Origin: Patescibacteria group bacterium | GTDB lineage: Bacteria; Patescibacteriota; Gracilibacteria; UBA1369 | Direction: 5' to 3' | NCBI GenBank assembly: GCA_963169655.1 | Contig: CAUJCM010000001.1 | Span: 124,001-188,000, forward strand | Length of the DNA stretch: 64,000 nucleotides | In this document: in pieces, positions 1 to 64,000 of the stretch | How positions within the stretch are numbered: position 1 is the stretch's first letter | Layout: each line of letters begins with the position of its first letter | Notes under the pieces: generated by a model | What the model saw: the letters and a program-made list of their open reading frames with translations, nothing else | Database searches by the model: none | What the model was told of the DNA's origin: nothing | Position numbers and translations under genes: made by a program

Positions 1-157
1 TATTTTCGCCATGATGTCCAATCATTAAATTTGGATGAGAAGTTTCAATATTAATTTTAAATGAATTGGTTTCTGGTTGCTCTATTCTTATTTTATTGAT
101 ACTGATCCCCATTTTATTGAGAGTTTGCTCCAGAACTTGATGTATTTTATTTTCCAT
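1..157 (-). CDS. jag: Jag/KhpB-like RNA-binding protein, N-terminal part, cut by the window edge
   Basis: The gene starts at the ATG whose complement ends at 157 and runs off the left edge, so only about 52 residues are visible. Residues 1-35 look like the short lead-in to a KH domain, and the visible end contains MIGHHGEN, which resembles the GxxG loop (usually IGKHGE) of the Jag KH domain. Jag/KhpB binds RNA and is usually encoded directly after yidC; here it begins nine bases after the yidC stop. The position at the end of rpmH-rnpA-yidC supports the call. The R3H domain expected at the C terminus is outside the window. Confidence 0.75.
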   Translation of the reverse strand, partial: MENKIHQVLEQTLNKMGISINKIRIEQPETNSFKINIETSHPNLMIGHHGEN

Positions 158-166
158 AAGATAAAG

Positions 167-1513
167 TTAAGCTTTAATAATTGTTATATTTGAATCGTCA
201 TTATTTTCTTGATCGCTATTTTCATTGCCTTCAATTGTTTCTTTTTGTTTTTTCCTTTGGTCATTTACTTGCTTGTAATGCTCTTTTTTGGATTTATTTC
301 TATTCTCATTTAATACTTCAATAGTGATTTCTTCTTTTTGGAAGCTTTTGTTGACAACTAATTGTTGAATTAATCCATAAAGTGTAGAAAAGGTCCAATA
401 AAGAGCTACTCCAGAAGGTACTGATGCTGTGAAAAAGACCATCATTGCAGGCATCATATAAGTCATTGTTTTATTGGCAATTTCCATTTCAGATGATTTT
501 TTGTCTGATGTCTTTTTATTTTTATTAAAAGTAATTTTTAATTGAATGTATTGCATAATCCCAACTAAAACTGGAAGAATAAAAATATCTTTTTTAGTTA
601 AATCAAAAAATCCAATCCAAATATTTTGAGTATTACTTAAATTGAAGTTGGAAAAAAATGAATATAAAAGGTAGTGGCTACTTGAATCCATTCCTGACTG
701 AATCACATTATATAAACCAATTAGAATTGGAAGTTGTAGTAAAACAGGAAAACAACTACTGAAAGGATTTACTTTGTGTTCTTTGTAAATTGCGAAAGTT
801 TCTTGAGCTATTTTTTGTTGATCTGTACCATATTTTTCTTTAAGGGCATTAATTTTAGGTTGAACATGTTGTAATTTCTTTTGCGCTTTTAAAACTTTAT
901 GGTTTGGAATTAGTAAAATTGTTCTTATAAATATTGTAAGGAGAATAATGGCCCAACCTAAATCATTATTCGGCATAATATGCACTAATAATGCTAAAAT
1001 GTTAAAAATAGGTTGATAAATTAATACTGTATAAATCCATTTGAAAAATGACATATTAACTACTTGAAATGGTGGTGTTTCTAGTGGTTCCCCATTAATA
1101 TTTAATTTTAATTTATATGTTCCTAGGTTGCCAAATAATTCATGATTCCACTGTTTAAAACTATAGGCATATTTTTCACTATTTGGAATAATAATGTCTT
1201 GGATATTTTGGCAATCTAAAGCTGTTTGATAGTTTTTATTTTCCCATTTATTGTTAACTAATGTTTCTACTTGAATATCTGGAGATGGACATAAGGATTT
1301 AATAACTATTTCTTCACCAGTGTTATTTTCAATATTAGCTATTACTACATCATTTTGGTTAAATTTTTGTTTATTTAAACTGATTTGAACTCCAGTTTTT
1401 ACAACTTCACCTTTATTGCTAAAAAATTGATTAAAAATAAAATTAACAATTAATAAGATGATGAAAAAGGTAATTATATTGTTTAATATATTTTTGAAAG
1501 GTTTTTTATCCAT
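167..1513 (-). CDS. yidC: YidC/OxaI-family membrane protein insertase
   Basis: 448 residues. YidC inserts and folds inner-membrane proteins, alone or with the Sec translocon. An N-terminal membrane anchor (about 12-30) is followed by an extracytoplasmic domain (about 40-150), then the conserved 60KD_IMP core (about 155-390) with several membrane helices, the hydrophilic hairpin after LIPNHKVLKAQKKL, and the PVLLQLPILIGLYNV helix. The C terminus (about 395-448) is lysine-, glutamate- and asparagine-rich, like the ribosome-binding tails of other members. The extracytoplasmic domain contains two cysteines and is too short for the large P1 beta-sandwich of proteobacterial YidC. The gene lies three bases after rnpA and nine bases before jag, in the usual operon order. 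Confidence 0.93.
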   Translation of the reverse strand: MDKKPFKNILNNIITFFIILLIVNFIFNQFFSNKGEVVKTGVQISLNKQKFNQNDVVIANIENNTGEEIVIKSLCPSPDIQVETLVNNKWENKNYQTALDCQNIQDIIIPNSEKYAYSFKQWNHELFGNLGTYKLKLNINGEPLETPPFQVVNMSFFKWIYTVLIYQPIFNILALLVHIMPNNDLGWAIILLTIFIRTILLIPNHKVLKAQKKLQHVQPKINALKEKYGTDQQKIAQETFAIYKEHKVNPFSSCFPVLLQLPILIGLYNVIQSGMDSSSHYLLYSFFSNFNLSNTQNIWIGFFDLTKKDIFILPVLVGIMQYIQLKITFNKNKKTSDKKSSEMEIANKTMTYMMPAMMVFFTASVPSGVALYWTFSTLYGLIQQLVVNKSFQKEEITIEVLNENRNKSKKEHYKQVNDQRKKQKETIEGNENSDQENNDDSNITIIKA

Positions 1514-1516
1514 GTA

Positions 1517-1852
1517 TTATTGTTGATTGGTAATATTTTGTAATACTTCTGTTAATACTTGATTTTGTTTGATTGGTGAAAGTTGGATGAAATGATCTTT
1601 GATAATGATGATAAAGTCTGTTGATATGTTTTTAAAATTACTATTCCTGATTAATTCGTAAAGTCTTCTTCTTAAATAATTACGGTCAACTGCTAAAGGA
1701 TAAACTTTTTTACTGACTACCACACTATATCTGTTTTCTTGGATTTTGTTGAGATGAAATTTAATTGCCAAAGATTCATTATTAAATCTATGACCTTTTT
1801 TAATTAGCCATGCAACTTGGTTGGTAGAAAGTCTTTGTTTTTTATTTAACAT
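1517..1852 (-). CDS. rnpA: Ribonuclease P protein component
   Basis: 111 residues, the normal size for RnpA, the protein cofactor that helps the RNase P RNA (encoded at 14867-15304) cleave 5' leaders from pre-tRNA. The signature arginine-rich helix is visible as DRNYLRRRLYELI (about 57-69), matching the family RNRVKRRLRE motif, and an earlier VVVSKKV strand matches the family core. It follows rpmH by 30 bases and precedes yidC by three, the classic order. Sequence identity to textbook RnpA is low, as is usual for this family. Confidence 0.9.
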   Translation of the reverse strand: MLNKKQRLSTNQVAWLIKKGHRFNNESLAIKFHLNKIQENRYSVVVSKKVYPLAVDRNYLRRRLYELIRNSNFKNISTDFIIIIKDHFIQLSPIKQNQVLTEVLQNITNQQ

Positions 1853-1882
1853 TAAAAGACAAAAGGAATGTATTCCGTGATT

Positions 1883-2026
1883 TTACTTTTTATCGCTTAC
1901 AGTTAATTGTTTGCGACCTTTTGCTCTTCTGGCAGATAGTACATCACGACCACCTTTAGTTTTCATTCTGGTAAGGAAACCATGCATCTTTTTATGCTTT
2001 CTTTGTTTAATTTTTGCTATCGGCAT
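1883..2026 (-). CDS. rpmH: 50S ribosomal protein L34 (bL34)
   Basis: 47 residues, very basic. The signature [16 protein letters not shown] followed by [13 protein letters not shown] is diagnostic for bL34. The N terminus ([13 protein letters not shown]) differs from the common MKRTYQPS start, but the ATG at 2026 is the natural start. It is the first gene of the rpmH-rnpA-yidC-jag transcription unit, preceded by a good promoter (2068-2096). In many bacteria dnaA sits divergently next to rpmH; here that place is taken by an unrelated membrane protein. Confidence 0.95.
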
Positions 2027-2067
2027 TGCTTTGTAGACTTAAAATAAGGGATAAAATGTTCTTGCAG

Positions 2068-2096
2068 AAGATAGCCGTAAGTTCTTTTTGTGTCAA
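2068..2096 (-). promoter_or_regulatory. Promoter of the rpmH-rnpA-yidC-jag operon
   Basis: On the minus strand a perfect TTGACA (-35; 2091-2096) is separated by 17 bases from TATCTT (-10; 2068-2073). The distance to the rpmH ATG is about 40 bases. Confidence 0.75.
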
Positions 2097-2157
2097 TTTT
2101 ATTTTTATGTTAAGATTCGGTCGTTAAAAATAAAAATAATTAGATAAAACTAAAAAG

Positions 2158-4143
2158 ATGGCTCATAAAAGATACAGATCACAATATGATTTTTTATTTG
2201 TAGGTAAAGATGAAGGAAGTTTTGTAGAAAATTATGCTTATGATTTAGGAGAAAATGGAGAAGATAGTGGAAAAATCTTTATTAGTCTAGAAATAACTCA
2301 AAATTCTGTAGATCCAGATAAAATTGGGGATTTAATATTTGATAGTTTGAGGAAAGTATTTTTTAGAGATGGAGAGATAGATGGCTATGAGAGGTTTGAA
2401 AGTGCTTTGAAGGAGGTTAATAAAAATTTAAATGACTTTAAGTCTGAAAGAGATAATGATTGGTTAGGTAAATTAAATATTATTATTGCGGCTATTGTTG
2501 GAGATCAATTATATTTAACTCAATCTGGTGAAGCTGAGGCATATTTGTTGAGGAAAAAATTTTTGACTACAATTAGTGATGATTTAAGTGAGCAAAGTAG
2601 TACAGATATATTTACTAATATTGCTTCTGGTGATCTTGAAGATGGTGATTTAGTGTTGTTAAGTACAACAAGATTACTTAGATATGTTTCGAAAAATGAT
2701 TTGGCAAAACAAGTTGGAGGTAATTTACATCATTCTGTACAGAATATAAGAGACTTTTTACAAGGTGAGGTTTTGAATAAAATTGCATTAATTGCTATTC
2801 AAGGGAATTTAGTAGATCAATCTAATGTGATTCGTGATAATGAAGTTGAAGAAGATGGAAAACAAATAAGCTCTACTGTTAAAAATAAGACTAAGGAGGT
2901 AAATATTATAGAAAATGTGAAAAACTTTTTTGTAGATTTATATTATGATCTAAAAGATAGAATAGGAGATTTAACCAGTGATAATGAAGAAGTAATTTCA
3001 AGATCTTCTAGGAGTAAGATTGGTAGTTCTTGGTCTTTTAGTAATTGGAGTAAAGATAAATTTTTGATTGCGATTATTGTTTTGATTTGTATTTTGACTT
3101 TGGGTATTTGGTGGTTAAGAACCAAAGCTGATGAGAATGTAAAAATACAAAATTATGCCAATAATTTAATAGCAGCAAGAGAAGAGGTTAATTCTGCTAT
3201 TACTACAAGCCAATTTGATAAAGCAAAAGCTTCAGAACTTTTAAGTGATGCTCATTCTAAAGCAATTGAAGTTTTAAATAGCGGTTATAGTAAAGATAAA
3301 GCTCGAGAATTATTAGATTTAATCGTTGAAACTCAAGATAAATTAGATGGTGTTATACATCCAGAAGCTCAATTAATGGCTGATTTAAGCACTAAGAGAG
3401 ATAATGTAAGTGCTTTAGGTTTAGTTAAATTTAAAGATAAATTATATGCATATGAATATAATGCATTATATCCAATTGCTTTAGATCATATTAGTGATCC
3501 TTTAACAATTGATGATAATGAAAAAGTGGTTTCAGCTGTGAATTTTGATGATAAAGGCTCTATTCTGTTTTTGACTGAAAATGGCAGGCTTTTAGAATAT
3601 AAAGACGATAGAATTTCATTTTTACAAACATCTGATGAAGTATATAAAAAAGGACGAGTTATAAAATCTTATAGTAATAAAATTTATATCTTAGATCCAA
3701 ATTCAAATCAGATTTGGCGTTATACAAGAAGAAGAGATTCTTTTGACGGTGCTCAACCTTATGCCAATGATGTAAATTTAGAAAATGGAGTAGATATTGC
3801 TATTGATGGGAATATTTATGTTCTAGGTAGTGATGGTTATATTACTAAGTTGTTTCAAGGTAATAAGCAGGATTTCCCAATTAAAAAGGAGCCAACTAAA
3901 CCTTTAGATAATCCGGTGAAGTTATTTACAGAAGCAGAAATGTCACAAATTTATATTCTTGATAAAACTGAAAATAAAATTTTAGTCTACAATAAAGATG
4001 ATAGGAGTGGAGGAGCTACATATTCTGGTCAATATGTATTTGATGATTTGTCTGATATTAGAGACTTTTATGTAGATAAGAATACTAATACTTTATATGT
4101 TTTAACTCCTTCTAAAGTTTATAGAGTTGTATTGAATCCTTAA
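2158..4143 (+). CDS. Membrane protein with PPM-phosphatase-like N-terminal domain and propeller-like C-terminal domain
   Basis: 661 residues. Residues about 1-210 resemble the PPM/PP2C fold: a long helix pair (SALKEVNKNLNDF), the beta strands LNIIIAAIVGDQLYLTQSGE, and the later segment GDLEDGDLVLLSTTRL. The usual metal-binding aspartate clusters are not evident, so it may be an inactive, sensory version. One membrane helix follows at about 300-321 (FLIAIIVLICILTLGIWWL), then a helical stretch rich in Lys/Glu/Ala (about 325-395), and then repeated short strands with a YILDPNSNQIWRY-type motif (about 400-661), like an NHL or related beta-propeller. This suggests an inside phosphatase-like head and an outside propeller. 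It stands alone on the plus strand. Domain naming is by eye; no function is known to me. Confidence 0.6.
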   Translation: MAHKRYRSQYDFLFVGKDEGSFVENYAYDLGENGEDSGKIFISLEITQNSVDPDKIGDLIFDSLRKVFFRDGEIDGYERFESALKEVNKNLNDFKSERDNDWLGKLNIIIAAIVGDQLYLTQSGEAEAYLLRKKFLTTISDDLSEQSSTDIFTNIASGDLEDGDLVLLSTTRLLRYVSKNDLAKQVGGNLHHSVQNIRDFLQGEVLNKIALIAIQGNLVDQSNVIRDNEVEEDGKQISSTVKNKTKEVNIIENVKNFFVDLYYDLKDRIGDLTSDNEEVISRSSRSKIGSSWSFSNWSKDKFLIAIIVLICILTLGIWWLRTKADENVKIQNYANNLIAAREEVNSAITTSQFDKAKASELLSDAHSKAIEVLNSGYSKDKARELLDLIVETQDKLDGVIHPEAQLMADLSTKRDNVSALGLVKFKDKLYAYEYNALYPIALDHISDPLTIDDNEKVVSAVNFDDKGSILFLTENGRLLEYKDDRISFLQTSDEVYKKGRVIKSYSNKIYILDPNSNQIWRYTRRRDSFDGAQPYANDVNLENGVDIAIDGNIYVLGSDGYITKLFQGNKQDFPIKKEPTKPLDNPVKLFTEAEMSQIYILDKTENKILVYNKDDRSGGATYSGQYVFDDLSDIRDFYVDKNTNTLYVLTPSKVYRVVLNP

Positions 4144-4222
4144 GAGTAACTTTTCATTATAATCTCTTATTTATTTCTGTTAAAAGAGAATATTAAAATA
4201 CTATTAAAAACGCTGTAAATTT

Positions 4223-5668
4223 TTATATTCCACTTAACTCTTGATGAATAAATTCAGCAATTTTAATACTTGCTTCAGGTTTACTTTGTTTAGATAAATT
4301 TTTAACGATTCTTTGATAATTATTAAAAATATAATCTATTGCTTCAGTAATTGTCATATTAGCATCTTTTAAGACAATTCCTAAGTCATGTAATTTAATT
4401 AATTCGGCATTACCAATTTCTTGACCCAATATAACATCTGTAATAATCATTGGCTTGATTGCTGCAATACATTCCATTACGGTAGCTCCTCCAGCTTTAG
4501 TAATAATTATGTCAGCATTTTTAATAAATTCTGGCATTTGATCAGTCCAGCCTATAATTTTGATATTTGAACTTTGTAAGTGTTGTAATTTTGGAAAAAG
4601 TTCATGGTTTCTACCTGTTATAATTATAAGATTTAAATTATCTTTATATTTTTTCTTTATTTCTTGTACATTTTCTTCGATAGGATCATTTATATTATTA
4701 GCTGGTAGGTAAAGAATAGTTTTATTTTGTGGTTTTAATTGATGCTTAGTGAAAAATTTTTCTTTATTTGATTTATTTTGGAAGGTTAATTTTACTGGAA
4801 AACCAAAAACTTTAATATTGTCTGGTTTGGCACCTAATTTTTGAAGATTAGCAGCTGTTTCTATATTGGCTACGATGTGGGTTGATGGTTTTCCTGAAAC
4901 CCAAACATTGTGAATTGTAATAGAATCAGTAATTAAACTGATAAATTTTACATGTGAGATGTCTTTGATGGCTAAAGATGTGATATAATCCCAAATTGGA
5001 AACACTGATAGTACTAAATGTGGATTTTTATTGGTAAAAAACTTCTCTAATTTTGCGGCGTTAAGTGGATAATTTACAAGATTTAATAGTTGTACAGGCC
5101 ATTTAGCATCAGTTCCTTCAAAAAAGGCTTTATAAATTAATGGATAATTTTTAGTAGTTCCTTCATAGGCTTTAATCGTAGCTTTATTTAACAATTTCCC
5201 AATTTTATCAAAGAAGTCTACAATTTCGATATTGTAGTCTTTTCCATATAATGACTCTAATCCCTCTTTAATGGCTTTTGAAGCACTCATATGCCCTTGT
5301 CCAAGCAAGGCACTTAAAATTAAAATATTTTTTCTATTTACTGGAAAATTATGAATTTTTTCTTGTAAATCTTCTAAAGCTTCTTGGATTATTAGATGAT
5401 TTTTTGAGTCTATATTTTGAAATTGTAGTGATAAATTTAATAATTGATTAATTTTTAAAAAATTGCGATTTAGCTTGTCCAATGCGGAATTTAGATCTTT
5501 GTAATTATCATTACTTAATGCTAAAGCTAATTGAGTGGTGAAATTTATTAAACTTTTTTGTATTTTTTTATTAATAATATTTTTTTGGCTATGTTCTAAA
5601 ATATTATTGATTTGTTCAATTACTTTAATTGTTTCTTTGTAAATTGATGTGTTAGAATAAGAATTCAT
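4223..5668 (-). CDS. MGDG synthase/UgtP-like family GT28 glycosyltransferase
   Basis: 481 residues. Residues about 115-480 match monogalactosyl-diacylglycerol synthase and UgtP: the N-terminal acceptor half starts with LSALLGQGHMSASKAI (GxGH plus helix), and the donor-binding half contains GFPVKL, IITGRNHEL, GWTDQMPEFIKNADIIITKAGG and MECIAAIKPMI. Such enzymes add a hexose from a nucleotide sugar to diacylglycerol, or act like MurG on lipid-linked sugars. The first 110 residues are an extra helical region. The start overlaps the ackA stop by four bases (ATGA), so the two are translationally coupled. Glycolipid synthesis would fit with GalU at 16150-17040; the exact substrate cannot be read from the sequence. 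Confidence 0.8.
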   Translation of the reverse strand: MNSYSNTSIYKETIKVIEQINNILEHSQKNIINKKIQKSLINFTTQLALALSNDNYKDLNSALDKLNRNFLKINQLLNLSLQFQNIDSKNHLIIQEALEDLQEKIHNFPVNRKNILILSALLGQGHMSASKAIKEGLESLYGKDYNIEIVDFFDKIGKLLNKATIKAYEGTTKNYPLIYKAFFEGTDAKWPVQLLNLVNYPLNAAKLEKFFTNKNPHLVLSVFPIWDYITSLAIKDISHVKFISLITDSITIHNVWVSGKPSTHIVANIETAANLQKLGAKPDNIKVFGFPVKLTFQNKSNKEKFFTKHQLKPQNKTILYLPANNINDPIEENVQEIKKKYKDNLNLIIITGRNHELFPKLQHLQSSNIKIIGWTDQMPEFIKNADIIITKAGGATVMECIAAIKPMIITDVILGQEIGNAELIKLHDLGIVLKDANMTITEAIDYIFNNYQRIVKNLSKQSKPEASIKIAEFIHQELSGI

Positions 5669-6855
5669 TTTGCTGAGATTAACTTTAATGATTGCCTTGC
5701 CATTGCTTCTTCTTCATTTGCAGGGATAACTAATACCTTAATTTTGCTATTTGTGGAAGTGATAAATTGATCATTTTGTTTATTTTTTTGTTGATCAAGT
5801 GAAATATCAAGATATTTAAGATAATCAAGAATATTTTTTCTTATATAGAAAGCATTTTCTCCAATTCCTCCACTAAAAATGATGGCATCTACTCCATTTA
5901 AAACTCCAATGTATTGATTAATATATTTGGCTATTCTTCTACTATATAAATTTAAAGTTAAAATGGCTTTTTGATTATTTTTTAGTGATTTATGATAGAG
6001 GATTCGCATATCTGAAGAAATTCCACTTAAACCTAGTAATCCAGATTTTTTGTTGAGAAAATTAATTGTTTCACTAGTAGTAAATTTTAACTTTTCATTT
6101 AAAATAGGTATGAGTGCTGGATCTATATCACCTGATCTTGTTCCCATGATTAAACCTTCTAGTGGAGTGTATCCCATAGATGTATCAATGGATTTTCCAT
6201 TTTTAATTGCAGTGACAGAACATCCATTTCCAAGATGAACAGTAATTAATTTTTGATATTTAAATTTATTTTTTTTAAGTAATTTTGTGGCTTCTTCACT
6301 AATATATTGATGATTTATCCCATGAAACCCATATTTTCTTATTTTATATTTATTATAAAGTTCTAATGGGATTCCATATAAATAAGCTTCTTTTGGTAAA
6401 GTTGAATGAAAAGCTGTATCAAAGATGGCTATTTGTGGAATTTTCGGTTCTTTTTTAATACAAGCTTCAATACATTTAATATTTGCAGGATTGTGAAGGG
6501 GGGCGATTTTAGAAAATTCTTTCAAATCTTTAATGACTTTTGTATTTAAAACTATTGGTTTTTGATATTTTTCCCCACCATGAACAACTCTATGACAAAT
6601 TAAATCTATTGATTTGTCTTTAATCAGATTTAATTTTTGTAGGTTTTGAAATATTAAAGAAATACCATGATAATAGGTATTAATAGGTAAATTGATATTT
6701 ATATTTTCTTTTGTAGTGTTTAATAAAAACTTAGAGGTTGGTAGTTTAATTGCGTCAACTAGCCCTGATGCAATAGTTTTTAAATGACCTTTTTGTTTTT
6801 TAAATAGTTTAAACTTTATAGATGAGGATCCTGAGTTGATTACAAGAATAAGCAT
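5665..6855 (-). CDS. ackA: Acetate kinase
   Basis: 396 residues, the normal length. It converts acetyl-phosphate and ADP to acetate and ATP in the cytoplasm. Family signatures are all present: VINSGSSSIKFKLF at the N terminus, CHRVVHGG, IAIFDTAFHSTLP, the nucleotide-binding HLGNGCSVTAI, GYTPLEGLIMGTRSGDIDP and IFSGGIGENA. Phosphoketolase is encoded at 44163-46610 and supplies acetyl-phosphate, so together they form an ATP-yielding route. The gene ends in TGA, overlapping the ATG of the glycosyltransferase, which also shows that TGA is read as stop here. Confidence 0.97.
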   Translation of the reverse strand: MLILVINSGSSSIKFKLFKKQKGHLKTIASGLVDAIKLPTSKFLLNTTKENININLPINTYYHGISLIFQNLQKLNLIKDKSIDLICHRVVHGGEKYQKPIVLNTKVIKDLKEFSKIAPLHNPANIKCIEACIKKEPKIPQIAIFDTAFHSTLPKEAYLYGIPLELYNKYKIRKYGFHGINHQYISEEATKLLKKNKFKYQKLITVHLGNGCSVTAIKNGKSIDTSMGYTPLEGLIMGTRSGDIDPALIPILNEKLKFTTSETINFLNKKSGLLGLSGISSDMRILYHKSLKNNQKAILTLNLYSRRIAKYINQYIGVLNGVDAIIFSGGIGENAFYIRKNILDYLKYLDISLDQQKNKQNDQFITSTNSKIKVLVIPANEEEAMARQSLKLISAK

Positions 6856-6907
6856 TTAAAAATATTAATCTTTATTGAGAAAATTAATTAATTACTGTGA
6901 TATTGAT

Positions 6908-7234
6908 TTAGCTAGATTTAAGACTTGTAACATCTTTAATGGCTTGGCTGGCATCATCAATTGCATCTTTGGCTTGATTAATTTTTTCTCCAGTTTCATT
7001 TATTTGTTGTACTTTTGTGTCAATAATATATTTTGCATCATTAACTGTTTGTGTGGTTTGTTCAATTCCACTTTGAACTTTTTCTTTTGTGGTATTTAAA
7101 GTGTCTTGAGCTTTATCTACTGTTTGATCAATATTATTTCTTAATGAATGAGCTGAATCTTGCATTAATTGACATCCACTAAAAATTAATAGTGAGAATG
7201 TGAGTATAGAAAAAAAAGTTAAATTTGTTTTCAT
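6908..7234 (-). CDS. Small lipoprotein with long amphipathic helix
   Basis: 108 residues. The N terminus is a lipoprotein signal peptide: charged start, hydrophobic core FFSILTFSLLIF and lipobox FSGC, with the lipidated cysteine near residue 21. The mature part (about 25-105) is one predicted helix with repeated Thr/Gln/Lys/Asp heptad-like or 11-residue-like spacing (for example TVDKAQDTLNTTKEKVQSGI), reminiscent of LEA- or apolipoprotein-like helices and of YtxH-type envelope proteins. It lies three bases after the zinc-ribbon gene and 52 bases before ackA. No specific function can be assigned. Confidence 0.75.
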   Translation of the reverse strand: MKTNLTFFSILTFSLLIFSGCQLMQDSAHSLRNNIDQTVDKAQDTLNTTKEKVQSGIEQTTQTVNDAKYIIDTKVQQINETGEKINQAKDAIDDASQAIKDVTSLKSS

Positions 7235-7237
7235 ATT

Positions 7238-7609
7238 TTATTTTGAAAAAAGTTCTTTAAAATCTCCATTAAATTGATTTAAGAAACTGTGCATATTAAT
7301 GACGTCATCAGTTGTAATAATGGTTCCTTGAATTTGATGTTCAATATTATTTTCTTGAATTGCTCTGTGAGCACGAATTATTTGCTTTCCTTTTTTATTA
7401 GGTTCAGAAATGTGCTTTTCCTCATCACTAATAGTGATATGTACTAAAAGTTGATTTTGACACTTATAACAATTTAAATTGAAAAGTCCTTGATCGTCAA
7501 AAGTAGATAAAACTTCAATATTTTCATTGGCATAAGGTTCATTGCAATGAGAACAAGGCAGTGTTTTTCTTAGATATTTAATAATTTGTGATAACTCGTT
7601 AAAATTCAT
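7238..7609 (-). CDS. Small zinc-ribbon protein
   Basis: 123 residues. Two cysteine pairs, PCSHCNEP (about 18-25) and LNCYKCQNQ (about 46-54), form a treble-clef or ribbon-like zinc site. The rest is polar, with a C-terminal segment (DDVINMHSFLNQFNGDFKELF) that looks like a helix-forming tail. Short zinc-ribbon proteins of this layout are common in Patescibacteria, but their role is unknown. It is the first gene of a minus-strand run (zinc ribbon, lipoprotein, ackA, glycosyltransferase) and diverges from ftsK. Confidence 0.65.
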   Translation of the reverse strand: MNFNELSQIIKYLRKTLPCSHCNEPYANENIEVLSTFDDQGLFNLNCYKCQNQLLVHITISDEEKHISEPNKKGKQIIRAHRAIQENNIEHQIQGTIITTDDVINMHSFLNQFNGDFKELFSK

Positions 7610-7688
7610 GGTGTATTCTTATTTTCATGTTTGGAATATATCAGGTTTTGATTTTCAAATCTAGGTTTTATTTATTTGTCAATTAGAG

Positions 7689-7694
7689 TATAAT
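7689..7694 (+). promoter_or_regulatory. Probable -10 box of the ftsK promoter
   Basis: A perfect TATAAT lies 34 bases before the ftsK ATG. No convincing -35 hexamer is seen 17 bases upstream (TTTTAT at 7666-7671), so the promoter is only partly supported. Confidence 0.45.
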
Positions 7695-7727
7695 TGTCCA
7701 GTATTATGTTATAAATCTGTTTAGTTT

Positions 7728-10175
7728 ATGCCAAAACGTAAGAGGAGGAGTTCCACTAATCGTACTAAATCTAGGATTCGTAAGAAACAGTCTATTACTT
7801 TGAGTGTGCCTAAATCTGTGATGAGAGAGATTTATGGAGTTATTTATTTGGGGTTGGGGGTTTTTACTATCTTGAGTTTAAATAATAGTTTTGGAATAGT
7901 TGGTGATTTATGGCTTGATTTTTTGAAACCAATTTTGGGATGGGGAATTTATGGGTTCCCTTTTATGTTAATTTTTATTTCTCTGTTATATTTTTTATCT
8001 AAAAAAATTAGTTTTCCTCTTTCAAGAATATTGGGTATTTTTTTGATGATGGTTGGGGCTTTATCTATTATCCATTTGTCAGTCCCAATAGATTCAATTT
8101 ATTTAGAGGCTAAAGCTGGTAATTATGGTGGATATATTGGTTTTATGACTGCTTTTACATTTTTGGAGTTATTAAAAATGGGAAATATGGGGGCGACTGC
8201 TGTATTTTTAGTTATTTTTTTAACAGGAGTATTATTAACTTTCCAAATTTCTTTAATTACTATTTTGTCTTTTTTGAAGCCAAGTTTACCTCAAATTCAA
8301 ATTAGACAATATAATGATATGGAAAGTGAGGCAGAAGAGATTATTGAGGAAGCTAAATTAACAAGGAGAAAGCAAAAATTAGATGAAGCTTTGTTACAGA
8401 AAATAGATGAGATGCCAGATAGTGAGTTTGTGAAAAATGTAAATATTGCTGAAGGGGAGCCAACTTTGAAAATTCGTAGAGCTGCTATCAATAATAATCG
8501 AACTAGTGTAGGACAAGACCAAGAAGTTGGAGGAGATGATGAAGGTGTAAAGAAAGTTGTGAGAAAAATAACTATAAAAGATGAAACTTCAGAAGCCTTA
8601 ACGTCAAAACCTTCTTATAAAGATCAAAATTGGGCTCCTCCTTCTTTAGATATTTTGGCAGAAGCGGTTCCTGATGCTGCTACTGATGATAATTTATTGG
8701 CTGATAATGCTAGAAAGATTAAAGCTAAATTAGATCAATTTGGAATTGATGTGACAATGCATGAAGTTCATGTTGGACCTACAGTTATTCAATATACTTT
8801 AAAACCATCTGAAGGGGTTAAACTTTCAAAAATAACTTCATTAAAGAATGATTTGGCCTTAGCTTTAGCAGCTACTGCTGTGAGAATTGAAGCTCCAATT
8901 CCTGGAAAAAGCTTGGTGGGTATTGAAGTTCCAAATGAACATAGAAGTGTTGTTCACTTGAGAGAAATTTTAGAGAGTCGTGAATTTAATGAGATTAAAT
9001 CTAATTTGAGATTTCCATTGGGTAGAGATGTTGCTGGTAAACCAGTTTGTGGAGATTTGGCTAGTATGCCACATTTATTAATTGCTGGTGCTACTGGTTC
9101 TGGAAAATCTGTTGGTATGAATTCATTTTTACTTTCTTTATTATTTCAAAATTCACCTGCAGATTTAAGACTTATTTTAGTTGACCCTAAGCAAGTTGAA
9201 TTAAAAACTTATAATGGTTTACCACATTTACTTACTCCTGTTATTAATGATCCAGAAAAGGCTGCTATTGCTTTAAGGTGGTGTGTAGCTGAAATGAATA
9301 GAAGATATAAATTACTTTCTGATCATGGAGTAAGAAATATTGCTGAATACAATGAAATTGTGAGAGAAAAGCAGTCAGAACAAGGTGAAAATATTGCTCA
9401 AGATAGTGTTATTAAAATGGCTGTTGAAAAAGCTGACCAAGAGTATGGGGAAAATGATTTAGAGGGAAATAAATTTTTGCAAATGCCAGAAGATAAAGTG
9501 TTTGATGAGATTCCTCAAAAAATGCCAAATATTGTAATTATAATTGATGAGTTAGCTGATTTAATGATGTCTGCTGGTAAGGAGGTTGAAGCTTCAATTT
9601 GTCGTATTGCTCAAATGGCAAGAGCTGTAGGTATGCACTTGGTTTTAGCTACTCAAAGACCTTCTGTGGATGTTATTACTGGTTTAATTAAAGCAAATGT
9701 ACCTTCGAGAATTGCTTTTGCGGTATCTTCTCAAATTGATTCAAGAACTATTTTGGACTGTGTTGGGGCTGAAGATTTGCTTGGAAAAGGGGATATGCTT
9801 TATTTGCCTGGTGGAACTTCAAAAATGTTGAGGATTCAAGGTATTTATGTTTCTACTAAAGAAATTGAGAAAGTAGTAAATAATGTAAAATTACATGGTG
9901 ATCCAATGTATGAAGATATTATTTCTCCTAAAATTGCTTCTGAAAAGGTGTTGGGGTTACCTAAATCTGGTTTAGCAGATGAAGAAATGGGGGATGGTTT
10001 ATATGAGGAAGCTTTGAAAGTAGTTATGGAGTCAAGAAAAGCTTCTGCTTCATTACTTCAAAGGAGACTCAAAGTAGGTTATGCGAGAGCTGCTCGTTTA
10101 CTTGATTTAATGGAAGAAAATGGAGCTATTGGACCTGTGAATGGGGCTAAACCTCGTGAGATTTATATTGATTAA
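7728..10175 (+). CDS. ftsK: DNA translocase FtsK/SpoIIIE
   Basis: 815 residues. FtsK pumps DNA through the division septum and couples chromosome segregation to cell division. A basic N-terminal tail is followed by about four membrane helices (about 35-185), a charged linker (about 195-300), then the motor: the alpha domain, Walker A GATGSGKS (about 452), and Walker B IVIIIDELADLMM (about 602). The motor also carries the RIAFAVSSQIDSRTILD region. The C-terminal gamma winged helix (about 750-815) is intact (SLLQRRLKVGYARAARL, MEENGAIGPVNG), so it probably reads oriented DNA sites. The linker is short compared with E. coli FtsK, as in SpoIIIE-type proteins. It faces secA across a repeat-filled gap. 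Confidence 0.97.
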   Translation: MPKRKRRSSTNRTKSRIRKKQSITLSVPKSVMREIYGVIYLGLGVFTILSLNNSFGIVGDLWLDFLKPILGWGIYGFPFMLIFISLLYFLSKKISFPLSRILGIFLMMVGALSIIHLSVPIDSIYLEAKAGNYGGYIGFMTAFTFLELLKMGNMGATAVFLVIFLTGVLLTFQISLITILSFLKPSLPQIQIRQYNDMESEAEEIIEEAKLTRRKQKLDEALLQKIDEMPDSEFVKNVNIAEGEPTLKIRRAAINNNRTSVGQDQEVGGDDEGVKKVVRKITIKDETSEALTSKPSYKDQNWAPPSLDILAEAVPDAATDDNLLADNARKIKAKLDQFGIDVTMHEVHVGPTVIQYTLKPSEGVKLSKITSLKNDLALALAATAVRIEAPIPGKSLVGIEVPNEHRSVVHLREILESREFNEIKSNLRFPLGRDVAGKPVCGDLASMPHLLIAGATGSGKSVGMNSFLLSLLFQNSPADLRLILVDPKQVELKTYNGLPHLLTPVINDPEKAAIALRWCVAEMNRRYKLLSDHGVRNIAEYNEIVREKQSEQGENIAQDSVIKMAVEKADQEYGENDLEGNKFLQMPEDKVFDEIPQKMPNIVIIIDELADLMMSAGKEVEASICRIAQMARAVGMHLVLATQRPSVDVITGLIKANVPSRIAFAVSSQIDSRTILDCVGAEDLLGKGDMLYLPGGTSKMLRIQGIYVSTKEIEKVVNNVKLHGDPMYEDIISPKIASEKVLGLPKSGLADEEMGDGLYEEALKVVMESRKASASLLQRRLKVGYARAARLLDLMEENGAIGPVNGAKPREIYID

Positions 10176-10194
10176 ATTTGTTGAATTAATTGTG

Positions 10195-10483
10195 GTGACG
10201 CCACTTCTAGACACTGCTTTTTTGCTGGCGATTTATCCACCCCGTCAGCCTTCGGCTGCCACCCCTCAAGAGGGGAATGATTTGCACCTTGAAAAGACTT
10301 TAATATCATCACTCAAAGCTTCGTCCCTCAAGAGAGGAATTTGTAGCTTTATTAGTGCGATGACTTTTTTCTCTCTCCAGTGTGTAGTGCAAAAACCTCA
10401 CACCAGTGTGGGAATTTCATCAAATAGAAAAACATTTTGTAATTTTCCCATCCCTAATCCCCACCCACCCAAGGGGCAGGGTA
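10195..10483 (-). repeat. Composite non-coding element between ftsK and secA, ending in a G-rich repeat (copy A)
   Basis: The 345-base gap between the convergent genes is far more G+C-rich than its surroundings and contains no credible gene. It holds two related segments with CCTCAAGAG (10264-10272 and 10327-10335); the first sits in the perfect hairpin CCCCTCAAGAGGGG (10262-10275). It also holds a CACACCAGTGTG hairpin near 10399-10410 and, at 10447-10482, the G-rich repeat found three more times in the window (31981-32017, 42336-42370, 54014-54050). Its G-rich strand is minus, so it lies downstream of secA in secA's direction. This is the longest copy; the others match only its last 60-80 bases. 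It looks like a non-autonomous repeat or MITE-like element. Confidence 0.6.
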
Positions 10484-10520
10484 ACATAAAAATTTAAACT
10501 CAAGATGAAATTGATCTTAA

Positions 10521-13274
10521 TTATTGCCTATGTTTACATTTTTTAATTTTAATTTTGCATTCAGGACAAATATCATTGCGACCTAGATTTTTGAAAGGTT
10601 GATTATTGTCGTCTTGATTATCATTTGTATTGATTACTCTAATACCTTCATTGGAGGTATCTTGTGGCATTGCCCAATCGCTTGATGATTGATTATTGAG
10701 TGTTTGAGGAGGATTTCCATCAAAACTATCTGTGTTTGTAATTATATTTTGAGGTGCGGTATTTTCTCTTGGTAAAGGTGGATTTTGTATTATTTCAAGA
10801 TTAACTCTAAATAGGGTGGTTACTGTATTAGTTTGAATATCACTTAATAATTTTGTGAACATTAAGTAGGCTTGTTCCTTATATTCAATTAATGGATTTC
10901 TTTGTGCATAACCTCTTAAAGAAACGCTTTCTCTGAGGTTTTGCATATTATCGATATGTGACATCCAAAGGGAATCAATTACTGATAAAGATATTCTTTT
11001 TTCAACTTGTCGTAAGATTGCTGGATCGGGAAGTTGTATTTCTTTGTTATTATAAACTTCAAATAAATAAGTCCTTAGATGTTCAATTAAGGCTTCTTCT
11101 TCATTTAAATCTTGTAAGGTTGCAAGTGATATTTGAGCTTTTGCTTCTGGAATGATTAAAGCCAAGTCATCTAGAATTTTGTCATAATTATAACCTGATT
11201 CATTTATTAAAATATTATTTTGTATAATTTTTTCAGCCTCTTTTTCTATTAATAAAATAATTTCATTTTTAATATCTGTATTGAATAAAGCCTTCCTTCT
11301 ACGGCTATAAATAATTTCACGATGTTTATTCATTACATCGTCATACTCTACTAAATGTTTTCTTATATCAAAATTTCGTCCTTCTACTTTCTTTTGAGCG
11401 CTTTCAATGGAATTAGTAATTACTTTATTTTGAATTGGAGTTTCATCGGGTAAATTGAGAAATTCCATCATTTTTTGAATTTTTTCTCCAGCAAATAGAC
11501 GCATTAAATCATCGTCCATTGAAGCATAAAATACGCTTTCTCCGGGATCTCCTTGACGACCTGTACGACCTCGTAGCTGATTGTCAATTCTCCTTGATTC
11601 ATGTCTTTCTGTTCCAAGAACTATTAAACCTCCTAGGGCTTTAACTTCATCATCAACTTTAATATCTGTACCTCTACCAGCCATATTTGTGGCAATTGTT
11701 ACTGCTCCTTTGTAGCCGGCTTTTGCTACGATTTCTGCTTCTTGCTGATGATATTTAGCGTTTAATATAGAATGAGAAATACCTTCTTGTTGAAGAGCTC
11801 TACTTAGAGATTCAGATTTTTCAATTGAAACTGTTCCAATTAAAACTGGTTGGCCTTTTTTATTTGCTTCTTTTACTTTTTGAGCTACTGCAATAAATTT
11901 GCCTCTTTGATTTTTGAAAATAACATCTGGTTGGTCAATTCTGGCAATAGGTTTGTTGGTTGGAACTACAATAGTCTCAAGTCCGTAGATTTGTAAAAAT
12001 TCATCTTCTTCTGTTTTTGCTGTACCAGTCATTCCAGCTAATTTGCTGAATAAACGAAAATAGTTTTGTAGTGTAACAGTGGCTAAAGTTTTGCTTTCTC
12101 TTTTTATTTCTACTCTTTCTTTTGCTTCAATTGCTTGATGTAATCCATCTGAATAACGACGTCCAGGCATTAAACGACCTGTAAATTCATCTACGATTAT
12201 AATTTCTCCATCTTTTACTACATAGTCCACTTCATTTTTAAAGATAGAGTTTGCTTTTAATGCTTGTTCAATGTGATGAACTTCTTCAAAACCAGCATCA
12301 GTATAAATATTTTCTACTCCCATTAATTTTTCCATTTTGGCAATTCCTTCTTCTGTCAAAGTCGCAGCTCTTTGTTTTTCATCAATTTCAAAATCTGTGC
12401 CAGGTTGTAGTTGCCTGACTAATGAGTTATATTTTTGATATTTCTCAGTTGATTCAGCTCCAGCTGTAGAAATAATTAAAGGAGTTCTTGCTTCATCTAT
12501 TAAAATGGAATCAACTTCATCAATAATGGCGTAATTTAAAGATCTTTGAACAATATCATCTGTGTTTGAAGCCATATTATCGCGAAGATAATCAAACCCA
12601 AATTCATTATTAGTTCCATAAGTGATATCGGCTTGGTAGGCTTCTTTTTTTTCTTCATTTTTCATGGCATTTAAAATAACTCCAGTTTTAAGACCTAAAA
12701 AGTTATATAAAATACCCATCCAACTTGCATCTCTTTGAGCTAAATATTCATTTACTGTAACTAAAAATGCTCCATTCCCAGCTAAAGCGTTTAAGTATAA
12801 AGGCATGGTACAAACTAAAGTTTTACCTTCACCAGTTTTCATTTCAGCAATTTTTCCTTGATGTAGAATAATACCTCCAAGTAATTGAACATCAAAAGGT
12901 ATCATTCTCCACATATAGGTGTTTTGATTTTCATGGTGATGCTTTTTTTCTTCTTCAAACTCTGCAATTATTTCTTCTTGAGCTGCTTTACTTTCTTCTG
13001 CATATAATTTGTCGATTATAAATTCTCTGCCATGTATTCTTCTGCAAGCACTTTTAACAAGAGCAAAAGCTTCAGGTAAAATATTGTCCAGTGTCTCACC
13101 ATTTTTTAATCTTTCTTTTAGTTCAGCAGTTTTTTTAGGATAATCTTCGTCTGAAGTTAAAGTTTTTTGATATTCTTCTTCAATTTGATTTATTTTTTTT
13201 ACTATTGGTAATATTTTTTTTATATATTTCTCATTTGGATCACCAATTATTTTTTCTATAAATTTTCGTACCAT
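10521..13274 (-). CDS. secA: Protein translocase ATPase SecA
   Basis: 917 residues. SecA drives preproteins through SecYEG with ATP. NBD1 has Walker A in EMKTGEGKTLV (about 140-150), the DEAD-like IIDEVDSILIDEARTPLI segment and TYGTNNEFGFDYLRDNM. The preprotein cross-linking domain follows, then NBD2 with GRGTDIKVDD, LRGRTGRQGDPGES and the helical wing and scaffold domains (ISLSVIDSLWMSHIDNMQNL). The C-terminal metal-binding tail is present but altered: CPECKIKIKKCKH rather than the usual CPCGSGKKYKKCHG, so the spacing of the first cysteine pair differs. An acidic, asparagine-rich linker precedes it. The gene is 36 bases after the sugar transferase gene and may share its promoter. Confidence 0.97.
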   Translation of the reverse strand: MVRKFIEKIIGDPNEKYIKKILPIVKKINQIEEEYQKTLTSDEDYPKKTAELKERLKNGETLDNILPEAFALVKSACRRIHGREFIIDKLYAEESKAAQEEIIAEFEEEKKHHHENQNTYMWRMIPFDVQLLGGIILHQGKIAEMKTGEGKTLVCTMPLYLNALAGNGAFLVTVNEYLAQRDASWMGILYNFLGLKTGVILNAMKNEEKKEAYQADITYGTNNEFGFDYLRDNMASNTDDIVQRSLNYAIIDEVDSILIDEARTPLIISTAGAESTEKYQKYNSLVRQLQPGTDFEIDEKQRAATLTEEGIAKMEKLMGVENIYTDAGFEEVHHIEQALKANSIFKNEVDYVVKDGEIIIVDEFTGRLMPGRRYSDGLHQAIEAKERVEIKRESKTLATVTLQNYFRLFSKLAGMTGTAKTEEDEFLQIYGLETIVVPTNKPIARIDQPDVIFKNQRGKFIAVAQKVKEANKKGQPVLIGTVSIEKSESLSRALQQEGISHSILNAKYHQQEAEIVAKAGYKGAVTIATNMAGRGTDIKVDDEVKALGGLIVLGTERHESRRIDNQLRGRTGRQGDPGESVFYASMDDDLMRLFAGEKIQKMMEFLNLPDETPIQNKVITNSIESAQKKVEGRNFDIRKHLVEYDDVMNKHREIIYSRRRKALFNTDIKNEIILLIEKEAEKIIQNNILINESGYNYDKILDDLALIIPEAKAQISLATLQDLNEEEALIEHLRTYLFEVYNNKEIQLPDPAILRQVEKRISLSVIDSLWMSHIDNMQNLRESVSLRGYAQRNPLIEYKEQAYLMFTKLLSDIQTNTVTTLFRVNLEIIQNPPLPRENTAPQNIITNTDSFDGNPPQTLNNQSSSDWAMPQDTSNEGIRVINTNDNQDDNNQPFKNLGRNDICPECKIKIKKCKHRQ

Positions 13275-13310
13275 TCTTTTGAGGCTTTAAATATAAAATA
13301 TAGGGGGATT

Positions 13311-14765
13311 TTACTCTTCGTATTTTTTGAAGACAACTAGTATTGTACTGATTAATATTTTTAAATCTAGTAAGATACTCCAATTTTCAATATAAAATGT
13401 ATCTAATTTTACTTCTTGTTCAAAGTTTAGATCACTTCTACCACTTATTTGTGCCATTCCTGTAATACCGGGTTTAATTGTTAAAACAAATTTATGGTGT
13501 TTTTGATATTTTTCTACTTCTTCTGGTAAATGAGGTCTTGGCCCTACTAATGACATTTCACCTTTAAAAACATTAAATAATTGAGGTAATTCGTCTAGAG
13601 AAGTAGATCTTAGAAATTTTCCGATTTTTGTAACTCTTGGATCATTTTTAATTTTGACCATTGGGGATCCTTTTCTGATATCTAAATGTGAAAGTTCAGT
13701 ATAGCGGAGGTTATGGGAGTTAGGAATCATAGTTCTAAATTTATAAAAGTTGAATAAATTACCTTTGACTCCTACTCTTTTTACCCTTGATTTATCGTCT
13801 AAATATTTAAAAATAATTGTTCCTTTAGGATCATCAATTTTGATTAAAATAGATATTATTACGAAAATAGGGGACAGAATGATTAATAAAATAAGGCTTG
13901 AAATAAAGTCAAAACCTCTTTTAATAACCCTTCCCCAACCATCTAAAGGCGTTTGTTTCAATGAAATAATTGGAATACCGTCTATTGTGTTTGTTTCAAT
14001 ATTTGTTCTTTGCATTTCAAGCTGATTTGGAATGAAACTGTATTCAAGCTGATGTTCACGACAAAAATGTAATAAATTTAAATCTTGTTTTAAACGTTTT
14101 GAATCAGAATTTTCTTTATATTCAATAATTTTATCTATTTTATATTTTTTGATGATTTCTTTCAAATTCATTATTTCTCCGAGATATTGGAGATTTTCGA
14201 TGTTTTGGTCTTGTTGTGAAAGGTAGCCAATTAGTTGATATTGAGGGTTCTTTTTAAAGTTTATGATGATAATGTCTGTGCTGGGGCTGATGCCAATAAA
14301 TAGAACTTTTGTTTGGGCGAAGCCTGCTTTATATAGTTTATTTTGTATAAGCTGTAAAATTATTCTTCCAAGACTAATAAAAATGAATGCCAAAATGGCT
14401 GAATTGATTAGAGCTAAGCGGGAAAATGGAAAAGTTCTAATTAAAAAATAATAAGTAATAATCGCTAAAAACCAAATGATGGTACCGATAAAAACTTTGT
14501 AAATTTGGAAACTTAGTGGTTTTGGTCTTTTTAAACTATATAAATTTAAAGTTGCAAGGATGAGGACTAAGCCTAGAGTTGCTTTTATGGAAAATACAAA
14601 ATAATGAGAAATGGTTGGAAACATTTCTGCTGTAATTGGTAAGTTTATCCCTGGAATTAAATCAGGAATAAGTCGAAGGTAATAAGCAGAAAAAAAAGAC
14701 AGTATTCCCAGTAAAAAGTCTATTGGTATGCGAAGAGTTCCTAAAAAGATTTCAAGAGGTTTCAT
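13311..14765 (-). CDS. Polyprenyl-phosphate sugar-1-phosphate transferase (WbaP/WcaJ type)
   Basis: 484 residues. This family moves a sugar-1-phosphate from a nucleotide sugar to undecaprenyl-phosphate and so starts exopolysaccharide or glycan synthesis. The N-terminal third has four membrane helices (about 10-135). A Rossmann-like CoA-binding-type region follows (about 140-260), then a further hydrophobic helix (SSLILLIILSPIFVIISI). The catalytic bacterial sugar transferase domain carries FKYLDDKSRV, FYKFRTM, LRSTSLDELPQLFNVFKGEMS and LVGPRPHLPEE. The full-length four-helix layout is that of WcaJ/WbaP rather than the short PglC form. It is upstream of secA on the same strand. GalU at 16150-17040 could supply UDP-glucose. 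Confidence 0.9.
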   Translation of the reverse strand: MKPLEIFLGTLRIPIDFLLGILSFFSAYYLRLIPDLIPGINLPITAEMFPTISHYFVFSIKATLGLVLILATLNLYSLKRPKPLSFQIYKVFIGTIIWFLAIITYYFLIRTFPFSRLALINSAILAFIFISLGRIILQLIQNKLYKAGFAQTKVLFIGISPSTDIIIINFKKNPQYQLIGYLSQQDQNIENLQYLGEIMNLKEIIKKYKIDKIIEYKENSDSKRLKQDLNLLHFCREHQLEYSFIPNQLEMQRTNIETNTIDGIPIISLKQTPLDGWGRVIKRGFDFISSLILLIILSPIFVIISILIKIDDPKGTIIFKYLDDKSRVKRVGVKGNLFNFYKFRTMIPNSHNLRYTELSHLDIRKGSPMVKIKNDPRVTKIGKFLRSTSLDELPQLFNVFKGEMSLVGPRPHLPEEVEKYQKHHKFVLTIKPGITGMAQISGRSDLNFEQEVKLDTFYIENWSILLDLKILISTILVVFKKYEE

Positions 14766-14786
14766 AAAATTTGAATAAGCGACTAG

Positions 14787-14814
14787 ATTTTAACAAATTA
14801 TGTGCTTATATCAA
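14787..14814 (-). promoter_or_regulatory. Probable promoter of the sugar transferase-secA unit
   Basis: On the minus strand TTGATA (14809-14814) and TAAAAT (14787-14792) are separated by 16 bases. They lie in the gap between the RNase P RNA and the start of the sugar transferase gene, about 20 bases before its ATG. Confidence 0.5.
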
Positions 14815-14866
14815 TGAAAATTGTCTTTGTAGAATTTTTTAAAACTATTTGGTATTTTAAAAATTT

Positions 14867-15304
14867 AGATTCTGTCAGATCATAAGCCGAGTTCTGTCTT
14901 GTTTAAAACAAGTGCAATCATCTATCTAGGCTATTTTTTGCAAAATAGCTCAAGCGATGGGGAGTTTTTGTCTGACTAAGCACAGTGTATCCAAATCCTC
15001 CCATCCCATCTTGCTACAAATGGGGTTTACCATGAATCTCTATTTACATAGAGCCACCCGATTTTGCTTAAATTGCTTTAAGCTATATAAAAGGGCTTTT
15101 CACCTTTGATTTTGTTATACCTACATAAGTAGATGGACAAAATTAGTATAGTCTCTGTGGCACTTTCCATACTATATACTTTCATATATAGCTACTTCCG
15201 TTAGAAGTCATTTTGCTTAATTGTAGCTCGGACTTTCCTCTTGCTTTTAAAGATCATGACCGAAGTCATAATTTAAAGCCAGTGATTGCTCACTGACAGA
15301 ATCT
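14867..15304 (-). ncRNA. rnpB: RNase P RNA (bacterial type A)
   Basis: About 438 bases with no reading frame but all the landmark RNase P RNA sequences on the minus strand. The ends pair perfectly as helix P1: AGATTCTGTCAG (15293-15304) with CTGACAGAATCT (14867-14878). The 5' conserved region reads AGAGGAAAGTCC (15230-15241). The central GGAAAGTGCCACAGAGA is at 15152-15168. The 3' conserved CAGAACTCGGCTTAT is at 14882-14896. This is the catalytic RNA of RNase P, the partner of RnpA (1517-1852). The promoter is directly upstream, placing the transcription start at the first base of P1. Confidence 0.97.
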
Positions 15305-15310
15305 TTGGGA

Positions 15311-15339
15311 ATTATAATTAAAAAACACTAATTTGACAA
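15311..15339 (-). promoter_or_regulatory. Promoter of the RNase P RNA gene
   Basis: On the minus strand TTGTCA (-35; 15334-15339), a 17-base spacer and a perfect TATAAT (-10; 15311-15316) end six bases before the first base of helix P1. This is one of the best promoters in the window. Confidence 0.85.
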
Positions 15340-15380
15340 ATAATTTTTATTATTGCATTTTAGTATTTAATTAAGACTTT

Positions 15381-15992
15381 TTATTTATTTTTTGGTTGTC
15401 TTAACTTTTTAAATTCAGATTTAAAGAATTTAACTGCATATAAACATTCTTTGATTTTTTCATTATTAGGTTCGATTGCTAATACTTGATTAAATAAATT
15501 TCTAGCTTTATCAAATTCTTTATTATTTAAATAGCATATTCCTAAATCACTTAAAATTAATGGATCATTAGGACTTAATGCTAGAGATCTTTCTAAAATA
15601 ACTAATCCTTGTTTTCTTTCTCCAGAATGGAAAATTGACCAACCAAGACATCTTAAGATTTCTGGATGATTAGATTGTAATTGATCAGCTCTTTCAAGAT
15701 GTTCAATTGAAATTTGCCAATTTCCTAATGCTGAATGAGAAAATCCAATGAGGTAATGTGCATTTGCAGATAACGGGTTAAGGCGTAGTGCTTGAATTAA
15801 TGCTTTTTCAGCTTTTTTATATTCCCTCATACTTAAATAGTTATCCCCAATTTCTTCATAAGCTGTTTCATTATCTAGGTCTGAATTTAATATTTTTTCG
15901 CAAATTCTAATGGCTTCTTGATGTTCTCCAGCCATTTTTAATTTATCAGCCTCATTAAACAGATAATTGATATTGGGTTCTTCTCTAATCAT
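15381..15992 (-). CDS. Tetratricopeptide repeat protein
   Basis: 203 residues made almost wholly of tandem 34-residue helix-turn-helix repeats. At least five can be counted (for example the YEEIGDNYLSMREYKKAEKA and AHYLIGFSHSALGNWQ units, and later DLGICYLNNKEFDKARNLF). The conserved W/Y-L-G-Y-A-P pattern of TPRs is clear. There is no signal peptide or membrane segment, so it is probably a cytoplasmic scaffold for protein-protein contacts. It lies alone between rnpB and galU with its own likely promoter. No partner can be named from the sequence. Confidence 0.85.
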   Translation of the reverse strand: MIREEPNINYLFNEADKLKMAGEHQEAIRICEKILNSDLDNETAYEEIGDNYLSMREYKKAEKALIQALRLNPLSANAHYLIGFSHSALGNWQISIEHLERADQLQSNHPEILRCLGWSIFHSGERKQGLVILERSLALSPNDPLILSDLGICYLNNKEFDKARNLFNQVLAIEPNNEKIKECLYAVKFFKSEFKKLRQPKNK

Positions 15993-16073
15993 GTTGAAAT
16001 ATTTAATTTTTATTTGATTTTTGATTTTTTCTTTTGATCTTTTTTATAGATCTTGGAATTTTTAAATCCTTTC

Positions 16074-16102
16074 ATTATATCAAATTTTAGACATTTTGAA
16101 AA
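16074..16102 (-). promoter_or_regulatory. Probable promoter of the TPR gene
   Basis: On the minus strand TTTTCA (16097-16102) and a perfect TATAAT (16074-16079) are 17 bases apart, about 80 bases upstream of the TPR gene start. Confidence 0.5.
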
Positions 16103-16149
16103 TGCCTATATTTAAAAAATAGACTTGGCGTAATTATAAAAATATAGTG

Positions 16150-17040
16150 TTAGTCTAGATTTAGACTTTTTAAATATTTTTTTAAATCTGGTGCTATATC
16201 ATTTCTTTCTAATGCAAAATCAATATTGGCTTTGAGTAAACCGATTTTTTGACCAGTATCATATCTTTTGCCTTCTAGGACTTTACTATAAATTTTTTGC
16301 GTTTGAAGCAGTACTTCAAATCCATCAATTAATCTTAATTCGTTTCCAGTACTTTTTTTGCCTTTTTCTATACAATTAAAAACTTCGGGAGTGATAATAT
16401 ATTTTCCTATGATGGCGAGATTAGATGGGGCCTGCTCTGGTTTTGGTTTTTCTACTACTGCTTCGACTTGATAAATACTATCTGATTTAATTGATTCTAA
16501 ATTAATTTTTTTTCCTTTAATCACTCCATAATGAGAGATTTCTTCTTGAGGAACTTCTTGAAGTCCAATGACTGAACAGTTTGTTTCTTGATAAACTTCT
16601 ATTAATTGTTTTATTGCTGGTGATTTGCTTTGAATAATATCATCTCCAAATAGTACAGCACATGGCTCATCTCCAATAACTTCCTTGGCGCATAAAATAG
16701 CATGACCATCACCAAGTGGCATTGGTTGTCTTACATATACGAAATTAGCTAGTTTAGAAATTTTTCTTACTTCTTCAAGTAACTCTAGTTTTTCTTTCTC
16801 TACTAGCGTGTATTCAAGCTCAAAACTTGTATCAAAATGATCTTCAATTACTCTTTTACCTCTTCCTGTTACCATAACAATTTCTGTGATTCCAGCTGAA
16901 ACAGCTTCCTCAACTAAATATTGGATAACAGGCTTATCTACTATTGGTAACATTTCTTTTGGTTGGGCTTTAGTAGCTGGTAAAAAACGAGTTCCAAAAC
17001 CAGCAACAGGAAATATGGCTTTTCTTATTGGTTTATTCAC
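16150..17040 (-). CDS. galU: UTP-glucose-1-phosphate uridylyltransferase
   Basis: 296 residues, the usual GalU length. It makes UDP-glucose from UTP and glucose-1-phosphate. The nucleotide-binding signature GFGTRFLPATKAQPKEMLPI is at the N terminus (about 14-33), with VDKPVIQYLVEEA following. Further family motifs are MVTGRGKRVIEDHFD, GDGHAILCAKEV, AVLFGDDII and VVEKPKPEQAPSNLAI. It is the last gene of ftsH-hsp20-galU, six bases after hsp20. UDP-glucose could feed the glycolipid glycosyltransferase (4223-5668) and the polyprenyl sugar transferase (13311-14765). Confidence 0.96.
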   Translation of the reverse strand: MNKPIRKAIFPVAGFGTRFLPATKAQPKEMLPIVDKPVIQYLVEEAVSAGITEIVMVTGRGKRVIEDHFDTSFELEYTLVEKEKLELLEEVRKISKLANFVYVRQPMPLGDGHAILCAKEVIGDEPCAVLFGDDIIQSKSPAIKQLIEVYQETNCSVIGLQEVPQEEISHYGVIKGKKINLESIKSDSIYQVEAVVEKPKPEQAPSNLAIIGKYIITPEVFNCIEKGKKSTGNELRLIDGFEVLLQTQKIYSKVLEGKRYDTGQKIGLLKANIDFALERNDIAPDLKKYLKSLNLD

Positions 17041-17046
17041 GATTGT

Positions 17047-17445
17047 CTAGTTAATATTACTTTTAATTCTAATCAATTTTGTTTTATCTTTTCCTTTTAT
17101 TTTTTGAATAGATATTTTTAAAACTCCATCTTTGAAACTAGCATTAATTGAATTGTTTTCAATATTATCTGGAAGAATAATGGATCTTGAAAAATTGCCC
17201 CAAAAACATTCTTGAATGATGAATTTGTCTTTTAACAATGATGATTCAAGATTTCTTTCACCACTAATTGTTAAAATATCATCAGTAATACTGAGATTAA
17301 TATTTTCAAGTTTAACACCTGCTATTGGAGCTAAAATTAAAATCTCATTTGGTAATTCATAAATATCAACTGATAATTGTCCCAAGTCTTGTTCTTCAGT
17401 GTTAGTTATGTTTTTGCTTAATTTATTTTTAAGATTAGATGTCAT
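17047..17445 (-). CDS. Hsp20/alpha-crystallin family small heat-shock protein
   Basis: 132 residues. An alpha-crystallin domain spans about 22-125: DIYELPNEILILAPIAGV, the ITDDILTISGERNLE strand pair, GNFSRSIILPDNI and the closing strand SFKDGVLKISIQK. The protein is an ATP-independent holdase that keeps unfolded proteins soluble. The N-terminal arm is short, and the C-terminal IxI-type motif is LIRIKS. It sits five bases after ftsH and six before galU, so it is made together with the membrane quality-control protease. Confidence 0.9.
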   Translation of the reverse strand: MTSNLKNKLSKNITNTEEQDLGQLSVDIYELPNEILILAPIAGVKLENINLSITDDILTISGERNLESSLLKDKFIIQECFWGNFSRSIILPDNIENNSINASFKDGVLKISIQKIKGKDKTKLIRIKSNIN

Positions 17446-17450
17446 AAAAT

Positions 17451-19367
17451 TTATGATTTTTTATTCTCTTCCTTTTTTTTTGATTTAGTTTTTAGGCTTG
17501 TGTCAATTTGATGTTTTTTATCATCTTCTTTTTCTGTTTCACCAAAAAACGCTAGAAATTCTTTTCTAGTTAAACTTTCTTTTTTAATTAATTCCTCAGA
17601 TATTGTTTTGATTAAATCTTTATTATCTTTAATTGTTTTAGCTGCAAAGTTTTTAGCTTCTTCGAGAATGTTTCTAACTTCTGAATCTACTTTTTGGGCG
17701 GTATCTTCTGAGTAATTTTTAGTATGACCTAGGTCTCTACCGAGGAAGATTTCTTGATGTCTATCTCCAAGATTAATTGCACCTAGTGGACTCATTCCAT
17801 ATTTAGTAACCATATTTGTAGCTATTTGTGTGGCTTTTTCTATGTCATTACTTGCACCTGTACTCATTTCTCCAAAAAATTCTATTTCGGCGCAGTAGCC
17901 TCCATATAATGAACAGATTTCATCAAAGAATTTTGATCTTGTGTAAAGATGCTTGTCGTCTTCCGGTAAGAACCAAGTTACTCCAAGAGCCATGCCTCTA
18001 GAAATAATTGATATTTTATGAACAGGGTCACAGTTAACAGTTTTATGTCCAACTACTGCATGACCAACTTCATGGTAAGCAGTTCTAATTTTTTCTTTTT
18101 CTTGTAATCCTCTGGATTTTCTTTCAGGTCCCATCATTACTTTTTCAACAGCTTCTTGTAAGTCGGCTTGGACTATTTCATTTCTATTTTCTTTGGCTGC
18201 ATGAATAGCACTTTCATTCATAACATTTTCGAGGTCGGCTCCTGAAAATCCAGGTGTGTGCATTGCTATCACATGCAAATCAGCTTCTTTAGCCAATGGT
18301 TTATTTCTTGCATGTACTTTTAAAATTGCTTCACGATCCAAGATGTCAGGTAAGTCTACTGTGACTCTTCTGTCAAAACGGCCAGGGCGTAGTAATGCTG
18401 GATCAAGAACATCAGGTCTATTTGTAGCGGACATAACTATAATTCCGGTATCACCTTCAAAACCATCCATTTCTGTTAAAATTTGATTAAGTGTTTGCTC
18501 TCTTTCATCATGACCACCACCAAGTCCAGTTCCTCTTTGACGACCGACAGCATCAATTTCATCAATAAAAATGATACATGGCGCATTTTTTTGAGCTTTT
18601 TTAAATAAATCTCTTACTCTTGATGCTCCAACTCCAACAAACATTTCTACAAATTCTGAACCAGATATATTGAAGAATGGTACATTTGCTTCACCAGCAA
18701 CAGCTCTTGCAAGTAGAGTTTTTCCAGTTCCTGGAGCTCCAACAAGCAATACCCCTTTAGGAATTTTGGCTCCAATGGCTGAATATTTTCCAGGGTTTTT
18801 TAAGAAATCTACAATTTCAACTAATTCTTGTTTTGCCTCTTGTGCACCAGCTACATCAATAAACATAGTCTTTTTTTTGCCATTATTATCATAGAGTTTT
18901 GCTTTACTTTTACCGAAAGACATTGCTTGGTTATTACTACTTTGGGCTTGACGCATCATAAAAAGGAAGAAACCAACAATTAATAGTATTGGTATTAGGT
19001 TGGTAAATAACATTATCCAAAACCCATTATTAGATATTGGAGTGATGTCGGTTTCTATATTATTTTTAATGTCATCAGGTACCTTGATAAGTATGTCATT
19101 AAGAGTTGCTGATGGTTCTTTATAAGTAAAATTTTCAGTGCCATCAATCAAGGTTATATTAATTCTGTCACTTTCTGTGTCTATATTGATTTTAGCAACC
19201 TGTTTATTTTGCACTTTTTCAATAAATTGACTTAAAGTGATTTTTTTACTTGCTGGTGTTCCGCCATTCCAAATAACTGCCAATGCTGTAATAGTTAAAA
19301 CTACGGCAATTAAAGTATAAAGATTACTTGGAGAAGGTTTTTTAGGATTATTTTTGATAGTAGCCAT
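17451..19367 (-). CDS. ftsH: ATP-dependent zinc metalloprotease FtsH
   Basis: 638 residues. FtsH degrades misfolded membrane and regulatory proteins. Two membrane helices (about 17-36 and 118-138) flank an extracytoplasmic domain. The AAA domain has Walker A GAPGTGKT (about 207-214), Walker [16 protein letters not shown] and the second region of homology [14 protein letters not shown]. The protease domain has the zinc motif HEVGH near residue 430, where most family members have HEAGH; both histidines and the glutamate are kept. The third ligand region is around [12 protein letters not shown]. The C terminus is Lys/Glu-rich. It heads an operon with hsp20 and galU. Confidence 0.97.
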
Positions 19368-19414
19368 GAATTATTTTATAACTGTTATTTGTATTTGATT
19401 AAAATTTCTTGCAC

Positions 19415-19443
19415 ATTTTAATGTAGATAAGTTTAATGTTCAA
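19415..19443 (-). promoter_or_regulatory. Promoter of the ftsH-hsp20-galU operon
   Basis: On the minus strand TTGAAC (19438-19443), a 17-base spacer and TAAAAT (19415-19420) lie about 50 bases upstream of the ftsH ATG and immediately after the tilS stop. No heat-shock operator is visible here, unlike clpB. Confidence 0.65.
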
Positions 19444-19446
19444 CTA

Positions 19447-20457
19447 TTATGATATATAAACAATATATTCTTTTTGGTTTTTTCCTTTATTAATTTTAAG
19501 TAAATTTTTAGGTCCAAATTCTTTTTTTAAATTTGATTTTCTCTTTTGAAGTAAATTGATTATTTCAATAAGTCTAGGAGTCGTTAAATTTTTTTGATTA
19601 AATTGAAAATATAAAATGCTAATAATTTGATATTGAATGGCTTTTTCTTGTTGTAAGAATAGATTTAGGGAAAATTGATTTTGTTGAAAATTTATTTTTA
19701 GCCATTTTTGGCTAATGTTATTGATTGCATCTATATTAATAGTAAGATTTTGAATGGTGGAGTTTAGAGTTTTTGTAAAGGTAGGATTAATTTTTTGAAA
19801 TTCTGGAATAATTTTATGCCGGATAAAGTTGCGGATGAATTTTGTATCTTTATTGCTTTTATCTAAACGATATTTAATTTTATTTTCTTTTAAATAATCT
19901 AATAATTCTATTTTTGATATTTCTAATAATGGTCTAAAAATATTCCTTGTGTAGTCTATTTCTTGAATACTTTTTAGGCCTGATAGTCTGGAGCCTCTAG
20001 TGATATTTAAAAGGAAAGTTTCAATTTTATCATCTAAATTATGGGCAATTATGATAATAGGTTTGTTTGTTGATTTAAATTGTTTTTGGATTTTAGTTTG
20101 GATTTGTTCAAAAAATTTATAACGGATATTTCGGCAATTATTTTCTAAATTTCCAGATAGCTTTTTGGCTTGGACATTGTGAATAAAAAGCTGTAACTGG
20201 AATTTTTTTGCATAATACTCAACTAATTCTTGATCTTTTTTGCTGTCTTTTCCTCGTAAATTATAATTAACATGAGTTAAAATTGTCTGGACATTAATTT
20301 CTTGAAGTAAATGTAGTAATGCAACAGAATCTGGTCCTCCAGAAATAGCTAAAATAAAAGTCGGATCTTTTTTAAAATTGGTTAAGATTTTGTTTTTGAG
20401 ATAATTTGATAATTTCTTGGAAATTATCGTCTTCGGCTTTGAGATTGCGGTTTTCAT
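19447..20457 (-). CDS. tilS: tRNA(Ile)-lysidine synthase
   Basis: 336 residues. TilS attaches lysine to C34 of tRNA-Ile(CAU) so that it reads AUA, an important codon in this AT-rich genome. The ATP-binding PP-loop SGGPDS is at about 39-44, followed by THVNYNLRGKDSKKD, IAHNLDDKIETFLLNI and the RPLLEISKIELLDYL region. It is a short-form TilS with a reduced C-terminal part. The ATG used here overlaps the end of the RNHCP gene by 86 bases in another frame; no better start lies downstream before the PP-loop. Confidence 0.92.
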   Translation of the reverse strand: MKTAISKPKTIISKKLSNYLKNKILTNFKKDPTFILAISGGPDSVALLHLLQEINVQTILTHVNYNLRGKDSKKDQELVEYYAKKFQLQLFIHNVQAKKLSGNLENNCRNIRYKFFEQIQTKIQKQFKSTNKPIIIIAHNLDDKIETFLLNITRGSRLSGLKSIQEIDYTRNIFRPLLEISKIELLDYLKENKIKYRLDKSNKDTKFIRNFIRHKIIPEFQKINPTFTKTLNSTIQNLTINIDAINNISQKWLKINFQQNQFSLNLFLQQEKAIQYQIISILYFQFNQKNLTTPRLIEIINLLQKRKSNLKKEFGPKNLLKINKGKNQKEYIVYIS

Positions 20458-20716
20458 AATTACATTTTAAGCATTTATATAGAATGATAAAGCCTTTTTT
20501 ATTATTTTGATCTAGCCCAATTGGTTCAAGAAGTCCGTGGCAGGTGGATGCTCTATCACCTGGGATGTCTTTGTCTACATGTAAACTCCATAAACATTGG
20601 CTACAGTGATTTCGACATGTTTTAAGAGCTGGAGTATTTTGATGTTCACAGTGTTTACAAATGAAACCTTCATTTATTTTGATTGGTTGTTGATTTTGTA
20701 AATTTTGTTTATTCAT
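20372..20716 (-). CDS. RNHCP-domain zinc-binding protein
   Basis: 114 residues. The sequence carries FICKHCEHQNTP (about 18-29), CRNHCSQCLWSLHVD (about 34-48), PGDRASTCHGLLEPIG and a last CLKCNYENRNL. This cysteine/histidine pattern matches the small RNHCP family, found widely in Patescibacteria and some Firmicutes; the signature RNHCP is here RNHCS. It probably binds zinc; its role is not known. It overlaps tilS by 86 bases and is upstream of it, so the two are likely co-transcribed. Confidence 0.85.
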   Translation of the reverse strand: MNKQNLQNQQPIKINEGFICKHCEHQNTPALKTCRNHCSQCLWSLHVDKDIPGDRASTCHGLLEPIGLDQNNKKGFIILYKCLKCNYENRNLKAEDDNFQEIIKLSQKQNLNQF

Positions 20717-20752
20717 GGATGATTACGGAATATGTGATTTAAGATTATGATT

Positions 20753-20781
20753 TTGCTTAGTCTTCTAAAATATGGTAGAAT
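20753..20781 (+). promoter_or_regulatory. Promoter of the type IV pilus operon
   Basis: TTGCTT (20753-20758), a 17-base spacer and TAGAAT (20776-20781), with TGG directly before the -10 box (extended -10). The first pilus gene starts 30 bases downstream. Confidence 0.65.
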
Positions 20782-20810
20782 GATATGATTAAAAAAATAA
20801 AAATGCAAAT

Positions 20811-21479
20811 ATGGCTATACAAACAAATGATAATGATCAAAAAATAACAGATAATGATCAAGGCTTGTCTAAGGTAGATAAATCAATTCAATCAGGTGGT
20901 TTATCTAATATTATTTTAGTAATAGTTTTGGTTGGTTTAGCTGTTTTTGGAACTTTATTTTATTTCCAAAAAAATTGGATTTTAAAAAATACTGAAATAG
21001 TTGAGAAGCAAACTGAGGAATTAAATAAAGAAATTGATGCTTTAAAAGAAAATAAAGTTGAATTTAGTCAGAATGCTATGGATGCTTTAAAGAAAATTGA
21101 AGTAGATGAAATTCGCTGGTCAGATGTTATTGAAGAAGTGGCTAATTTAATGCCAAAAGATTCAAATGGAAGAGATAGAATTACAGTTTTATCTTATTCT
21201 GGATCTGGGAATGGAAGAATTACTTTGAATACAGTTACTCAACCAAGCTCTTTACCTCCATTTGATGATGTTTCAAATATAATTTCTACTTTTAATAAAA
21301 GTGTTTTCTTTAAAAATGCTTTTGTACCTTCTATTTCTAAAGGTACAAATGATGATGGATCTACTACTTTGAGTTTTATGCTTAATATGGAATATCAAAA
21401 AGCTGATACTGGTTCGCTAGATTTGAAATTAAATGAAAATACAAAAATACCAACAACTAAAGTTCCTGTTAACAAATAA
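20811..21479 (+). CDS. PilN-like type IV pilus inner-membrane assembly protein
   Basis: 222 residues. A polar N-terminal tail (1-31) is followed by one membrane helix (about 32-52, NIILVIVLVGLAVFGTLFYF), a coiled coil (about 55-95), and a compact domain that starts with the RWSDVIEEVANLMP helix. This is the topology of PilN, which with PilO forms the periplasmic alignment complex of the type IV pilus machine. Sequence similarity is weak; the call rests on topology plus position as the first gene before pilO- and pilC-like genes. No pilM or pilB is present nearby. Confidence 0.7.
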   Translation: MAIQTNDNDQKITDNDQGLSKVDKSIQSGGLSNIILVIVLVGLAVFGTLFYFQKNWILKNTEIVEKQTEELNKEIDALKENKVEFSQNAMDALKKIEVDEIRWSDVIEEVANLMPKDSNGRDRITVLSYSGSGNGRITLNTVTQPSSLPPFDDVSNIISTFNKSVFFKNAFVPSISKGTNDDGSTTLSFMLNMEYQKADTGSLDLKLNENTKIPTTKVPVNK

Positions 21480-21484
21480 AAATT

Positions 21485-22027
21485 ATGAATAATAAAAATC
21501 AATCATCAATCATTAGTTTAGTTTTACTTTTAATTATAGTAGGAATTGGACTTCTTTGGTTTAAACCAAATTGGGATAAAGTGAGAGCTTTACAAGTTAC
21601 TGAAAAAGCGAGACAAGAAACATTAAAAACTACTCAAAAAACTTTAGATGATTTAAAACTTGCTCAAGCTGAAATTGCTGATAGTAGTGAAATTGATCAA
21701 GAAATGGTACTTACATCAATTCCAGAAAATTTTAATCAGGATTTATTAATTAGTGATTTAAACCGAATTGCAAAAGAGACTAATGTAAATATTGGTAGTG
21801 TTAGTTTTTCTGCTCCTACAACTTCCAGTGAAACTATTAAAAGAGCCACAATTAATATGAGTTTAACTGGAGGTAATGATGAATTAATTAGATTTTTAAA
21901 AGGGATTGAAAATAATTCAAGAAAGATAACTGTAAAAAGTATTACTGTTCAATATGGACAAATTGAAGAGATTTCTAGAATCAATTTTAATTTATCAATG
22001 GAAACTTATTTCCAAAATGCTTTGTAA
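21485..22027 (+). CDS. PilO-like type IV pilus assembly protein
   Basis: 180 residues. One membrane helix (about 10-26, IISLVLLLIIVGIGLLW) precedes a coiled coil (about 30-72) and a ferredoxin-like domain: IPENFNQDLLISDLNRIAKETNVNIGSV, then GNDELIRFLKGIENNSRKITVKSITV. This is the PilO pattern. PilO pairs with PilN to link the outer parts of the pilus machine to the inner-membrane platform. The gene follows the PilN-like gene by five bases and precedes pilC. Confidence 0.78.
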   Translation: MNNKNQSSIISLVLLLIIVGIGLLWFKPNWDKVRALQVTEKARQETLKTTQKTLDDLKLAQAEIADSSEIDQEMVLTSIPENFNQDLLISDLNRIAKETNVNIGSVSFSAPTTSSETIKRATINMSLTGGNDELIRFLKGIENNSRKITVKSITVQYGQIEEISRINFNLSMETYFQNAL

Positions 22028-22051
22028 AATAACTGTTTATTAAACATTTAC

Positions 22052-23239
22052 ATGGAAGATCAAAATATTAATTATCAAAACTTATTTAAAAAGTCAGTTA
22101 CTGAAGATGCAAGGAAGAATATTGTGTATGGACTTTATGATAATAGTAATGAAAGTTTATCTAAAAGGATTGATGATTTTTTGATAGACCATAGTAAAGT
22201 GTCACTTCAAGAAAAAGCATATTTTTTCCAACTTCTTGCTGTGATGATTGATGCTGGAATAGATATTGTGACTGCAATTAGTATTTTAGCTAATAAAACT
22301 TCAAATGTTCGTTTTGCAAGAGTTTTAAATACGATTGTTTATAATGTTAAACAAGGAACAAAGTTTTCTGTGGCTATGTCACATTTTCCAGATTTGTTTG
22401 ATGAGATGATTATTGGAGTTGTGAGATCAGGTGAAGCAGCTGGTAATTTGGATAAAATGTTAATGAAGTTAGCTGAACAATTAAATAAAACTAATGCTTT
22501 ACAGATTAAATTAATTTCTGCTGCGGTTTATCCAATAATGGTTTTAGGTGTTTTGGTAATAGCTGCGAGTTTAATGTTGGTTTTTGTGATTCCGACTTTA
22601 AGTAATTTGCTAATACAAGGTGGTTTGGAAGAAAAAGATTTTCCTTTAATGACTAGAGTTTTAATTAATTCTTCTAATTTTCTACAAAATTATTGGTGGT
22701 TAGTTATTTTGGGATTAGTGACTTTGTATTTTATGTTTAAAGTATGGAAAGAATCTGAGAATGGAAAAATAAAATGGGATGCAGATAAATTAAAATTTCC
22801 AGTTATTGGAATTTTACTTCGAAAAGTTTATATGTTGAGATTTGTTTCTAATCTTGGCATTTTGATTGAATCAGGTTTACCAGTGATTAAGACTTTGGAA
22901 ATTATTGCTCAAGGAATGGCTTCTCCACTTTATTCAATGAAAATTTGGGAGGCAATTAATCAAATTAAAAATGGTAAGAAAATTTCTGAATCTATTGAAG
23001 ATGCCCCGTTTTTATTTGATAGAACTGTTACTCAAATGCTATCAGTTGGGGAACAGACTGCTTCTATTGGAAAAATTTCTGAAAAAATTGCGACTCAATA
23101 TGATTTGGAAATTGATAATAGTTTAAAGGGGTTAATGAGTTTATTTGAACCAGTAATGATTATTTTAGTTGGTTTGACTGTGGCTGTTTTGGCTTTAGCA
23201 ATAATGACACCAATTTTCCAAATGTCTCAATTAGTATAA
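22052..23239 (+). CDS. pilC: Type IV pilus/type II secretion inner-membrane platform protein (PilC/GspF)
   Basis: 395 residues. Two T2SSF domains are visible. The first begins FFQLLAVMIDAGIDIVTAIS (about 68-87) and ends with the membrane helix IMVLGVLVIAASLMLVFVIP. The second begins FVSNLGILIESGLPVIKTLE (about 270) and ends with the last membrane helix EPVMIILVGLTVAVLALAIM. Between them are a membrane helix (WWLVILGLVTLYFMF) and a cytoplasmic segment. PilC couples the pilus ATPases to pilin extraction from the membrane. The matching retraction ATPase PilT is encoded elsewhere, at 35015-36067. Confidence 0.93.
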   Translation: MEDQNINYQNLFKKSVTEDARKNIVYGLYDNSNESLSKRIDDFLIDHSKVSLQEKAYFFQLLAVMIDAGIDIVTAISILANKTSNVRFARVLNTIVYNVKQGTKFSVAMSHFPDLFDEMIIGVVRSGEAAGNLDKMLMKLAEQLNKTNALQIKLISAAVYPIMVLGVLVIAASLMLVFVIPTLSNLLIQGGLEEKDFPLMTRVLINSSNFLQNYWWLVILGLVTLYFMFKVWKESENGKIKWDADKLKFPVIGILLRKVYMLRFVSNLGILIESGLPVIKTLEIIAQGMASPLYSMKIWEAINQIKNGKKISESIEDAPFLFDRTVTQMLSVGEQTASIGKISEKIATQYDLEIDNSLKGLMSLFEPVMIILVGLTVAVLALAIMTPIFQMSQLV

Positions 23240-23245
23240 TAAATT

Positions 23246-23857
23246 ATGAATAAAGAGCCTTTAAATAAAGAAAAACAGGCTTTTACACTAATAGAATTAT
23301 TAATTGTAATTGCTATTATTGGGCTTTTAACAGTATTAACTGTTTTAAATTTTAATTTCGTACAACAAAGAGCCAAATTGAATTTTGCTACTGAGACTTT
23401 AGTTGCTACTTTTAGAGAGGTTCAAACTTTGGCAAAGAGTGGAAAATTGATTAGCGAAACTGCTGTTGAAGATACAGATAATAAAAAATTGCAATGTTAT
23501 GCGATTAAAATTGTTTTAGGAGATGGAGAAGGAAAAGGAGTTTATAGGGGACAAAGTAATTATATTTCAATTCCTGAGAGTCAAGATGAAAAAATTGATA
23601 GTTGTAAAAAAATAGATGATCAAAATTGGCAAAGAGATCCAGTTTTTGACAAAACTATGATGATAGTTAGTGATAGACCTGATAGTGATAGTTTAGAGTT
23701 TTATTTTAAACCTCCTTTTGGGAATGTTGTGAGAAGTGATAATGATCAATTTAAGGAACTTTATACTTTTACTATTTCATTATTATCTAATTCTGATTTG
23801 AGGGAGATTGTTAGTTTAAATTTGAATAATGGGAATATACAAAGGGAAAAATTGTAG
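23246..23857 (+). CDS. Type IV pilin-like protein (pseudopilin, GspH-like)
   Basis: 203 residues. A class III prepilin signal is clear: a short charged leader ending in KQA, cleavage before F, then FTLIELLIVIAIIGLLTVL with the conserved Glu at +5 (about residues 12-32). A long alpha1 helix continues through VQQRAKLNFATETLVATFRE, typical of GspH/FimT-type minor pilins, and the C-terminal globular part is beta-rich. It is cut by a prepilin peptidase not present in the window. It is the first of four pilin or pilin-like proteins in the operon. Confidence 0.88.
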   Translation: MNKEPLNKEKQAFTLIELLIVIAIIGLLTVLTVLNFNFVQQRAKLNFATETLVATFREVQTLAKSGKLISETAVEDTDNKKLQCYAIKIVLGDGEGKGVYRGQSNYISIPESQDEKIDSCKKIDDQNWQRDPVFDKTMMIVSDRPDSDSLEFYFKPPFGNVVRSDNDQFKELYTFTISLLSNSDLREIVSLNLNNGNIQREKL

Positions 23858-23891
23858 AATAAAAAGAGAGGAAAAGATAGCATAAAAGTTC

Positions 23892-23910
23892 ATTTTTTGG
23901 TATAATTAAA
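23892..23910 (+). promoter_or_regulatory. Extended -10 promoter core before the second pseudopilin gene; shared with the pilT operon
   Basis: ATTTTTTGGTATAATTAAA (23892-23910) contains a perfect TATAAT (23901-23906) with TGG before it. The same 19 bases occur, in the direction of transcription, upstream of the pilT operon (36683-36701, minus). No good -35 hexamer is seen. It probably gives internal transcription of the pilin part of the operon. Confidence 0.55.
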
Positions 23911-23928
23911 GGATAATATTATACTAAA

Positions 23929-24603
23929 ATGAATTGGAATTTTAAGAAAAATAACCAGAAGAGTTTAAAGGCATTTACTTTACCAGAAGTTATAGTTTCT
24001 TTTAGTGTACTTTTAATGGTTATTGTGGCTGCTTCCAATATATTATCTATGGTTATTCGAACAAACGGAGAGATTGTAGATAGTACTTTGGCTTATGGTT
24101 TGGCGCAAGAAGGTATTGAAAGTATGAGATTTATTCGTGATTCGAATGCAAGACTTGGACTAGATTTTGATGGGAGTAAAAGTGATTATATTGGTCCTTG
24201 GGGAGAAAAATTAAATGGTGGAAATTTTGTATTGATAGATAAAATTAATAATTTACCTGGTTGCGGATTGATTAATTTAGCGGGGTGTTTGCCAGTTGAG
24301 TTAAAAAGATTGGACGGTGATATTGAAGATTTATTAATGAATACTAATGCATTAATTTATTTGAGAGAGGAAAGTATTTCGGATGATATTCCATTTCAAT
24401 ATTTACAAGTTAAGGACCAAGTGGAAATAGATGATTCTTTTAAGCCAACTAAATTTCATCGGGTGATTTTGGTTGAACCTTTGAAATATAAAGATTCTGA
24501 TGAAGATGAAGTTTTAAGAGTTAGTGTTATTGTTGCTTGGAAATCTACTGGGAATATAGATAAGAAAATAGTTTTAACTACTGAATTAACTGATTGGAAA
24601 TAA
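23929..24603 (+). CDS. Type IV pilin-like protein (PilV-like pseudopilin)
   Basis: 224 residues. The prepilin signal (AFTLPEVIVSFSVLLMVIVA, cleavage before F, Glu at +5) occupies about residues 15-36. The helix continues into ILSMVIRTNGEIVDSTLAYGLAQEGIESMRFIRDSN, which matches the PilV/GspI type. The globular part has two cysteines (GCGLINLAGC) that may form a disulfide. It begins 71 bases after the previous pseudopilin, behind its own likely promoter, and its stop overlaps the next gene's start (TAATG). Confidence 0.85.
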   Translation: MNWNFKKNNQKSLKAFTLPEVIVSFSVLLMVIVAASNILSMVIRTNGEIVDSTLAYGLAQEGIESMRFIRDSNARLGLDFDGSKSDYIGPWGEKLNGGNFVLIDKINNLPGCGLINLAGCLPVELKRLDGDIEDLLMNTNALIYLREESISDDIPFQYLQVKDQVEIDDSFKPTKFHRVILVEPLKYKDSDEDEVLRVSVIVAWKSTGNIDKKIVLTTELTDWK

Positions 24604-25262
24604 TGAAAAAAAATATCTTAAAAAAAGGTTTTACATTAGTCGAGCTTTTAATAGCAATGAGTGTTTTTATGATTTTTATGATAGTTGTTTCAAATTCATA
24701 TATAGATATTATTCGAGCTCAAAAGTCGGCAAATGAAACACGACTTATTTATACTGAATTAAGAGAATTTGTAGATCTTGTTAATAATGAAATGAGAGAA
24801 GGAGAGATTGATTATTTTTGTTATGATACTGATTTAAATAATGAGCCTGCTGATAGAGGTCGATGTGGAGATACTACGAAATTTACTGTTGATACTGGAA
24901 ATAATTTGCGAACTATTTCTAAAGATGGACTTCGAAGTAGTATGATTGCTTTTATTTCTGCAGAAGACTCAGAAGAAGGTGGAAAGATTTGCCAACAAAA
25001 ATATGTTTTAGCTGAATCTGGTGGTTGGGTTAAAGATGGAAATAGTGAGGAGGATTGTGAAGAATTGGCTTTTAAGAATTTAAAGGTAAATAATTTATAT
25101 TTTGAAATTTTACCTCAAAAAAATCCTAATATTTTTGAAAAAGGGGACTTATCTAATCAGATTCAGCCAATGGTAAGAATGTATCTTGACGTTGGATCAA
25201 AGGTAAAAAATGTTCATTTTGATTTAAAATTTCAAACTTCTTTTACTTCAAGAAATAACTAA
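24603..25262 (+). CDS. Type IV pilin-like protein (PilW/GspJ-like pseudopilin)
   Basis: About 219 residues from the ATG at 24603, which overlaps the previous stop (TAATG). A TTG nine bases upstream would also be open, but the ATG is the better start. The prepilin signal is KKGFTLVELLIAMSVFMIFM, with cleavage after Gly and Glu at +5. The following helix (YIDIIRAQKSANETRLIYTELREFV) and the beta-rich C-terminal part with four cysteines fit PilW/GspJ minor pilins, which help start pilus assembly. It overlaps the next gene by one base. Confidence 0.85.
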   Translation: MKKNILKKGFTLVELLIAMSVFMIFMIVVSNSYIDIIRAQKSANETRLIYTELREFVDLVNNEMREGEIDYFCYDTDLNNEPADRGRCGDTTKFTVDTGNNLRTISKDGLRSSMIAFISAEDSEEGGKICQQKYVLAESGGWVKDGNSEEDCEELAFKNLKVNNLYFEILPQKNPNIFEKGDLSNQIQPMVRMYLDVGSKVKNVHFDLKFQTSFTSRNN

Positions 25263-26554
25263 TGAAAAATAAAAAATTAAAAAAAGGTTCTGCATTACTA
25301 ATCACTATCTTGATGATGGGATTACTGATGACTTTGACTTTGGGAATTAGTTCATTAGTTTTGAGAGAAATAAAAATTAATCAATCTATTGTCGATTCAA
25401 ATAAAGCTTATTATGCAGCTGAGGCAGGAGTAGAAAATGCTTTACTTGAATTAAAGAAGAATTTAGCTGGTTTTGAGCCAAAAGGAGAATTTAATGTAAA
25501 TAGTAATGAAAAAGTTGATGATCAAGAATTTTTAAAAAGATATAATCCAAGTTATCATTATCAATATTCAGTATCAAACCAATCTGATTCGGTTCCAAGT
25601 TTTCCAGATGACCAACCAATATTTGTAAGTAACTTGGCTAAAACAGATATGAGTGGAAATACATCAGTTAAATGTGCTATTTCTAATAGTTTAAATCCAT
25701 TAGCAATAGCTAAAGATAAAAAAGAATTATATCAGGATTGCGCTAGTGCTACTTACAGAAAATTAGGTTTAAATGAAACAGTTATTATTCCTTTATATAG
25801 TACAAATGAGGATGGACAGCCAGAAAATGTAGAAGATTTTATAGTAGAGTATTATTTGAATGTAAAAAATGATGATGATTTGGCGAGTACTTTTAGAGGT
25901 ATTTCTTTAGAGAAATTTGATGTATTGAGATGGAAGATTTATGGTTTATCAAAAGATCCTAATCTAGCTCGTCGAACTGAATCAATTGCTGATTTTTATC
26001 CTGGGGTTACTGGTAATTCAGAAAATGAGCCTGTGTGTATAGGAACTGATGGTAATTTTACAAGTATTGGAGAAGAAAGATGTTTCTTCCCTAGTTTGTC
26101 AATTCAAGATCAAGATGGTAGTGTTACAGGTCTGTGGTCAGCAGCCAGAGAATGTTATATGACTGAAGCTGGAGATAAGGTTACTGGTGGTGTTGGGGTT
26201 AAAAAAGCAGGTGAAGGAGATCCTGGTTGTTCTATGAGAGAGTTTATTAAATCGCATGATCAAAACTATTTAGTTTTAACAAATATGGTTAATCCAGATA
26301 TTGTGGGGATCACTAATGTAAGGGATCCTGAACAACTTCCTCGTGCTGATATTTATTATCGTGTGTTAGCAGAAAATAAAGAAGGTGCGCCTAAATTAGT
26401 AAAAGATTTTGCTGAGATTAAAAGTTTTGGTTTTTCTCTAAATGACAATGTTATTAAAAGTTTAAATGTGAATTATAAAGCTCCTGAATTTTTACCTGTA
26501 TTTAATTTTGCTTTGTATAGGACTAGAGAAACAGCTCCAACTAAAAAAGAATAA
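25262..26554 (+). CDS. PilX-like type IV pilus protein
   Basis: 430 residues. The N terminus KKGSALLITILMMGLLMTLTL is a pilin-like membrane helix preceded by a short basic leader, followed by SKAYYAAEAGVENALLEL-like sequence (here NKAYYAAEAGVENALLELKK), the hallmark of PilX and GspK-like proteins. The large remainder (about 70-430) is extracellular, beta-rich, and has about six cysteines. PilX proteins sit at the pilus tip or act in priming. The start overlaps the previous gene by one base. Confidence 0.82.
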   Translation: MKNKKLKKGSALLITILMMGLLMTLTLGISSLVLREIKINQSIVDSNKAYYAAEAGVENALLELKKNLAGFEPKGEFNVNSNEKVDDQEFLKRYNPSYHYQYSVSNQSDSVPSFPDDQPIFVSNLAKTDMSGNTSVKCAISNSLNPLAIAKDKKELYQDCASATYRKLGLNETVIIPLYSTNEDGQPENVEDFIVEYYLNVKNDDDLASTFRGISLEKFDVLRWKIYGLSKDPNLARRTESIADFYPGVTGNSENEPVCIGTDGNFTSIGEERCFFPSLSIQDQDGSVTGLWSAARECYMTEAGDKVTGGVGVKKAGEGDPGCSMREFIKSHDQNYLVLTNMVNPDIVGITNVRDPEQLPRADIYYRVLAENKEGAPKLVKDFAEIKSFGFSLNDNVIKSLNVNYKAPEFLPVFNFALYRTRETAPTKKE

Positions 26555-26559
26555 ATTAT

Positions 26560-27102
26560 ATGGCTGAAAATCAAAATTTAAAATTAGAGTCTGAAGATAA
26601 TAATCAAAAAAGAGAGAATTTATCTCAAAGACTTAATGACTTTACTGAACAGGAAACTGCATATTTAAAAATTAATGGAGGATCAAAAATTTTAGGAAAT
26701 ATGGAAGAAAGTTTGAAACTTTTAGCTGAGAATATTTTTCCAAGACAAGATAATTTGCCTGAAATGATTAGAAGAGCTATAGAATCACGAGATAAGCAGG
26801 GAAGAAGTTTAGAAGAAATTTGGCAAGAAAAGATTCAACAAGGTGCTGATTATATTGGAGTGTTGGATGGAACTTTCCACTTTTTTAAAGGAGAAGAAAT
26901 TTTGGATGAAGATAATGTTGATTTAAGGGTATCAGCTTTGCCTAGAATTTTAAGAATGAGAGAAGTTGAGAGAAATCGAATTATTGAAGATTCAAAAAGA
27001 GAATTATCTTCTTTGAAGGCTGAATTAGTAAGTGATCAAACACCACCACAAAATGATTTAAATGGTGAAGTTGAAATCGTGGGTGGTGTTGATGTTGTAT
27101 AA
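26560..27102 (+). CDS. Unknown acidic protein at the end of the pilus operon
   Basis: 180 residues, highly charged, without signal peptide or membrane helix. Most of it is predicted helix (NLSQRLNDFTEQETAYLKIN, MIRRAIESRDKQGRSLEEIW, LPRILRMREVERNRIIEDSKRE is its longest helix region). A short middle part (ADYIGVLDGTFHFFKGEEIL) looks like two strands. It begins five bases after the PilX-like gene and ends 28 bases before the 1055-residue gene, so it is probably made with the pilus proteins. I do not recognise the family; a cytoplasmic helper of the pilus system is only a guess. Confidence 0.6.
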   Translation: MAENQNLKLESEDNNQKRENLSQRLNDFTEQETAYLKINGGSKILGNMEESLKLLAENIFPRQDNLPEMIRRAIESRDKQGRSLEEIWQEKIQQGADYIGVLDGTFHFFKGEEILDEDNVDLRVSALPRILRMREVERNRIIEDSKRELSSLKAELVSDQTPPQNDLNGEVEIVGGVDVV

Positions 27103-27130
27103 TTAACTGATTAAAAAATTAAAAATAAAT

Positions 27131-30100
27131 ATGAGAAATAGATTAGAATTTTTAAAGGAAAATAGGTTTATTTGGATGGCATTAGGTCATACTCCAGATG
27201 TTCAACGAGGTGCGGAAGAGAGTGAAAAATCAAAAGAAAAATTAGATGCTGAGAAGACTGAAAATGCACAAAAGATTGCAGAAATAGTTAAAGATCTAAA
27301 TATAGTTAAGACTAAAATTGATGTTAAAGAAGTTGAGAGTATAACTGTAAAATTTAGAGAGGGATTAAAGAAAGAAATAGAAAAATTGAATTTACCTGGT
27401 CTTGAGAAGATAAAAAATTTAGATGTATTTTTGATTAATGGACTTGCTGAAAATTTGGGAATAGAAAGTAAAAATTTAAATGGAGGTTTGGGTGATTGGT
27501 TAAATAAAAAAAATGTAAAATCTTTTGAAATTAAACAAGGGTATTGGGTATTTTATGATCAAAATGATCAGGTTGTAAAAGAGGATTATAAGTTGGATGA
27601 TAAAAAAGAAGCAGTTGATAAAGCTGTTATTAGTCGAGAGGTTGGAGAACTTAAGAGAGGGCAAGATACCTCTAAAGTAGATACTTCAAGTGACACAAAA
27701 AAAGAAAATGCCGAAACTAAACAAAATAATGCAGAGAAAGTCAATGAACAAAAATGGGAAAAGAATGAATATGATAAAGTTCAAAAACAAGTTGCTGAAA
27801 CAATCTTTGTTAATGGGGCTGAGGGAAATAATGCTGATTTTGTTGATACAAGATATTTAGGGGCTGCAAAAGAGATTTTGAATTTTAATGGGGAAGGTGT
27901 AAAGAAGCTATTTATTCCATTTAATGATGTACCTTTACAATGTCAATTTTACAAAGGTGTAGGTACTAATAAATATGTTTTGAAATGGTCAGAAAAAGGA
28001 TTTTGTTCATATGAACCAGTTGCAAAGGATGCAAAAGGTTCTTTGGAGGAAGCAAAATTATTTTTTTTAAAGAATTTAAATAATGGTAGGATTTTGAAAG
28101 ATATTCAGGTTAAAAATGTTAATAAAAAAGAAAATTTTGAGCTTTGGGGTATGGAAGTTGATAGTGGCCCAGATCCTGTTAAAGGTAGACCTAATACTGT
28201 ACATTATGAATTTGATTGGGCTACTGGGCTCGGAGGTGATCCAGATATATATATTACCGTATTGCCTCATGGTGAATTAGATGTTCAAATAAAGCAATCT
28301 GATGTTGCGTTTACTGGCAAGGATTATTCTTATAGGGCAGGAGGATTTCAAGATATGATGAGATATTTGAAATCTTTGCAGAGATTTGCTGAGGCTCCGA
28401 AAGGAGAAAAAGTACGAATACAAGCAGAAGAAGTAGAGAGAAGATCTTTATATGATAATATGAGAGATTTGCCAGATATTGCACAAGCTTTTGGTGCTGG
28501 AAAGTTGTTGAGAGTTAATTCTATTGGGGTACCGGGGCTTGATAGTAAAGACGCAGTAATGAGTATGGAATCTGGTTTTAAATTAGATTTTGATTGGATG
28601 CAAAAATTAAGTCCATCAATGAGTTTATGGATTAGAAAATCTGGAAATAGATATGAATTAACTTTGCAACCTTATAATCAGAGAATTGGAAGTGTAGGAA
28701 TGCCAATTAGAGAAAATTTAACAACCATAATGACTTTTGTTAAGGAGCAAAGAGATAATTGGATGGGAATGGGTAGACAGGAAAAAATGAATAAGAGTTT
28801 GAATGACTTACTTTTACATCCATATAGAATTGAAAAAAACGGTGAATTTGTTCAAGTAAAAGTGAGAGATGGGGTTACAGTAAAGGCTATGGCAGGTGGT
28901 AGTTTTTATTTAAGTAAAAATGGAACGGTTCCAGAGTTATTCCATTTTGGAACAGTTAAACAAAAAAATTTAAATGAAATTAAACGTGCTATTGATGAAG
29001 GTTATTTAACTTATGAAGGTCAATTTTCTGAAAAACCGGTGGAGCCAGAGAAAAAGCCTAAAGACAAAATTAGTATTATAGTTGATAGAGTTGGAGGTGA
29101 ATCTAGGACATTACCTGAAGGTGAATCAAATTTGAAAGAACATCAAGATGTGACTTTAAAAGATCAAGTTATTAGTGAGATTGTTAAGAATATCAATATT
29201 AGTAAACAAACATTAATTAGAAATTATTTGGTTGGTAGAATACTGGATTTTAATGTTCATAATAAAGAAGAAACGGATCGAAAATCATTATATTTGAATT
29301 TTTGTTGGAAGAAATTGGCTGAGTTTAGTGAAGTAGAAGTATCTTTTACTGATATATCTGTTTCTCCAGAAAATCGAAAAAATATTTTAGCGAAAATTAA
29401 TGGTAAAGACAAATATGATGAGAAGATAAATAAGAAATTAGAAGAATTTGGCCTTGCAGATTCTTTATTTACTAAATTAAGTAAATTACCTCAAACAAGA
29501 TATTTTATTTATGGATTATTAATTCAATTAGAAGGTGTAACTTCATTTGAAGGTTTGGATGACAATCAGTTCGGAGATGCTAAAAAGAAATATAAGGAGG
29601 AGCTAAATGGTTTGCTTACTAGATTTTTTGAAAATGTTCGTTTATCTGATTCAGGTTTAGTTAAACGAGATAAAGAAGTTCGAGATGTTATTATTGGTAC
29701 ATTGAGAAATATGAATTCTTATTTTACTGACTATGCAGAAAATCAAAAGTTAATACAGGAACAGGAGGAGTATCAAAAAAAATTAGCTGAACATAATGGT
29801 CACCAAAAACCTCATAAAAGGAGTTATTTGGAATGGAGCGATGGATCTTTTGATAATGGGTCATTAGCAGATATTTCAAAGGTGAAATGGTCAGAAGCTA
29901 GAAGTTCTGGTATCCATTTGGAAAATGTTTATTTATCTAATTTACCAGAAAATGGGGAGAAACAAAATGAGATTAAGTTTAATATATTTGTAGACAATAG
30001 AGAATTTACAATTACAGTTTATAAAATGAATGGTGGTGAATTAAAAGTGGGAATTAATTCAGGATGGAATAATAAAATAATTAGTATGAATAGACCTATG

Positions 30101-30298
30101 AATTTTAGTACAAATCCAATTAAGACTATTATTGATTTATACACAAAAAGAACTTCGGGTAATGATTTACAATTTTATGATGATCTAGATATGAAACAAC
30201 GAAGAGCGCAAGCTGAAGGAGAAAGGAAGGTTGTTGAAGCTACTATGAAAAAGAAAAAAGAGAGAAGGGAAAATTCTAGCTCTGCTATTTCAGCTTAG
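27131..30298 (+). CDS. Very large unknown protein with divergent internal repeats, end of the pilus operon
   Basis: 1055 residues, no signal peptide and no membrane helix, so probably cytoplasmic. Residues about 30-85 are a charged helical region. Four or five divergent modules follow, each with beta strands and then a helix. They lie near 259-320, 360-418 (DIYITVLPHGELDVQI then GFQDMMRYLKSLQRF), 482-543 (SLWIRKSGNRYELTLQPYN then TIMTFVKEQRD), 571-625 and 948-1007 (FNIFVDNREFTITVY then IKTIIDLYTKR). A helical part lies at about 690-900 and a Lys/Arg/Glu tail at 1015-1055. It is the last gene of the plus-strand pilus run. I do not recognise the family. Confidence 0.6.
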   Translation: MRNRLEFLKENRFIWMALGHTPDVQRGAEESEKSKEKLDAEKTENAQKIAEIVKDLNIVKTKIDVKEVESITVKFREGLKKEIEKLNLPGLEKIKNLDVFLINGLAENLGIESKNLNGGLGDWLNKKNVKSFEIKQGYWVFYDQNDQVVKEDYKLDDKKEAVDKAVISREVGELKRGQDTSKVDTSSDTKKENAETKQNNAEKVNEQKWEKNEYDKVQKQVAETIFVNGAEGNNADFVDTRYLGAAKEILNFNGEGVKKLFIPFNDVPLQCQFYKGVGTNKYVLKWSEKGFCSYEPVAKDAKGSLEEAKLFFLKNLNNGRILKDIQVKNVNKKENFELWGMEVDSGPDPVKGRPNTVHYEFDWATGLGGDPDIYITVLPHGELDVQIKQSDVAFTGKDYSYRAGGFQDMMRYLKSLQRFAEAPKGEKVRIQAEEVERRSLYDNMRDLPDIAQAFGAGKLLRVNSIGVPGLDSKDAVMSMESGFKLDFDWMQKLSPSMSLWIRKSGNRYELTLQPYNQRIGSVGMPIRENLTTIMTFVKEQRDNWMGMGRQEKMNKSLNDLLLHPYRIEKNGEFVQVKVRDGVTVKAMAGGSFYLSKNGTVPELFHFGTVKQKNLNEIKRAIDEGYLTYEGQFSEKPVEPEKKPKDKISIIVDRVGGESRTLPEGESNLKEHQDVTLKDQVISEIVKNINISKQTLIRNYLVGRILDFNVHNKEETDRKSLYLNFCWKKLAEFSEVEVSFTDISVSPENRKNILAKINGKDKYDEKINKKLEEFGLADSLFTKLSKLPQTRYFIYGLLIQLEGVTSFEGLDDNQFGDAKKKYKEELNGLLTRFFENVRLSDSGLVKRDKEVRDVIIGTLRNMNSYFTDYAENQKLIQEQEEYQKKLAEHNGHQKPHKRSYLEWSDGSFDNGSLADISKVKWSEARSSGIHLENVYLSNLPENGEKQNEIKFNIFVDNREFTITVYKMNGGELKVGINSGWNNKIISMNRPMNFSTNPIKTIIDLYTKRTSGNDLQFYDDLDMKQRRAQAEGERKVVEATMKKKKERRENSSSAISA

Positions 30299-30360
30299 AT
30301 TACAAATTTAAATCTGATCTTAATTATAAATCGAAGATAATATTTTATTTTTCAACTTTA

Positions 30361-30409
30361 TTGACTGAAATTAAGTTTATTTGTAGATTAAACCTTGTAA
30401 AAGTTTAAT
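30361..30409 (+). promoter_or_regulatory. metG promoter with an inverted repeat over the -10 region
   Basis: TTGACT (-35; 30361-30366), a 17-base spacer and TAGATT (-10; 30384-30389). A perfect 7-base inverted repeat, ATTAAAC (30387-30393) and GTTTAAT (30403-30409), starts inside the -10 box and ends eight bases before the ATG. It could be an operator or a short leader hairpin. Confidence 0.5.
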
Positions 30410-30416
30410 TTGGATT

Positions 30417-31919
30417 ATGGGAAAAAATACATTTTATGTGACTACTTCAATTGTATATGCTAATTCAACTCCTCATATTGGTTTTGCAATGGAGATTTTA
30501 CAAGCCGATATTCTTGCACGCTTTCATAGAGCTTTAGGAGTAGAAACTTTTTATTTAACTGGTACTGATGAACATGGGCTGAAGATTGCTCAAATGGCTG
30601 AAGAAAAGAAAATGACTCCACAAGAATTGGTTGATCAAAATGCTCAAGAATTTAAAAGACTTAATAAGGAATTAAATATTTCTAATGATTATTTTGTTCG
30701 TACAACTGATAAAAATCATGAAGAATACGCTCAAATAATGTGGCAAAAACTTGTAGATGCGGGAGATATTTATAAAGCAGAATATCAAGGACTTTATTGC
30801 ATTGGATGTGAAAGATATTATTTAGAAAAGGAATTACTTCCTGGATGTATTTGTCCTTATCATAAAAAAGAAGCTATTTCTATTAAAGAAGAAAATTATT
30901 TTTTCAGATTATCTAAATATGCGGATACTATTCGTGAAAAGATTAAAAATGATCAGGTTAAAATTCTTCCAGAATCTCGAAAAAATGAAATTTTGAGCTT
31001 TTTAGAAGAAGAGGTTCATGATATTAGTTTTTCAAGACCTCGTGAATCTGTAAAATGGGGGATTGAAATACCAAATGATCCTAGTCAATTGATGTATGTT
31101 TGGTGTGATGCTTTAACTAATTATTTATCTGTTGTTGATCGTGATAAATTTTGGCCTGCTGATGTTCAAATTATTGGTAAAGATATTTTGAGATTTCATG
31201 CTGTTTACTGGATTGGAATGCTTTTAAGTGCTGGTTTTGAATTACCAAAAATTATTATGGTGCACGGTTTTATTACTTCAGAAGGAGAAAAGATGAGTAA
31301 ATCTTTAGGTAATGTAAAAAATCCTTTTGATTTTATTGAAAGATATGGGAGAGATGCTTTGAGATATTATTTACTTCGTGAAATTCCAACTTTTGGGGAT
31401 GGTGATTTTAGCCAAGAGAGATTTGATATTTTATATAATGAAGAATTAGCTAATACTTTTGGGAATTTAGTGAGTAGAGTTTTAGCTATGAATAAAAAAT
31501 ATTTTGATCAAAAGATTCCTAAAAAGGGGAGTGATGATGGTTTTAACAAGATAATTGAAGGTAAATGGAAGTTTTTGAGAGAAAATTTAGAGAATTTAAA
31601 TATTAAGAAAGCAATTGAAGAGATTTTGAATCTAGGTTATCAAGCTAATAAATATGTAGATGATCAAAAGCCTTGGGTTTTAGCAAAAGAAGATACTGAA
31701 AAATTATCACAAGTTATTTATAATTTACTTTTGATAATTAAAAATGTTGGATTAATGCTTGGTATCTTTTTACCTGATACTGCAGAGAAAATTTTAAAGG
31801 TATTTGGATCAGGTTTTGAAATAAAGAGTTTGTCTTGGAAAGATATTTCTAGTTTTCTAAATTTAGAGGAAGGAGAATTATTGGGTGAAGTTGGAATTTT
31901 GTTCCCGAAGGTAGAATAG
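30417..31919 (+). CDS. metG: Methionyl-tRNA synthetase
   Basis: 500 residues. It charges tRNA-Met with methionine. The class I motifs are PHIGF (about 19-23, in STPHIGFAMEI) and KMSKS (about 291, in GEKMSKSLGN). The inserted connective domain has a zinc-type CIGCERYY and CICPYH arrangement (about 124-146). FDWVIKFM-type features of the anticodon-binding helical domain are replaced by the usual NTFGNLVSRVLAMNKKYF and NKYVDDQKPWVLAK. No C-terminal tRNA-binding (Trbp111) domain is present, so it is the short form. A G-rich repeat begins 61 bases downstream. Confidence 0.96.
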   Translation: MGKNTFYVTTSIVYANSTPHIGFAMEILQADILARFHRALGVETFYLTGTDEHGLKIAQMAEEKKMTPQELVDQNAQEFKRLNKELNISNDYFVRTTDKNHEEYAQIMWQKLVDAGDIYKAEYQGLYCIGCERYYLEKELLPGCICPYHKKEAISIKEENYFFRLSKYADTIREKIKNDQVKILPESRKNEILSFLEEEVHDISFSRPRESVKWGIEIPNDPSQLMYVWCDALTNYLSVVDRDKFWPADVQIIGKDILRFHAVYWIGMLLSAGFELPKIIMVHGFITSEGEKMSKSLGNVKNPFDFIERYGRDALRYYLLREIPTFGDGDFSQERFDILYNEELANTFGNLVSRVLAMNKKYFDQKIPKKGSDDGFNKIIEGKWKFLRENLENLNIKKAIEEILNLGYQANKYVDDQKPWVLAKEDTEKLSQVIYNLLLIIKNVGLMLGIFLPDTAEKILKVFGSGFEIKSLSWKDISSFLNLEEGELLGEVGILFPKVE

Positions 31920-31980
31920 CTATAGAATTTACTTTTGATAAATTTAAGTTGATTTAAGATTGGGTTAATATTTTTATGAT

Positions 31981-32036
31981 ACCCTGCCCCTTGCGGTGGG
32001 TGGGGGTTAGGGATGGGAAAGATTATAAAATAATTT
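31981..32036 (+). repeat. Dispersed G-rich repeat, copy B
   Basis: A G+C-rich island (31981-32017) in AT-rich DNA, followed by an AT-rich tail that other copies share (GATTATAAAATAATTTTTT). It contains the runs GGG, GGGGG, GGG and GGG with short spacers on the plus strand, so it has G-quadruplex potential. It also starts with C runs (CCCTGCCCC) that can pair with the G runs as a hairpin. It lies in the gap between the convergent metG and the VirB2-like operon. Nothing else is seen in 31920-32126. Confidence 0.75.
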
Positions 32037-32126
32037 TTTTAAAAGGCAAATATTTGGTATTAATTATTTAGGAAGTAGTACTGCAATGAAATTGCTAGAC
32101 ATATAAGTATATTTGGCTTTGATTTA

Positions 32127-32705
32127 TTAAGATTGAGGAGGTTGTATAATATCACTTCCGTCGCTACCACTAGTAGTTTTTCCTTTATCATTACTTTTAG
32201 TTTCTGGTGAATCTGGTGGTGTATTTTCGGTTGATTGTTCTGTTGTTGACGTTTCTTGATTACTATTTGCGTCAATTATAACAGTTAAAACTGTTCTAAT
32301 TATCACCCATGAAAATATAATAATTACTAACCCAATTACTGCCCATTGTAGTGTTTTTTTTGCTTTTTCAATTAGTGCTTGATCACCATGTGAAACAACT
32401 GCGTAAAGTCCACTTATTGCAATAATAATTATGGCGATTGGGGCAGCCAAATTGATTAAAGCACCTGCCAAAACTTGAAGAGTATAATTTATTAATGCAG
32501 TTTCACTTCCTTCTTTTTTTAAAGTTTCCTCTCCAATAATTACACCAGGAGAGTTTTGAGGTTTTAATGCTGGATCTAAAGTTAGACGCGCAATTAATTG
32601 TGAATTTTGAAATGAAGAAGCGTAAGTTTGAGGAATTACTAGGGAGAAAATACTAAGGAAGCTTAGGAGTGAAATAAGTAGTAATTTTAATTTTAATATT
32701 TTCAT
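32127..32705 (-). CDS. VirB2/TrbC-like pilin-family membrane protein (paralogue 5)
   Basis: 192 residues. A signal peptide (about 1-29, ending QTYA-S) is followed by a short extracytoplasmic region, then the two-helix core: TM1 IAIIIIAISGLYAVV, a short basic loop GDQALIEKAKKTL, and TM2 WAVIGLVIIIFSWVII. A Ser/Thr/Pro-rich tail of about 50 residues ends the protein. The core resembles VirB2/TrbC-type conjugative pilins (the Mbov_0395-like group seen in Patescibacteria). It is the last of five such genes in a row behind pilT. Family placement is from topology and the GxxxxxxKAKKxLxWxxIGL pattern, not from a search. Confidence 0.75.
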   Translation of the reverse strand: MKILKLKLLLISLLSFLSIFSLVIPQTYASSFQNSQLIARLTLDPALKPQNSPGVIIGEETLKKEGSETALINYTLQVLAGALINLAAPIAIIIIAISGLYAVVSHGDQALIEKAKKTLQWAVIGLVIIIFSWVIIRTVLTVIIDANSNQETSTTEQSTENTPPDSPETKSNDKGKTTSGSDGSDIIQPPQS

Positions 32706-32716
32706 TGATTGTGTTG

Positions 32717-33298
32717 TTAATTTCGGTTCATATTTTGAGTACCTCCTCCATCTGAAGCTCCGCTATATTTTCCTGGTGTTGCATTGGTAGCTGGAGCAGC
32801 TGGAGCTGCTGGAGCTGCTGAACTTTGAGCTGGTGCTTCTGTGGAAGAGTTACCTGTTGTATTGGTTTGTCCTGTTCCAGCCGTAAAGAATTGAAGATTT
32901 GCTACTCCATAAACGAGTCCATAGGCTGCTGCGATAATTATTAATCCAATTAATGAGTAAAATAGTAATTTTTTTGCTTTATCAATAAGATCTGATGAAC
33001 CTCTTGCACTAATAAACATTACACCTCCTGCTGTAAAAGATAATAATGCAAGACCTCCGCTAATATTTAAAAGAACTTTTATGATTCCTGATAAGATAGT
33101 TGTCCAACTTTTTTTATTGGCTAATTTATTTACTGCTTGAATATTTGTTTGACTCATGCTTTCTGTATTTTCACCTTTATAAGTATATTGTTGAAATAAA
33201 ACATCTACAGAAGATTGAGCTGATACAAAGATAGGAATACTTAAAAGTATTGTTAAGGTAATTAAGATTAATATTATTTTGTTTTTTAAGTTTTTCAT
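32717..33298 (-). CDS. VirB2/TrbC-like pilin-family membrane protein (paralogue 4)
   Basis: About 193 residues from the ATG at 33298; an ATG at 33322 is also open but would overlap the gene before. The signal peptide ends near IFVSA-Q. The two-helix core is SGGLALLSFTAGGVMFIS, loop ARGSSDLIDKAKKLL, then FYSLIGLIIIAAAYGLVYGV. The C-terminal 60 residues are rich in Ala, Pro, Thr, Ser and Gly with an APAAPAAPAT stretch, probably an exposed flexible tail. The long tail distinguishes it from paralogue 3. Confidence 0.75.
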   Translation of the reverse strand: MKNLKNKIILILITLTILLSIPIFVSAQSSVDVLFQQYTYKGENTESMSQTNIQAVNKLANKKSWTTILSGIIKVLLNISGGLALLSFTAGGVMFISARGSSDLIDKAKKLLFYSLIGLIIIAAAYGLVYGVANLQFFTAGTGQTNTTGNSSTEAPAQSSAAPAAPAAPATNATPGKYSGASDGGGTQNMNRN

Positions 33299-33305
33299 AA
33301 ATATT

Positions 33306-33755
33306 TTATAAACTTCCAACATTTATTGAGGCGATAATTGCTACTATTGCATAAGATAAGCCTGCAATTATGATTCCGATTAATGCCCACATTAAAGATG
33401 ATTTTGCTTTATTTGCTTTTTCTGGATCTCCAAAAGCTGCTAAATATTGAATTCCACTAATAATTACAAATAACAATGCAACCGCTCCTATCATACCGAT
33501 AATTGTTGAGGCGATTCCTGGTAATATAGTATTTTGTACATATGCTTTATTTCCTTTATTCGATTGGTCATGAGGAAGAAATAATTTATCGTTAACTGGG
33601 ATTATTGGTGGTTGTGTTACTCCGGCTGGTGTATTTTGATTAACTTCACTTGGAGTATCTTCTTGTGCAAAAACAGTTAAATTAAAACTACTTAGGAGAC
33701 ATAAACTTAAGAATAATAATTTGAGTTTAGTTTTTAATGTTTGTGTATTTTTCAT
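33306..33755 (-). CDS. VirB2/TrbC-like pilin-family membrane protein (paralogue 3)
   Basis: 149 residues, the most compact of the five. The signal peptide ends near TVFA-Q. After about 50 extracytoplasmic residues come TM1 (IIGMIGAVALLFVIISGIQYL), the loop AAFGDPEKANKAKSSL and TM2 (WALIGIIIAGLSYAIVAII). The FGDPEKANKAK loop is the form most typical of this pilin-like family. The stop codon of the previous gene and the start of this one touch at 33755. Confidence 0.8.
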   Translation of the reverse strand: MKNTQTLKTKLKLLFLSLCLLSSFNLTVFAQEDTPSEVNQNTPAGVTQPPIIPVNDKLFLPHDQSNKGNKAYVQNTILPGIASTIIGMIGAVALLFVIISGIQYLAAFGDPEKANKAKSSLMWALIGIIIAGLSYAIVAIIASINVGSL

Positions 33756-34492
33756 TATTTAACGAAGAAGTTTGGGTTAATAGTATAAAGTATTACAGCT
33801 GAAAAAAATAATACTACTAAACCTGTGATACTTTTTTTGATTAAATTATTTGCTTGAGTAATTCTTTCAGTACTATCTCCAGCGCTGGCTCTCATAATTC
33901 CTGCTAAAATTATAATCAATACGGCTAAAAATCCGCCAATTGTAGCCATATATGTATATATTTTCCCCATATAATAATAGAGCAAATTGGTGCCGGTTGG
34001 AGTTACATAAATCATCACTGCTTCACAAGTTGTATAATCTGAATCGGTAATTTTATTCTCTGGTATGCAACTGTCTACATAAGTTGTGGTACATTTGGTC
34101 ACTTTTGGTGTTGCTTGGGGATTTGCTGTGGTATTTGTTGAACCAGAAGCAGTTGGGTTTGGAGTTGCTCCTTGCCCACTACTTGGTGTTAATTCTGGAT
34201 TTTTATTACATACTGTTTGTCTATAACATCTATGAGTTACATCACCATCTGCCCTTCCCATTGGCTCTTCAGTGATAACTACGATATTTCCTTTTAAATA
34301 CGCTTCTGATGTGTCCTGTTCTGTTTTGGTAGCTCCCGCTTGATTATTTAAATATGAACATTGAAATTTTGTAGGGTCAGGGGTTTTTGATGTACTAGTA
34401 TCATCTTGAGCTAATACAGTATTAAAAATTCCTCCTTGTAAAGTAAACAAGGTGATAATAAGCAATATTTTAATTATTATTTTTTTATACAT
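33755..34492 (-). CDS. VirB2/TrbC-like membrane protein with Cys-containing ectodomain (paralogue 2)
   Basis: 245 residues. A signal peptide (about 1-28, TVLA-Q) is followed by an extracytoplasmic domain of about 140 residues with six or more cysteines (QCSY, HRCYRQTVC, TKCTTTYVDSC, YTTC) and a Pro/Thr/Ser/Asn-rich middle (about 95-125). The C-terminal two-helix core is GGFLAVLIIILAGIMRA, loop SAGDSTERITQANNLI, then ITGLVVLFFSAVILYTI. The cysteines suggest disulfides and a specialised role such as a tip or adhesin subunit. It overlaps both neighbours by one base. Confidence 0.72.
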   Translation of the reverse strand: MYKKIIIKILLIITLFTLQGGIFNTVLAQDDTSTSKTPDPTKFQCSYLNNQAGATKTEQDTSEAYLKGNIVVITEEPMGRADGDVTHRCYRQTVCNKNPELTPSSGQGATPNPTASGSTNTTANPQATPKVTKCTTTYVDSCIPENKITDSDYTTCEAVMIYVTPTGTNLLYYYMGKIYTYMATIGGFLAVLIIILAGIMRASAGDSTERITQANNLIKKSITGLVVLFFSAVILYTINPNFFVK

Positions 34493-35022
34493 TAACTTGG
34501 TGCTGTTTCGAAAAATATATTTTGTACGAAAGAAATTATAAAATAAGATGATAAAGTTAAAACTAAACCAATAATTGCTTTAGATAAAATTTCTTTTCCT
34601 TGATTTACTTGATTTTCATTACCTGCTGAACTCATTAACATAAAACCCCCAACTACAACTGCAAGGAAACTTAATGAAGCTGCTGAAAGTGCAATAAAAT
34701 TAATGATTTGAAGTATTAAACTTGCAATAGGATTACTAGATTCAAAATATTTTTGTTCTTGTTTACCTGTAATATTTTCATCAACTTGACCTGTTTGAAT
34801 AGTTAAATATTTTTTAACATTAAAAGATCTGTAATCAGGGTTATTGGATTTTTCAGAAGTATCAGTAGGAGTTTGACTTTGTGGAGCAGGCTGCTCAGGA
34901 GTATCATCAGCAAATACAATTAAAGGTTGTTTGATAAAATTGAGGTTTAGTAACACTAAACTACTTATTAAAAATAATTTTGAAAAAGAAAAAAAATTTT
35001 TTTTAAGAAAATTTTTATACAT
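34492..35022 (-). CDS. VirB2/TrbC-like pilin-family membrane protein (paralogue 1)
   Basis: About 176 residues from the ATG at 35022, which overlaps the pilT stop by eight bases; a TTG at 35031 is less likely. The signal peptide ends near IVFA-D. A Pro/Gln/Thr-rich stretch and a short domain follow, then TM1 (IALSAASLSFLAVVVGGFMLM), loop SSAGNENQVNQGKEIL and TM2 (AIIGLVLTLSSYFIISFV). It is the first of five tandem relatives directly after pilT and is translationally coupled to it. Confidence 0.75.
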   Translation of the reverse strand: MYKNFLKKNFFSFSKLFLISSLVLLNLNFIKQPLIVFADDTPEQPAPQSQTPTDTSEKSNNPDYRSFNVKKYLTIQTGQVDENITGKQEQKYFESSNPIASLILQIINFIALSAASLSFLAVVVGGFMLMSSAGNENQVNQGKEILSKAIIGLVLTLSSYFIISFVQNIFFETAPS

Positions 35023-36067
35023 TTTGATCAATAATATCTTCTGGGATATTTTCTAAAGCTGTTTCTTCATCAATAATTCCGGCTTCAAGTAGTTCGCCAA
35101 CTGATTTTTTCATTGTTTGCATTCCTTCTTTAAATCCAGTTTCAATTGCAGAGTTAAGTTGATGAGTTTTATTTTTACGAATCATATTAGCTACAGCACT
35201 GTTGTTGACCATTATTTCAAGCGCAGCAACTCTGCCATTACCGTCTTTTGTTTTCATTAAAGTTTGCCAAACTACTGCTCTTAAAGTGTTGGAAAGTTGC
35301 AGACGAATTTGATTTTGTTGATTGGTTGGAAAGGCATCGATAATACGGTCTATTGCAGCAGCAGCTCCATTAGTATGTAAAGTTGCAAAAACTAAGTGAC
35401 CTGTTTCTGCAGCTGTTAATGCAAGAGCAATTGTTTCAAGATCTCTCATTTCACCAACTAAAATTACATCTGGATCTTCACGAAGAGCAGATTTTAAAGC
35501 TCTTTGAAAACTTAATGTATGAGTTCCAACTTCTCTTTGTTCAATGATACTTTTTACATTTTCATGGACATATTCGATTGGATCTTCAACTGTGATGATA
35601 TGTCTTGCACTATTAATATTAACTTCATTAACCATCGCAGCAAGTGTAGTTGATTTACCAGAACCTGTGGCTCCTGTAACTAAAACTAATCCTTGAGGCG
35701 ATGTTGCAATATCTTTTAATTTATCTGGTAAACCTAATTCGTCTAAAGTATGAACATTTTCTGGAATTACTCTAAAAGCTGCGGCAATTCCTTTTCTTTG
35801 AACAAAAACATTAACACGAAAACGTGCAATAGTTGGCACTTCAAGTGAAAAATCCATATCTAAACTAGTTGCAAATTCTTCTCTTTGTTTTTCTGTTAAA
35901 ATTTCAGAAATATAATCTTCAGCCATTTTTTTGGATAGAACTGGATGTTCCTCAATAGGTACTAAATCTCCATTAATACGAAGGATTGGCTTTGTCCCAG
36001 TTGTGATATAGATATCAGAAGCTTTGTATTGTACTGCTGTTCTGAAAATTTTGTCTAATTGAGCCAT
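35015..36067 (-). CDS. pilT: Type IV pilus retraction ATPase PilT
   Basis: 350 residues, the normal PilT length. The N-terminal PAS-like domain begins AVQYKASDIYITTGTKPILRI. The ATPase core has Walker A GATGSGKST (about 130), the Asp box (ITVEDPIEYVH), Walker B (DVILVGEMRDLETIALAL) and the His box (GHLVFATLHTNGA). PilT-specific features are MIRKNKTHQLNSAIETG and GMQTMKKSVGELLEAGII. PilT powers pilus retraction (twitching, DNA uptake). It is 21 bases after the unknown gene 36089-36655 and directly before five VirB2-like genes, an unusual setting away from the pilN-pilO-pilC operon. Confidence 0.93.
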   Translation of the reverse strand: MAQLDKIFRTAVQYKASDIYITTGTKPILRINGDLVPIEEHPVLSKKMAEDYISEILTEKQREEFATSLDMDFSLEVPTIARFRVNVFVQRKGIAAAFRVIPENVHTLDELGLPDKLKDIATSPQGLVLVTGATGSGKSTTLAAMVNEVNINSARHIITVEDPIEYVHENVKSIIEQREVGTHTLSFQRALKSALREDPDVILVGEMRDLETIALALTAAETGHLVFATLHTNGAAAAIDRIIDAFPTNQQNQIRLQLSNTLRAVVWQTLMKTKDGNGRVAALEIMVNNSAVANMIRKNKTHQLNSAIETGFKEGMQTMKKSVGELLEAGIIDEETALENIPEDIIDQNV

Positions 36068-36088
36068 ATTTTTTGTTTTTTATTTTTA

Positions 36089-36655
36089 TTAAATTTGAAA
36101 TTCATCTGGTTCTTCACTACCGTCAAATTGAGGTAAAACATTTTCAATTGCAGCCCATTCACTTTCTTCGTTTTCAGGGACTACAATTGTTACTTTATCT
36201 CCGATTTCTGCTTTGAAATATGTTACTGAAGCTAGTAGCACTTTATATGATTTTGCATTGGCAATAACTCTATATTGTCCTTCGTCATAAGTTAAAGTTC
36301 CAACAATTTTTTTCCTTTCTACTGGGCCAATTTGTTTGTAAAGGAAAGTGCCATCTTCAGTGATAGTTAACTTTAAAATATCACCAGGAATGAGTTTTGA
36401 TTTTGATGCATAGTTAGCTGGTACAGAATACATTCTACCTTCTGGCCCCATCATATTTTGACCGTCGAAACTACCTTCAATAATATGGCTTTCACCGATT
36501 TGCTTATGACTGCTTAATTTTTCAGCCATTTTGGCGATTTGATTATTTGCTGATTCTCCACTCAATTCAGCGATCATTTGTTTTGCTGATCTTATTGATG
36601 CTTCTGCACTGTCGAGGATTTCTTTAATTAAGGCTATTTTAGATGATTTTGACAT
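36089..36655 (-). CDS. Unknown protein with OB-like strands, first gene of the pilT operon
   Basis: 188 residues, no signal peptide or membrane helix. The first 50 residues are helical (EILDSAEASIRSAKQMIAEL). The rest (about 60-165) is beta-rich and seems to hold two small barrels. One includes GRMYSVPANYASKSKLIPGD with ILKLTITEDG; the second has RKKIVGTLTYDEGQYRVIA and GDKVTIVVPENEE. This is reminiscent of OB or TOBE folds or cell-wall-type SH3 folds, but I do not recognise the family. The tail is acidic. It heads the operon with pilT, so a regulatory or docking role for the ATPase is possible. Confidence 0.6.
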   Translation of the reverse strand: MSKSSKIALIKEILDSAEASIRSAKQMIAELSGESANNQIAKMAEKLSSHKQIGESHIIEGSFDGQNMMGPEGRMYSVPANYASKSKLIPGDILKLTITEDGTFLYKQIGPVERKKIVGTLTYDEGQYRVIANAKSYKVLLASVTYFKAEIGDKVTIVVPENEESEWAAIENVLPQFDGSEEPDEFQI

Positions 36656-36682
36656 ATTTTTTTGTGTTTTTATTTTAGTTCA

Positions 36683-36715
36683 TTTAATTATACCAAAAAA
36701 TAAGCCTTTAAACAA
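36683..36715 (-). promoter_or_regulatory. Promoter of the pilT-VirB2-like operon
   Basis: On the minus strand TTGTTT (36710-36715), a 17-base spacer and a perfect TATAAT (36687-36692) preceded by TGG. The core ATTTTTTGGTATAATTAAA (36683-36701) is identical to the promoter core at 23892-23910 in the pilus operon. Confidence 0.75.
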
Positions 36716-36767
36716 TTTTAAAAGCTAGAAAATGTAAATTTGCCAAGTGATTTTTAAAAATGTGAAT

Positions 36768-37121
36768 TTACTTTTGTTTTTTCTTTAAATATTTTTCAAG
36801 TAAAAATCTGCGGGTAGCACCAATATTATTGAAAATACGGAATGTAAATACAAATGCAGCAGCAAGGTACAGGTCTAAACCTAGTTTATCTCCCAAAATA
36901 GTGATGGCAATAGAAATAATTATATTAAATAGAAGTCCTGAAATAAAAATTATTCCATCAAAATTATCTTCTGTTGCTTCAGCCCTGATTGCACCAAATA
37001 AAGAATCAAATAATCCCATTATCATTACTGCTGAATATTTTGTGAGTTCAATAGGTATAGAAAAATTTAATGCAAATCCCGTAATTATACCGATAATTAT
37101 TCCTAAAAATGCCCAAATCAT
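36768..37121 (-). CDS. sbp: Small basic protein family (DUF1290/Sbp)
   Basis: 117 residues with four hydrophobic helices: MIWAFLGIIIGIITGFAL, SAVMIMGLFDSLFGAIRA, IIFISGLLFNIIISIAIT, and LYLAAAFVFTFRIFNN. The basic C terminus is YLKKKQK. FDSLFGAIRA and RIFNNIGATRR-type motifs match the DUF1290/Sbp family, membrane proteins usually encoded near ftsQ and ftsZ in Firmicutes. Here the gene lies one base after the FtsQ-like gene, supporting a cell-division context. Its molecular role is not known. Confidence 0.85.
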   Translation of the reverse strand: MIWAFLGIIIGIITGFALNFSIPIELTKYSAVMIMGLFDSLFGAIRAEATEDNFDGIIFISGLLFNIIISIAITILGDKLGLDLYLAAAFVFTFRIFNNIGATRRFLLEKYLKKKQK

Positions 37122-37122
37122 A

Positions 37123-38124
37123 TTATTTTAATTTATAAATTACTTTTTCAGCGTTAGCACTTGTTATTCTTAAGTCTATATACTGTATTGGCAAATTGTA
37201 AATATCTAATTTTGGTAAAGCTCTTTTTAACTTGTCAACTTGTATAAGCATGTCTTTACTCATATCAAACCAAACATCAAAATCTCTTTCAGTTTTTAAG
37301 TGTACTTCTTTGGCAACTTTTAAATATTTAATTTCTATTACTTTAAGCCCAAACTTTTCTTCAAATAAATTTACTAGTTTAATGATATAGTCTAGTTTTT
37401 CTTTATTTATTGGAAATTCATTAAGTTTTAGAGGTTTATTTGATTCAAGTCTGATATATGGCAAATTTGGATCTTCATCATTTTCAGTGATAAGCATGCC
37501 GTTAATATTGATACCAAATTTTTTTTCAATACGAAGTCCGTCTGGATCTTGAATATTTTCTACTAAATTGGCAATTACAGGATATTTTTCCAGGTTAATT
37601 TCAATACTATGAGGATATATTTTTTTTATGTCAGCAATTTTATAACGAGGATCTGATTGAATGATTAATTTGGATAGATTTTTTTCATTATACAAGATTA
37701 AGTTTTGGTTTAATAAAGCTTTACTAATTAAATTATTGAGAAATAGATTGCTAGTTATTTCTGTTTCTTCATCATAAATAGTAAAATCATAAATAATAAA
37801 GATTTCTGAAAAGAATAATATATATGTGGCTCCGATAGTACTTATGATTAATACAATGGAAATTAATAGTTTTTTCCAAAATGAACTATTGGTTTGGGTT
37901 AATCTTTTGGGTGGATTTGTTAAAGCACTTTGAGGAAGCTTTTTAAATCTTTTACGACGCTTTAGTATTTGTGAAGAAAAAGCTTCATTATTATGAGGTA
38001 AACTGTATGGGGATTTAGTTTGAGCAATAGAAGTCTTTCCAGTAATTTTTCTTTTACTTTTAAGATCAAGTTTTTTTTGCTTATCAAGAAAGCTTAATTT
38101 TTTTCTTTTTCTGAATATTCCCAT
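37123..38124 (-). CDS. ftsQ: FtsQ/DivIB-like cell division protein
   Basis: 333 residues. A long basic cytoplasmic tail (1-90) is followed by one membrane helix (about 92-112, LLISIVLIISTIGATYILFF) and an outside region with the POTRA-like pattern of FtsQ: NLIIQSDPRY-type text followed by IKKIYPHSIEINLEKYPVIA, which is the hallmark 'P.tl.v.v.er.p.a' stretch, and later VDKLKRALPKLDIYN and IQYIDLRI. FtsQ/DivIB bridges early and late divisome proteins. Position next to sbp supports the call. The cytoplasmic tail is unusually long and lysine-rich. Confidence 0.75.
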   Translation of the reverse strand: MGIFRKRKKLSFLDKQKKLDLKSKRKITGKTSIAQTKSPYSLPHNNEAFSSQILKRRKRFKKLPQSALTNPPKRLTQTNSSFWKKLLISIVLIISTIGATYILFFSEIFIIYDFTIYDEETEITSNLFLNNLISKALLNQNLILYNEKNLSKLIIQSDPRYKIADIKKIYPHSIEINLEKYPVIANLVENIQDPDGLRIEKKFGININGMLITENDEDPNLPYIRLESNKPLKLNEFPINKEKLDYIIKLVNLFEEKFGLKVIEIKYLKVAKEVHLKTERDFDVWFDMSKDMLIQVDKLKRALPKLDIYNLPIQYIDLRITSANAEKVIYKLK

Positions 38125-38147
38125 TTAAAAACTTTAGAAACTTTGTT

Positions 38148-39536
38148 CTAAAGATATAATATGCAAAGAATAGTGACAAGTAATAAGCCAAAAAATGTAT
38201 ATGCCAAAGGTTTAATTATTTTTCTATTTCCAAAAATATAAGTTGTGGCAACTTTTTGTAATATATTGAGGTAAATAATAATTATAATTAGGTTTTTTGC
38301 AGTACTGGCTGCAAAAGTTTTGCCAACCAAATCTGTTGTTGAAATGATTACAGGATCTCCAATAGTAAAAAATGCAATTAAACTAGAAAATAAGTAATAG
38401 TAATTTATATTTGCGAAGTGCAAGGTAATGTTAGCTATTAACATCGCTGTAATAATTAACAAAGTTAATTGTATGGCACTTTTGAGATTTAATGGAGATT
38501 TAATTTGGTCTGGATTCTCTTCAATATTTTTATTTTTATCTGTTTTTTTTCCATATAAATAAATTATTGAACCAGATAAATATAAATAACCTAACATTAT
38601 TAATAAACTAGGTAATACAGTTAATGAAAATTCACTATTAATGGTGTTTATTAAAATAAAAAGTTTAATCATACTGCTACCAGATGCCAATATCATGCCT
38701 GAGGCAAATGAGTAATATATTTTTTTATTTTTTTTACTGGTAATGGCTAAATGTAAGGCTGTTGCACTGCTAGAATAAAGTCCACCTATCATCCCAGTTA
38801 GACTGAAGGCATTATTCTTCCCAAATAATTTAACTAAAATATAGCCTAAGAAATTAATACCACTAATAAGTACGACTAATAGCCAGATGACATATGGATT
38901 TAGTATATTGGTTTGAAGATTATATATATTTGAGGTTAATTCATTAGATGAAATAGTTATTTGGTTAATATTACTAATGTTTTGTTCTATTGCGAAATTA
39001 TTAGGTAATATGTAATTGATAATATCTTGGTCATAAGCTTTATTTGGAAGAAATGGCAAAATTATAAAAGCTATAATGATGAATATTAAAGCATCTATAA
39101 TTTCACTATAATTTAAAGTTTGAATAAATTTGTGTAGAGAATATTTTATAGATAATACAAAAGTAATAATAATGGCTACAGTAAGTGCTACTTTTATTTC
39201 TCCAAGAAAAGCTAAACCGCCTAATAAAAAAACAAGGATGAAACTTATTGAACTTTTATAACTAATAAATTTTCTTGTTTCTCTTTCTAAAAAAATAGGT
39301 ATTAAAGAGATTATAATGGTAGTGATAAAAGAAATAATAAAAATGCTGGAGTAATAAATGGTGCTAAAATACATGGAAATGCCTCCAAATACCCCAATAA
39401 GTATATTACTTCTTATTCCTATTGAATGTTCTTCATTATTTATTTGTAGTGATTTTTCTCTTTCTAATCCTACTATTAAACCAATAAGAGCACTAATGAA
39501 TAATCGTACTATTAAAATATTTGTGTCTAATGACAT
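38148..39536 (-). CDS. MgtC/SapB family protein with DUF4010-type C-terminal region
   Basis: 462 residues with about 12 membrane helices. The N-terminal 140 residues match MgtC: LFISALIGLIVGLEREKS and the IGIRSNILIGVFGGIS motif. The rest resembles DUF4010, with GLYSSSATALHLAITSKKN, LASGSSMIKLFILI and FFTIGDPVIISTTDLVGKTF. MgtC proteins affect magnesium balance and F-ATPase activity; the long MgtC-DUF4010 form is common but uncharacterised. It is 23 bases upstream of the FtsQ-like gene on the same strand and probably co-transcribed. Confidence 0.85.
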   Translation of the reverse strand: MSLDTNILIVRLFISALIGLIVGLEREKSLQINNEEHSIGIRSNILIGVFGGISMYFSTIYYSSIFIISFITTIIISLIPIFLERETRKFISYKSSISFILVFLLGGLAFLGEIKVALTVAIIITFVLSIKYSLHKFIQTLNYSEIIDALIFIIIAFIILPFLPNKAYDQDIINYILPNNFAIEQNISNINQITISSNELTSNIYNLQTNILNPYVIWLLVVLISGINFLGYILVKLFGKNNAFSLTGMIGGLYSSSATALHLAITSKKNKKIYYSFASGMILASGSSMIKLFILINTINSEFSLTVLPSLLIMLGYLYLSGSIIYLYGKKTDKNKNIEENPDQIKSPLNLKSAIQLTLLIITAMLIANITLHFANINYYYLFSSLIAFFTIGDPVIISTTDLVGKTFAASTAKNLIIIIIYLNILQKVATTYIFGNRKIIKPLAYTFFGLLLVTILCILYL

Positions 39537-39616
39537 AGATATAAATTAAATCTTATAATTTTACCATTAATAAGAGATTTTGTGTAGAACTAAAGTTCTA
39601 TAATTTAATTAATACT

Positions 39617-39648
39617 AAAAAAAACACTTTTTATTTAAGTGCTTTTTT
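39617..39648 (-). terminator. Intrinsic terminator after the 78-residue basic protein gene
   Basis: AAGCACTT and AAGTGTTT arms around a 7-base AT loop, flanked by an A run on one side and a T run on the other. It works as a hairpin plus U tract in both directions; the minus-strand gene ending at 39672 is the obvious user. Confidence 0.7.
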
Positions 39649-39671
39649 CAGAAGTTGCTATTGGAAAATAA

Positions 39672-39908
39672 TTATTTAGAAGTTGCTTTCTTAGCTTTGA
39701 CACTTGTTTTAGGCTTGGAGGAAGCTTTTTTTATTGTTTTAGCCATTTTTACTTTTTTACCATATCTAGCTTCATGTAAAGCTTGAAGTAGTGGTGCTTT
39801 ATTTAATTTAGATTGGACTTTATTCTTCCTTTTTCTAAGTTTAGATTTTGGTCTTGAAGCATTCATAGTGCTTAAACCGTGTTGATGATTTACATGCTTA
39901 TTTGACAT
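39672..39908 (-). CDS. Small highly basic protein, unknown
   Basis: 78 residues, about one third lysine or arginine. The first half (MSNKHVNHQHGLSTMNASRP then KSKLRKRKNKVQSKLNKAPL) is polar and basic, the middle QALHEARYGKKVKMA may be a short helix, and the end is a flexible Lys/Ala/Ser/Thr tail (AKTIKKASSKPKTSVKAKKA). This composition suggests nucleic-acid or ribosome binding, similar to histone H1-like tails. I do not recognise the family. A terminator directly follows, and a second small gene lies 69 bases upstream. Confidence 0.6.
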   Translation of the reverse strand: MSNKHVNHQHGLSTMNASRPKSKLRKRKNKVQSKLNKAPLLQALHEARYGKKVKMAKTIKKASSKPKTSVKAKKATSK

Positions 39909-39977
39909 ATTTTTATTCTTTAAATTTCAGAAATTGTGGTTATTAAAGCTGAGACCATTTGAAAAGTCAACTTGAAA

Positions 39978-40184
39978 CTATCGTTTTGGGTAATTCTCTA
40001 ATGAAGAATTGAGGTGTGATAATAAAAAATCTCCTTTTAAAAAATCTCCTTTTAAAATGATTTCTACTATATCTCTAATTTGTTCTTGTAGCATTTCTGC
40101 TTCTTGATAATTTTCACATTTTTGATAAAGATCAAGAATATCTTCTTGTAAACACGGTATTTTAATTTGTTTAATATTGTCCAT
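39978..40184 (-). CDS. Small unknown protein with an in-frame 15-base duplication
   Basis: 68 residues, mostly helical (IPCLQEDILDLYQKCENYQE, AEMLQEQIRDIVEIIL). Near the C terminus it contains KGDFLKGDFL, coded by a perfect tandem repeat of 15 bases at 40024-40053. It may be a small helical hairpin protein. The duplication keeps the frame, which suggests that the frame is or was coding. There is no recognisable family, and the gene could be spurious; it is 94 bases downstream of typA on the same strand. Confidence 0.45.
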   Translation of the reverse strand: MDNIKQIKIPCLQEDILDLYQKCENYQEAEMLQEQIRDIVEIILKGDFLKGDFLLSHLNSSLENYPKR

Positions 40185-40278
40185 TATTTTTTAAATTAGT
40201 TTTGATATATTTAAACCAAGATTTAATAATCGTCAATTATTTATTAATTGATTTATTTAAAAATTAACTTAAAAATTA

Positions 40279-42081
40279 TTAATTTTTTCCAGCTCTTTTT
40301 CTTTCATTTTCTGTTAAGAGCTTTTTTCTAAGTCTGATTGATTGTGGAGTAATTTCTACTAATTCATCATTTTGAATATATTCTAATCCTTTTTCAAGGG
40401 TAATGATTCGTGGAGGTATTAATTTAATAGCATCATCAGAACTAGTTGTTCTCATATTAGTTAATTTCTTTTCTTTAGTTGGATTAACTATTAAGTCTTC
40501 TGATCTTGCATTTTCTCCAATAATCATGCCTTCATAAACAGGAGTTGTAGGAGTTATAAAAATGGTTCCTCTTTCTTGTAAATTCCAAAGAGCAAAAGCA
40601 ACTGCTACTCCTTGTTCTCCAGAAACTAAAACTCCATTTGTTCTTTGTGGAATATCTCCTTTGTGTAAATCATATTTCAAGAAACTATGGTCCATTAGTC
40701 CTTCTCCTTTAGTGTCCATAATAAATTCAGATCTAAAACCAAGTAATCCTCGAGTAGGAATTTCATATTCAATTTTAGTAATTCCGTTTTCACTTTGCAT
40801 ATCTTTCATTTCCCCTTTACGACGACCCAATTTTTCAATTACTGTTCCTGAAAAATTATCTGGTACATTAATGACTAAATGTTCAATTGGTTCTTCTTTT
40901 TTACCATCAACCATTTTGGTAATTACTTCTGGTTGAGATACTTGAAGTTCAAATCCTTCTCTCCTCATATTTTCTAGAAGTACTGATAAATGTAATTCAC
41001 CCCTTCCAGATACCTTGTAACCATCTGTTCCAGCAATAGGTTCAACTCTAAGACCTACATTTGTTTGTAATTCTCTTTCTAACCTATCTTTAATATGACG
41101 AGTAGTCACAAATTTTCCTTCTTTACCTGCAAAAGGGGAGTTGTTTACGAGAAAGTTCATAGATAAAGTGGGTTCATCTATTTGTAAAGCCGGTAAGGCT
41201 TCTGGTTTGGAAGGATCAGCAATAGTTTCACCAATTGTAATGTCTGGAATACCAGCAACTGCTACAATTTCTCCAGCTGGTGCAGATGCAACTTCTTTTT
41301 GTCTAATACCTTCATAGATGAAAATCTTTGTAATTTTTGAAGACTTAGTGGTTCCGTCTAATTTGCATACAGTGATATTTTGTCCAACTTTAATAATACC
41401 TTTAGATACTCTACCAACAGCAATTCTTCCAATATAATCATCGTATGCAAGATTAGTAACTTGCATTTGTAGTGGTTCAGCTTCTAGTGTTTCATTATAT
41501 AGTGGAACATGTTTGATAATAGTTTCAAAGAGAGGAGTTAAATCTTTACTTTCATCATTGATATTATGTTTTGCTATGCCTTGTTTTCCAATAGCATAAA
41601 TGATTGGAAAATCTAGTTGCTCATCATTTGCACCGAGTTTAACAAAAAGATCAAATAGCATATCAACTACTATTTCAGCTCTTTGATCTGGTTTATCTAT
41701 TTTATTAATTACTACTATTGGCTTGTGACCTAGTTGTAAAGATTTGGATAAAACAAATTTGGTTTGAGGCATTGGACCTTCTTTAGCATCTACCAGTAAA
41801 ATAACACAATCAACCATTTTAAGGACTCTTTCTACTTCAGATCCAAAATCAGCATGCCCAGGTGTATCAACTATATTAATTTTTATATCATTGTAAAAAG
41901 CAGAACAGTTTTTTGCGAGAATTGTTATTCCTCTTTCTATTTCTTGAGCATTTGAGTCCATAACTCTATCACTTACTTTTTCATGAGAAGTGAAAACATG
42001 CCCTTGTTTTAAAAGGTGATCTGTTAAAGTTGTTTTTCCGTGATCAACGTGTGCAATAATAGCGATTGATAGTGTTTTCAT
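40279..42081 (-). CDS. typA: Translational GTPase TypA/BipA
   Basis: 600 residues. A ribosome-binding GTPase of the EF-G family linked to stress and 50S assembly. G1 is AHVDHGKT (about 10-17), followed by RGITI (switch I), DTPGHADF (G3), NKIDKP (G4), domain II ([19 protein letters not shown]), the EF-G-like domains III and V ([40 protein letters not shown]) and the TypA-specific C-terminal domain ([30 protein letters not shown]). Length and motif order are canonical. Confidence 0.97.
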
Positions 42082-42120
42082 ATATTTAATGTCTTGTGCT
42101 AAGCGGTTTTTAACTTGCGT

Positions 42121-42149
42121 ATTTTAGTTTTAAAGTTCTTTCAACGCAA
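42121..42149 (-). promoter_or_regulatory. Probable typA promoter
   Basis: On the minus strand TTGCGT (42144-42149), a 17-base spacer and TAAAAT (42121-42126), about 40 bases upstream of the typA ATG. Confidence 0.55.
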
Positions 42150-42335
42150 TAGAAACTTTGTTAAATAAAGGGTTTTTGAATGTTTTTTATAAAAATTAAG
42201 TTAAAAAATGTGGGTTTTATTAACAATAATTATAGATGAATAGTCATTTATTTTTTGTTTTTTGAATGATTGTGATGGAAAAGATAGATGTGATTATATT
42301 AATAGAATTTAATATATAGCTTAATTTTATATGTT

Positions 42336-42394
42336 ACCCTGCCCCTTGGGTGGGTGGGGGATAGGGATGGAAAAAATTATAAAATAATTTTTTA
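42336..42394 (+). repeat. Dispersed G-rich repeat, copy C
   Basis: The same island as copies A, B and D: C runs (ACCCTGCCCC), then on the plus strand GGG, GGG, GGGGG and GGG with spacers of 1-3 bases (42347-42366), and the tail AATTATAAAATAATTTTTT. It lies in the 362-base gap between the metallopeptidase gene and typA, both on the minus strand, so here the G-rich strand is opposite to both neighbours. Apart from this repeat and the typA promoter nothing is seen in 42082-42443. Confidence 0.75.
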
Positions 42395-42443
42395 TAAAAG
42401 CAATATGATGAGGATTGAAGATTTTTTTACTATATTGGCGCTA

Positions 42444-42956
42444 TTAATTGTGGTTTTTTGTTAAATTCTCTTTTAAAAATTCTTTTTCTAAATTTCTAAG
42501 TTTTCTTCTGTGCATTTTATGATTGGGATCAAATTTTTCTACTACTTTCCAGAATTTTTTGGAATGATTCATTTCAAATAAGTGGCTATATTCATGTGCT
42601 ACGATATATTTTTGAATATTTATTGGTAATTTGGCTAGATTGATATTGAAATTTAAATTATTATTTCCTGATGCAGATCCCCACCTTGATGTCATTTGTT
42701 TATAACGAATTTTATTAATATTTCGAGGAAATCTTTGATGTAAATCTTTGAGAGTGTTTTCGGTGATTGCTTTGGTTGAAGAGATATATAATTTATCTAT
42801 TAAAATTTTGACTTGAGTTTTTTGTTGTTTAGAACTCAGATCATAACAAAGAGTAATTAAAGCAAAATCAGTAAAAATTTCTAATTTAGATTTTTTAAGT
42901 GAGTGATAATCTATTTTTATTGGTAATTTTTGACCTTGATAAATTAAGTTTTTCAT
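42444..42956 (-). CDS. YgjP-like metal-dependent hydrolase (DUF45, M48-like)
   Basis: 170 residues. The zinc motif HEYSH (in VAHEYSHLFEMNHSKKFW, about 120-138) plus the third-ligand histidine in NHSKKFW define the YgjP/WSS1-SprT-like metallopeptidase group. Upstream of it is the family's RWGSASGNNNLNFN segment (here TSRWGSASGNN). The N-terminal part is a beta-rich lead-in. The protein is shorter than E. coli YgjP mainly at the N terminus. Its start overlaps the dus stop by four bases (ATGA), so the two are coupled. Substrate unknown. Confidence 0.88.
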   Translation of the reverse strand: MKNLIYQGQKLPIKIDYHSLKKSKLEIFTDFALITLCYDLSSKQQKTQVKILIDKLYISSTKAITENTLKDLHQRFPRNINKIRYKQMTSRWGSASGNNNLNFNINLAKLPINIQKYIVAHEYSHLFEMNHSKKFWKVVEKFDPNHKMHRRKLRNLEKEFLKENLTKNHN

Positions 42957-44008
42957 TCGAGATTAATGTTTTTGATGATATTTTCAACTTCATCTGCTGA
43001 ATTACAACGAATTAATTGCATTCTTAATTCTTTAGCATTTGGAAAATCTGTACAATACCAACCTAAATGTTTTTTCATAGGAGCAAATGATTTTTCTCCT
43101 ATACCAAATATTTTTTCGTAAGCTTTTGCATGTTCTAATGCAACTTCTAATTTTTGTTTGAGGCTTTTATGTTCACCTCTAAATATCCAAGGTTCACCAT
43201 AAGAACCTCTACCAATTAAAACCCCATCTACTCCATAATTTTTAATATTTTCATAAGCAATTTCTAAAGATTTAACATCTCCATTTCCAAGGATGGTTGT
43301 TTTTAAACCACTTTGATGAATTAATTCTGCAGCTTTAGCTATTTCATTCCAATTGGCGAGTCCTGTGTACATTTGTTTAAGAGTTCTTCCGTGTAATGTA
43401 ATATTGGCTGGTTCTTCTTCTAATAAATTTTTAATCCAATCTAATGTGACTATTTGATCATAACCAATGCGTGTTTTTACTGAAATTGGTAAAATTTTTC
43501 TTTCAGTTATAATATTTTTCTCTTTTTTTAATTCTTGAATATATTGAAAAATTAAAGGATCTAAGTCCAATTCCTCTAGAGTTTTGCCATTTGACCAATC
43601 TTCTACAGCTTGCTTACAGGTTTTGATTATTTCTCTTGCTAAATCTGGTGTTTTGATTAGTCCAGCACCTGCTCCGTTTCCAGAAACTGCTTTTGAAGGA
43701 CATCCCATATTGATGTCGATACCATCAAAACCTAATTCACAAACGATAATTGCTGTTTTATAAAATGCTTTTGGATTAATACCATAAATTTGAGCTACAA
43801 TTGGTCTTTCTATTTCATTGTATATAAAAGCTGATAGAGCTTTAATTCCTGCATGATTGATTGCTTCTACATTTGTAAATTCGGTAATTAAAAGAGAAGG
43901 TTTACCATATTTGGCCGTGATAAATCTGAAAGGAGCATCAGACACACCATCCATTGGAGAAAGTCCAATGATAGGTTTTTCTAATTGATCCCAAAATCCT
44001 CTTTGCAT
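42953..44008 (-). CDS. dus: tRNA-dihydrouridine synthase
   Basis: 351 residues. An FMN enzyme that reduces uridines in the tRNA D-loop. The TIM barrel begins GLSPMDGVSDAPFRFITAKY. The conserved catalytic region IDINMGCPSKAVSGNGAGAGL carries the proton-donating cysteine. Further motifs are ISVKTRIGYD, ITLHGRTLKQMYTGLANW, ILGNGDVKSLE and GVLIGRGSYGEPWIF. An insertion of about 30 residues (IFQYIQELKKEKNII) lies between the catalytic loop and the VKTRIGY strand. It ends in TGA overlapping the metallopeptidase start and diverges from phosphoketolase. Confidence 0.95.
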   Translation of the reverse strand: MQRGFWDQLEKPIIGLSPMDGVSDAPFRFITAKYGKPSLLITEFTNVEAINHAGIKALSAFIYNEIERPIVAQIYGINPKAFYKTAIIVCELGFDGIDINMGCPSKAVSGNGAGAGLIKTPDLAREIIKTCKQAVEDWSNGKTLEELDLDPLIFQYIQELKKEKNIITERKILPISVKTRIGYDQIVTLDWIKNLLEEEPANITLHGRTLKQMYTGLANWNEIAKAAELIHQSGLKTTILGNGDVKSLEIAYENIKNYGVDGVLIGRGSYGEPWIFRGEHKSLKQKLEVALEHAKAYEKIFGIGEKSFAPMKKHLGWYCTDFPNAKELRMQLIRCNSADEVENIIKNINLE

Positions 44009-44099
44009 TTTTTCTAAATTATTTTGTGATACTAGAATTTACCTTGTTAATTGGCTTTTTGTCAAAAATTTTTATACTGTGTTTTAATTTGTTAGTAAC

Positions 44100-44128
44100 T
44101 TGTGAAACTAAGGCTTTTATGTTAAAAT
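44100..44128 (+). promoter_or_regulatory. Promoter of the phosphoketolase gene
   Basis: TTGTGA (44100-44105), a 17-base spacer and TAAAAT (44123-44128), 35 bases before the ATG. The leader after it is only A and T apart from a few bases and has no Shine-Dalgarno sequence. Confidence 0.6.
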
Positions 44129-44162
44129 AAACTTGTAGAAATAAATAGTAATTAAAATAAAA

Positions 44163-46610
44163 ATGCCTAAATTAAAAACTAAAAATAAGAAAACAACTAT
44201 TTCTAAACTAAAATCTACTATAAAAATAAAAAAGGTAGATTTTCTATCTAAAGAAGAAAGTCAGTGGTTTGAAGAATATAATAGATATGTGAATTTTATT
44301 GGGGCTTCGGCTTTATATTTGAAGGATAATTTCTTGTTGAGAAAGTCTTTAAGTAAGGATGATATTAAAGAAAGAATTTTAGGTCACTGGGGGACAGTTC
44401 CAGGACTTAATTTTATATATTCCCATGCCAACTTTTTGATAAGTAAATATAAACAAGAATCAATGTTTATCACTGGACCTGGACATGGTGCTCCTGCAAC
44501 ATTAGCTAATGTATATGCAGAAGGAACATTGCATGATTTTTATAAAGATTTAACTTTAGATGAAAAAGGCTTAGGAAACTTGGTGAAAGGATTTTCTTGG
44601 CCTTACAAATTTCCAAGTCATGTTACTCCAGATGTTCCGGGGTCAATTTTAGAAGGAGGCGAACTTGGTTATAGTTTGGCTACTGCTTATGGTGCTGTGA
44701 TGGATAATCCAGAGCTTCTAGTTATTTGTGCAATTGGTGATGGAGAGGCTGAAACTGGGCCACTTGCAACTGCTTGGCATAGTAATAAATTTTTAAATCC
44801 AAAAGAGTCTGGTGCGGTTTTACCAATTGTACATATTAATGGTTATAAAATTGCTGGCCCAACTATTTTGGGAACTATGTCTGATGATGAATTAAATAAT
44901 TTATTTAAAGGTTATGGTTATAAGCCATATATTGTAGAAGGTCAGGATGAGATTTTACATGAAAAAATGGCTATTGCTATGGATAGTGCTTATCAAGATA
45001 TTTTAGCTATTCAAAAACAAGCTAGAAAAGAAAATATTGTAATGAAACCAAAATGGCCAGTTATTTTATTTAAATCTAAAAAAGGTTTAACAGGTCCAGA
45101 AAAACTTGGTACTAAAAATATTGAAGGAAATTTTAGATCTCATGGTATTCCGTTAGCTGATCCAAAAGGTGATTTAGCTCAATTTGAATTATTGGCTAAT
45201 TGGTTAGAGTCATATCGAGTTAATGATTTAGTTGATAAGAAAGGAAAACCATTAGATAGAGTTTTGAAATATGTGCCAAAAGGTAAATATAGAATGGGAA
45301 GCAATAAAAATGCTTATGGTGGAAATATTGTAAAAAACTTGCCAATGTCTAATCCTGAGAAATTTGAATTTGATGGTAAGCATGGTTGTGTGATGGGTCA
45401 AACAACAAAATTGGCAACTGAATGGTTAAATGATGTCTTTGAAAAAGATAAGAAAAAGGATAAAATGGTTAGATTTTTTTGTCCTGATGAAACAGATTCA
45501 AATAAAATGGGTAAACTATTAATGGTGCCAGGAAGAGAATATATGTGGCCAGTAAAAAAAGAAGATGAATTTATTACAACTACTGGAAGAGTAACAGAAA
45601 AACTATCTGAACATTCATTACTTGGTTATTTACTTGGTTATTTATTGACTGGTCGTCATGGAATGTTTGCTACTTATGAAGCTTTTGCCATGATTAATGT
45701 TAGTATGATGGATCAACACTGTAAGTTTATTAAGCAAGCTAAGAGAATTAAATGGAGAAAACCAATTGGTTCTTTAAATTATTTACTTTCTTCAAATTGC
45801 TGGAGACAAGAGCATAATGGGTTTTCGCATCAAAATGTTGGTTTTATTAGTAATGCTTTGGAAAAACATCCAGATATTGTGTCTGTTTATTTTCCATCTG
45901 ATGCTAATTCATTAATGGTTACTTGGGAGGAAAATTTTAAGAGTAGAGATAAAGTAAATGTAGTAGTGTCTGGTAAAACTGATATGCCTCAATGGTTATC
46001 TGTTAAAGAGGCAAGAAAACAAATGAAAAATGGAGTAATGGTTTGGGATTGGATTGATAAAGAAGGAGCTAAAAATCCAGATATTATTTTCAGTTGTGCT
46101 GGTGATTATATGCTTGAAGAAGTGATGGCTGCTATTGATATTTTAAATAATGAAATTCCAGAATTTAAAAGCAGAATGGTGTATGTGAGTGAGATGACAG
46201 AAGCTGGATTTGGAACTTATAAAAATAATTTAGGTAAAGATAATGTAAAAGAATTTGAAAAATATTTTGGGGATAAACAACCAATTATCTTTAATTTCCA
46301 TGGTTATCCAATTACAGTTAAAAAACTATTGTTTAATCATCCTCATGCTCATAGATTTTCTATTCACGGTTATCAGGAAGAAGGCTCAACTACCACTCCG
46401 TTTGATATGCAATACAGGAATCATACTTCTCGATTTCATTTAGTGATTGAAGCTTTGGAGAAGGCTGGTCTTACAAATAAGAAATTAGCTAATAAATCAA
46501 AAAAAGTTATTAATAAATATAAGAGAAAATTAAAGGAACATAAACCTTATGTAATGAAAAATGGTGTTGATTTACCAGAAGTAATTTATTGGCAATGGGG
46601 TAATTGTTAG
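44163..46610 (+). CDS. xfp: Xylulose-5-phosphate/fructose-6-phosphate phosphoketolase
   Basis: 815 residues. A thiamine-diphosphate enzyme that splits xylulose-5-P (and often fructose-6-P) with phosphate into acetyl-phosphate and a triose or tetrose phosphate. Signatures include GHWGTVPGLNFIYSH, ITGPGHGAPA, the ThDP-binding GDGEAETGPLATAWHSNKF, GSILEGGELGYSL, HEHNGFSHQN-type text (here RQEHNGFSHQNVG), and FNFHGYP near the end. The N terminus has about 25 extra lysine-rich residues (KTKNKKTTISKLKST) not typical of the family. With acetate kinase (5665-6855) it gives an ATP-producing fermentation. Confidence 0.97.
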   Translation: MPKLKTKNKKTTISKLKSTIKIKKVDFLSKEESQWFEEYNRYVNFIGASALYLKDNFLLRKSLSKDDIKERILGHWGTVPGLNFIYSHANFLISKYKQESMFITGPGHGAPATLANVYAEGTLHDFYKDLTLDEKGLGNLVKGFSWPYKFPSHVTPDVPGSILEGGELGYSLATAYGAVMDNPELLVICAIGDGEAETGPLATAWHSNKFLNPKESGAVLPIVHINGYKIAGPTILGTMSDDELNNLFKGYGYKPYIVEGQDEILHEKMAIAMDSAYQDILAIQKQARKENIVMKPKWPVILFKSKKGLTGPEKLGTKNIEGNFRSHGIPLADPKGDLAQFELLANWLESYRVNDLVDKKGKPLDRVLKYVPKGKYRMGSNKNAYGGNIVKNLPMSNPEKFEFDGKHGCVMGQTTKLATEWLNDVFEKDKKKDKMVRFFCPDETDSNKMGKLLMVPGREYMWPVKKEDEFITTTGRVTEKLSEHSLLGYLLGYLLTGRHGMFATYEAFAMINVSMMDQHCKFIKQAKRIKWRKPIGSLNYLLSSNCWRQEHNGFSHQNVGFISNALEKHPDIVSVYFPSDANSLMVTWEENFKSRDKVNVVVSGKTDMPQWLSVKEARKQMKNGVMVWDWIDKEGAKNPDIIFSCAGDYMLEEVMAAIDILNNEIPEFKSRMVYVSEMTEAGFGTYKNNLGKDNVKEFEKYFGDKQPIIFNFHGYPITVKKLLFNHPHAHRFSIHGYQEEGSTTTPFDMQYRNHTSRFHLVIEALEKAGLTNKKLANKSKKVINKYKRKLKEHKPYVMKNGVDLPEVIYWQWGNC

Positions 46611-46665
46611 TTATTTTCGCTTAAATATGTTATAATAATTTGATTAATATTTAAATAAAATAAAA

Positions 46666-47481
46666 ATGAGAAAAGTAATGCAAAGAGTTGGAGATAAAAC
46701 TACAGTGAGAAACTTAAATCTTAAAAAAGAATTGAAACATAAAGGAAGGTTTAGAGTTTCTATTTTTGGTTCAGCAAGAATTAAATATGGTGAAAAAACA
46801 TATAAAGAAGTATTTAATTTGTCTAAATTAATTGCAGAAGCGGGAGGTGATATTATTACAGGAGGTGGTCCTGGTTTAATGGAAGCTGCAAATGCTGGGC
46901 ATTTTGCAGGAGATACAAAAGAGAAATTAGAATCTATTGGCCTTGTAATTAAACTTCCTTGGGAAAATAAAGGGAATAAATATTTAGAAATCCAACAAAG
47001 GTTTAAACAGTTTTCAAAAAGATTAGATACTTTTTTAGCTCTTTCGGATGTGATGGTGGTTACTAAAGGTGGAATTGGTACGATTTTAGAACTGTTTTAT
47101 ATGTGGCAAAATTTGCAAGTTTTTTTAGTTGATTATAAGCCTATTATTTTGATGGGGACTATGTGGGAGCAATTAATGGTATGGATGAAAAAAACAACTT
47201 TGAAAGATGGTTTAGTTAGCCCTGAAGATTTTGATTATATTTATGTAGCAAAGAATGAGAAAGAAGCTATGAAAATTATTAAAAGATTTCAAGATTTGAA
47301 ATTGAAGGATGGCAAGTTAAAACATATCCCGTGTAAAGAGAGTAAATGTATTATGATCCCAAAAAAAGAAGTGAAAAAAAGTGTAGAAAAAAAAGTTGTG
47401 TCTAAAAAAAAAGTAAGTATTAAAAATATTAAAATAAAAGTTTTAGCTAAAAAATCTCTTAAAAAGGTAGTTAAAAAATAA
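46666..47481 (+). CDS. LOG-family nucleotide-binding protein with lysine-rich tail
   Basis: 271 residues. The Rossmann-like core (about 30-215) has VSIFGSARIKYGE, IITGGGPGLMEAANAGHFAG and KGGIGTILELFYMWQNLQV, matching the LOG/TIGR00730 family (the PGGxGTxxE motif reads KGGIGTILE). Members include cytokinin-nucleotide phosphoribohydrolases and nucleotide-hydrolysing or -sensing proteins. The last 45 residues are nearly all lysine, valine and serine (KKEVKKSVEKKVVSKKKVS), a tail not typical of the family. It follows xfp by 55 bases; an extended -10 box (TGTTATAAT, 46628-46636) may also give its own transcript. Confidence 0.82.
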   Translation: MRKVMQRVGDKTTVRNLNLKKELKHKGRFRVSIFGSARIKYGEKTYKEVFNLSKLIAEAGGDIITGGGPGLMEAANAGHFAGDTKEKLESIGLVIKLPWENKGNKYLEIQQRFKQFSKRLDTFLALSDVMVVTKGGIGTILELFYMWQNLQVFLVDYKPIILMGTMWEQLMVWMKKTTLKDGLVSPEDFDYIYVAKNEKEAMKIIKRFQDLKLKDGKLKHIPCKESKCIMIPKKEVKKSVEKKVVSKKKVSIKNIKIKVLAKKSLKKVVKK

Positions 47482-47483
47482 AA

Positions 47484-48251
47484 TTAGATTTTAATTTTCA
47501 AACTAATGGGGGCATGATCTGACCCCATTTTTTGTGCGTAGATTTGTGCGTCTAGTAAGTTATCTTTTAATTTTGGATCTAGAATAAAATAATCAATTCT
47601 CCAGCCAATATTCCTGTTTCTTGCTTTAGTTTTCTGATCCCACCAAGTGTATTGATTTGGTTCTTTATTGAAAACTCTGAAAGAATCAATAAATTTTCTG
47701 TTATCAAAAATATGATGTAACCAAGCTCTTTCAATATCCATAAACCCAGAATGATTACGATTTTCTTTTGGTCTAGCAAGGTCTATTTCGTTATGAGCAG
47801 TATTAATATCTCCACAAAAGATAAATGGTTTATCAAGTGTATCTAAATACTTTTCAAAATCTTTGTAAAAATCTAATTTGTATTGAACTCTATCCATACC
47901 CCTGCCTCCATTTGGAAAATAACCATTAAAAAAATAAAAATTTTTAAATTCTAGTCCAATTAATCTACCTTCTGCATTTAAAATTTGACTATTAAAATGA
48001 TCAATAACGGAAATTGGTTCTATTCTTGAATAAATGCCAACTCCAGAATAACCTTTTCTCTCCCCTGATTTCCAAAAGCTTTGATAACCATTTGGACTTA
48101 ATAAATTTTCATTTAATTGATCGGTGTGTGATTTTGTTTCTTGAATTGCAATGATGTCAGCGTCAGTTTGATGAAGCCAATCTAAAAATCCCTTTTTTTC
48201 TTGAGCTCTAATTCCATTAACATTCCAGCTATAAAATAATAATTCTTGCAT
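47484..48251 (-). CDS. xth: Exodeoxyribonuclease III
   Basis: 255 residues. A Mg-dependent AP endonuclease and 3'-5' exonuclease for base-excision repair. Motifs run in family order: SWNVNGIRAQEKKG, IIAIQETKSH (the metal-binding Glu), YSGVGIYSR, FNGYFPNGG, FCGDINTAHNEIDLA, WWDQKTKARNRNIGWRIDYF and the final GSDHAPI with the catalytic Asp-His. Length is typical. It is three bases after the methyltransferase gene. Confidence 0.96.
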   Translation of the reverse strand: MQELLFYSWNVNGIRAQEKKGFLDWLHQTDADIIAIQETKSHTDQLNENLLSPNGYQSFWKSGERKGYSGVGIYSRIEPISVIDHFNSQILNAEGRLIGLEFKNFYFFNGYFPNGGRGMDRVQYKLDFYKDFEKYLDTLDKPFIFCGDINTAHNEIDLARPKENRNHSGFMDIERAWLHHIFDNRKFIDSFRVFNKEPNQYTWWDQKTKARNRNIGWRIDYFILDPKLKDNLLDAQIYAQKMGSDHAPISLKIKI

Positions 48252-48254
48252 ATT

Positions 48255-49361
48255 TTATGATGGTAAATATTGATATAAATAACATTTTATTTTTCCATTA
48301 AATAGTTTTCTATTTTTATCTGCTTTTCGACCAAATAAAGTTTGAAAATTTGGTTGTGAAGTAATTAAAAATAAAGATGTATTTTGAGTTCTATTGTAGA
48401 AAAAGCCTAGATTTGTTGAAATTTTTTCAGCTATTTCTTCAGTTCCAATTCTGTCACCATAAGGTGGATTTGTAATGATTGTTGCGTTTTTTATTTTGTG
48501 AAATTCGATATGTTCAAAGTTTTTTTGTTCAAAATGAATGACCACATTTGCTCTTTTGGCATTTTCTTGGGCAATTTCTATTGATTGTAAATGAATATCT
48601 GAAGCTTGAATTTTTGGTTCTATTGGAAGAATTTCACTACGAGCTTTTTTTAGTATTTCAATCATTTCTGAATGATTATAGTTTGCCCATGTTTGAAAAG
48701 TGAAAGTCCGATTTAGACCTGGCGGGATATTCTTTGCAATCAAATATGCTTCAATTGGAATAGTTCCACTTCCACAAAATGGATCAATTAAAATTTTATT
48801 TATATCCCAGTCAGACATTAATATTATAGCTGCAGCTAAAGTTTCTTTAATTGGAGTAATATTTGATTTGAGACGATAACCTCTTTTATGGAGACTTTCT
48901 CCTGTTGTATCGAGCGCAATTGTACAAAAATCTTTATTTATCCTAATTAAAATAGAATAAGAGGCCCCTGTTTCTGGTAAATTTTCTTGTTGTCTTTTTA
49001 ATTGTAGTTTTTTAACAATAGCTTTTTTGACAATACTTTGAATTGAAGGTTCATGATGCAATGTGGAATTTGTAGAAGAACAAAGTACAGGAAAAGTAGC
49101 GTCTTGAGGAATAATTTCTCCCCAATCCATTGCAAAAATTTGATCAAAAAGTTGGTCAAAAGTGTTGGCATTAAACTCATTTAATTTGATATAAATTCTT
49201 TCTGCGGTTCTTAGCCATAAGTTAGTAAGCATTATTTCTTTGTGGTCGCCATTAAAAGTAATTTTTCCGTCTTCTGTTTTTACGACCCAAAGTCCAAGTT
49301 TTTTAATTTCTTGATAAAGTACTTTTTCAAGTCCAAAGGCACATGTAGCTATTAATTCCAT
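48255..49361 (-). CDS. THUMP-domain 23S rRNA/tRNA guanine-N2 methyltransferase (RlmL-N/TrmN-like)
   Basis: About 368 residues from the ATG at 49361; a TTG at 49379 would add six residues and lies inside the CIRCE region, so the ATG is preferred. The N-terminal FMELIATCAFGLEKVLYQEIKKLG-type start and the THUMP region (about 60-155) are followed by a class I SAM domain. The SAM domain contains LIDPFCGSGTIPIEA (SAM loop), ASDIHLQSIEIAQENAKRA and the catalytic NPPYGDRIG, an N2-guanine type motif. It is probably a YpsC/RlmL-N-like enzyme. It pairs with xth and diverges from clpB. Confidence 0.88.
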   Translation of the reverse strand: MELIATCAFGLEKVLYQEIKKLGLWVVKTEDGKITFNGDHKEIMLTNLWLRTAERIYIKLNEFNANTFDQLFDQIFAMDWGEIIPQDATFPVLCSSTNSTLHHEPSIQSIVKKAIVKKLQLKRQQENLPETGASYSILIRINKDFCTIALDTTGESLHKRGYRLKSNITPIKETLAAAIILMSDWDINKILIDPFCGSGTIPIEAYLIAKNIPPGLNRTFTFQTWANYNHSEMIEILKKARSEILPIEPKIQASDIHLQSIEIAQENAKRANVVIHFEQKNFEHIEFHKIKNATIITNPPYGDRIGTEEIAEKISTNLGFFYNRTQNTSLFLITSQPNFQTLFGRKADKNRKLFNGKIKCYLYQYLPS

Positions 49362-49372
49362 AAATTTAAATT

Positions 49373-49399
49373 TTAGCAATCACTTGCAATGAGTGCTAA
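49373..49399 (+). promoter_or_regulatory. CIRCE operator (HrcA binding site) upstream of clpB
   Basis: TTAGCAATC (49373-49381), nine bases, then GAGTGCTAA (49391-49399). Consensus is TTAGCACTC-N9-GAGTGCTAA, so only two positions of the left arm differ. It overlaps the -35 box of the clpB promoter, the expected place for an HrcA repressor. The ATG of the divergent methyltransferase is 12 bases to its left. Confidence 0.9.
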
Positions 49400-49412
49400 T
49401 TGTGATTATAAT
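49384..49412 (+). promoter_or_regulatory. clpB promoter
   Basis: TTGCAA (49384-49389), a 17-base spacer and a perfect TATAAT (49407-49412), 33 bases before the ATG. The -35 box lies inside the CIRCE operator. Confidence 0.8.
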
Positions 49413-49445
49413 ACTAAAGTAATTTAGTCATTTATTTTTGTATAT

Positions 49446-52013
49446 ATGAATTTTGAAAATTACACAACTAAAGCTACTGAAGCTATTCAAACTATGCTTG
49501 ATTTAGCTAAGAAAAAATCAAATCAAACTTTAACTGTTTGGCATTTACTTTTTTCTTTAATTAATCAAAAGGGGGGGATAGTTCCTAGTATTTTACAAAA
49601 ATTAGAGAAAAACCCTGATAATATCTTAAGTAAGATAGATAGTGAAATTTCAAAACTACCTGTAGTTCAAGGAGGAGGACAAGTCTATTTCGATACTGAA
49701 CTAAAAAAGGTTTTAGATAACTCAGAAAGTGAAGCTCAAAAATTACATGATGAATATATTTCTACTGAGCATTTATTTTTGGCATTACTTGATAATAAAA
49801 ATGTTATTTCTGTATTGGGACTTAAAAAAGATGAAGTTTTAAAGGTTTTAACAGGTATTCGATCTAATCAAAGAGTGACTTCTAAAGATCCAGAGGAAAA
49901 GTATCAAGCTTTACAGAAATTTACTATTGATTACACAGATTTAGCTTCTAAAGGAAAAATTGACCCAGTTATTGGTAGAGATGAAGAAATTAGGAGAGTA
50001 ATGCAAATTTTGTCTCGTAGAACAAAAAATAATCCTGTTTTAATTGGTGAGCCAGGAACTGGTAAAACTGCAATTGTTGAAGGACTTGCTAATAAGATTA
50101 TTAATGGAGATGTTCCAGATATTCTAAAGAATAAAAAAGTTTTAGGGTTAGATTTAGGAAGTTTACTTGCAGGTACTCAGTATCGTGGACAATTTGAAGA
50201 AAGACTTAAAGCTATTATTACTGAAATTGAAGCTAGTGAAGGACAATTGATTTTATTTATTGATGAACTTCATACAATTGTAGGTGCGGGGTCTGTTGGA
50301 GAAGGCGGTACTGATGCTGGAAATTTATTGAAACCTGCTTTAGCAAGAGGAAAACTTCGTACAATTGGAGCTACAACTTTAAAAGAATATAGAAAATATA
50401 TTGAAAAAGACGCAGCTTTAGAAAGAAGATTTCAACCTGTTATGGTTAATGAACCTAGTGTTAAAGATGCTATTTCAATTCTTCGTGGAATTAAAGAAAA
50501 ATATGAAGCTCATCATGGAGTTAGAATTAGAGATAATGCAATAGTTGCTGCAGTAAATTTATCTTCAAGATATATAACTGATAGATTTTTACCAGATAAA
50601 GCTATTGATTTAATGGATGAAGCTGCATCAGTACTTAAGATTGAGATTGATTCAAAACCAACTGAACTTGATTCTTTACATAGGCAAATTCGCCAATTGG
50701 AAATTGAAAGGGAAGCTTTAAAAGCAGAAAAAGATGATAAATCTACAAAAACAAGATTTAAAGAGTTAGAAAAAGAATTGGCAGAATTAAATGAAAAAAA
50801 TAATGAGTTAGAAGCTCATTGGAGAAATGAAAAAGAAGCTATTGATAAGATTAAAGAAAATACTAAAAAGATTGATGAACTTAGACTTGAAGCAGGACAA
50901 GCTGAAAGAGTAGGAAATTATCAAAGAGTTGCCGAAATAAATTATGGCTTAATTCCAGAATTAGAAAAAGGAATTGAAGATTTACAAAAGAAATTAACTA
51001 AACTTCAAAAAGATAGAAAAATTTTGAAAGAAGAAGTTACTGAGGAAGATATTGCTAATGTAGTTTCGAGATGGACAGGTGTGCCTGTAGCTAAAATGCT
51101 TAAAGAAGAAAGTCAAAAGTTAATGGAAATGGAAGATTTACTTGCTAAAAGAGTTATTGGACAAAAGAAAGCTATTGAGGCGGTTTCAAAAGCGATTAGA
51201 AGGAATAGAGCTGGAATTGCAGAAGAAAATAGACCTGTTGGTTCATTTATTTTTGTTGGTCCAACTGGAGTTGGTAAAACTGAGTTAGCTAAGGCTTTAG
51301 CACAAGTAATGTTCAATGATGAAAAGATGATGATTCGTATTGATATGAGTGAATATATGGAAAAACATTCTGTTGCAAGACTAATTGGTTCACCTCCAGG
51401 ATATGTGGGTTATGATGAAGGAGGTCAGCTTACAGAAGCTATTCGCCGTCATCCTTATTCTGTTGTTTTATTAGATGAAATTGAGAAAGCTCATTCAGAT
51501 GTCTTTAATGTTTTACTTCAAGTTTTAGATGACGGAAGACTTACTGACTCTAAAGGTAGAACTGTAGATTTTAGAAATACAGTAATAATTATGACTTCAA
51601 ATCTAGGTTCAACTGAAATATCTAAAGCTAAAACTGATAAAGAAAAAGAAGAAGTATTGCAAAAAGTTTTACATGGTTTCTTTAGACCAGAATTTTTAAA
51701 TAGAGTGGATGATATTATTATTTTCCATCGACTTACTCAAGATGAATTAGCAGAAATTGTTGAACTACAAGTAGCTAGTGTTAAAAAAAGATTGAAAAAG
51801 AAAGGCATTACTTTAGAAATTTCTAAAATGGCTTCAATGTATTTGGCTACTGCAGGTTATGATGAGTTATTTGGAGCTAGACCCCTCAAAAGGCTTATTC
51901 AAACTAAAATTTTAGACGAATTAGCTATGGAATTGATTGATGGAAAGATTAAAGAAGGAGATAAAGTAATGATTGATTTTGTGGATGATCAAATAAAAGT
52001 AATCAAGAAATAA
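49446..52013 (+). CDS. clpB: ATP-dependent chaperone ClpB
   Basis: 855 residues. ClpB is a hexameric AAA+ disaggregase that threads aggregated proteins. It has the N domain (about 1-145), AAA-1 with Walker A GEPGTGKT (about 201-208) and the pore loop region [15 protein letters not shown], the coiled-coil middle domain (about 400-530) that distinguishes ClpB from ClpA/ClpC, and AAA-2 with Walker [14 protein letters not shown] (about 604). The AAA-2 domain also has the GYVGYDEGG pore loop and the D2 small domain. Control by HrcA is predicted from the CIRCE operator just upstream. hrcA itself is not in the window. Confidence 0.97.
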
Positions 52014-52059
52014 AATAAATCTTTTTCAAGAAAGAATTTTAAATAATTTAAAAAATATT

Positions 52060-52107
52060 TGCTCATCTTAGAAAAGTTGTTATAGATAGATGAGCAGTAT
52101 TTTTTAT
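52060..52107 (+). terminator. Intrinsic terminator of clpB
   Basis: A perfect 9-base stem TGCTCATCT (52060-52068) and AGATGAGCA (52088-52096) with a 19-base loop, followed by GTATTTTTTATTT. It lies between clpB and the next plus-strand gene, which starts only 10 bases after it. Confidence 0.85.
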
Positions 52108-52118
52108 TTCTATTTAGT

Positions 52119-53120
52119 ATGGCTGAGAAAGAAAAAATTGAGAAGTCGAAATCTGGAATGGGATTTTTATGGTTTTTAATTTTAATTATAGTTTTTGGAA
52201 ATAGTTTTTTGATTTGGAGAATGCAAGATACGGTGCTTAAGGTTGATAAATATAATCAAGGAGTAGTGGATGAAATTGGAGGATTTCGCGGAGATATTAA
52301 AAATTTTGCAGATGATTTAAATGAAATTAGAAGTTTTTTATTACTTCCTGAAAAAGAATATTCATTTGATGATCAACAAAAATCTAAGCAAGAAGATCAA
52401 GAAGAAAATGATAAGACTACTCAAGGTCTTTATGCAATGCTTAATCAGTTAAAATTAGAAAATCAAAAAGAAGAAAATAGAGTTTTAGCAGAAGCTAATT
52501 TTGATAAGATTTTAACTGAAGATGATTTTTTGAAAGAATTAGAAATTGTTAATTTAGTTTTTGGAGAAAGAAGTGATTTAAATGTTAAACTTAATGATAA
52601 TTTGAGTAATATTGATAGTGAACATAATCCTTTTTATGGGCAGGCTCTTTTTGCAATTGTTTATGATGATTCAATAAATAAATTTAGAGTACAAAGTGTT
52701 TTAGGAGAAGAGACTTTTGCTAATGATAGTGATTTAAAAGTTGAAATTGAAAAATATATTCATAAAGCTACTGCTGAAGCTAGACAAAAGAAAATTGACG
52801 ATCAAAATAAAGAAGCTGATTTAGTTAAAGAGGCTGAAGAAAACGCCTTAAAAGATATTGAAAAGAAAAAAGATGACTTACTAATTTTAGTTAATGAAAA
52901 TGCATTTAAATCTGAATTGGCAGATTTGGGTTTAACTGTTTCTGATAAAACTAGAGAGGAAAATAATAAGTTTATTGTAGATATTGTTGATAGTAAGGGA
53001 GGAATCAAATTTTCAATTTCTTTAGATATTTCTTCTAATATGGTTAAGGTAATTAAAGACGGTCAGGAAATTGATGTTAAAAATTTTCTAGATAATAATG
53101 GCTCAAAAAAAAAGCCTTAG
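52119..53120 (+). CDS. N-terminal part of a split LytR-CpsA-Psr protein (frame 1)
   Basis: 333 residues up to a TAG at 53118-53120. A membrane helix (about 16-34, FLWFLILIIVFGNSFLIW) is followed by a coiled-coil-like stretch (about 35-75), an acidic Gln/Glu/Lys-rich segment and an alpha/beta region to 330. It ends just after nine A residues (53105-53113) that include the heptamer A_AAA_AAG (53108-53114). A -1 shift there joins it to the LCP domain encoded from 53114. LCP proteins normally have their own N-terminal membrane helix, which the downstream part lacks, so the two parts belong to one protein of about 630 residues, made by programmed frameshift or hidden by an A-tract error or mutation. 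Confidence 0.75.
   Translation: MAEKEKIEKSKSGMGFLWFLILIIVFGNSFLIWRMQDTVLKVDKYNQGVVDEIGGFRGDIKNFADDLNEIRSFLLLPEKEYSFDDQQKSKQEDQEENDKTTQGLYAMLNQLKLENQKEENRVLAEANFDKILTEDDFLKELEIVNLVFGERSDLNVKLNDNLSNIDSEHNPFYGQALFAIVYDDSINKFRVQSVLGEETFANDSDLKVEIEKYIHKATAEARQKKIDDQNKEADLVKEAEENALKDIEKKKDDLLILVNENAFKSELADLGLTVSDKTREENNKFIVDIVDSKGGIKFSISLDISSNMVKVIKDGQEIDVKNFLDNNGSKKKP
53105..53114 (+). other. A9-G slippery tract with dnaX-type heptamer A_AAA_AAG
   Basis: The upstream frame reads TCA AAA AAA AAG CCT TAG; after a -1 slip it reads AAA AAA GCC TTA GTA and enters the LCP domain. The stop codon of the upstream frame is four bases after the heptamer. No strong stem-loop is seen downstream (only CCTT and AAGG, 29 bases apart), which argues for a homopolymer length error or mutation as an alternative. 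Confidence 0.65.
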
Positions 53121-54007
53121 TAATTCCTGAAAATATTCCAAATTATCAAGGAAAGATACAAGAAAATGCTGATCAAATTAATTTGCTAGTAGCTGGAAAA
53201 AATGGAGGGCTAGTTGATACAATGATTTTAGCTAATATTAATACTGAAAAAAGGAAAATTACTTTAATCAGTATTCCGAGAGATTTATATTATAATAATC
53301 GGAAAATTAATAGTTATTATGCTCTTTATGGAATGGATGAGTTGAAGAGAATTTTAACTAATATTACTGGATATAAAATTGATAAATATATTTTGATTGA
53401 TATGTATGCTTTTATTGATGTGATTGATTTAATTGGAGGGATTGATATTCATTTAAATGAGGCTGTTATTGATCCAACTTATAAGGTAAATGATAATGGA
53501 GTTTGGTCGACTTTGTATTATAGACCAGGGGATTATCATATGTCTGGAAAAGAAGTTTTGAGAATTGTTAGAACTAGACATACTACAAGTGATTTTGCGA
53601 GAGCAGAAAGACAACAATTGGTTTTGAAAGCTATTCAAGCAAAAGCTAGAAATTTTGGTTTTGGAGATGCTAATAAATTAACAGATATTATTAGTACAGT
53701 TTTATCTAGAACTGAAACAGATATTAGTGTGGCTGAAGCTATTCCTGCATATTTTAGATACCAAGGTTTTGAAATTGATTCTGGGCATGTGCTTTCAAGT
53801 GGAAATGTTTTGAAATCGACTTATACAGGTGTAGAAAAATCTAAGAACTGTTTAGAGAATTTAAGTAGGAATAAGGATTTGGAAGGTGAAGATTTGGCTA
53901 AGGCTCAAGAAAATTGTCAGGAAGATAAAGGGCAATATATTTTGGAGCCTATCAATGGAAATTGGAATACAATTCGCTGGTATTTTCACCAAGTTATAGG
54001 GGAGTAG
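53114..54007 (+). CDS. LytR-CpsA-Psr (LCP) domain, C-terminal part of the split protein (frame -1)
   Basis: About 297 residues in the -1 frame relative to the previous part; the only start-like codon near its beginning is a TTG at 53183, inside the conserved first LCP strand. The LCP core is clear: INLLVAGKNGGLVDTMILANI, ITLISIPRDLYYN (the conserved SIPRD arginine/aspartate), KINSYYALYGMDELK, DVIDLIGGIDIHLNE, DYHMSGKEVLRIVRTRH and DFARAERQQLVLKAI. LCP enzymes move lipid-linked glycopolymers onto peptidoglycan. The catalytic and polyprenyl-phosphate-binding Arg and Asp residues are kept, so the domain looks functional. It ends at TAG 54005-54007, directly against repeat copy D. Confidence 0.85.
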   Translation, partial: ALVIPENIPNYQGKIQENADQINLLVAGKNGGLVDTMILANINTEKRKITLISIPRDLYYNNRKINSYYALYGMDELKRILTNITGYKIDKYILIDMYAFIDVIDLIGGIDIHLNEAVIDPTYKVNDNGVWSTLYYRPGDYHMSGKEVLRIVRTRHTTSDFARAERQQLVLKAIQAKARNFGFGDANKLTDIISTVLSRTETDISVAEAIPAYFRYQGFEIDSGHVLSSGNVLKSTYTGVEKSKNCLENLSRNKDLEGEDLAKAQENCQEDKGQYILEPINGNWNTIRWYFHQVIGE

Positions 54008-54013
54008 GGGGCT

Positions 54014-54066
54014 CTTCCCCCTTGGGTGGGTGGGGGTTAGGGATGGAAGGGATTATACAATAATTT
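54014..54066 (+). repeat. Dispersed G-rich repeat, copy D
   Basis: It begins six bases after the stop of the LCP gene. TCCCCC, then GGG, GGG, GGGGG, GGG and a further GGG on the plus strand (54024-54051), and the tail GATTATACAATAATTTATT. It keeps five G runs and so has quadruplex potential. It fills the gap between the convergent LCP and zeta-toxin-like genes, as copies A and B fill theirs. Confidence 0.75.
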
Positions 54067-54135
54067 ATTATAAAATCTATTTACGGTTTGAGTTATGGTC
54101 AGAAATGAAATGGAATGTCCTAAATATGAAAAAAT

Positions 54136-55161
54136 TTAATCTGTTCCTTTAATGTATTTATTTATCTCGTTTATATCTATAGATTTATTGTTTTTACTAT
54201 TAAAAACTTCTAAATAATTAAAATTTTGTGAATTATTTTGATTTGGTATTCTAGTATAGATTTCTATATGATCAGCAAGTTTGGATTTTTCTACTTCTTT
54301 TATATTGTTTGCTAAATTGTCTATTACATAGTCATGACTTTTTTGAGGAGTAGCTCTAGCTTCTTCTGGGATTATTTGTAACATTTTTTGATATCTTTCT
54401 TGGTATGAAGCTTGACTAATACTTTTATTACAAGTTTGTATTAAGACCGTTGTTGTATAATTATTTTCTTTTAACTTTTGTAGAGTTTTAATTGGAGTTT
54501 CTGCAGTTCTAAAAGTTCCTTCTATAATTATATTGTATTTATCATTTAATGCTTTTTGAAGTATAGCTTCAGTCATTGTTCCTGAAAATTCTCCGGTGTA
54601 TTTAGGTGCTTCTTCAGCATATTTTTCTTGTAATATTTTAAAATCAGGATGATATTTCCTATAATTGTCTCCATTAATTTCTAAAATATTTCTATTTAAT
54701 TTAGTTTTAGCTCTTGCTGTTAAAGAAGCTTTACCAGCTCCTGGTTGTCCTCCTAGTACAAAACCTTGTGGAGATTTTTGATTTGGTGATGCAAATTGAT
54801 TATATTTTAAAATTTCTTTATCCCAAACTTCTTTTAGTAGTTCAGGAGTTATTTCTACTTCGTTTTTGTCCATTGAAGTATTTGTGGCATTTTCTTGGAA
54901 ATTTATAATTGAGTAAGATTCCTTATTTGAAATATTCGGTAGAGAACTTCTAGTTATACTTGTGAGTTTTAATCGTATATCTTTAATTATACTTATCATA
55001 AATTCGTAATCTATATTTTCTGGAGAGGTCATTAAAATATCTTCTCTTAATTTTCCTATAGTAGTGAGAATTTCTTCTTCTTTGTTTATGATTTTACTTG
55101 CTGTTAAATATGCGATACTTGAGTATTCTAAAAGGACATCTTTTTCCATTATTGTTGCCAT
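54136..55161 (-). CDS. Zeta-toxin-like kinase with N-terminal helical domain
   Basis: 341 residues. The C-terminal 220 residues match the zeta toxin fold: Walker A GGQPGAGKASLT (about 137-148, Ser/Thr at the end kept, but Ala in place of the usual Thr/Ser after Lys), INGDNYRKYHPDF (the conserved D-x-Y-R), IIIEGTFRTAETP (the EGT-R motif) and a later helical part. Zeta toxins phosphorylate UDP-N-acetylglucosamine and block wall synthesis. The first 110 residues (for example LREDILMTSPENIDYEFMIS) are helical and could be a built-in antitoxin-like domain. No separate epsilon-type antitoxin gene is adjacent. It could instead serve as a small-molecule kinase. Confidence 0.75.
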   Translation of the reverse strand: MATIMEKDVLLEYSSIAYLTASKIINKEEEILTTIGKLREDILMTSPENIDYEFMISIIKDIRLKLTSITRSSLPNISNKESYSIINFQENATNTSMDKNEVEITPELLKEVWDKEILKYNQFASPNQKSPQGFVLGGQPGAGKASLTARAKTKLNRNILEINGDNYRKYHPDFKILQEKYAEEAPKYTGEFSGTMTEAILQKALNDKYNIIIEGTFRTAETPIKTLQKLKENNYTTTVLIQTCNKSISQASYQERYQKMLQIIPEEARATPQKSHDYVIDNLANNIKEVEKSKLADHIEIYTRIPNQNNSQNFNYLEVFNSKNNKSIDINEINKYIKGTD

Positions 55162-55428
55162 ATACTTTGTTTATTTAAGCAGTTTACTTTACAGATATAT
55201 TATCTAAATTATGAGGAAAGTGCGTTGTTTGTCAAATTTTATGACTAAATAGAAAGGTAATGAGTTAAATATTTGCGATTTTTCTTGTTAATTTTGTGGT
55301 TATTAGAATGAAAAATTGTGTAGTAGTTATTTTGAATTGAATTAATTATGTTATATGGGGTTTTTGGGAGATAAATTAATTGCAAATTTTCAATTTAAAA
55401 TAATATTGATTAAATTTGAGAAGTTATA
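55162..55428. other. Intergenic region without recognisable genes
   Basis: About 310 AT-rich bases separate the zeta-toxin-like gene from tRNA-Asn. No reading frame or repeat stands out; only the tRNA promoter (55406-55434) and a small hairpin ACTTCATTTATGAAGT (55441-55456) could be found near its right end. Confidence 0.5.
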
Positions 55429-55434
55429 TATATT
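55406..55434 (+). promoter_or_regulatory. Promoter of tRNA-Asn
   Basis: TTGATT (55406-55411), a 17-base spacer and TATATT (55429-55434), about 40 bases before the mature tRNA. Confidence 0.6.
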
Positions 55435-55474
55435 TCCAATACTTCATTTATGAAGTGCTAATTAAAAATTGTAT

Positions 55475-55549
55475 TCCCCTGTAGCTCAGTGGTAGAGCAA
55501 CCGGCTGTTAACCGGTAGGTCACTGGTTCGAGCCCAGTCGGGGGAGCCA
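55475..55549 (+). tRNA. tRNA-Asn (anticodon GTT)
   Basis: 75 bases including an encoded CCA end (55547-55549). The acceptor stem TCCCCTG pairs with CGGGGGA (55539-55545). The anticodon stem ACCGG/CCGGT encloses the loop CTGTTAA with GTT at 55507-55509. The T arm contains GGTTCGAGCC. All four arms fold. G is the discriminator base, as expected for tRNA-Asn. Confidence 0.98.
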
Positions 55550-55566
55550 ATTACAAAATTAAACTT

Positions 55567-55593
55567 GGCTAATCTATTGAGATTGGCTTTTTT
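55567..55593 (+). terminator. Terminator of tRNA-Asn
   Basis: GGCTAATCT (55567-55575) and AGATTGGCT (55580-55588) pair over nine positions, two of them G-T, around the loop ATTG and are followed by a T run. Confidence 0.8.
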
Positions 55594-55680
55594 GGGTTTG
55601 TGAATTTGGTTTATCTTTTTGCAAAAAATTTATTCTTCTGTTATCTGTTTTATAGATTGAAAATTATTAGTTAAAATATT

Positions 55681-55926
55681 ATGGATAAGCAACTTCAAAG
55701 TATAAAAGATCTTGAAGAAAAAGCTTGGTATAGGTTTTTGAAGGTAGTTTATATAGGCTTATTTAGTATACTTATTTTATTTATATTATTATTTATTGTT
55801 GCGTCACCACAAGATGTATTGGTTGGGATTGTGGGGCTGGGAATTTTACTTTTTTTAGCTTATTTAATTAGAGGAGCTTTTTATTATATTATTTTAGGGA
55901 GATTTAATCCTAAAGAAAAAGAGTAG
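55681..55926 (+). CDS. Small unknown protein with two membrane helices
   Basis: 81 residues. A short charged N terminus (MDKQLQSIKDLEEKAWYRFL) is followed by two membrane helices: VYIGLFSILILFILLFIVAS (about 24-43) and DVLVGIVGLGILLFLAYLI (about 46-65). The C-terminal tail is polar and basic (GRFNPKEKE). I do not recognise the family. A decayed second copy of the first 60 bases is present at 56578-56637, so the gene was duplicated. It converges with the unknown gene at 55931-56407. Confidence 0.55.
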   Translation: MDKQLQSIKDLEEKAWYRFLKVVYIGLFSILILFILLFIVASPQDVLVGIVGLGILLFLAYLIRGAFYYIILGRFNPKEKE

Positions 55927-55930
55927 ATTT

Positions 55931-56407
55931 TTATTTTTTCTCAATTCTTTTCAAAATAGCTTTTTCAATGTCACTCCAAGGGATATGAGTTCGAATTATT
56001 TTTCCTTGTATTTGATATTTGTCACTTTCTAAAGATTGATTAATTGCTTTTTCTACAATTTCTTTTTTAATTCCTGCTGTTTCTGCTAGCCAAATAAACA
56101 TAGGTGGACACATAATATGATTGTAAACAAATTCTGCAGTTCTATGATGGTTTTTCCGATTATATGCTCCTGGCCCCTTATACCAATATAACCAGCCTTC
56201 CCAATGTTCACCTTGAGAGGTGTACCAAGCTTTATTTTTACGACGCTTACCATTTCTTAAAGTATTTTTTTGATCTCTATACGCTATTTCATATTTTTCT
56301 GTGAGTGGCACTGGAATTTCTAGATCTACAAGTTTCATGACACATTTTAAGAAAGTTTTTGGTGTATCAATTTTGGTAATTTTTTTCTTTTTGAATAGTC
56401 CAAACAT
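55931..56407 (-). CDS. Unknown protein rich in aromatic and basic residues
   Basis: 158 residues, no signal peptide or membrane helix. It starts MFGLFKKKKITK. The middle is rich in Trp, Tyr, Lys and His (AWYTSQGEHWEGWLYWYKGP, YNRKNHHRTAEFVYNHIMCP), and the C-terminal part is helical (AGIKKEIVEKAINQSLE, IPWSDIEKAILKRIEKK). Such a Trp/His pattern could form a binding surface, but I do not recognise the family. It converges with the 81-residue membrane protein gene, leaving a five-base gap. Confidence 0.55.
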   Translation of the reverse strand: MFGLFKKKKITKIDTPKTFLKCVMKLVDLEIPVPLTEKYEIAYRDQKNTLRNGKRRKNKAWYTSQGEHWEGWLYWYKGPGAYNRKNHHRTAEFVYNHIMCPPMFIWLAETAGIKKEIVEKAINQSLESDKYQIQGKIIRTHIPWSDIEKAILKRIEKK

Positions 56408-56577
56408 TTGTATTTTTAATTTGATAATTGATTAGATATTAATATGGTAAGCAGAAGATTTGAAGAATAATTTTGACTGTCAAGAAATGGAGTTTTGTTT
56501 TTTAATCTTTGAAGACTTTCAAAAAAGTATTTTTTTGCTATTAATTTTAATAGGATTAAGGCAGATAAATAAATACT

Positions 56578-56640
56578 ATGGAAAAAGATTTTAAGTGTGA
56601 AGGATTTAGAAAATAAAGCTTGATATAGGTTTTTGTCCTT
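56578..56640 (+). pseudogene. Decayed copy of the start of the 81-residue membrane protein gene
   Basis: Compare 55681-55740 with 56578-56637: the last 42 bases of each, AGTATAAAAGATCTTGAAG and the corresponding AGTGTGAAGGATTTAGAAA onward, agree at about four of five positions up to TATAGGTTTTTG. In the frame of the intact gene this copy reads SVKDLENKA, then TGA in place of the Trp codon TGG, then YRFL. The ATG is in another frame. Similarity fades after 56640. It lies in a 313-base gap (56408-56720) in which nothing else but the promoter below is recognisable. Confidence 0.65.
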
Positions 56641-56665
56641 TATTTTAAATCTTACTTTATTAGTT

Positions 56666-56693
56666 TTGACAAAAGATGATTTGTGTGTAATAA
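56666..56693 (+). promoter_or_regulatory. Promoter of the gene at 56721
   Basis: A perfect TTGACA (56666-56671), a 16-base spacer and TAATAA (56688-56693), 27 bases before the ATG. Confidence 0.6.
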
Positions 56694-56720
56694 CATTATG
56701 ATCATTTAAAATAAAAACAA

Positions 56721-57488
56721 ATGAAAATAATAAAATATAATAAAAGTAATGAATTTGGTATTACAAAAAGATTAGTTTTTGCATGGAGTGAAGTGAGAGC
56801 AACTGCTAATGAACCACATTTATATGGGGCGCCAAATAAAGTTGAAATGAAATTTAAAGATAAAGAGGGAAACGAAGTTGGAACAGAGAACTCTGAAACT
56901 GCTGAAGGAAGAAATATTATTAGAGGACAAGCTATTTTGATGTTGAGAAAATTTCCTTATGAAGATTTTGATATGACTGATGATAATAAAATTAGAATAT
57001 CTAGTAGTTCTTTACATTTTCTTATACGAACTTCTAGACAAGCTGAAATGGGTTTATTACTTGATGATGATAAGAATCTAATAGATCCTGTTGAACAAAC
57101 TACGAAACTTAAAATTCAACTTGATGCATTTCGTTCAATGGTTACTACAAAAAATGAAGAGACTGGTAGAATTACTTTTAATAAGCCATCTCATATAAAT
57201 TTAGGTTTATCTTTTTTAACTGAAATTCCTGATGGTAGAAATTATTTAAGAAGCGAGGCTTTAAAATTTTTAAAAGCAACTTTAGTAAATGAAGAAAATA
57301 AAGATGATATAAAAGCTTTGAGAGAAGCTTTAGCAAAGTCTACAAAGATTGAAACAGGACAATGGTTTGTAGAACATCCAGATGAAAGACCAGCTGATAA
57401 GGAGGGATTGGAAAAATTGAAGCAAGAATCTGCTACTGCCCTTCATACAGCTTTAACTGAAGTATTACCGCCACCAAGTGCTACATAA
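56721..57488 (+). CDS. Unknown cytoplasmic protein
   Basis: 255 residues, hydrophilic, no signal peptide or membrane helix. A beta-rich first part (VFAWSEVRATANEPHLYGAP, KVEMKFKDKEGNEVG) is followed by mixed and helical segments (SSSLHFLIRTSRQAEMGLLL, YLRSEALKFLKATLVNEEN, LKQESATALHTALTEVLPPP). It has its own good promoter and terminator, so it is a single-gene unit. I do not recognise the family and see no catalytic motif. Confidence 0.6.
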   Translation: MKIIKYNKSNEFGITKRLVFAWSEVRATANEPHLYGAPNKVEMKFKDKEGNEVGTENSETAEGRNIIRGQAILMLRKFPYEDFDMTDDNKIRISSSSLHFLIRTSRQAEMGLLLDDDKNLIDPVEQTTKLKIQLDAFRSMVTTKNEETGRITFNKPSHINLGLSFLTEIPDGRNYLRSEALKFLKATLVNEENKDDIKALREALAKSTKIETGQWFVEHPDERPADKEGLEKLKQESATALHTALTEVLPPPSAT

Positions 57489-57527
57489 AGTGATACCTAA
57501 TGGGTGCTTGAATAAATATTAAAATAT

Positions 57528-57571
57528 CCAATATTTAAAAGTCTTTTATACTAATAAATATTGGGTTTTTT
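57528..57571 (+). terminator. Terminator after the gene at 56721
   Basis: CCAATATTTA (57528-57537) and TAAATATTGG (57555-57564) form a perfect 10-base stem followed by GTTTTTT on the plus strand. It may also slow transcription from the opposite operon, which ends at 57579. Confidence 0.8.
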
Positions 57572-57578
57572 AATATTT

Positions 57579-58421
57579 TTACTCACTTTTTCCCAAAAGA
57601 AAAGCTTCTGATCCCGCTTGTTTTCGATTATGTGCAAATAGAATAAAACAATCATCGGGAGCCATGACTTGATCTTTACCATCTAGTCCTATTAATTGAT
57701 TTTTCTTAAGTTTTTCAAAATCTTTAAAACTTTTAATTAATTTAAAATTGTTAGTTTTTGTGTAATATTTTAGAGATAGTTGATATCTTTTTTGTGTATT
57801 TTGAATAGTAAGCTGATTTAAATTATTAGGATTAAGATGTTGTCGATATTGTAGGAAATTTAAAATTCCTTGCTCAGCTATTTTCTGAGAATTGGGATTT
57901 CCAAAGTAGCCGCATTCGAGACAGATTCCTGTTTTACCAATTTTATTCATAAAATAATCTGTACCTCCTGGCTCAATACTATCAAATCCAGAAACTATCT
58001 TATTTACTGGTAAGTATTTCGCTATTTCAAACCCATTTTTTTCACAAATAATAAAAGGTTGGCTTTCAGTTATAGATGAGTCATGAATATCTAGTAATAT
58101 ATCGACTTCTTTAAAGAGAGTTTTTAAAAATTTTGCCCTCTGAAATTCATAAGTATTGAGAACTTTTTCTGAATATTTTTGAATTAAGATATTTTTATCT
58201 TCAAACATTCTATTTAAATTTGCCTCAGTAAATCTGACATTTTGAGCTACTGCTCTGGGGTTGCCCATTACAAAATAAACTAGTCCACTTTGTATTTTTA
58301 AATTTTTTATAATCTTTTGTACTGCAGAAATCCCTGATATCTCATTTCCATGAACTCCATATAGAATCATACTTTTAGCCCCTTTATTTCCACTATCTAA
58401 TTTTAAAACTTCTTGAATCAT
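57579..58421 (-). CDS. M14-family deacylase (succinylglutamate desuccinylase/aspartoacylase-like)
   Basis: 280 residues. The zinc site of the AstE/AspA group is complete: GVHGNE (His24, Glu27), DIHDSS (His113) and catalytic Glu169 in GICLECGYFGN. The arginine-rich region NPRAVAQNVRFTEANLNRMF (about 54-73) matches the substrate-binding NPxA..xxxR.....DLNR motif. These enzymes remove acyl groups from N-acyl amino acids or acyl-dipeptide analogues. The ATG directly follows the stop of the ammonia-lyase (TAAATG). It is the last gene of the minus-strand operon. The natural substrate is unknown; context suggests an acylated amino acid. Confidence 0.85.
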   Translation of the reverse strand: MIQEVLKLDSGNKGAKSMILYGVHGNEISGISAVQKIIKNLKIQSGLVYFVMGNPRAVAQNVRFTEANLNRMFEDKNILIQKYSEKVLNTYEFQRAKFLKTLFKEVDILLDIHDSSITESQPFIICEKNGFEIAKYLPVNKIVSGFDSIEPGGTDYFMNKIGKTGICLECGYFGNPNSQKIAEQGILNFLQYRQHLNPNNLNQLTIQNTQKRYQLSLKYYTKTNNFKLIKSFKDFEKLKKNQLIGLDGKDQVMAPDDCFILFAHNRKQAGSEAFLLGKSE

Positions 58422-60006
58422 TTAGAGATTATAGATTGAATACCAATTCTTAAATGATGCCTTTATTTTTTTTGTTATATTTTCTTCGTAAATAAAGTTA
58501 GACAATTTCTCAATATCTAAGTAAAAAGGTCTATCTTCTTTAACTGCATTTATAAAATTACGTACTTCTTTATATAACCAATTAGTAGTAGCAGATAAAG
58601 GAATTTTTTGTCTAAATTCGTATGCTTGAGTGTTGTTTAATAATTCAATAGCTATAATGTTTCTAACATTCTTTACAACTAGGTAAGTATTTCTTGCAGC
58701 AATGGTTCCCATGCTCACATGATCTTCTTGGTTTGCTGATGTTGGAATAGAGTCTACACTTGCTGGATGGCATAGAATTTTATTCTCAGAGACTAAAGCT
58801 GCAGCTACATATTGTGGGATCATTAATCCACTATGCAATCCACCTTTACTATTATCAATTAAATATGCTGGTAAATTGTCATTTGTAGAAGGATCAATCA
58901 TTTTTGCTATTCTTCTCTCAGAAATATTGCCTAATTCTGAAATTACCATTTTTAAAATATCAGAAGCGAAAGCTATTGGCTCTCCATGGAAATTTCCTCC
59001 AGACAAGACCATTTCTTGATCGCTAAATACTAAAGGATTATCAGTAACAGAATTTATTTCTATTTCTAGAATTTTTCCTACATGTTGTATGTTATCTCGT
59101 ATTGCTCCGTGTACTTGAGGTATACATCTCAAAGAATATGAGTCTTGAACTCTATCGCAATTTTTATGAGAATCAATGATCTTACTATCTTTTAAAATAT
59201 TCCAAATATTGTTTGCTACTTCAATTTGTCCCTTTTGGTCTCTTACTTGACTTATAGATTTATGAAATGGGGTTCTACTAGCCATCAACACTTCTACAGT
59301 CAATGATGCAACCATATCTGCGGATTCTGCTAATATACAAGCATCAAAAAATGCCAAAGTAAGTATGGCAGTTTGAACATTAGTTCCATTGCTAACTGCT
59401 AAGCCTTCTTTTGCGTTTAGACTTATTGGTGTAATATTTTTTTCTTTTAATACAATTTTAGAACTTACTCTTTTACCACCCACAATACACTCTCCTTCGC
59501 CTATAAGCACTAAAGCAAAATGACAAAGAGGCGCTAAGTCACCACTGCTACCTACTGAACCTTGTTCTGGTACGTATGGATAAACTCCTTTATTAATTAA
59601 CTCTAAAATTTTGTTTATCAATTCACTGCGGACTCCTGAATTCACTGCGGACTCCTGAATAACCTTTTGATAAAGAGTGAGCTCTTAATAACATAATAGC
59701 CCTTACCGTTTCCTCATTTAAAGGGGCTCCAACTCCTGTAGCGTGACTTCGAATAATATTAACTTGTAGGTTTGCTACTTCTTCTTGTGAAATATTTTTA
59801 TTTTTAAAACTACCAAAACCTGTTGTTATGCCATACATTATTTTGTTTTTTTAAATTTCTTTTTCTAGCCAGGTTCTATTTGTATTGATATTCTTAATAG
59901 CCTGATTACTTAATTTAATTTTATAATCTTTATTTCTAGCACAATTGATAACATCTTTTATTGTTAGATCTCTGTTACCTATCTCTAATAGTAATTTTTT
60001 ATTCAT
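58422..60006 (-). pseudogene. hutH: Histidine/aromatic ammonia-lyase, broken by an in-frame stop and a 19-base tandem duplication
   Basis: Without its lesions the gene would encode about 521 residues, the normal HutH size. The start is the ATG at 60006, which overlaps the VanX-like stop. Fragments in order: residues from MNKKLLLEIGNRDLTIKDV to NRTWLEKEI, then TAA in frame; YGITTGFGSF (family YGINTGFG) continues in the same frame with the spacing of intact HutH. At 59621-59658 a 19-base unit is present twice and shifts the frame; deleting one copy restores HSLSKGYSGVRSELINKILE. The remaining part carries the MIO region GSVGSSGDLAPL (Ser-Ser-Gly instead of the usual Ala-Ser-Gly), QDSYSLRCIPQVHGA and TDNPLVF. 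The family removes ammonia from histidine or aromatic amino acids. Confidence 0.85.
59621..59658. repeat. 19-base tandem duplication inside the ammonia-lyase gene
   Basis: ATTCACTGCGGACTCCTGA occurs at 59621-59639 and again at 59640-59658 with no difference. Nineteen bases are not a multiple of three, so the frame is lost; removing one copy rejoins the protein exactly. Confidence 0.95.
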
Positions 60007-60538
60007 AGTTTTTAAATTGTAAATTGCTAAAAATTGCTGCTGGTTTTTGATAATAGAATGCCCATTCTCTGTCCCCATAAGAAAAGTGCCAGTACTCACC
60101 ATCAAAAGGCGCAAAATTTTCTGCTAAGAGAATTTCTCTTAAAATTTGTCGATTATTTTCTTGTTCATTAGTTAAACCTAATGTATCTAGACGAAATTTA
60201 TTAGTCGTATAGTCATAAATTGGACTACCAAAATCTAAAAAACTATTGGTTTGTTGGTTAAATATGACAATATCAATTGCGCCACCTGAAGGATGTCCTG
60301 CCACGCTAGGAACTGCTACGGTTTCATGAGTTTTTTCATATAAATCAAAGGGATTTTCATAATATTCAAGTTCAGATAAAACTTTTAGTCTTTTTAGAAA
60401 TCGTTCTTTTTGAATTTTTAAAGTTCTATAACCTTCAAAGATGTAAAGCTTAAAATTAGGATTTATATCTGATAATCTTTTTTGGGCAGATTGTAATTTT
60501 TCTAATACTTCTTTTCTAACCATTATTGTATTATTCAT
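59999..60538 (-). CDS. VanX/DdpX-like D-Ala-D-Ala dipeptidase
   Basis: 179 residues from the first ATG. The zinc motif GHPSGGAIDI (VanX SxHxxGxAxD) and the final GEYWHFSYGDREWA (VanX EWWH, catalytic Glu and zinc His) are intact, as are IFEGYRTLKIQKERF and PSVAGHPSG. The family cleaves D-Ala-D-Ala and related dipeptides. The frame stays open for 51 codons upstream, to 60692, and that stretch (for example LLYGYHANKQDLASA) looks like the normal VanX N-terminal region, but it has no ATG, GTG or TTG. The start is therefore either a rare ATT/ATC codon, or lost. The stop at 59999 overlaps the hutH start. Confidence 0.82.
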   Translation of the reverse strand: MNNTIMVRKEVLEKLQSAQKRLSDINPNFKLYIFEGYRTLKIQKERFLKRLKVLSELEYYENPFDLYEKTHETVAVPSVAGHPSGGAIDIVIFNQQTNSFLDFGSPIYDYTTNKFRLDTLGLTNEQENNRQILREILLAENFAPFDGEYWHFSYGDREWAFYYQKPAAIFSNLQFKNYE

Positions 60539-60694
60539 TGCAGAAGCTAAATCTTGTTTATTGGCATGATATCCATATAAAAGATTACTACCATTTAAAT
60601 TAACCAGAGGCTGATTTGATTCCTGAATAGGAATTTGTAATAAATCTTGGAATTTAATGATTTGGTATTTTGTAATATTGTTAGAATTAAATTA

Positions 60695-62098
60695 CTATTT
60701 ATTTATTTTATATAAAAATATTCGTCTATCTGTTTTGACTGAACCGTCTGTACGTTTACTCTCAACATCTTGATAAACTTCTTTTAAATCATTGAAACCT
60801 AGTGATCTATAAATAGATTGTGAAGCAATGTTGTCAACAGAAGTTCTCATAATGATGATACTGCCACGTGGTACATATTTTATACGTTCAAGAACCATCT
60901 TCTTAGCAATTAAATTTCTTCTATATTGCGGGGCCACTCCTAAATCAGACATGTACCAAGCATTTGAACAATCTATATGGTTTGAAACGGCATTCATTAC
61001 TTCTAAATTTTCACTGATTGGTACTACTGCTGAAAATCCTATAACCTTATTTTTTGTTTTAGCTAAGATAACGTGACCATTTGTAATATATGACTTAAAT
61101 AAATCTTTAACATAATCGCTTTCAAAAGATTCATAATAGGGAGGGGCTGAAAAAATATCTTTATATAAATTAATTAACCCATCATTATTGTTATTTTCGA
61201 TATCTTTAATTGATTCAAGTTTTTCAAGTATATAATTAATTCTTCCATTTTCAATATATGTACCTGTCTTTATTTTTTGAACAGGACCATAAATTTTTGC
61301 TCCTATAAATTCTTTATTATTTGCATCTACATCTACTTTAATATGCATTCCACTTGGTTGAATGACTTCTAGTCCTTGTACTTCTTTTTTTTGTTTTCTA
61401 ACTTCAACTAGTCCGAGGGCTGTAGTACCACTTCCACAACCAGTTTCATAAAATAAAGTATTGATATCTCTTACTCTTACAACAGGAAAAATTAAAAACT
61501 TATTATCGATACTTTTTGTGTACATTACACCAGCTGCTGGTTCATTTAATAAATTATATTTTTTTAATATATCTAGAGTTTGAGCTTTCAACAATTCTTG
61601 ATTTATGTTTTCCTCATCTATGCTGTCATTATAATATATTATGTGCGTAATTCCACTCATTTTGACTAGATACATATTATGACTTAATTTTTGTACTGAT
61701 TCAAAATTGTTATAAATTGGCATTTCTGCCCAACCTTGTCCTTCAAAATCTATACCTGCATTTAACTTTTTTCCTGATTCAACCCCAGAAGAAATCATAT
61801 GTAATTCTTCTCCCTTGACACCTTTTAATAACTCCCATGCTGCTGACCGTGTTGCATTTCCACAAAACTCACCACCAGCCATTAATAGTTCTGGAGTTTC
61901 ATTTGAAGAACTAATAAATCCAACTTGTTCGACATTACTGTACACATCTTGGATTTCTTTATTAATTCTTTGTCTAATTTCACTTTCTCTATATAAGCCT
62001 TCAACTAGACATGTATCATTTCCTCCTGGGCGCATGATGGAAAAAGGAGCATAAATTTCTTCAGTTAAATTTGAAGTTTTATTTTTTAATTTACTCAT
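60695..62098 (-). CDS. DapF/CntK-like amino-acid epimerase fused to a GNAT acetyltransferase
   Basis: 467 residues. The first 285 residues have the diaminopimelate-epimerase fold: GGEFCGNATRSAA (Cys79) and ETGCGSGTTALG (Cys221) are the two catalytic cysteines of this cofactor-independent racemase family, and VIQPSGMHIKV is another family strand. Residues about 305-465 form a GNAT acetyltransferase: VIGFSAVVPIS, LGVAPQYRRNLIAKKM (the acetyl-CoA loop, R/Q-x-x-R/G-like) and RSLGFNDL. The same protein could racemise an amino acid and acetylate it or a partner. DapF itself, and the histidine racemase CntK, are single-domain. Substrate unknown; the operon suggests histidine or a related amino acid. 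Confidence 0.82.
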   Translation of the reverse strand: MSKLKNKTSNLTEEIYAPFSIMRPGGNDTCLVEGLYRESEIRQRINKEIQDVYSNVEQVGFISSSNETPELLMAGGEFCGNATRSAAWELLKGVKGEELHMISSGVESGKKLNAGIDFEGQGWAEMPIYNNFESVQKLSHNMYLVKMSGITHIIYYNDSIDEENINQELLKAQTLDILKKYNLLNEPAAGVMYTKSIDNKFLIFPVVRVRDINTLFYETGCGSGTTALGLVEVRKQKKEVQGLEVIQPSGMHIKVDVDANNKEFIGAKIYGPVQKIKTGTYIENGRINYILEKLESIKDIENNNNDGLINLYKDIFSAPPYYESFESDYVKDLFKSYITNGHVILAKTKNKVIGFSAVVPISENLEVMNAVSNHIDCSNAWYMSDLGVAPQYRRNLIAKKMVLERIKYVPRGSIIIMRTSVDNIASQSIYRSLGFNDLKEVYQDVESKRTDGSVKTDRRIFLYKINK

Positions 62099-62130
62099 AA
62101 TATTTGGGTAATAATTAATAATTTATTGTA

Positions 62131-63462
62131 TTATAATGTAATATGCTGAATCAAATCTTTAATAGAGTTAATTATTTGCTCTTGTGATGTTGGAAGGTTT
62201 TTCAAAACAAATGAATCTTCTTTACCCTCGTTAATGATAAGAAAATATTGAGAACCTATCTTATCCGCATATTTAACTTGCTTTCCTAGTTTTTTATGTC
62301 CATCGTGAAAGACCATAGTTTTGATATTTTTATTACGTAAGACACGAGCAATTTTATTTGCAATATTTCTTTGAGTTTCATCTATCAAACCAATTAAAAC
62401 ATTAACACTTTCCAACTTTTTAATTTTTAGTTTATTTTCATGCTGTAAGATGTACATTAACCTAGATAAGCCAATAGAAACACCAACACCTGGTAAATCT
62501 TTATTAGAAAATTTACCAGCAAGGTCAGCATATCTCCCCCCAGAACATATACTTCCATATTTTTCAAGTCCAACTAGGTGTGTTTCATAGACTGTTCCAG
62601 TGTAATAGTCTAATCCTCTAGCTATTCTAGAGTTAAATATAATTTGACCATGAGTATTATCTAAATCTTTTAAATATGAGCTTACAGTTTGAATTTCTTT
62701 AATGCCTTCTTTGAATATAGGATCTTCAATATTTAATTGTTCAAAAAAAATATCAACTTCGTCAAGTTTTATATTTTTAGATAGTATTTTAAATAACTCA
62801 TTTACCTTATTTATATCAAAACCTAGCTCAATGAGATTTAATTTAGTTTGTTCTTCTCCTATCTTATCGTATTTATCAATAATTTTTAGTATTTCATTAT
62901 AATTTTTATTGTTATTATCTAAAAATCCTAAATGACTTAATAATCCATTTAAAAACTTTCTATTGTTTAAACTAATTATAAAATTTCCAATTTTTATTTT
63001 TTCAAATATCTTATAAATAACTTCAAGTACTTCTGCATCATAATGAAGAGGAAGGATATCGTTTGAAACAATATCTATATCAGCTTGGTAAAACTCACGA
63101 AATCTTCCTGCTTGTGGACGATCACCTCTCCAAACTTTTTGAATTTGATATCTTTTAAATGGGAAGCTTAAGTTACCGTAATTTTGAACTACATATCTTG
63201 CAAAAGGTATTGTTAAATCAAAATGTAAACCTCTATCATCTTCGGTACCTCCTTCTTCAGCTAATGCTCTTTTTAAGGTATATACTTCTTTTGAGATTTC
63301 ACCTTTAGAAGATAATGTCTTTAAATATTCTACGCTACTAGTTTCAAGAGGAATATATCCATAAGATTCATAAACTTCTTTAATAGTATTTTTTAACCTT
63401 ATCTCCTCTTTTAATATTTCTGGTAAATGTTCTGGAAAACCACTTGGATTTTGGAATTTCAT
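62131..63462 (-). CDS. hisS: Histidyl-tRNA synthetase
   Basis: 443 residues, within the HisRS range. Class II motifs: FHFDLTIPFARYVVQNYG (motif 2 region begins RGLHFDLTIP), RYQIQKVWRGDRPQAGRFREFYQADIDIV is the well-known motif 2 loop, and the histidine-specific ARGLDYYTGTVYET lies in motif 3 territory. The C-terminal anticodon-binding domain (about 345-443) is present (VNVLIGLIDETQRN, KLGKQVKYADKIG), which argues against the HisZ regulatory form. It is the first gene of the operon. It may be the only hisS or a second copy; the window cannot say. Confidence 0.93.
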   Translation of the reverse strand: MKFQNPSGFPEHLPEILKEEIRLKNTIKEVYESYGYIPLETSSVEYLKTLSSKGEISKEVYTLKRALAEEGGTEDDRGLHFDLTIPFARYVVQNYGNLSFPFKRYQIQKVWRGDRPQAGRFREFYQADIDIVSNDILPLHYDAEVLEVIYKIFEKIKIGNFIISLNNRKFLNGLLSHLGFLDNNNKNYNEILKIIDKYDKIGEEQTKLNLIELGFDINKVNELFKILSKNIKLDEVDIFFEQLNIEDPIFKEGIKEIQTVSSYLKDLDNTHGQIIFNSRIARGLDYYTGTVYETHLVGLEKYGSICSGGRYADLAGKFSNKDLPGVGVSIGLSRLMYILQHENKLKIKKLESVNVLIGLIDETQRNIANKIARVLRNKNIKTMVFHDGHKKLGKQVKYADKIGSQYFLIINEGKEDSFVLKNLPTSQEQIINSIKDLIQHITL

Positions 63463-63627
63463 TTTATAAAAGTAAAATTCACTCTATACCATTGTTTAGA
63501 ATATTACATATTACTTTACATATTGCAAATATTTTATATAATTTTTAATCGGCGCATCTATTTTTGACAAAAGTAGTATTGGTATTGTACTCTTTGTTTA
63601 AGTATTGAGCTTTTATTTGTTAAGTGT

Positions 63628-64000
63628 ATGAATAAACTCACTTCTAAAATAGATTTTTTTAAAAAAGATAGAGGCATAGATCATGTAATCGCATTTTCTG
63701 GAAGTAGCATTGGAAATAATAATGAATTATTAATACAAAATGTAATTGAGGAGATAATAGCTTCTTTTAAAAATAAATTAATTGGAATTCTAACTGGTGG
63801 AACTACATTTGGTGTTTCTAATCATGCGATCGTTATTGCGAAACAGTATAAATTACCTACTATAGGAATATTTCCTTCAATAGGGGCTAAATACGCTTTA
63901 GATAGAAAATTTTTAGACTTACCAATAGAAGTTCCGCCTATATTAGAAAAAAGTCAGTGGGGCGATGAATCATCTATTTTTGCAAAAACTCTTGATAGTA
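63628..64000 (+). CDS. Rossmann-like (SLOG/LOG-like) protein, N-terminal part, cut by the window edge
   Basis: About 124 residues are visible and the frame runs off the right edge. HVIAFSGSSIGNNNELLIQN is a first strand with a glycine/serine loop; LIGILTGGTTFGVSNHAIVI is a second strand with a GGT loop, followed by a helix; YKLPTIGIFPSIGAKYAL is a third. This order resembles SLOG-superfamily nucleotide-binding proteins, but the call is tentative. It diverges from hisS; a perfect TTGACA at 63564-63569 with a weak TACTCT 18 bases on may be its promoter. Nothing else is seen in the 165-base gap. Confidence 0.5.
   Translation, partial: MNKLTSKIDFFKKDRGIDHVIAFSGSSIGNNNELLIQNVIEEIIASFKNKLIGILTGGTTFGVSNHAIVIAKQYKLPTIGIFPSIGAKYALDRKFLDLPIEVPPILEKSQWGDESSIFAKTLDS

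Follow-up and report, generated by a model that had tools for sequence, protein, structure and literature searches.

What is a type IV pilus ATPase doing in front of a row of small proteins that resemble conjugative pilins, and is such a row a stock of exchangeable variants or the parts list of a single machine? The question is raised by a window of 64,000 nucleotides (the whole stretch of DNA analysed here) from a Patescibacteria genome of 1.02 Mb and 98.7% completeness, in which a first-pass annotation had described pilT and five tandem two-helix proteins. All seven ORFs of the block, including one upstream of pilT at 36089-36655, were found where it had placed them, on the - strand throughout (Table 1). 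Relatives with the same block, retrieved via the 36089-36655 protein, are mostly labelled Ca. Peregrinibacteria or Peribacteria, and loci were sampled around PilT and around array matches in genomes of this order (the Ca. Peregrinibacteria/Peribacteria lineage).

Table 1. Features of the window discussed in the text; positions are counted from its first nucleotide.
Feature	Position	Strand	Basis or remark
Type IV pilus operon	20811..26554	+	PF04350, PF00482, PF07963; rest by position and sequence
PilN-like protein	20811-21479	+	position and sequence only
PilO	21485-22027	+	profile match
PilC	22052-23239	+	profile match
Prepilins, three	23246-23857, 23929-24603, 24594-25262	+	PF07963 N-methylation motif; the one at 23929 below cut-off
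PilX-like protein	25262-26554	+	position and sequence only
metG, methionyl-tRNA synthetase by sequence	30417..31919	+	convergent to array; not counted as a functional part
VirB2-like subunit 5, 192 aa	32127..32705	-	PF18895 33.6 bits; PF04956 E = 0.0033; position test
VirB2-like subunit 4, 201 aa	32717..33322	-	PF18895 27.5 bits; position test
VirB2-like subunit 3, 149 aa	33306..33755	-	PF18895 41.6 bits; position test
VirB2-like subunit 2, 245 aa	33755..34492	-	PF18895 32.6 bits; single strong match per genome in 37/41; AlphaFold2
VirB2-like subunit 1, 179 aa from TTG, 176 aa from ATG	34492..35031	-	PF18895 27.2 bits; position test; signature SY.IV.FVQS
PilT ("PilT-1" lineage), retraction-type type IV pilus ATPase, 350 aa	35015..36067	-	TIGR01420; motifs; tree clade
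Coiled coil and predicted tandem OB-fold protein, outside the system	36089..36655	-	AlphaFold2; Foldseek; other contexts elsewhere

Five VirB2-like proteins behind PilT

The gene order stands as first described: PilT, a clear member of the PilT/PilU subfamily (TIGR01420, 473.5 bits against a cut-off of 319.1) with Walker A (GATGSGKST), GEMRD, ATLHTN and VANMIRK motifs recognised by eye, is followed by five closely packed genes whose junctions overlap by 1-17 nt or are 11 nt apart. Judging from these junctions, PilT and the array are probably carried on one transcript; a scan for promoters and terminators gave no excess over shuffled sequence. For subunit 1 an in-frame ATG at 35022 is a likelier start than the TTG, and subunit 4 has an alternative ATG at 33298.

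All five proteins follow, by eye, the common plan that had been proposed for them: a putative signal peptide, an ectodomain, a helix, a short G-x-x-x...A-K-x loop and a second helix. The signal peptides end in signal-peptidase-I-like sites (VFA↓DD, VLA↓QDD, VFA↓QED, VSA↓QSS and TYA↓SSF in subunits 1 to 5, the arrow marking the putative cut), and the proteins are therefore presumably no type IV prepilins; none of the five matched PF07963, the profile of the type III prepilin signal. Subunit 2 has a Cys-containing beta ectodomain and carries LYTINPNFF at its C-terminal end, and subunit 5 has a long, low-complexity C-terminal tail.

The proposal that these are VirB2-type pilins fares differently depending on the yardstick. 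All five window proteins exceed the Pfam gathering cut-off (26.6 bits) of PF18895 (T4SS_pilin), at 27.2-41.6 bits, and 74 of 75 array proteins from 15 genomes match this profile at E <= 0.01; by sequence, the window proteins can be assigned to this VirB2-like family. The classic TrbC/VirB2 family PF04956, however, is reached only weakly: 17 of the same 75 proteins match it at E <= 0.01 (best 2.8e-7), and in the window subunit 5 alone touches it (18.0 bits against a cut-off of 27.9, E = 0.0033), so that the window proteins fall short of its cut-off. For subunit 2, AlphaFold2 (mean pLDDT 77) predicts a signal helix followed by a small beta domain and, at 167-203/208-238, a hairpin; Foldseek with this hairpin found no VirB2 structure and nothing at E <= 0.001, its matches, among them ATP synthase subunit c, being generic and short of significance. 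A sequence search of the PDB for VirB2 structures matched none, and a PHROGs search gave nothing notable. We consider that the array plausibly works like a VirB2-type assembly.

The hairpin domain also occurs elsewhere in the genome: it anchors a 1,562-residue PKD-domain protein, it is found three to a protein, with one such triple-domain protein passing the PF04956 cut-off (34.8 bits), and the genomes with the array have, at a second conserved locus, seven such domains.

Type IV pilus genes and VirB4 around the array

PilT is a real and lineage-specific, but not a constant, neighbour of the array. There are 31 PilT-1 loci in the order, four of them cut by contig ends; at 23 of the 27 informative loci the array lies downstream on the same strand, and at four (L070, L084, L085 and L088) it is missing even though the contig continues. 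Arrays also stand without an adjacent PilT-1 in at least eight genomes (G013, G014, G021, G027, G028, G029, G037 and G039), which belong to five families (f2, f3, f10, f15 and f16). Outside the order, none of the 60 PilT loci read has an array-type gene nearby. Most of those loci are pilB-pilT-pilC operons, with which the locus described here shares the PilT family, PilC and prepilins; the PilT-1 proteins of the order, in contrast, form one clade (support 100/97) apart from the PilTs of such operons, and stand in front of a VirB2-like array. The second PilT of some genomes falls in another clade (100/100) and has a different neighbourhood. A neighbourhood conserved with pilT, which the first-pass annotation had named as support for its idea, thus exists at most informative loci of the order, but neither in all of its genomes nor at the loci read outside it.

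The most constant neighbour of the array is in fact metG, convergent beside 31 of the 32 arrays seen (the exception being G027) and presumably unrelated in function. The run of + strand genes that ends in metG opens at 20811 with the genes of a type IV pilus operon, which had gone unmentioned in the earlier account. PilC lies less than 15 kb from subunit 2, on the same contig, in at least 22 genomes, as read by eye from the coordinates of separate subunit 2 and PilC searches; among the matches listed, G013, G035 and G039 have no PilC on the array contig, and in the other genomes the contig is short, no array or no PilC was detected, or PilC is not among the matches listed. The neighbourhood of PilT and the array is thus one of type IV pilus genes, and the operon offers an ordinary reason for the presence of PilT at the array.

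The gene at 36089-36655, which had been counted as the first of the system, was ruled out as a part of it given that it is widespread across Patescibacteria without PilT or array. The AlphaFold2 model of its product (pLDDT 80.5) combines a coiled coil with a pair of OB-like domains, for which Foldseek gave weak OB/S1-type matches. It belongs with another conserved neighbourhood (FtsQ-like, DUF1290), and its relatives in Doudnabacteria, Kazan, Kuenenbacteria, Moranbacteria and others have neither PilT nor array in reach; it is an unrelated, widespread protein with a predicted tandem OB fold.

Could the array instead serve a Patescibacteria type IV secretion system (T4SS) as its pilus or translocon, with VirB4 encoded elsewhere in the genome and the type IV pilus genes nearby a coincidence? 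The family is named after a T4SS pilin, VirB2-like genes lie near virB4 in 1,135 assemblies (PMC12102498), and Ca. Southlakia epibionticum has a similar series of predicted T4SS-type pilins, essential for its epibiotic growth (PMC10633639). VirB4 is moreover encoded in 36 of the 41 genomes studied here, as detected with PF19044 and again with the VirB4 of the window's own genome as query (PF12846 missed nearly all copies and was replaced by these two). The S. epibionticum series, however, sits inside a T4SS cluster, whereas the array has no T4SS gene nearby and is encoded with neither VirB4 nor other T4SS genes. In the window's own genome, gyrA- and gyrB-like ORFs flank a VirB4 about 122 kb away from the array; in G008 and G025 the distance likewise exceeds 100 kb, G018 has VirB4 on a separate contig, and none was found near the array in the well-assembled genomes compared. 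In G014, G026 and G034 (100, 99 and 97% complete), VirB4 was unmatched in both searches, while subunit 2 and a linked PilC are present. As far as neighbourhood and gene presence go, the PilC linkage and the distance or absence of VirB4 thus favour a connection with type IV pili over one with a VirB4-dependent system, and we regard the T4SS explanation as unlikely, if worth taking seriously.

The proteins might also be membrane anchors or envelope proteins with no role in a pilus or in secretion, the hairpin being a reusable membrane module. Its use in the PKD-domain protein and in the triple-domain proteins would fit such an idea, as would its generic Foldseek matches; we nevertheless think it quite improbable, given that the association of the array with PilT and with type IV pilus genes is conserved, that all five proteins pass the PF18895 cut-off and that some relatives clearly match PF04956.

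Five fixed positions

If the array were a matter of chance, it would not be expected to recur unchanged; in the order, every one of the 30 intact arrays has exactly five domains, and by the labels of the genome set these arrays span 14 families. This count was made with our own family model, seeded on the window's own proteins (confirmation of the count by Pfam covers the array of the window), and on simple ORF calls in the relatives, many of whose assemblies are metagenomic and some fragmented. Outside the 30 are the array of G013, with six genes, and three further arrays truncated at contig ends. In six of the 30 the five domains are spread over four genes, the gene with two domains being invariably a fusion of positions 3 and 4; a named relative, L193, has an apparent 4+5 fusion.

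The positions, too, keep their identity. Position models built with one family left out at a time placed 150 of 150 domains correctly, against 26-31 of 150 in four runs with shuffled positions. Domains at the same position share 49-78% identity between genera, compared with 22-34% between different positions within the window, and each position has a distinct sequence signature. Subunit 2, for which single copy per genome was established, has a single strong match in 37 of 41 genomes; it is missing in G001 (140 contigs, the array cut at a contig end), G010 (130 contigs, the contig stopping soon after PilT), G016 (86% complete) and G038 (73% complete). The fixed count and the position identity over 14 families therefore suggest that the array consists of five old, distinct subunits, each position being an orthologous family of its own rather than a spare pilin copy. 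The idea of a set of related subunits with different tails, raised in the first-pass annotation, was its strongest: tails and ectodomains do differ, and the positions fall into five families.

Arrays of VirB2-like genes as such are already published for Patescibacteria, often tied to virB4, with 2-11 genes, and have been read as tandem variation (PMC12102498). The array described here resembles them in its family, in its tandem two-helix proteins and in the low identity within the array; it differs in being fixed at five, position-orthologous over 14 families and near type IV pilus genes, with virB4 distant or absent, and PilT goes unmentioned in that study. What is new is thus the fixed, position-orthologous array of five in this order. 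Outside it, the arrays read have 2 to 8 genes, and the position models gave no clear assignment there, bar a subunit-2-like first gene in some. That tandem duplication and diversification supply interchangeable pilins for matching different hosts, as proposed for the published arrays, would be in line with these variable numbers and with ectodomains that diverge faster than the helices (25-51% against 49-78% identity between genera), but for this order it is largely refuted and very improbable, given that count, order and position identity are fixed and that recurrent duplication should make neighbours within a genome most alike; the 30/30 arrays and the 150/150 positions do not agree with tandem-amplified variable pilins.

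A proposed five-part complex at the type IV pilus

We propose, at a probability of about one half, that the five proteins are non-interchangeable subunits of one heteromeric VirB2-like membrane complex that works with type IV pili, independently of VirB4. Each protein would be exported by Sec and cleaved by signal peptidase I to become a membrane hairpin whose basic loop faces the cytoplasm and whose ectodomain lies outside; all five would co-assemble, subunits 1 and 2 being able to bear the largest outer domains. The complex might then serve the type IV pilus encoded around it, with PilT on one side and the PilN-like protein, PilO, PilC and the prepilins on the other, perhaps as a membrane collar, an anchor or a channel during pilus extension and retraction at host contact, and it would not need a VirB4-driven T4SS. 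Several points speak against this proposal: (i), neighbourhood is not function, as metG, a commoner neighbour than PilT and presumably unrelated, makes plain; (ii), with VirB4 encoded elsewhere in most genomes, the array could still act together with a distant T4SS; (iii), at least eight genomes have the array without PilT beside it, and Foldseek returned no VirB2 match.

The number five invites a further comparison, given that VirB2-type pili are five-start or pentameric-layer assemblies of helical subunits (F pilus, PMC5018250; R388 T4SS, PMC9259494). Conceivably, a VirB2-type tube or ring with five starts could draw each of its strands from a different subunit, all five having fixed places in a hetero-pentameric layer; the complex would be driven by the type IV pilus, or gate it, with no T4SS in that role. 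In the VirB2/TraA pilus, however, the filament consists of a single pilin and is put together by a T4SS, and no structural match to the array was found. Because the number five alone proves nothing, and because the second locus has seven domains, we rate this one-per-strand arrangement as speculative and rather improbable.

Many Patescibacteria have VirB2-like arrays, and in the single species tested a related array is essential; hitherto they have been taken for pilin variation. That the array of one order comprises five fixed subunits close to type IV pilus genes shifts the question from which pilin variant is made to what five-part machine is built, and this five-subunit reading yields clear predictions on stoichiometry and partners.

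A second hairpin-domain locus and enlarged subunits

The two-helix, VirB2-like hairpin domain that makes up the array also occurs at a second conserved locus, where two proteins with three such domains each are followed by a giant protein of 1,552-1,659 aa with one; PKD domains were detected in the giant protein of the own-genome copy. This locus comprises seven hairpin-domain positions, and a leave-one-out test assigned them correctly in 35 of 35 cases (n=5 genomes). Array subunits themselves can be enlarged: subunit 1 reaches 826 aa in one genome of the order (G029), against a median of 164, and subunit 2 up to 417 aa in another (G021).

Features in the window and at other loci (L numbers)
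Feature	Position	Remarks
Second hairpin-domain locus	L045:5420-12223	own genome, C4; also L104, L105, L108, L109
Enlarged subunit 1	L099:9872-12352	G029
Subunit 2, 417 aa	L093:10027-11280	G021
VirB4-like protein, 939 aa	L110:7950-10769	own genome, C1; flanked by gyrA-like and gyrB-like ORFs
Second-lineage PilT	L056, L057, L059-L061, L065, L067, L071, L076, L079, L081, L086, L091, L092	
DUF1290 protein and FtsQ-like ORF	window 36768-38124	upstream of 36089-36655

VirB4-like gene and second PilT lineage

No hairpin-domain gene lies near the own-genome VirB4-like gene in the L110 stretch. The second PilT lineage forms a single clade in the tree (support 100/100), and its neighbourhood is a different one, resembling pyrH, frr, a site-2 protease and dnaA at the two loci read (L061 and L076).

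The gene upstream of PilT

The 36089-36655 product belongs to a family, widespread in Patescibacteria, that combines a coiled coil with a tandem OB-fold; it has no match in Pfam or NCBIfam, and one scan confirmed at least 545 relatives. The DUF1290 protein and the FtsQ-like ORF upstream of it keep a conserved gene order with 36089-36655, and this looks like a cell-division neighbourhood.
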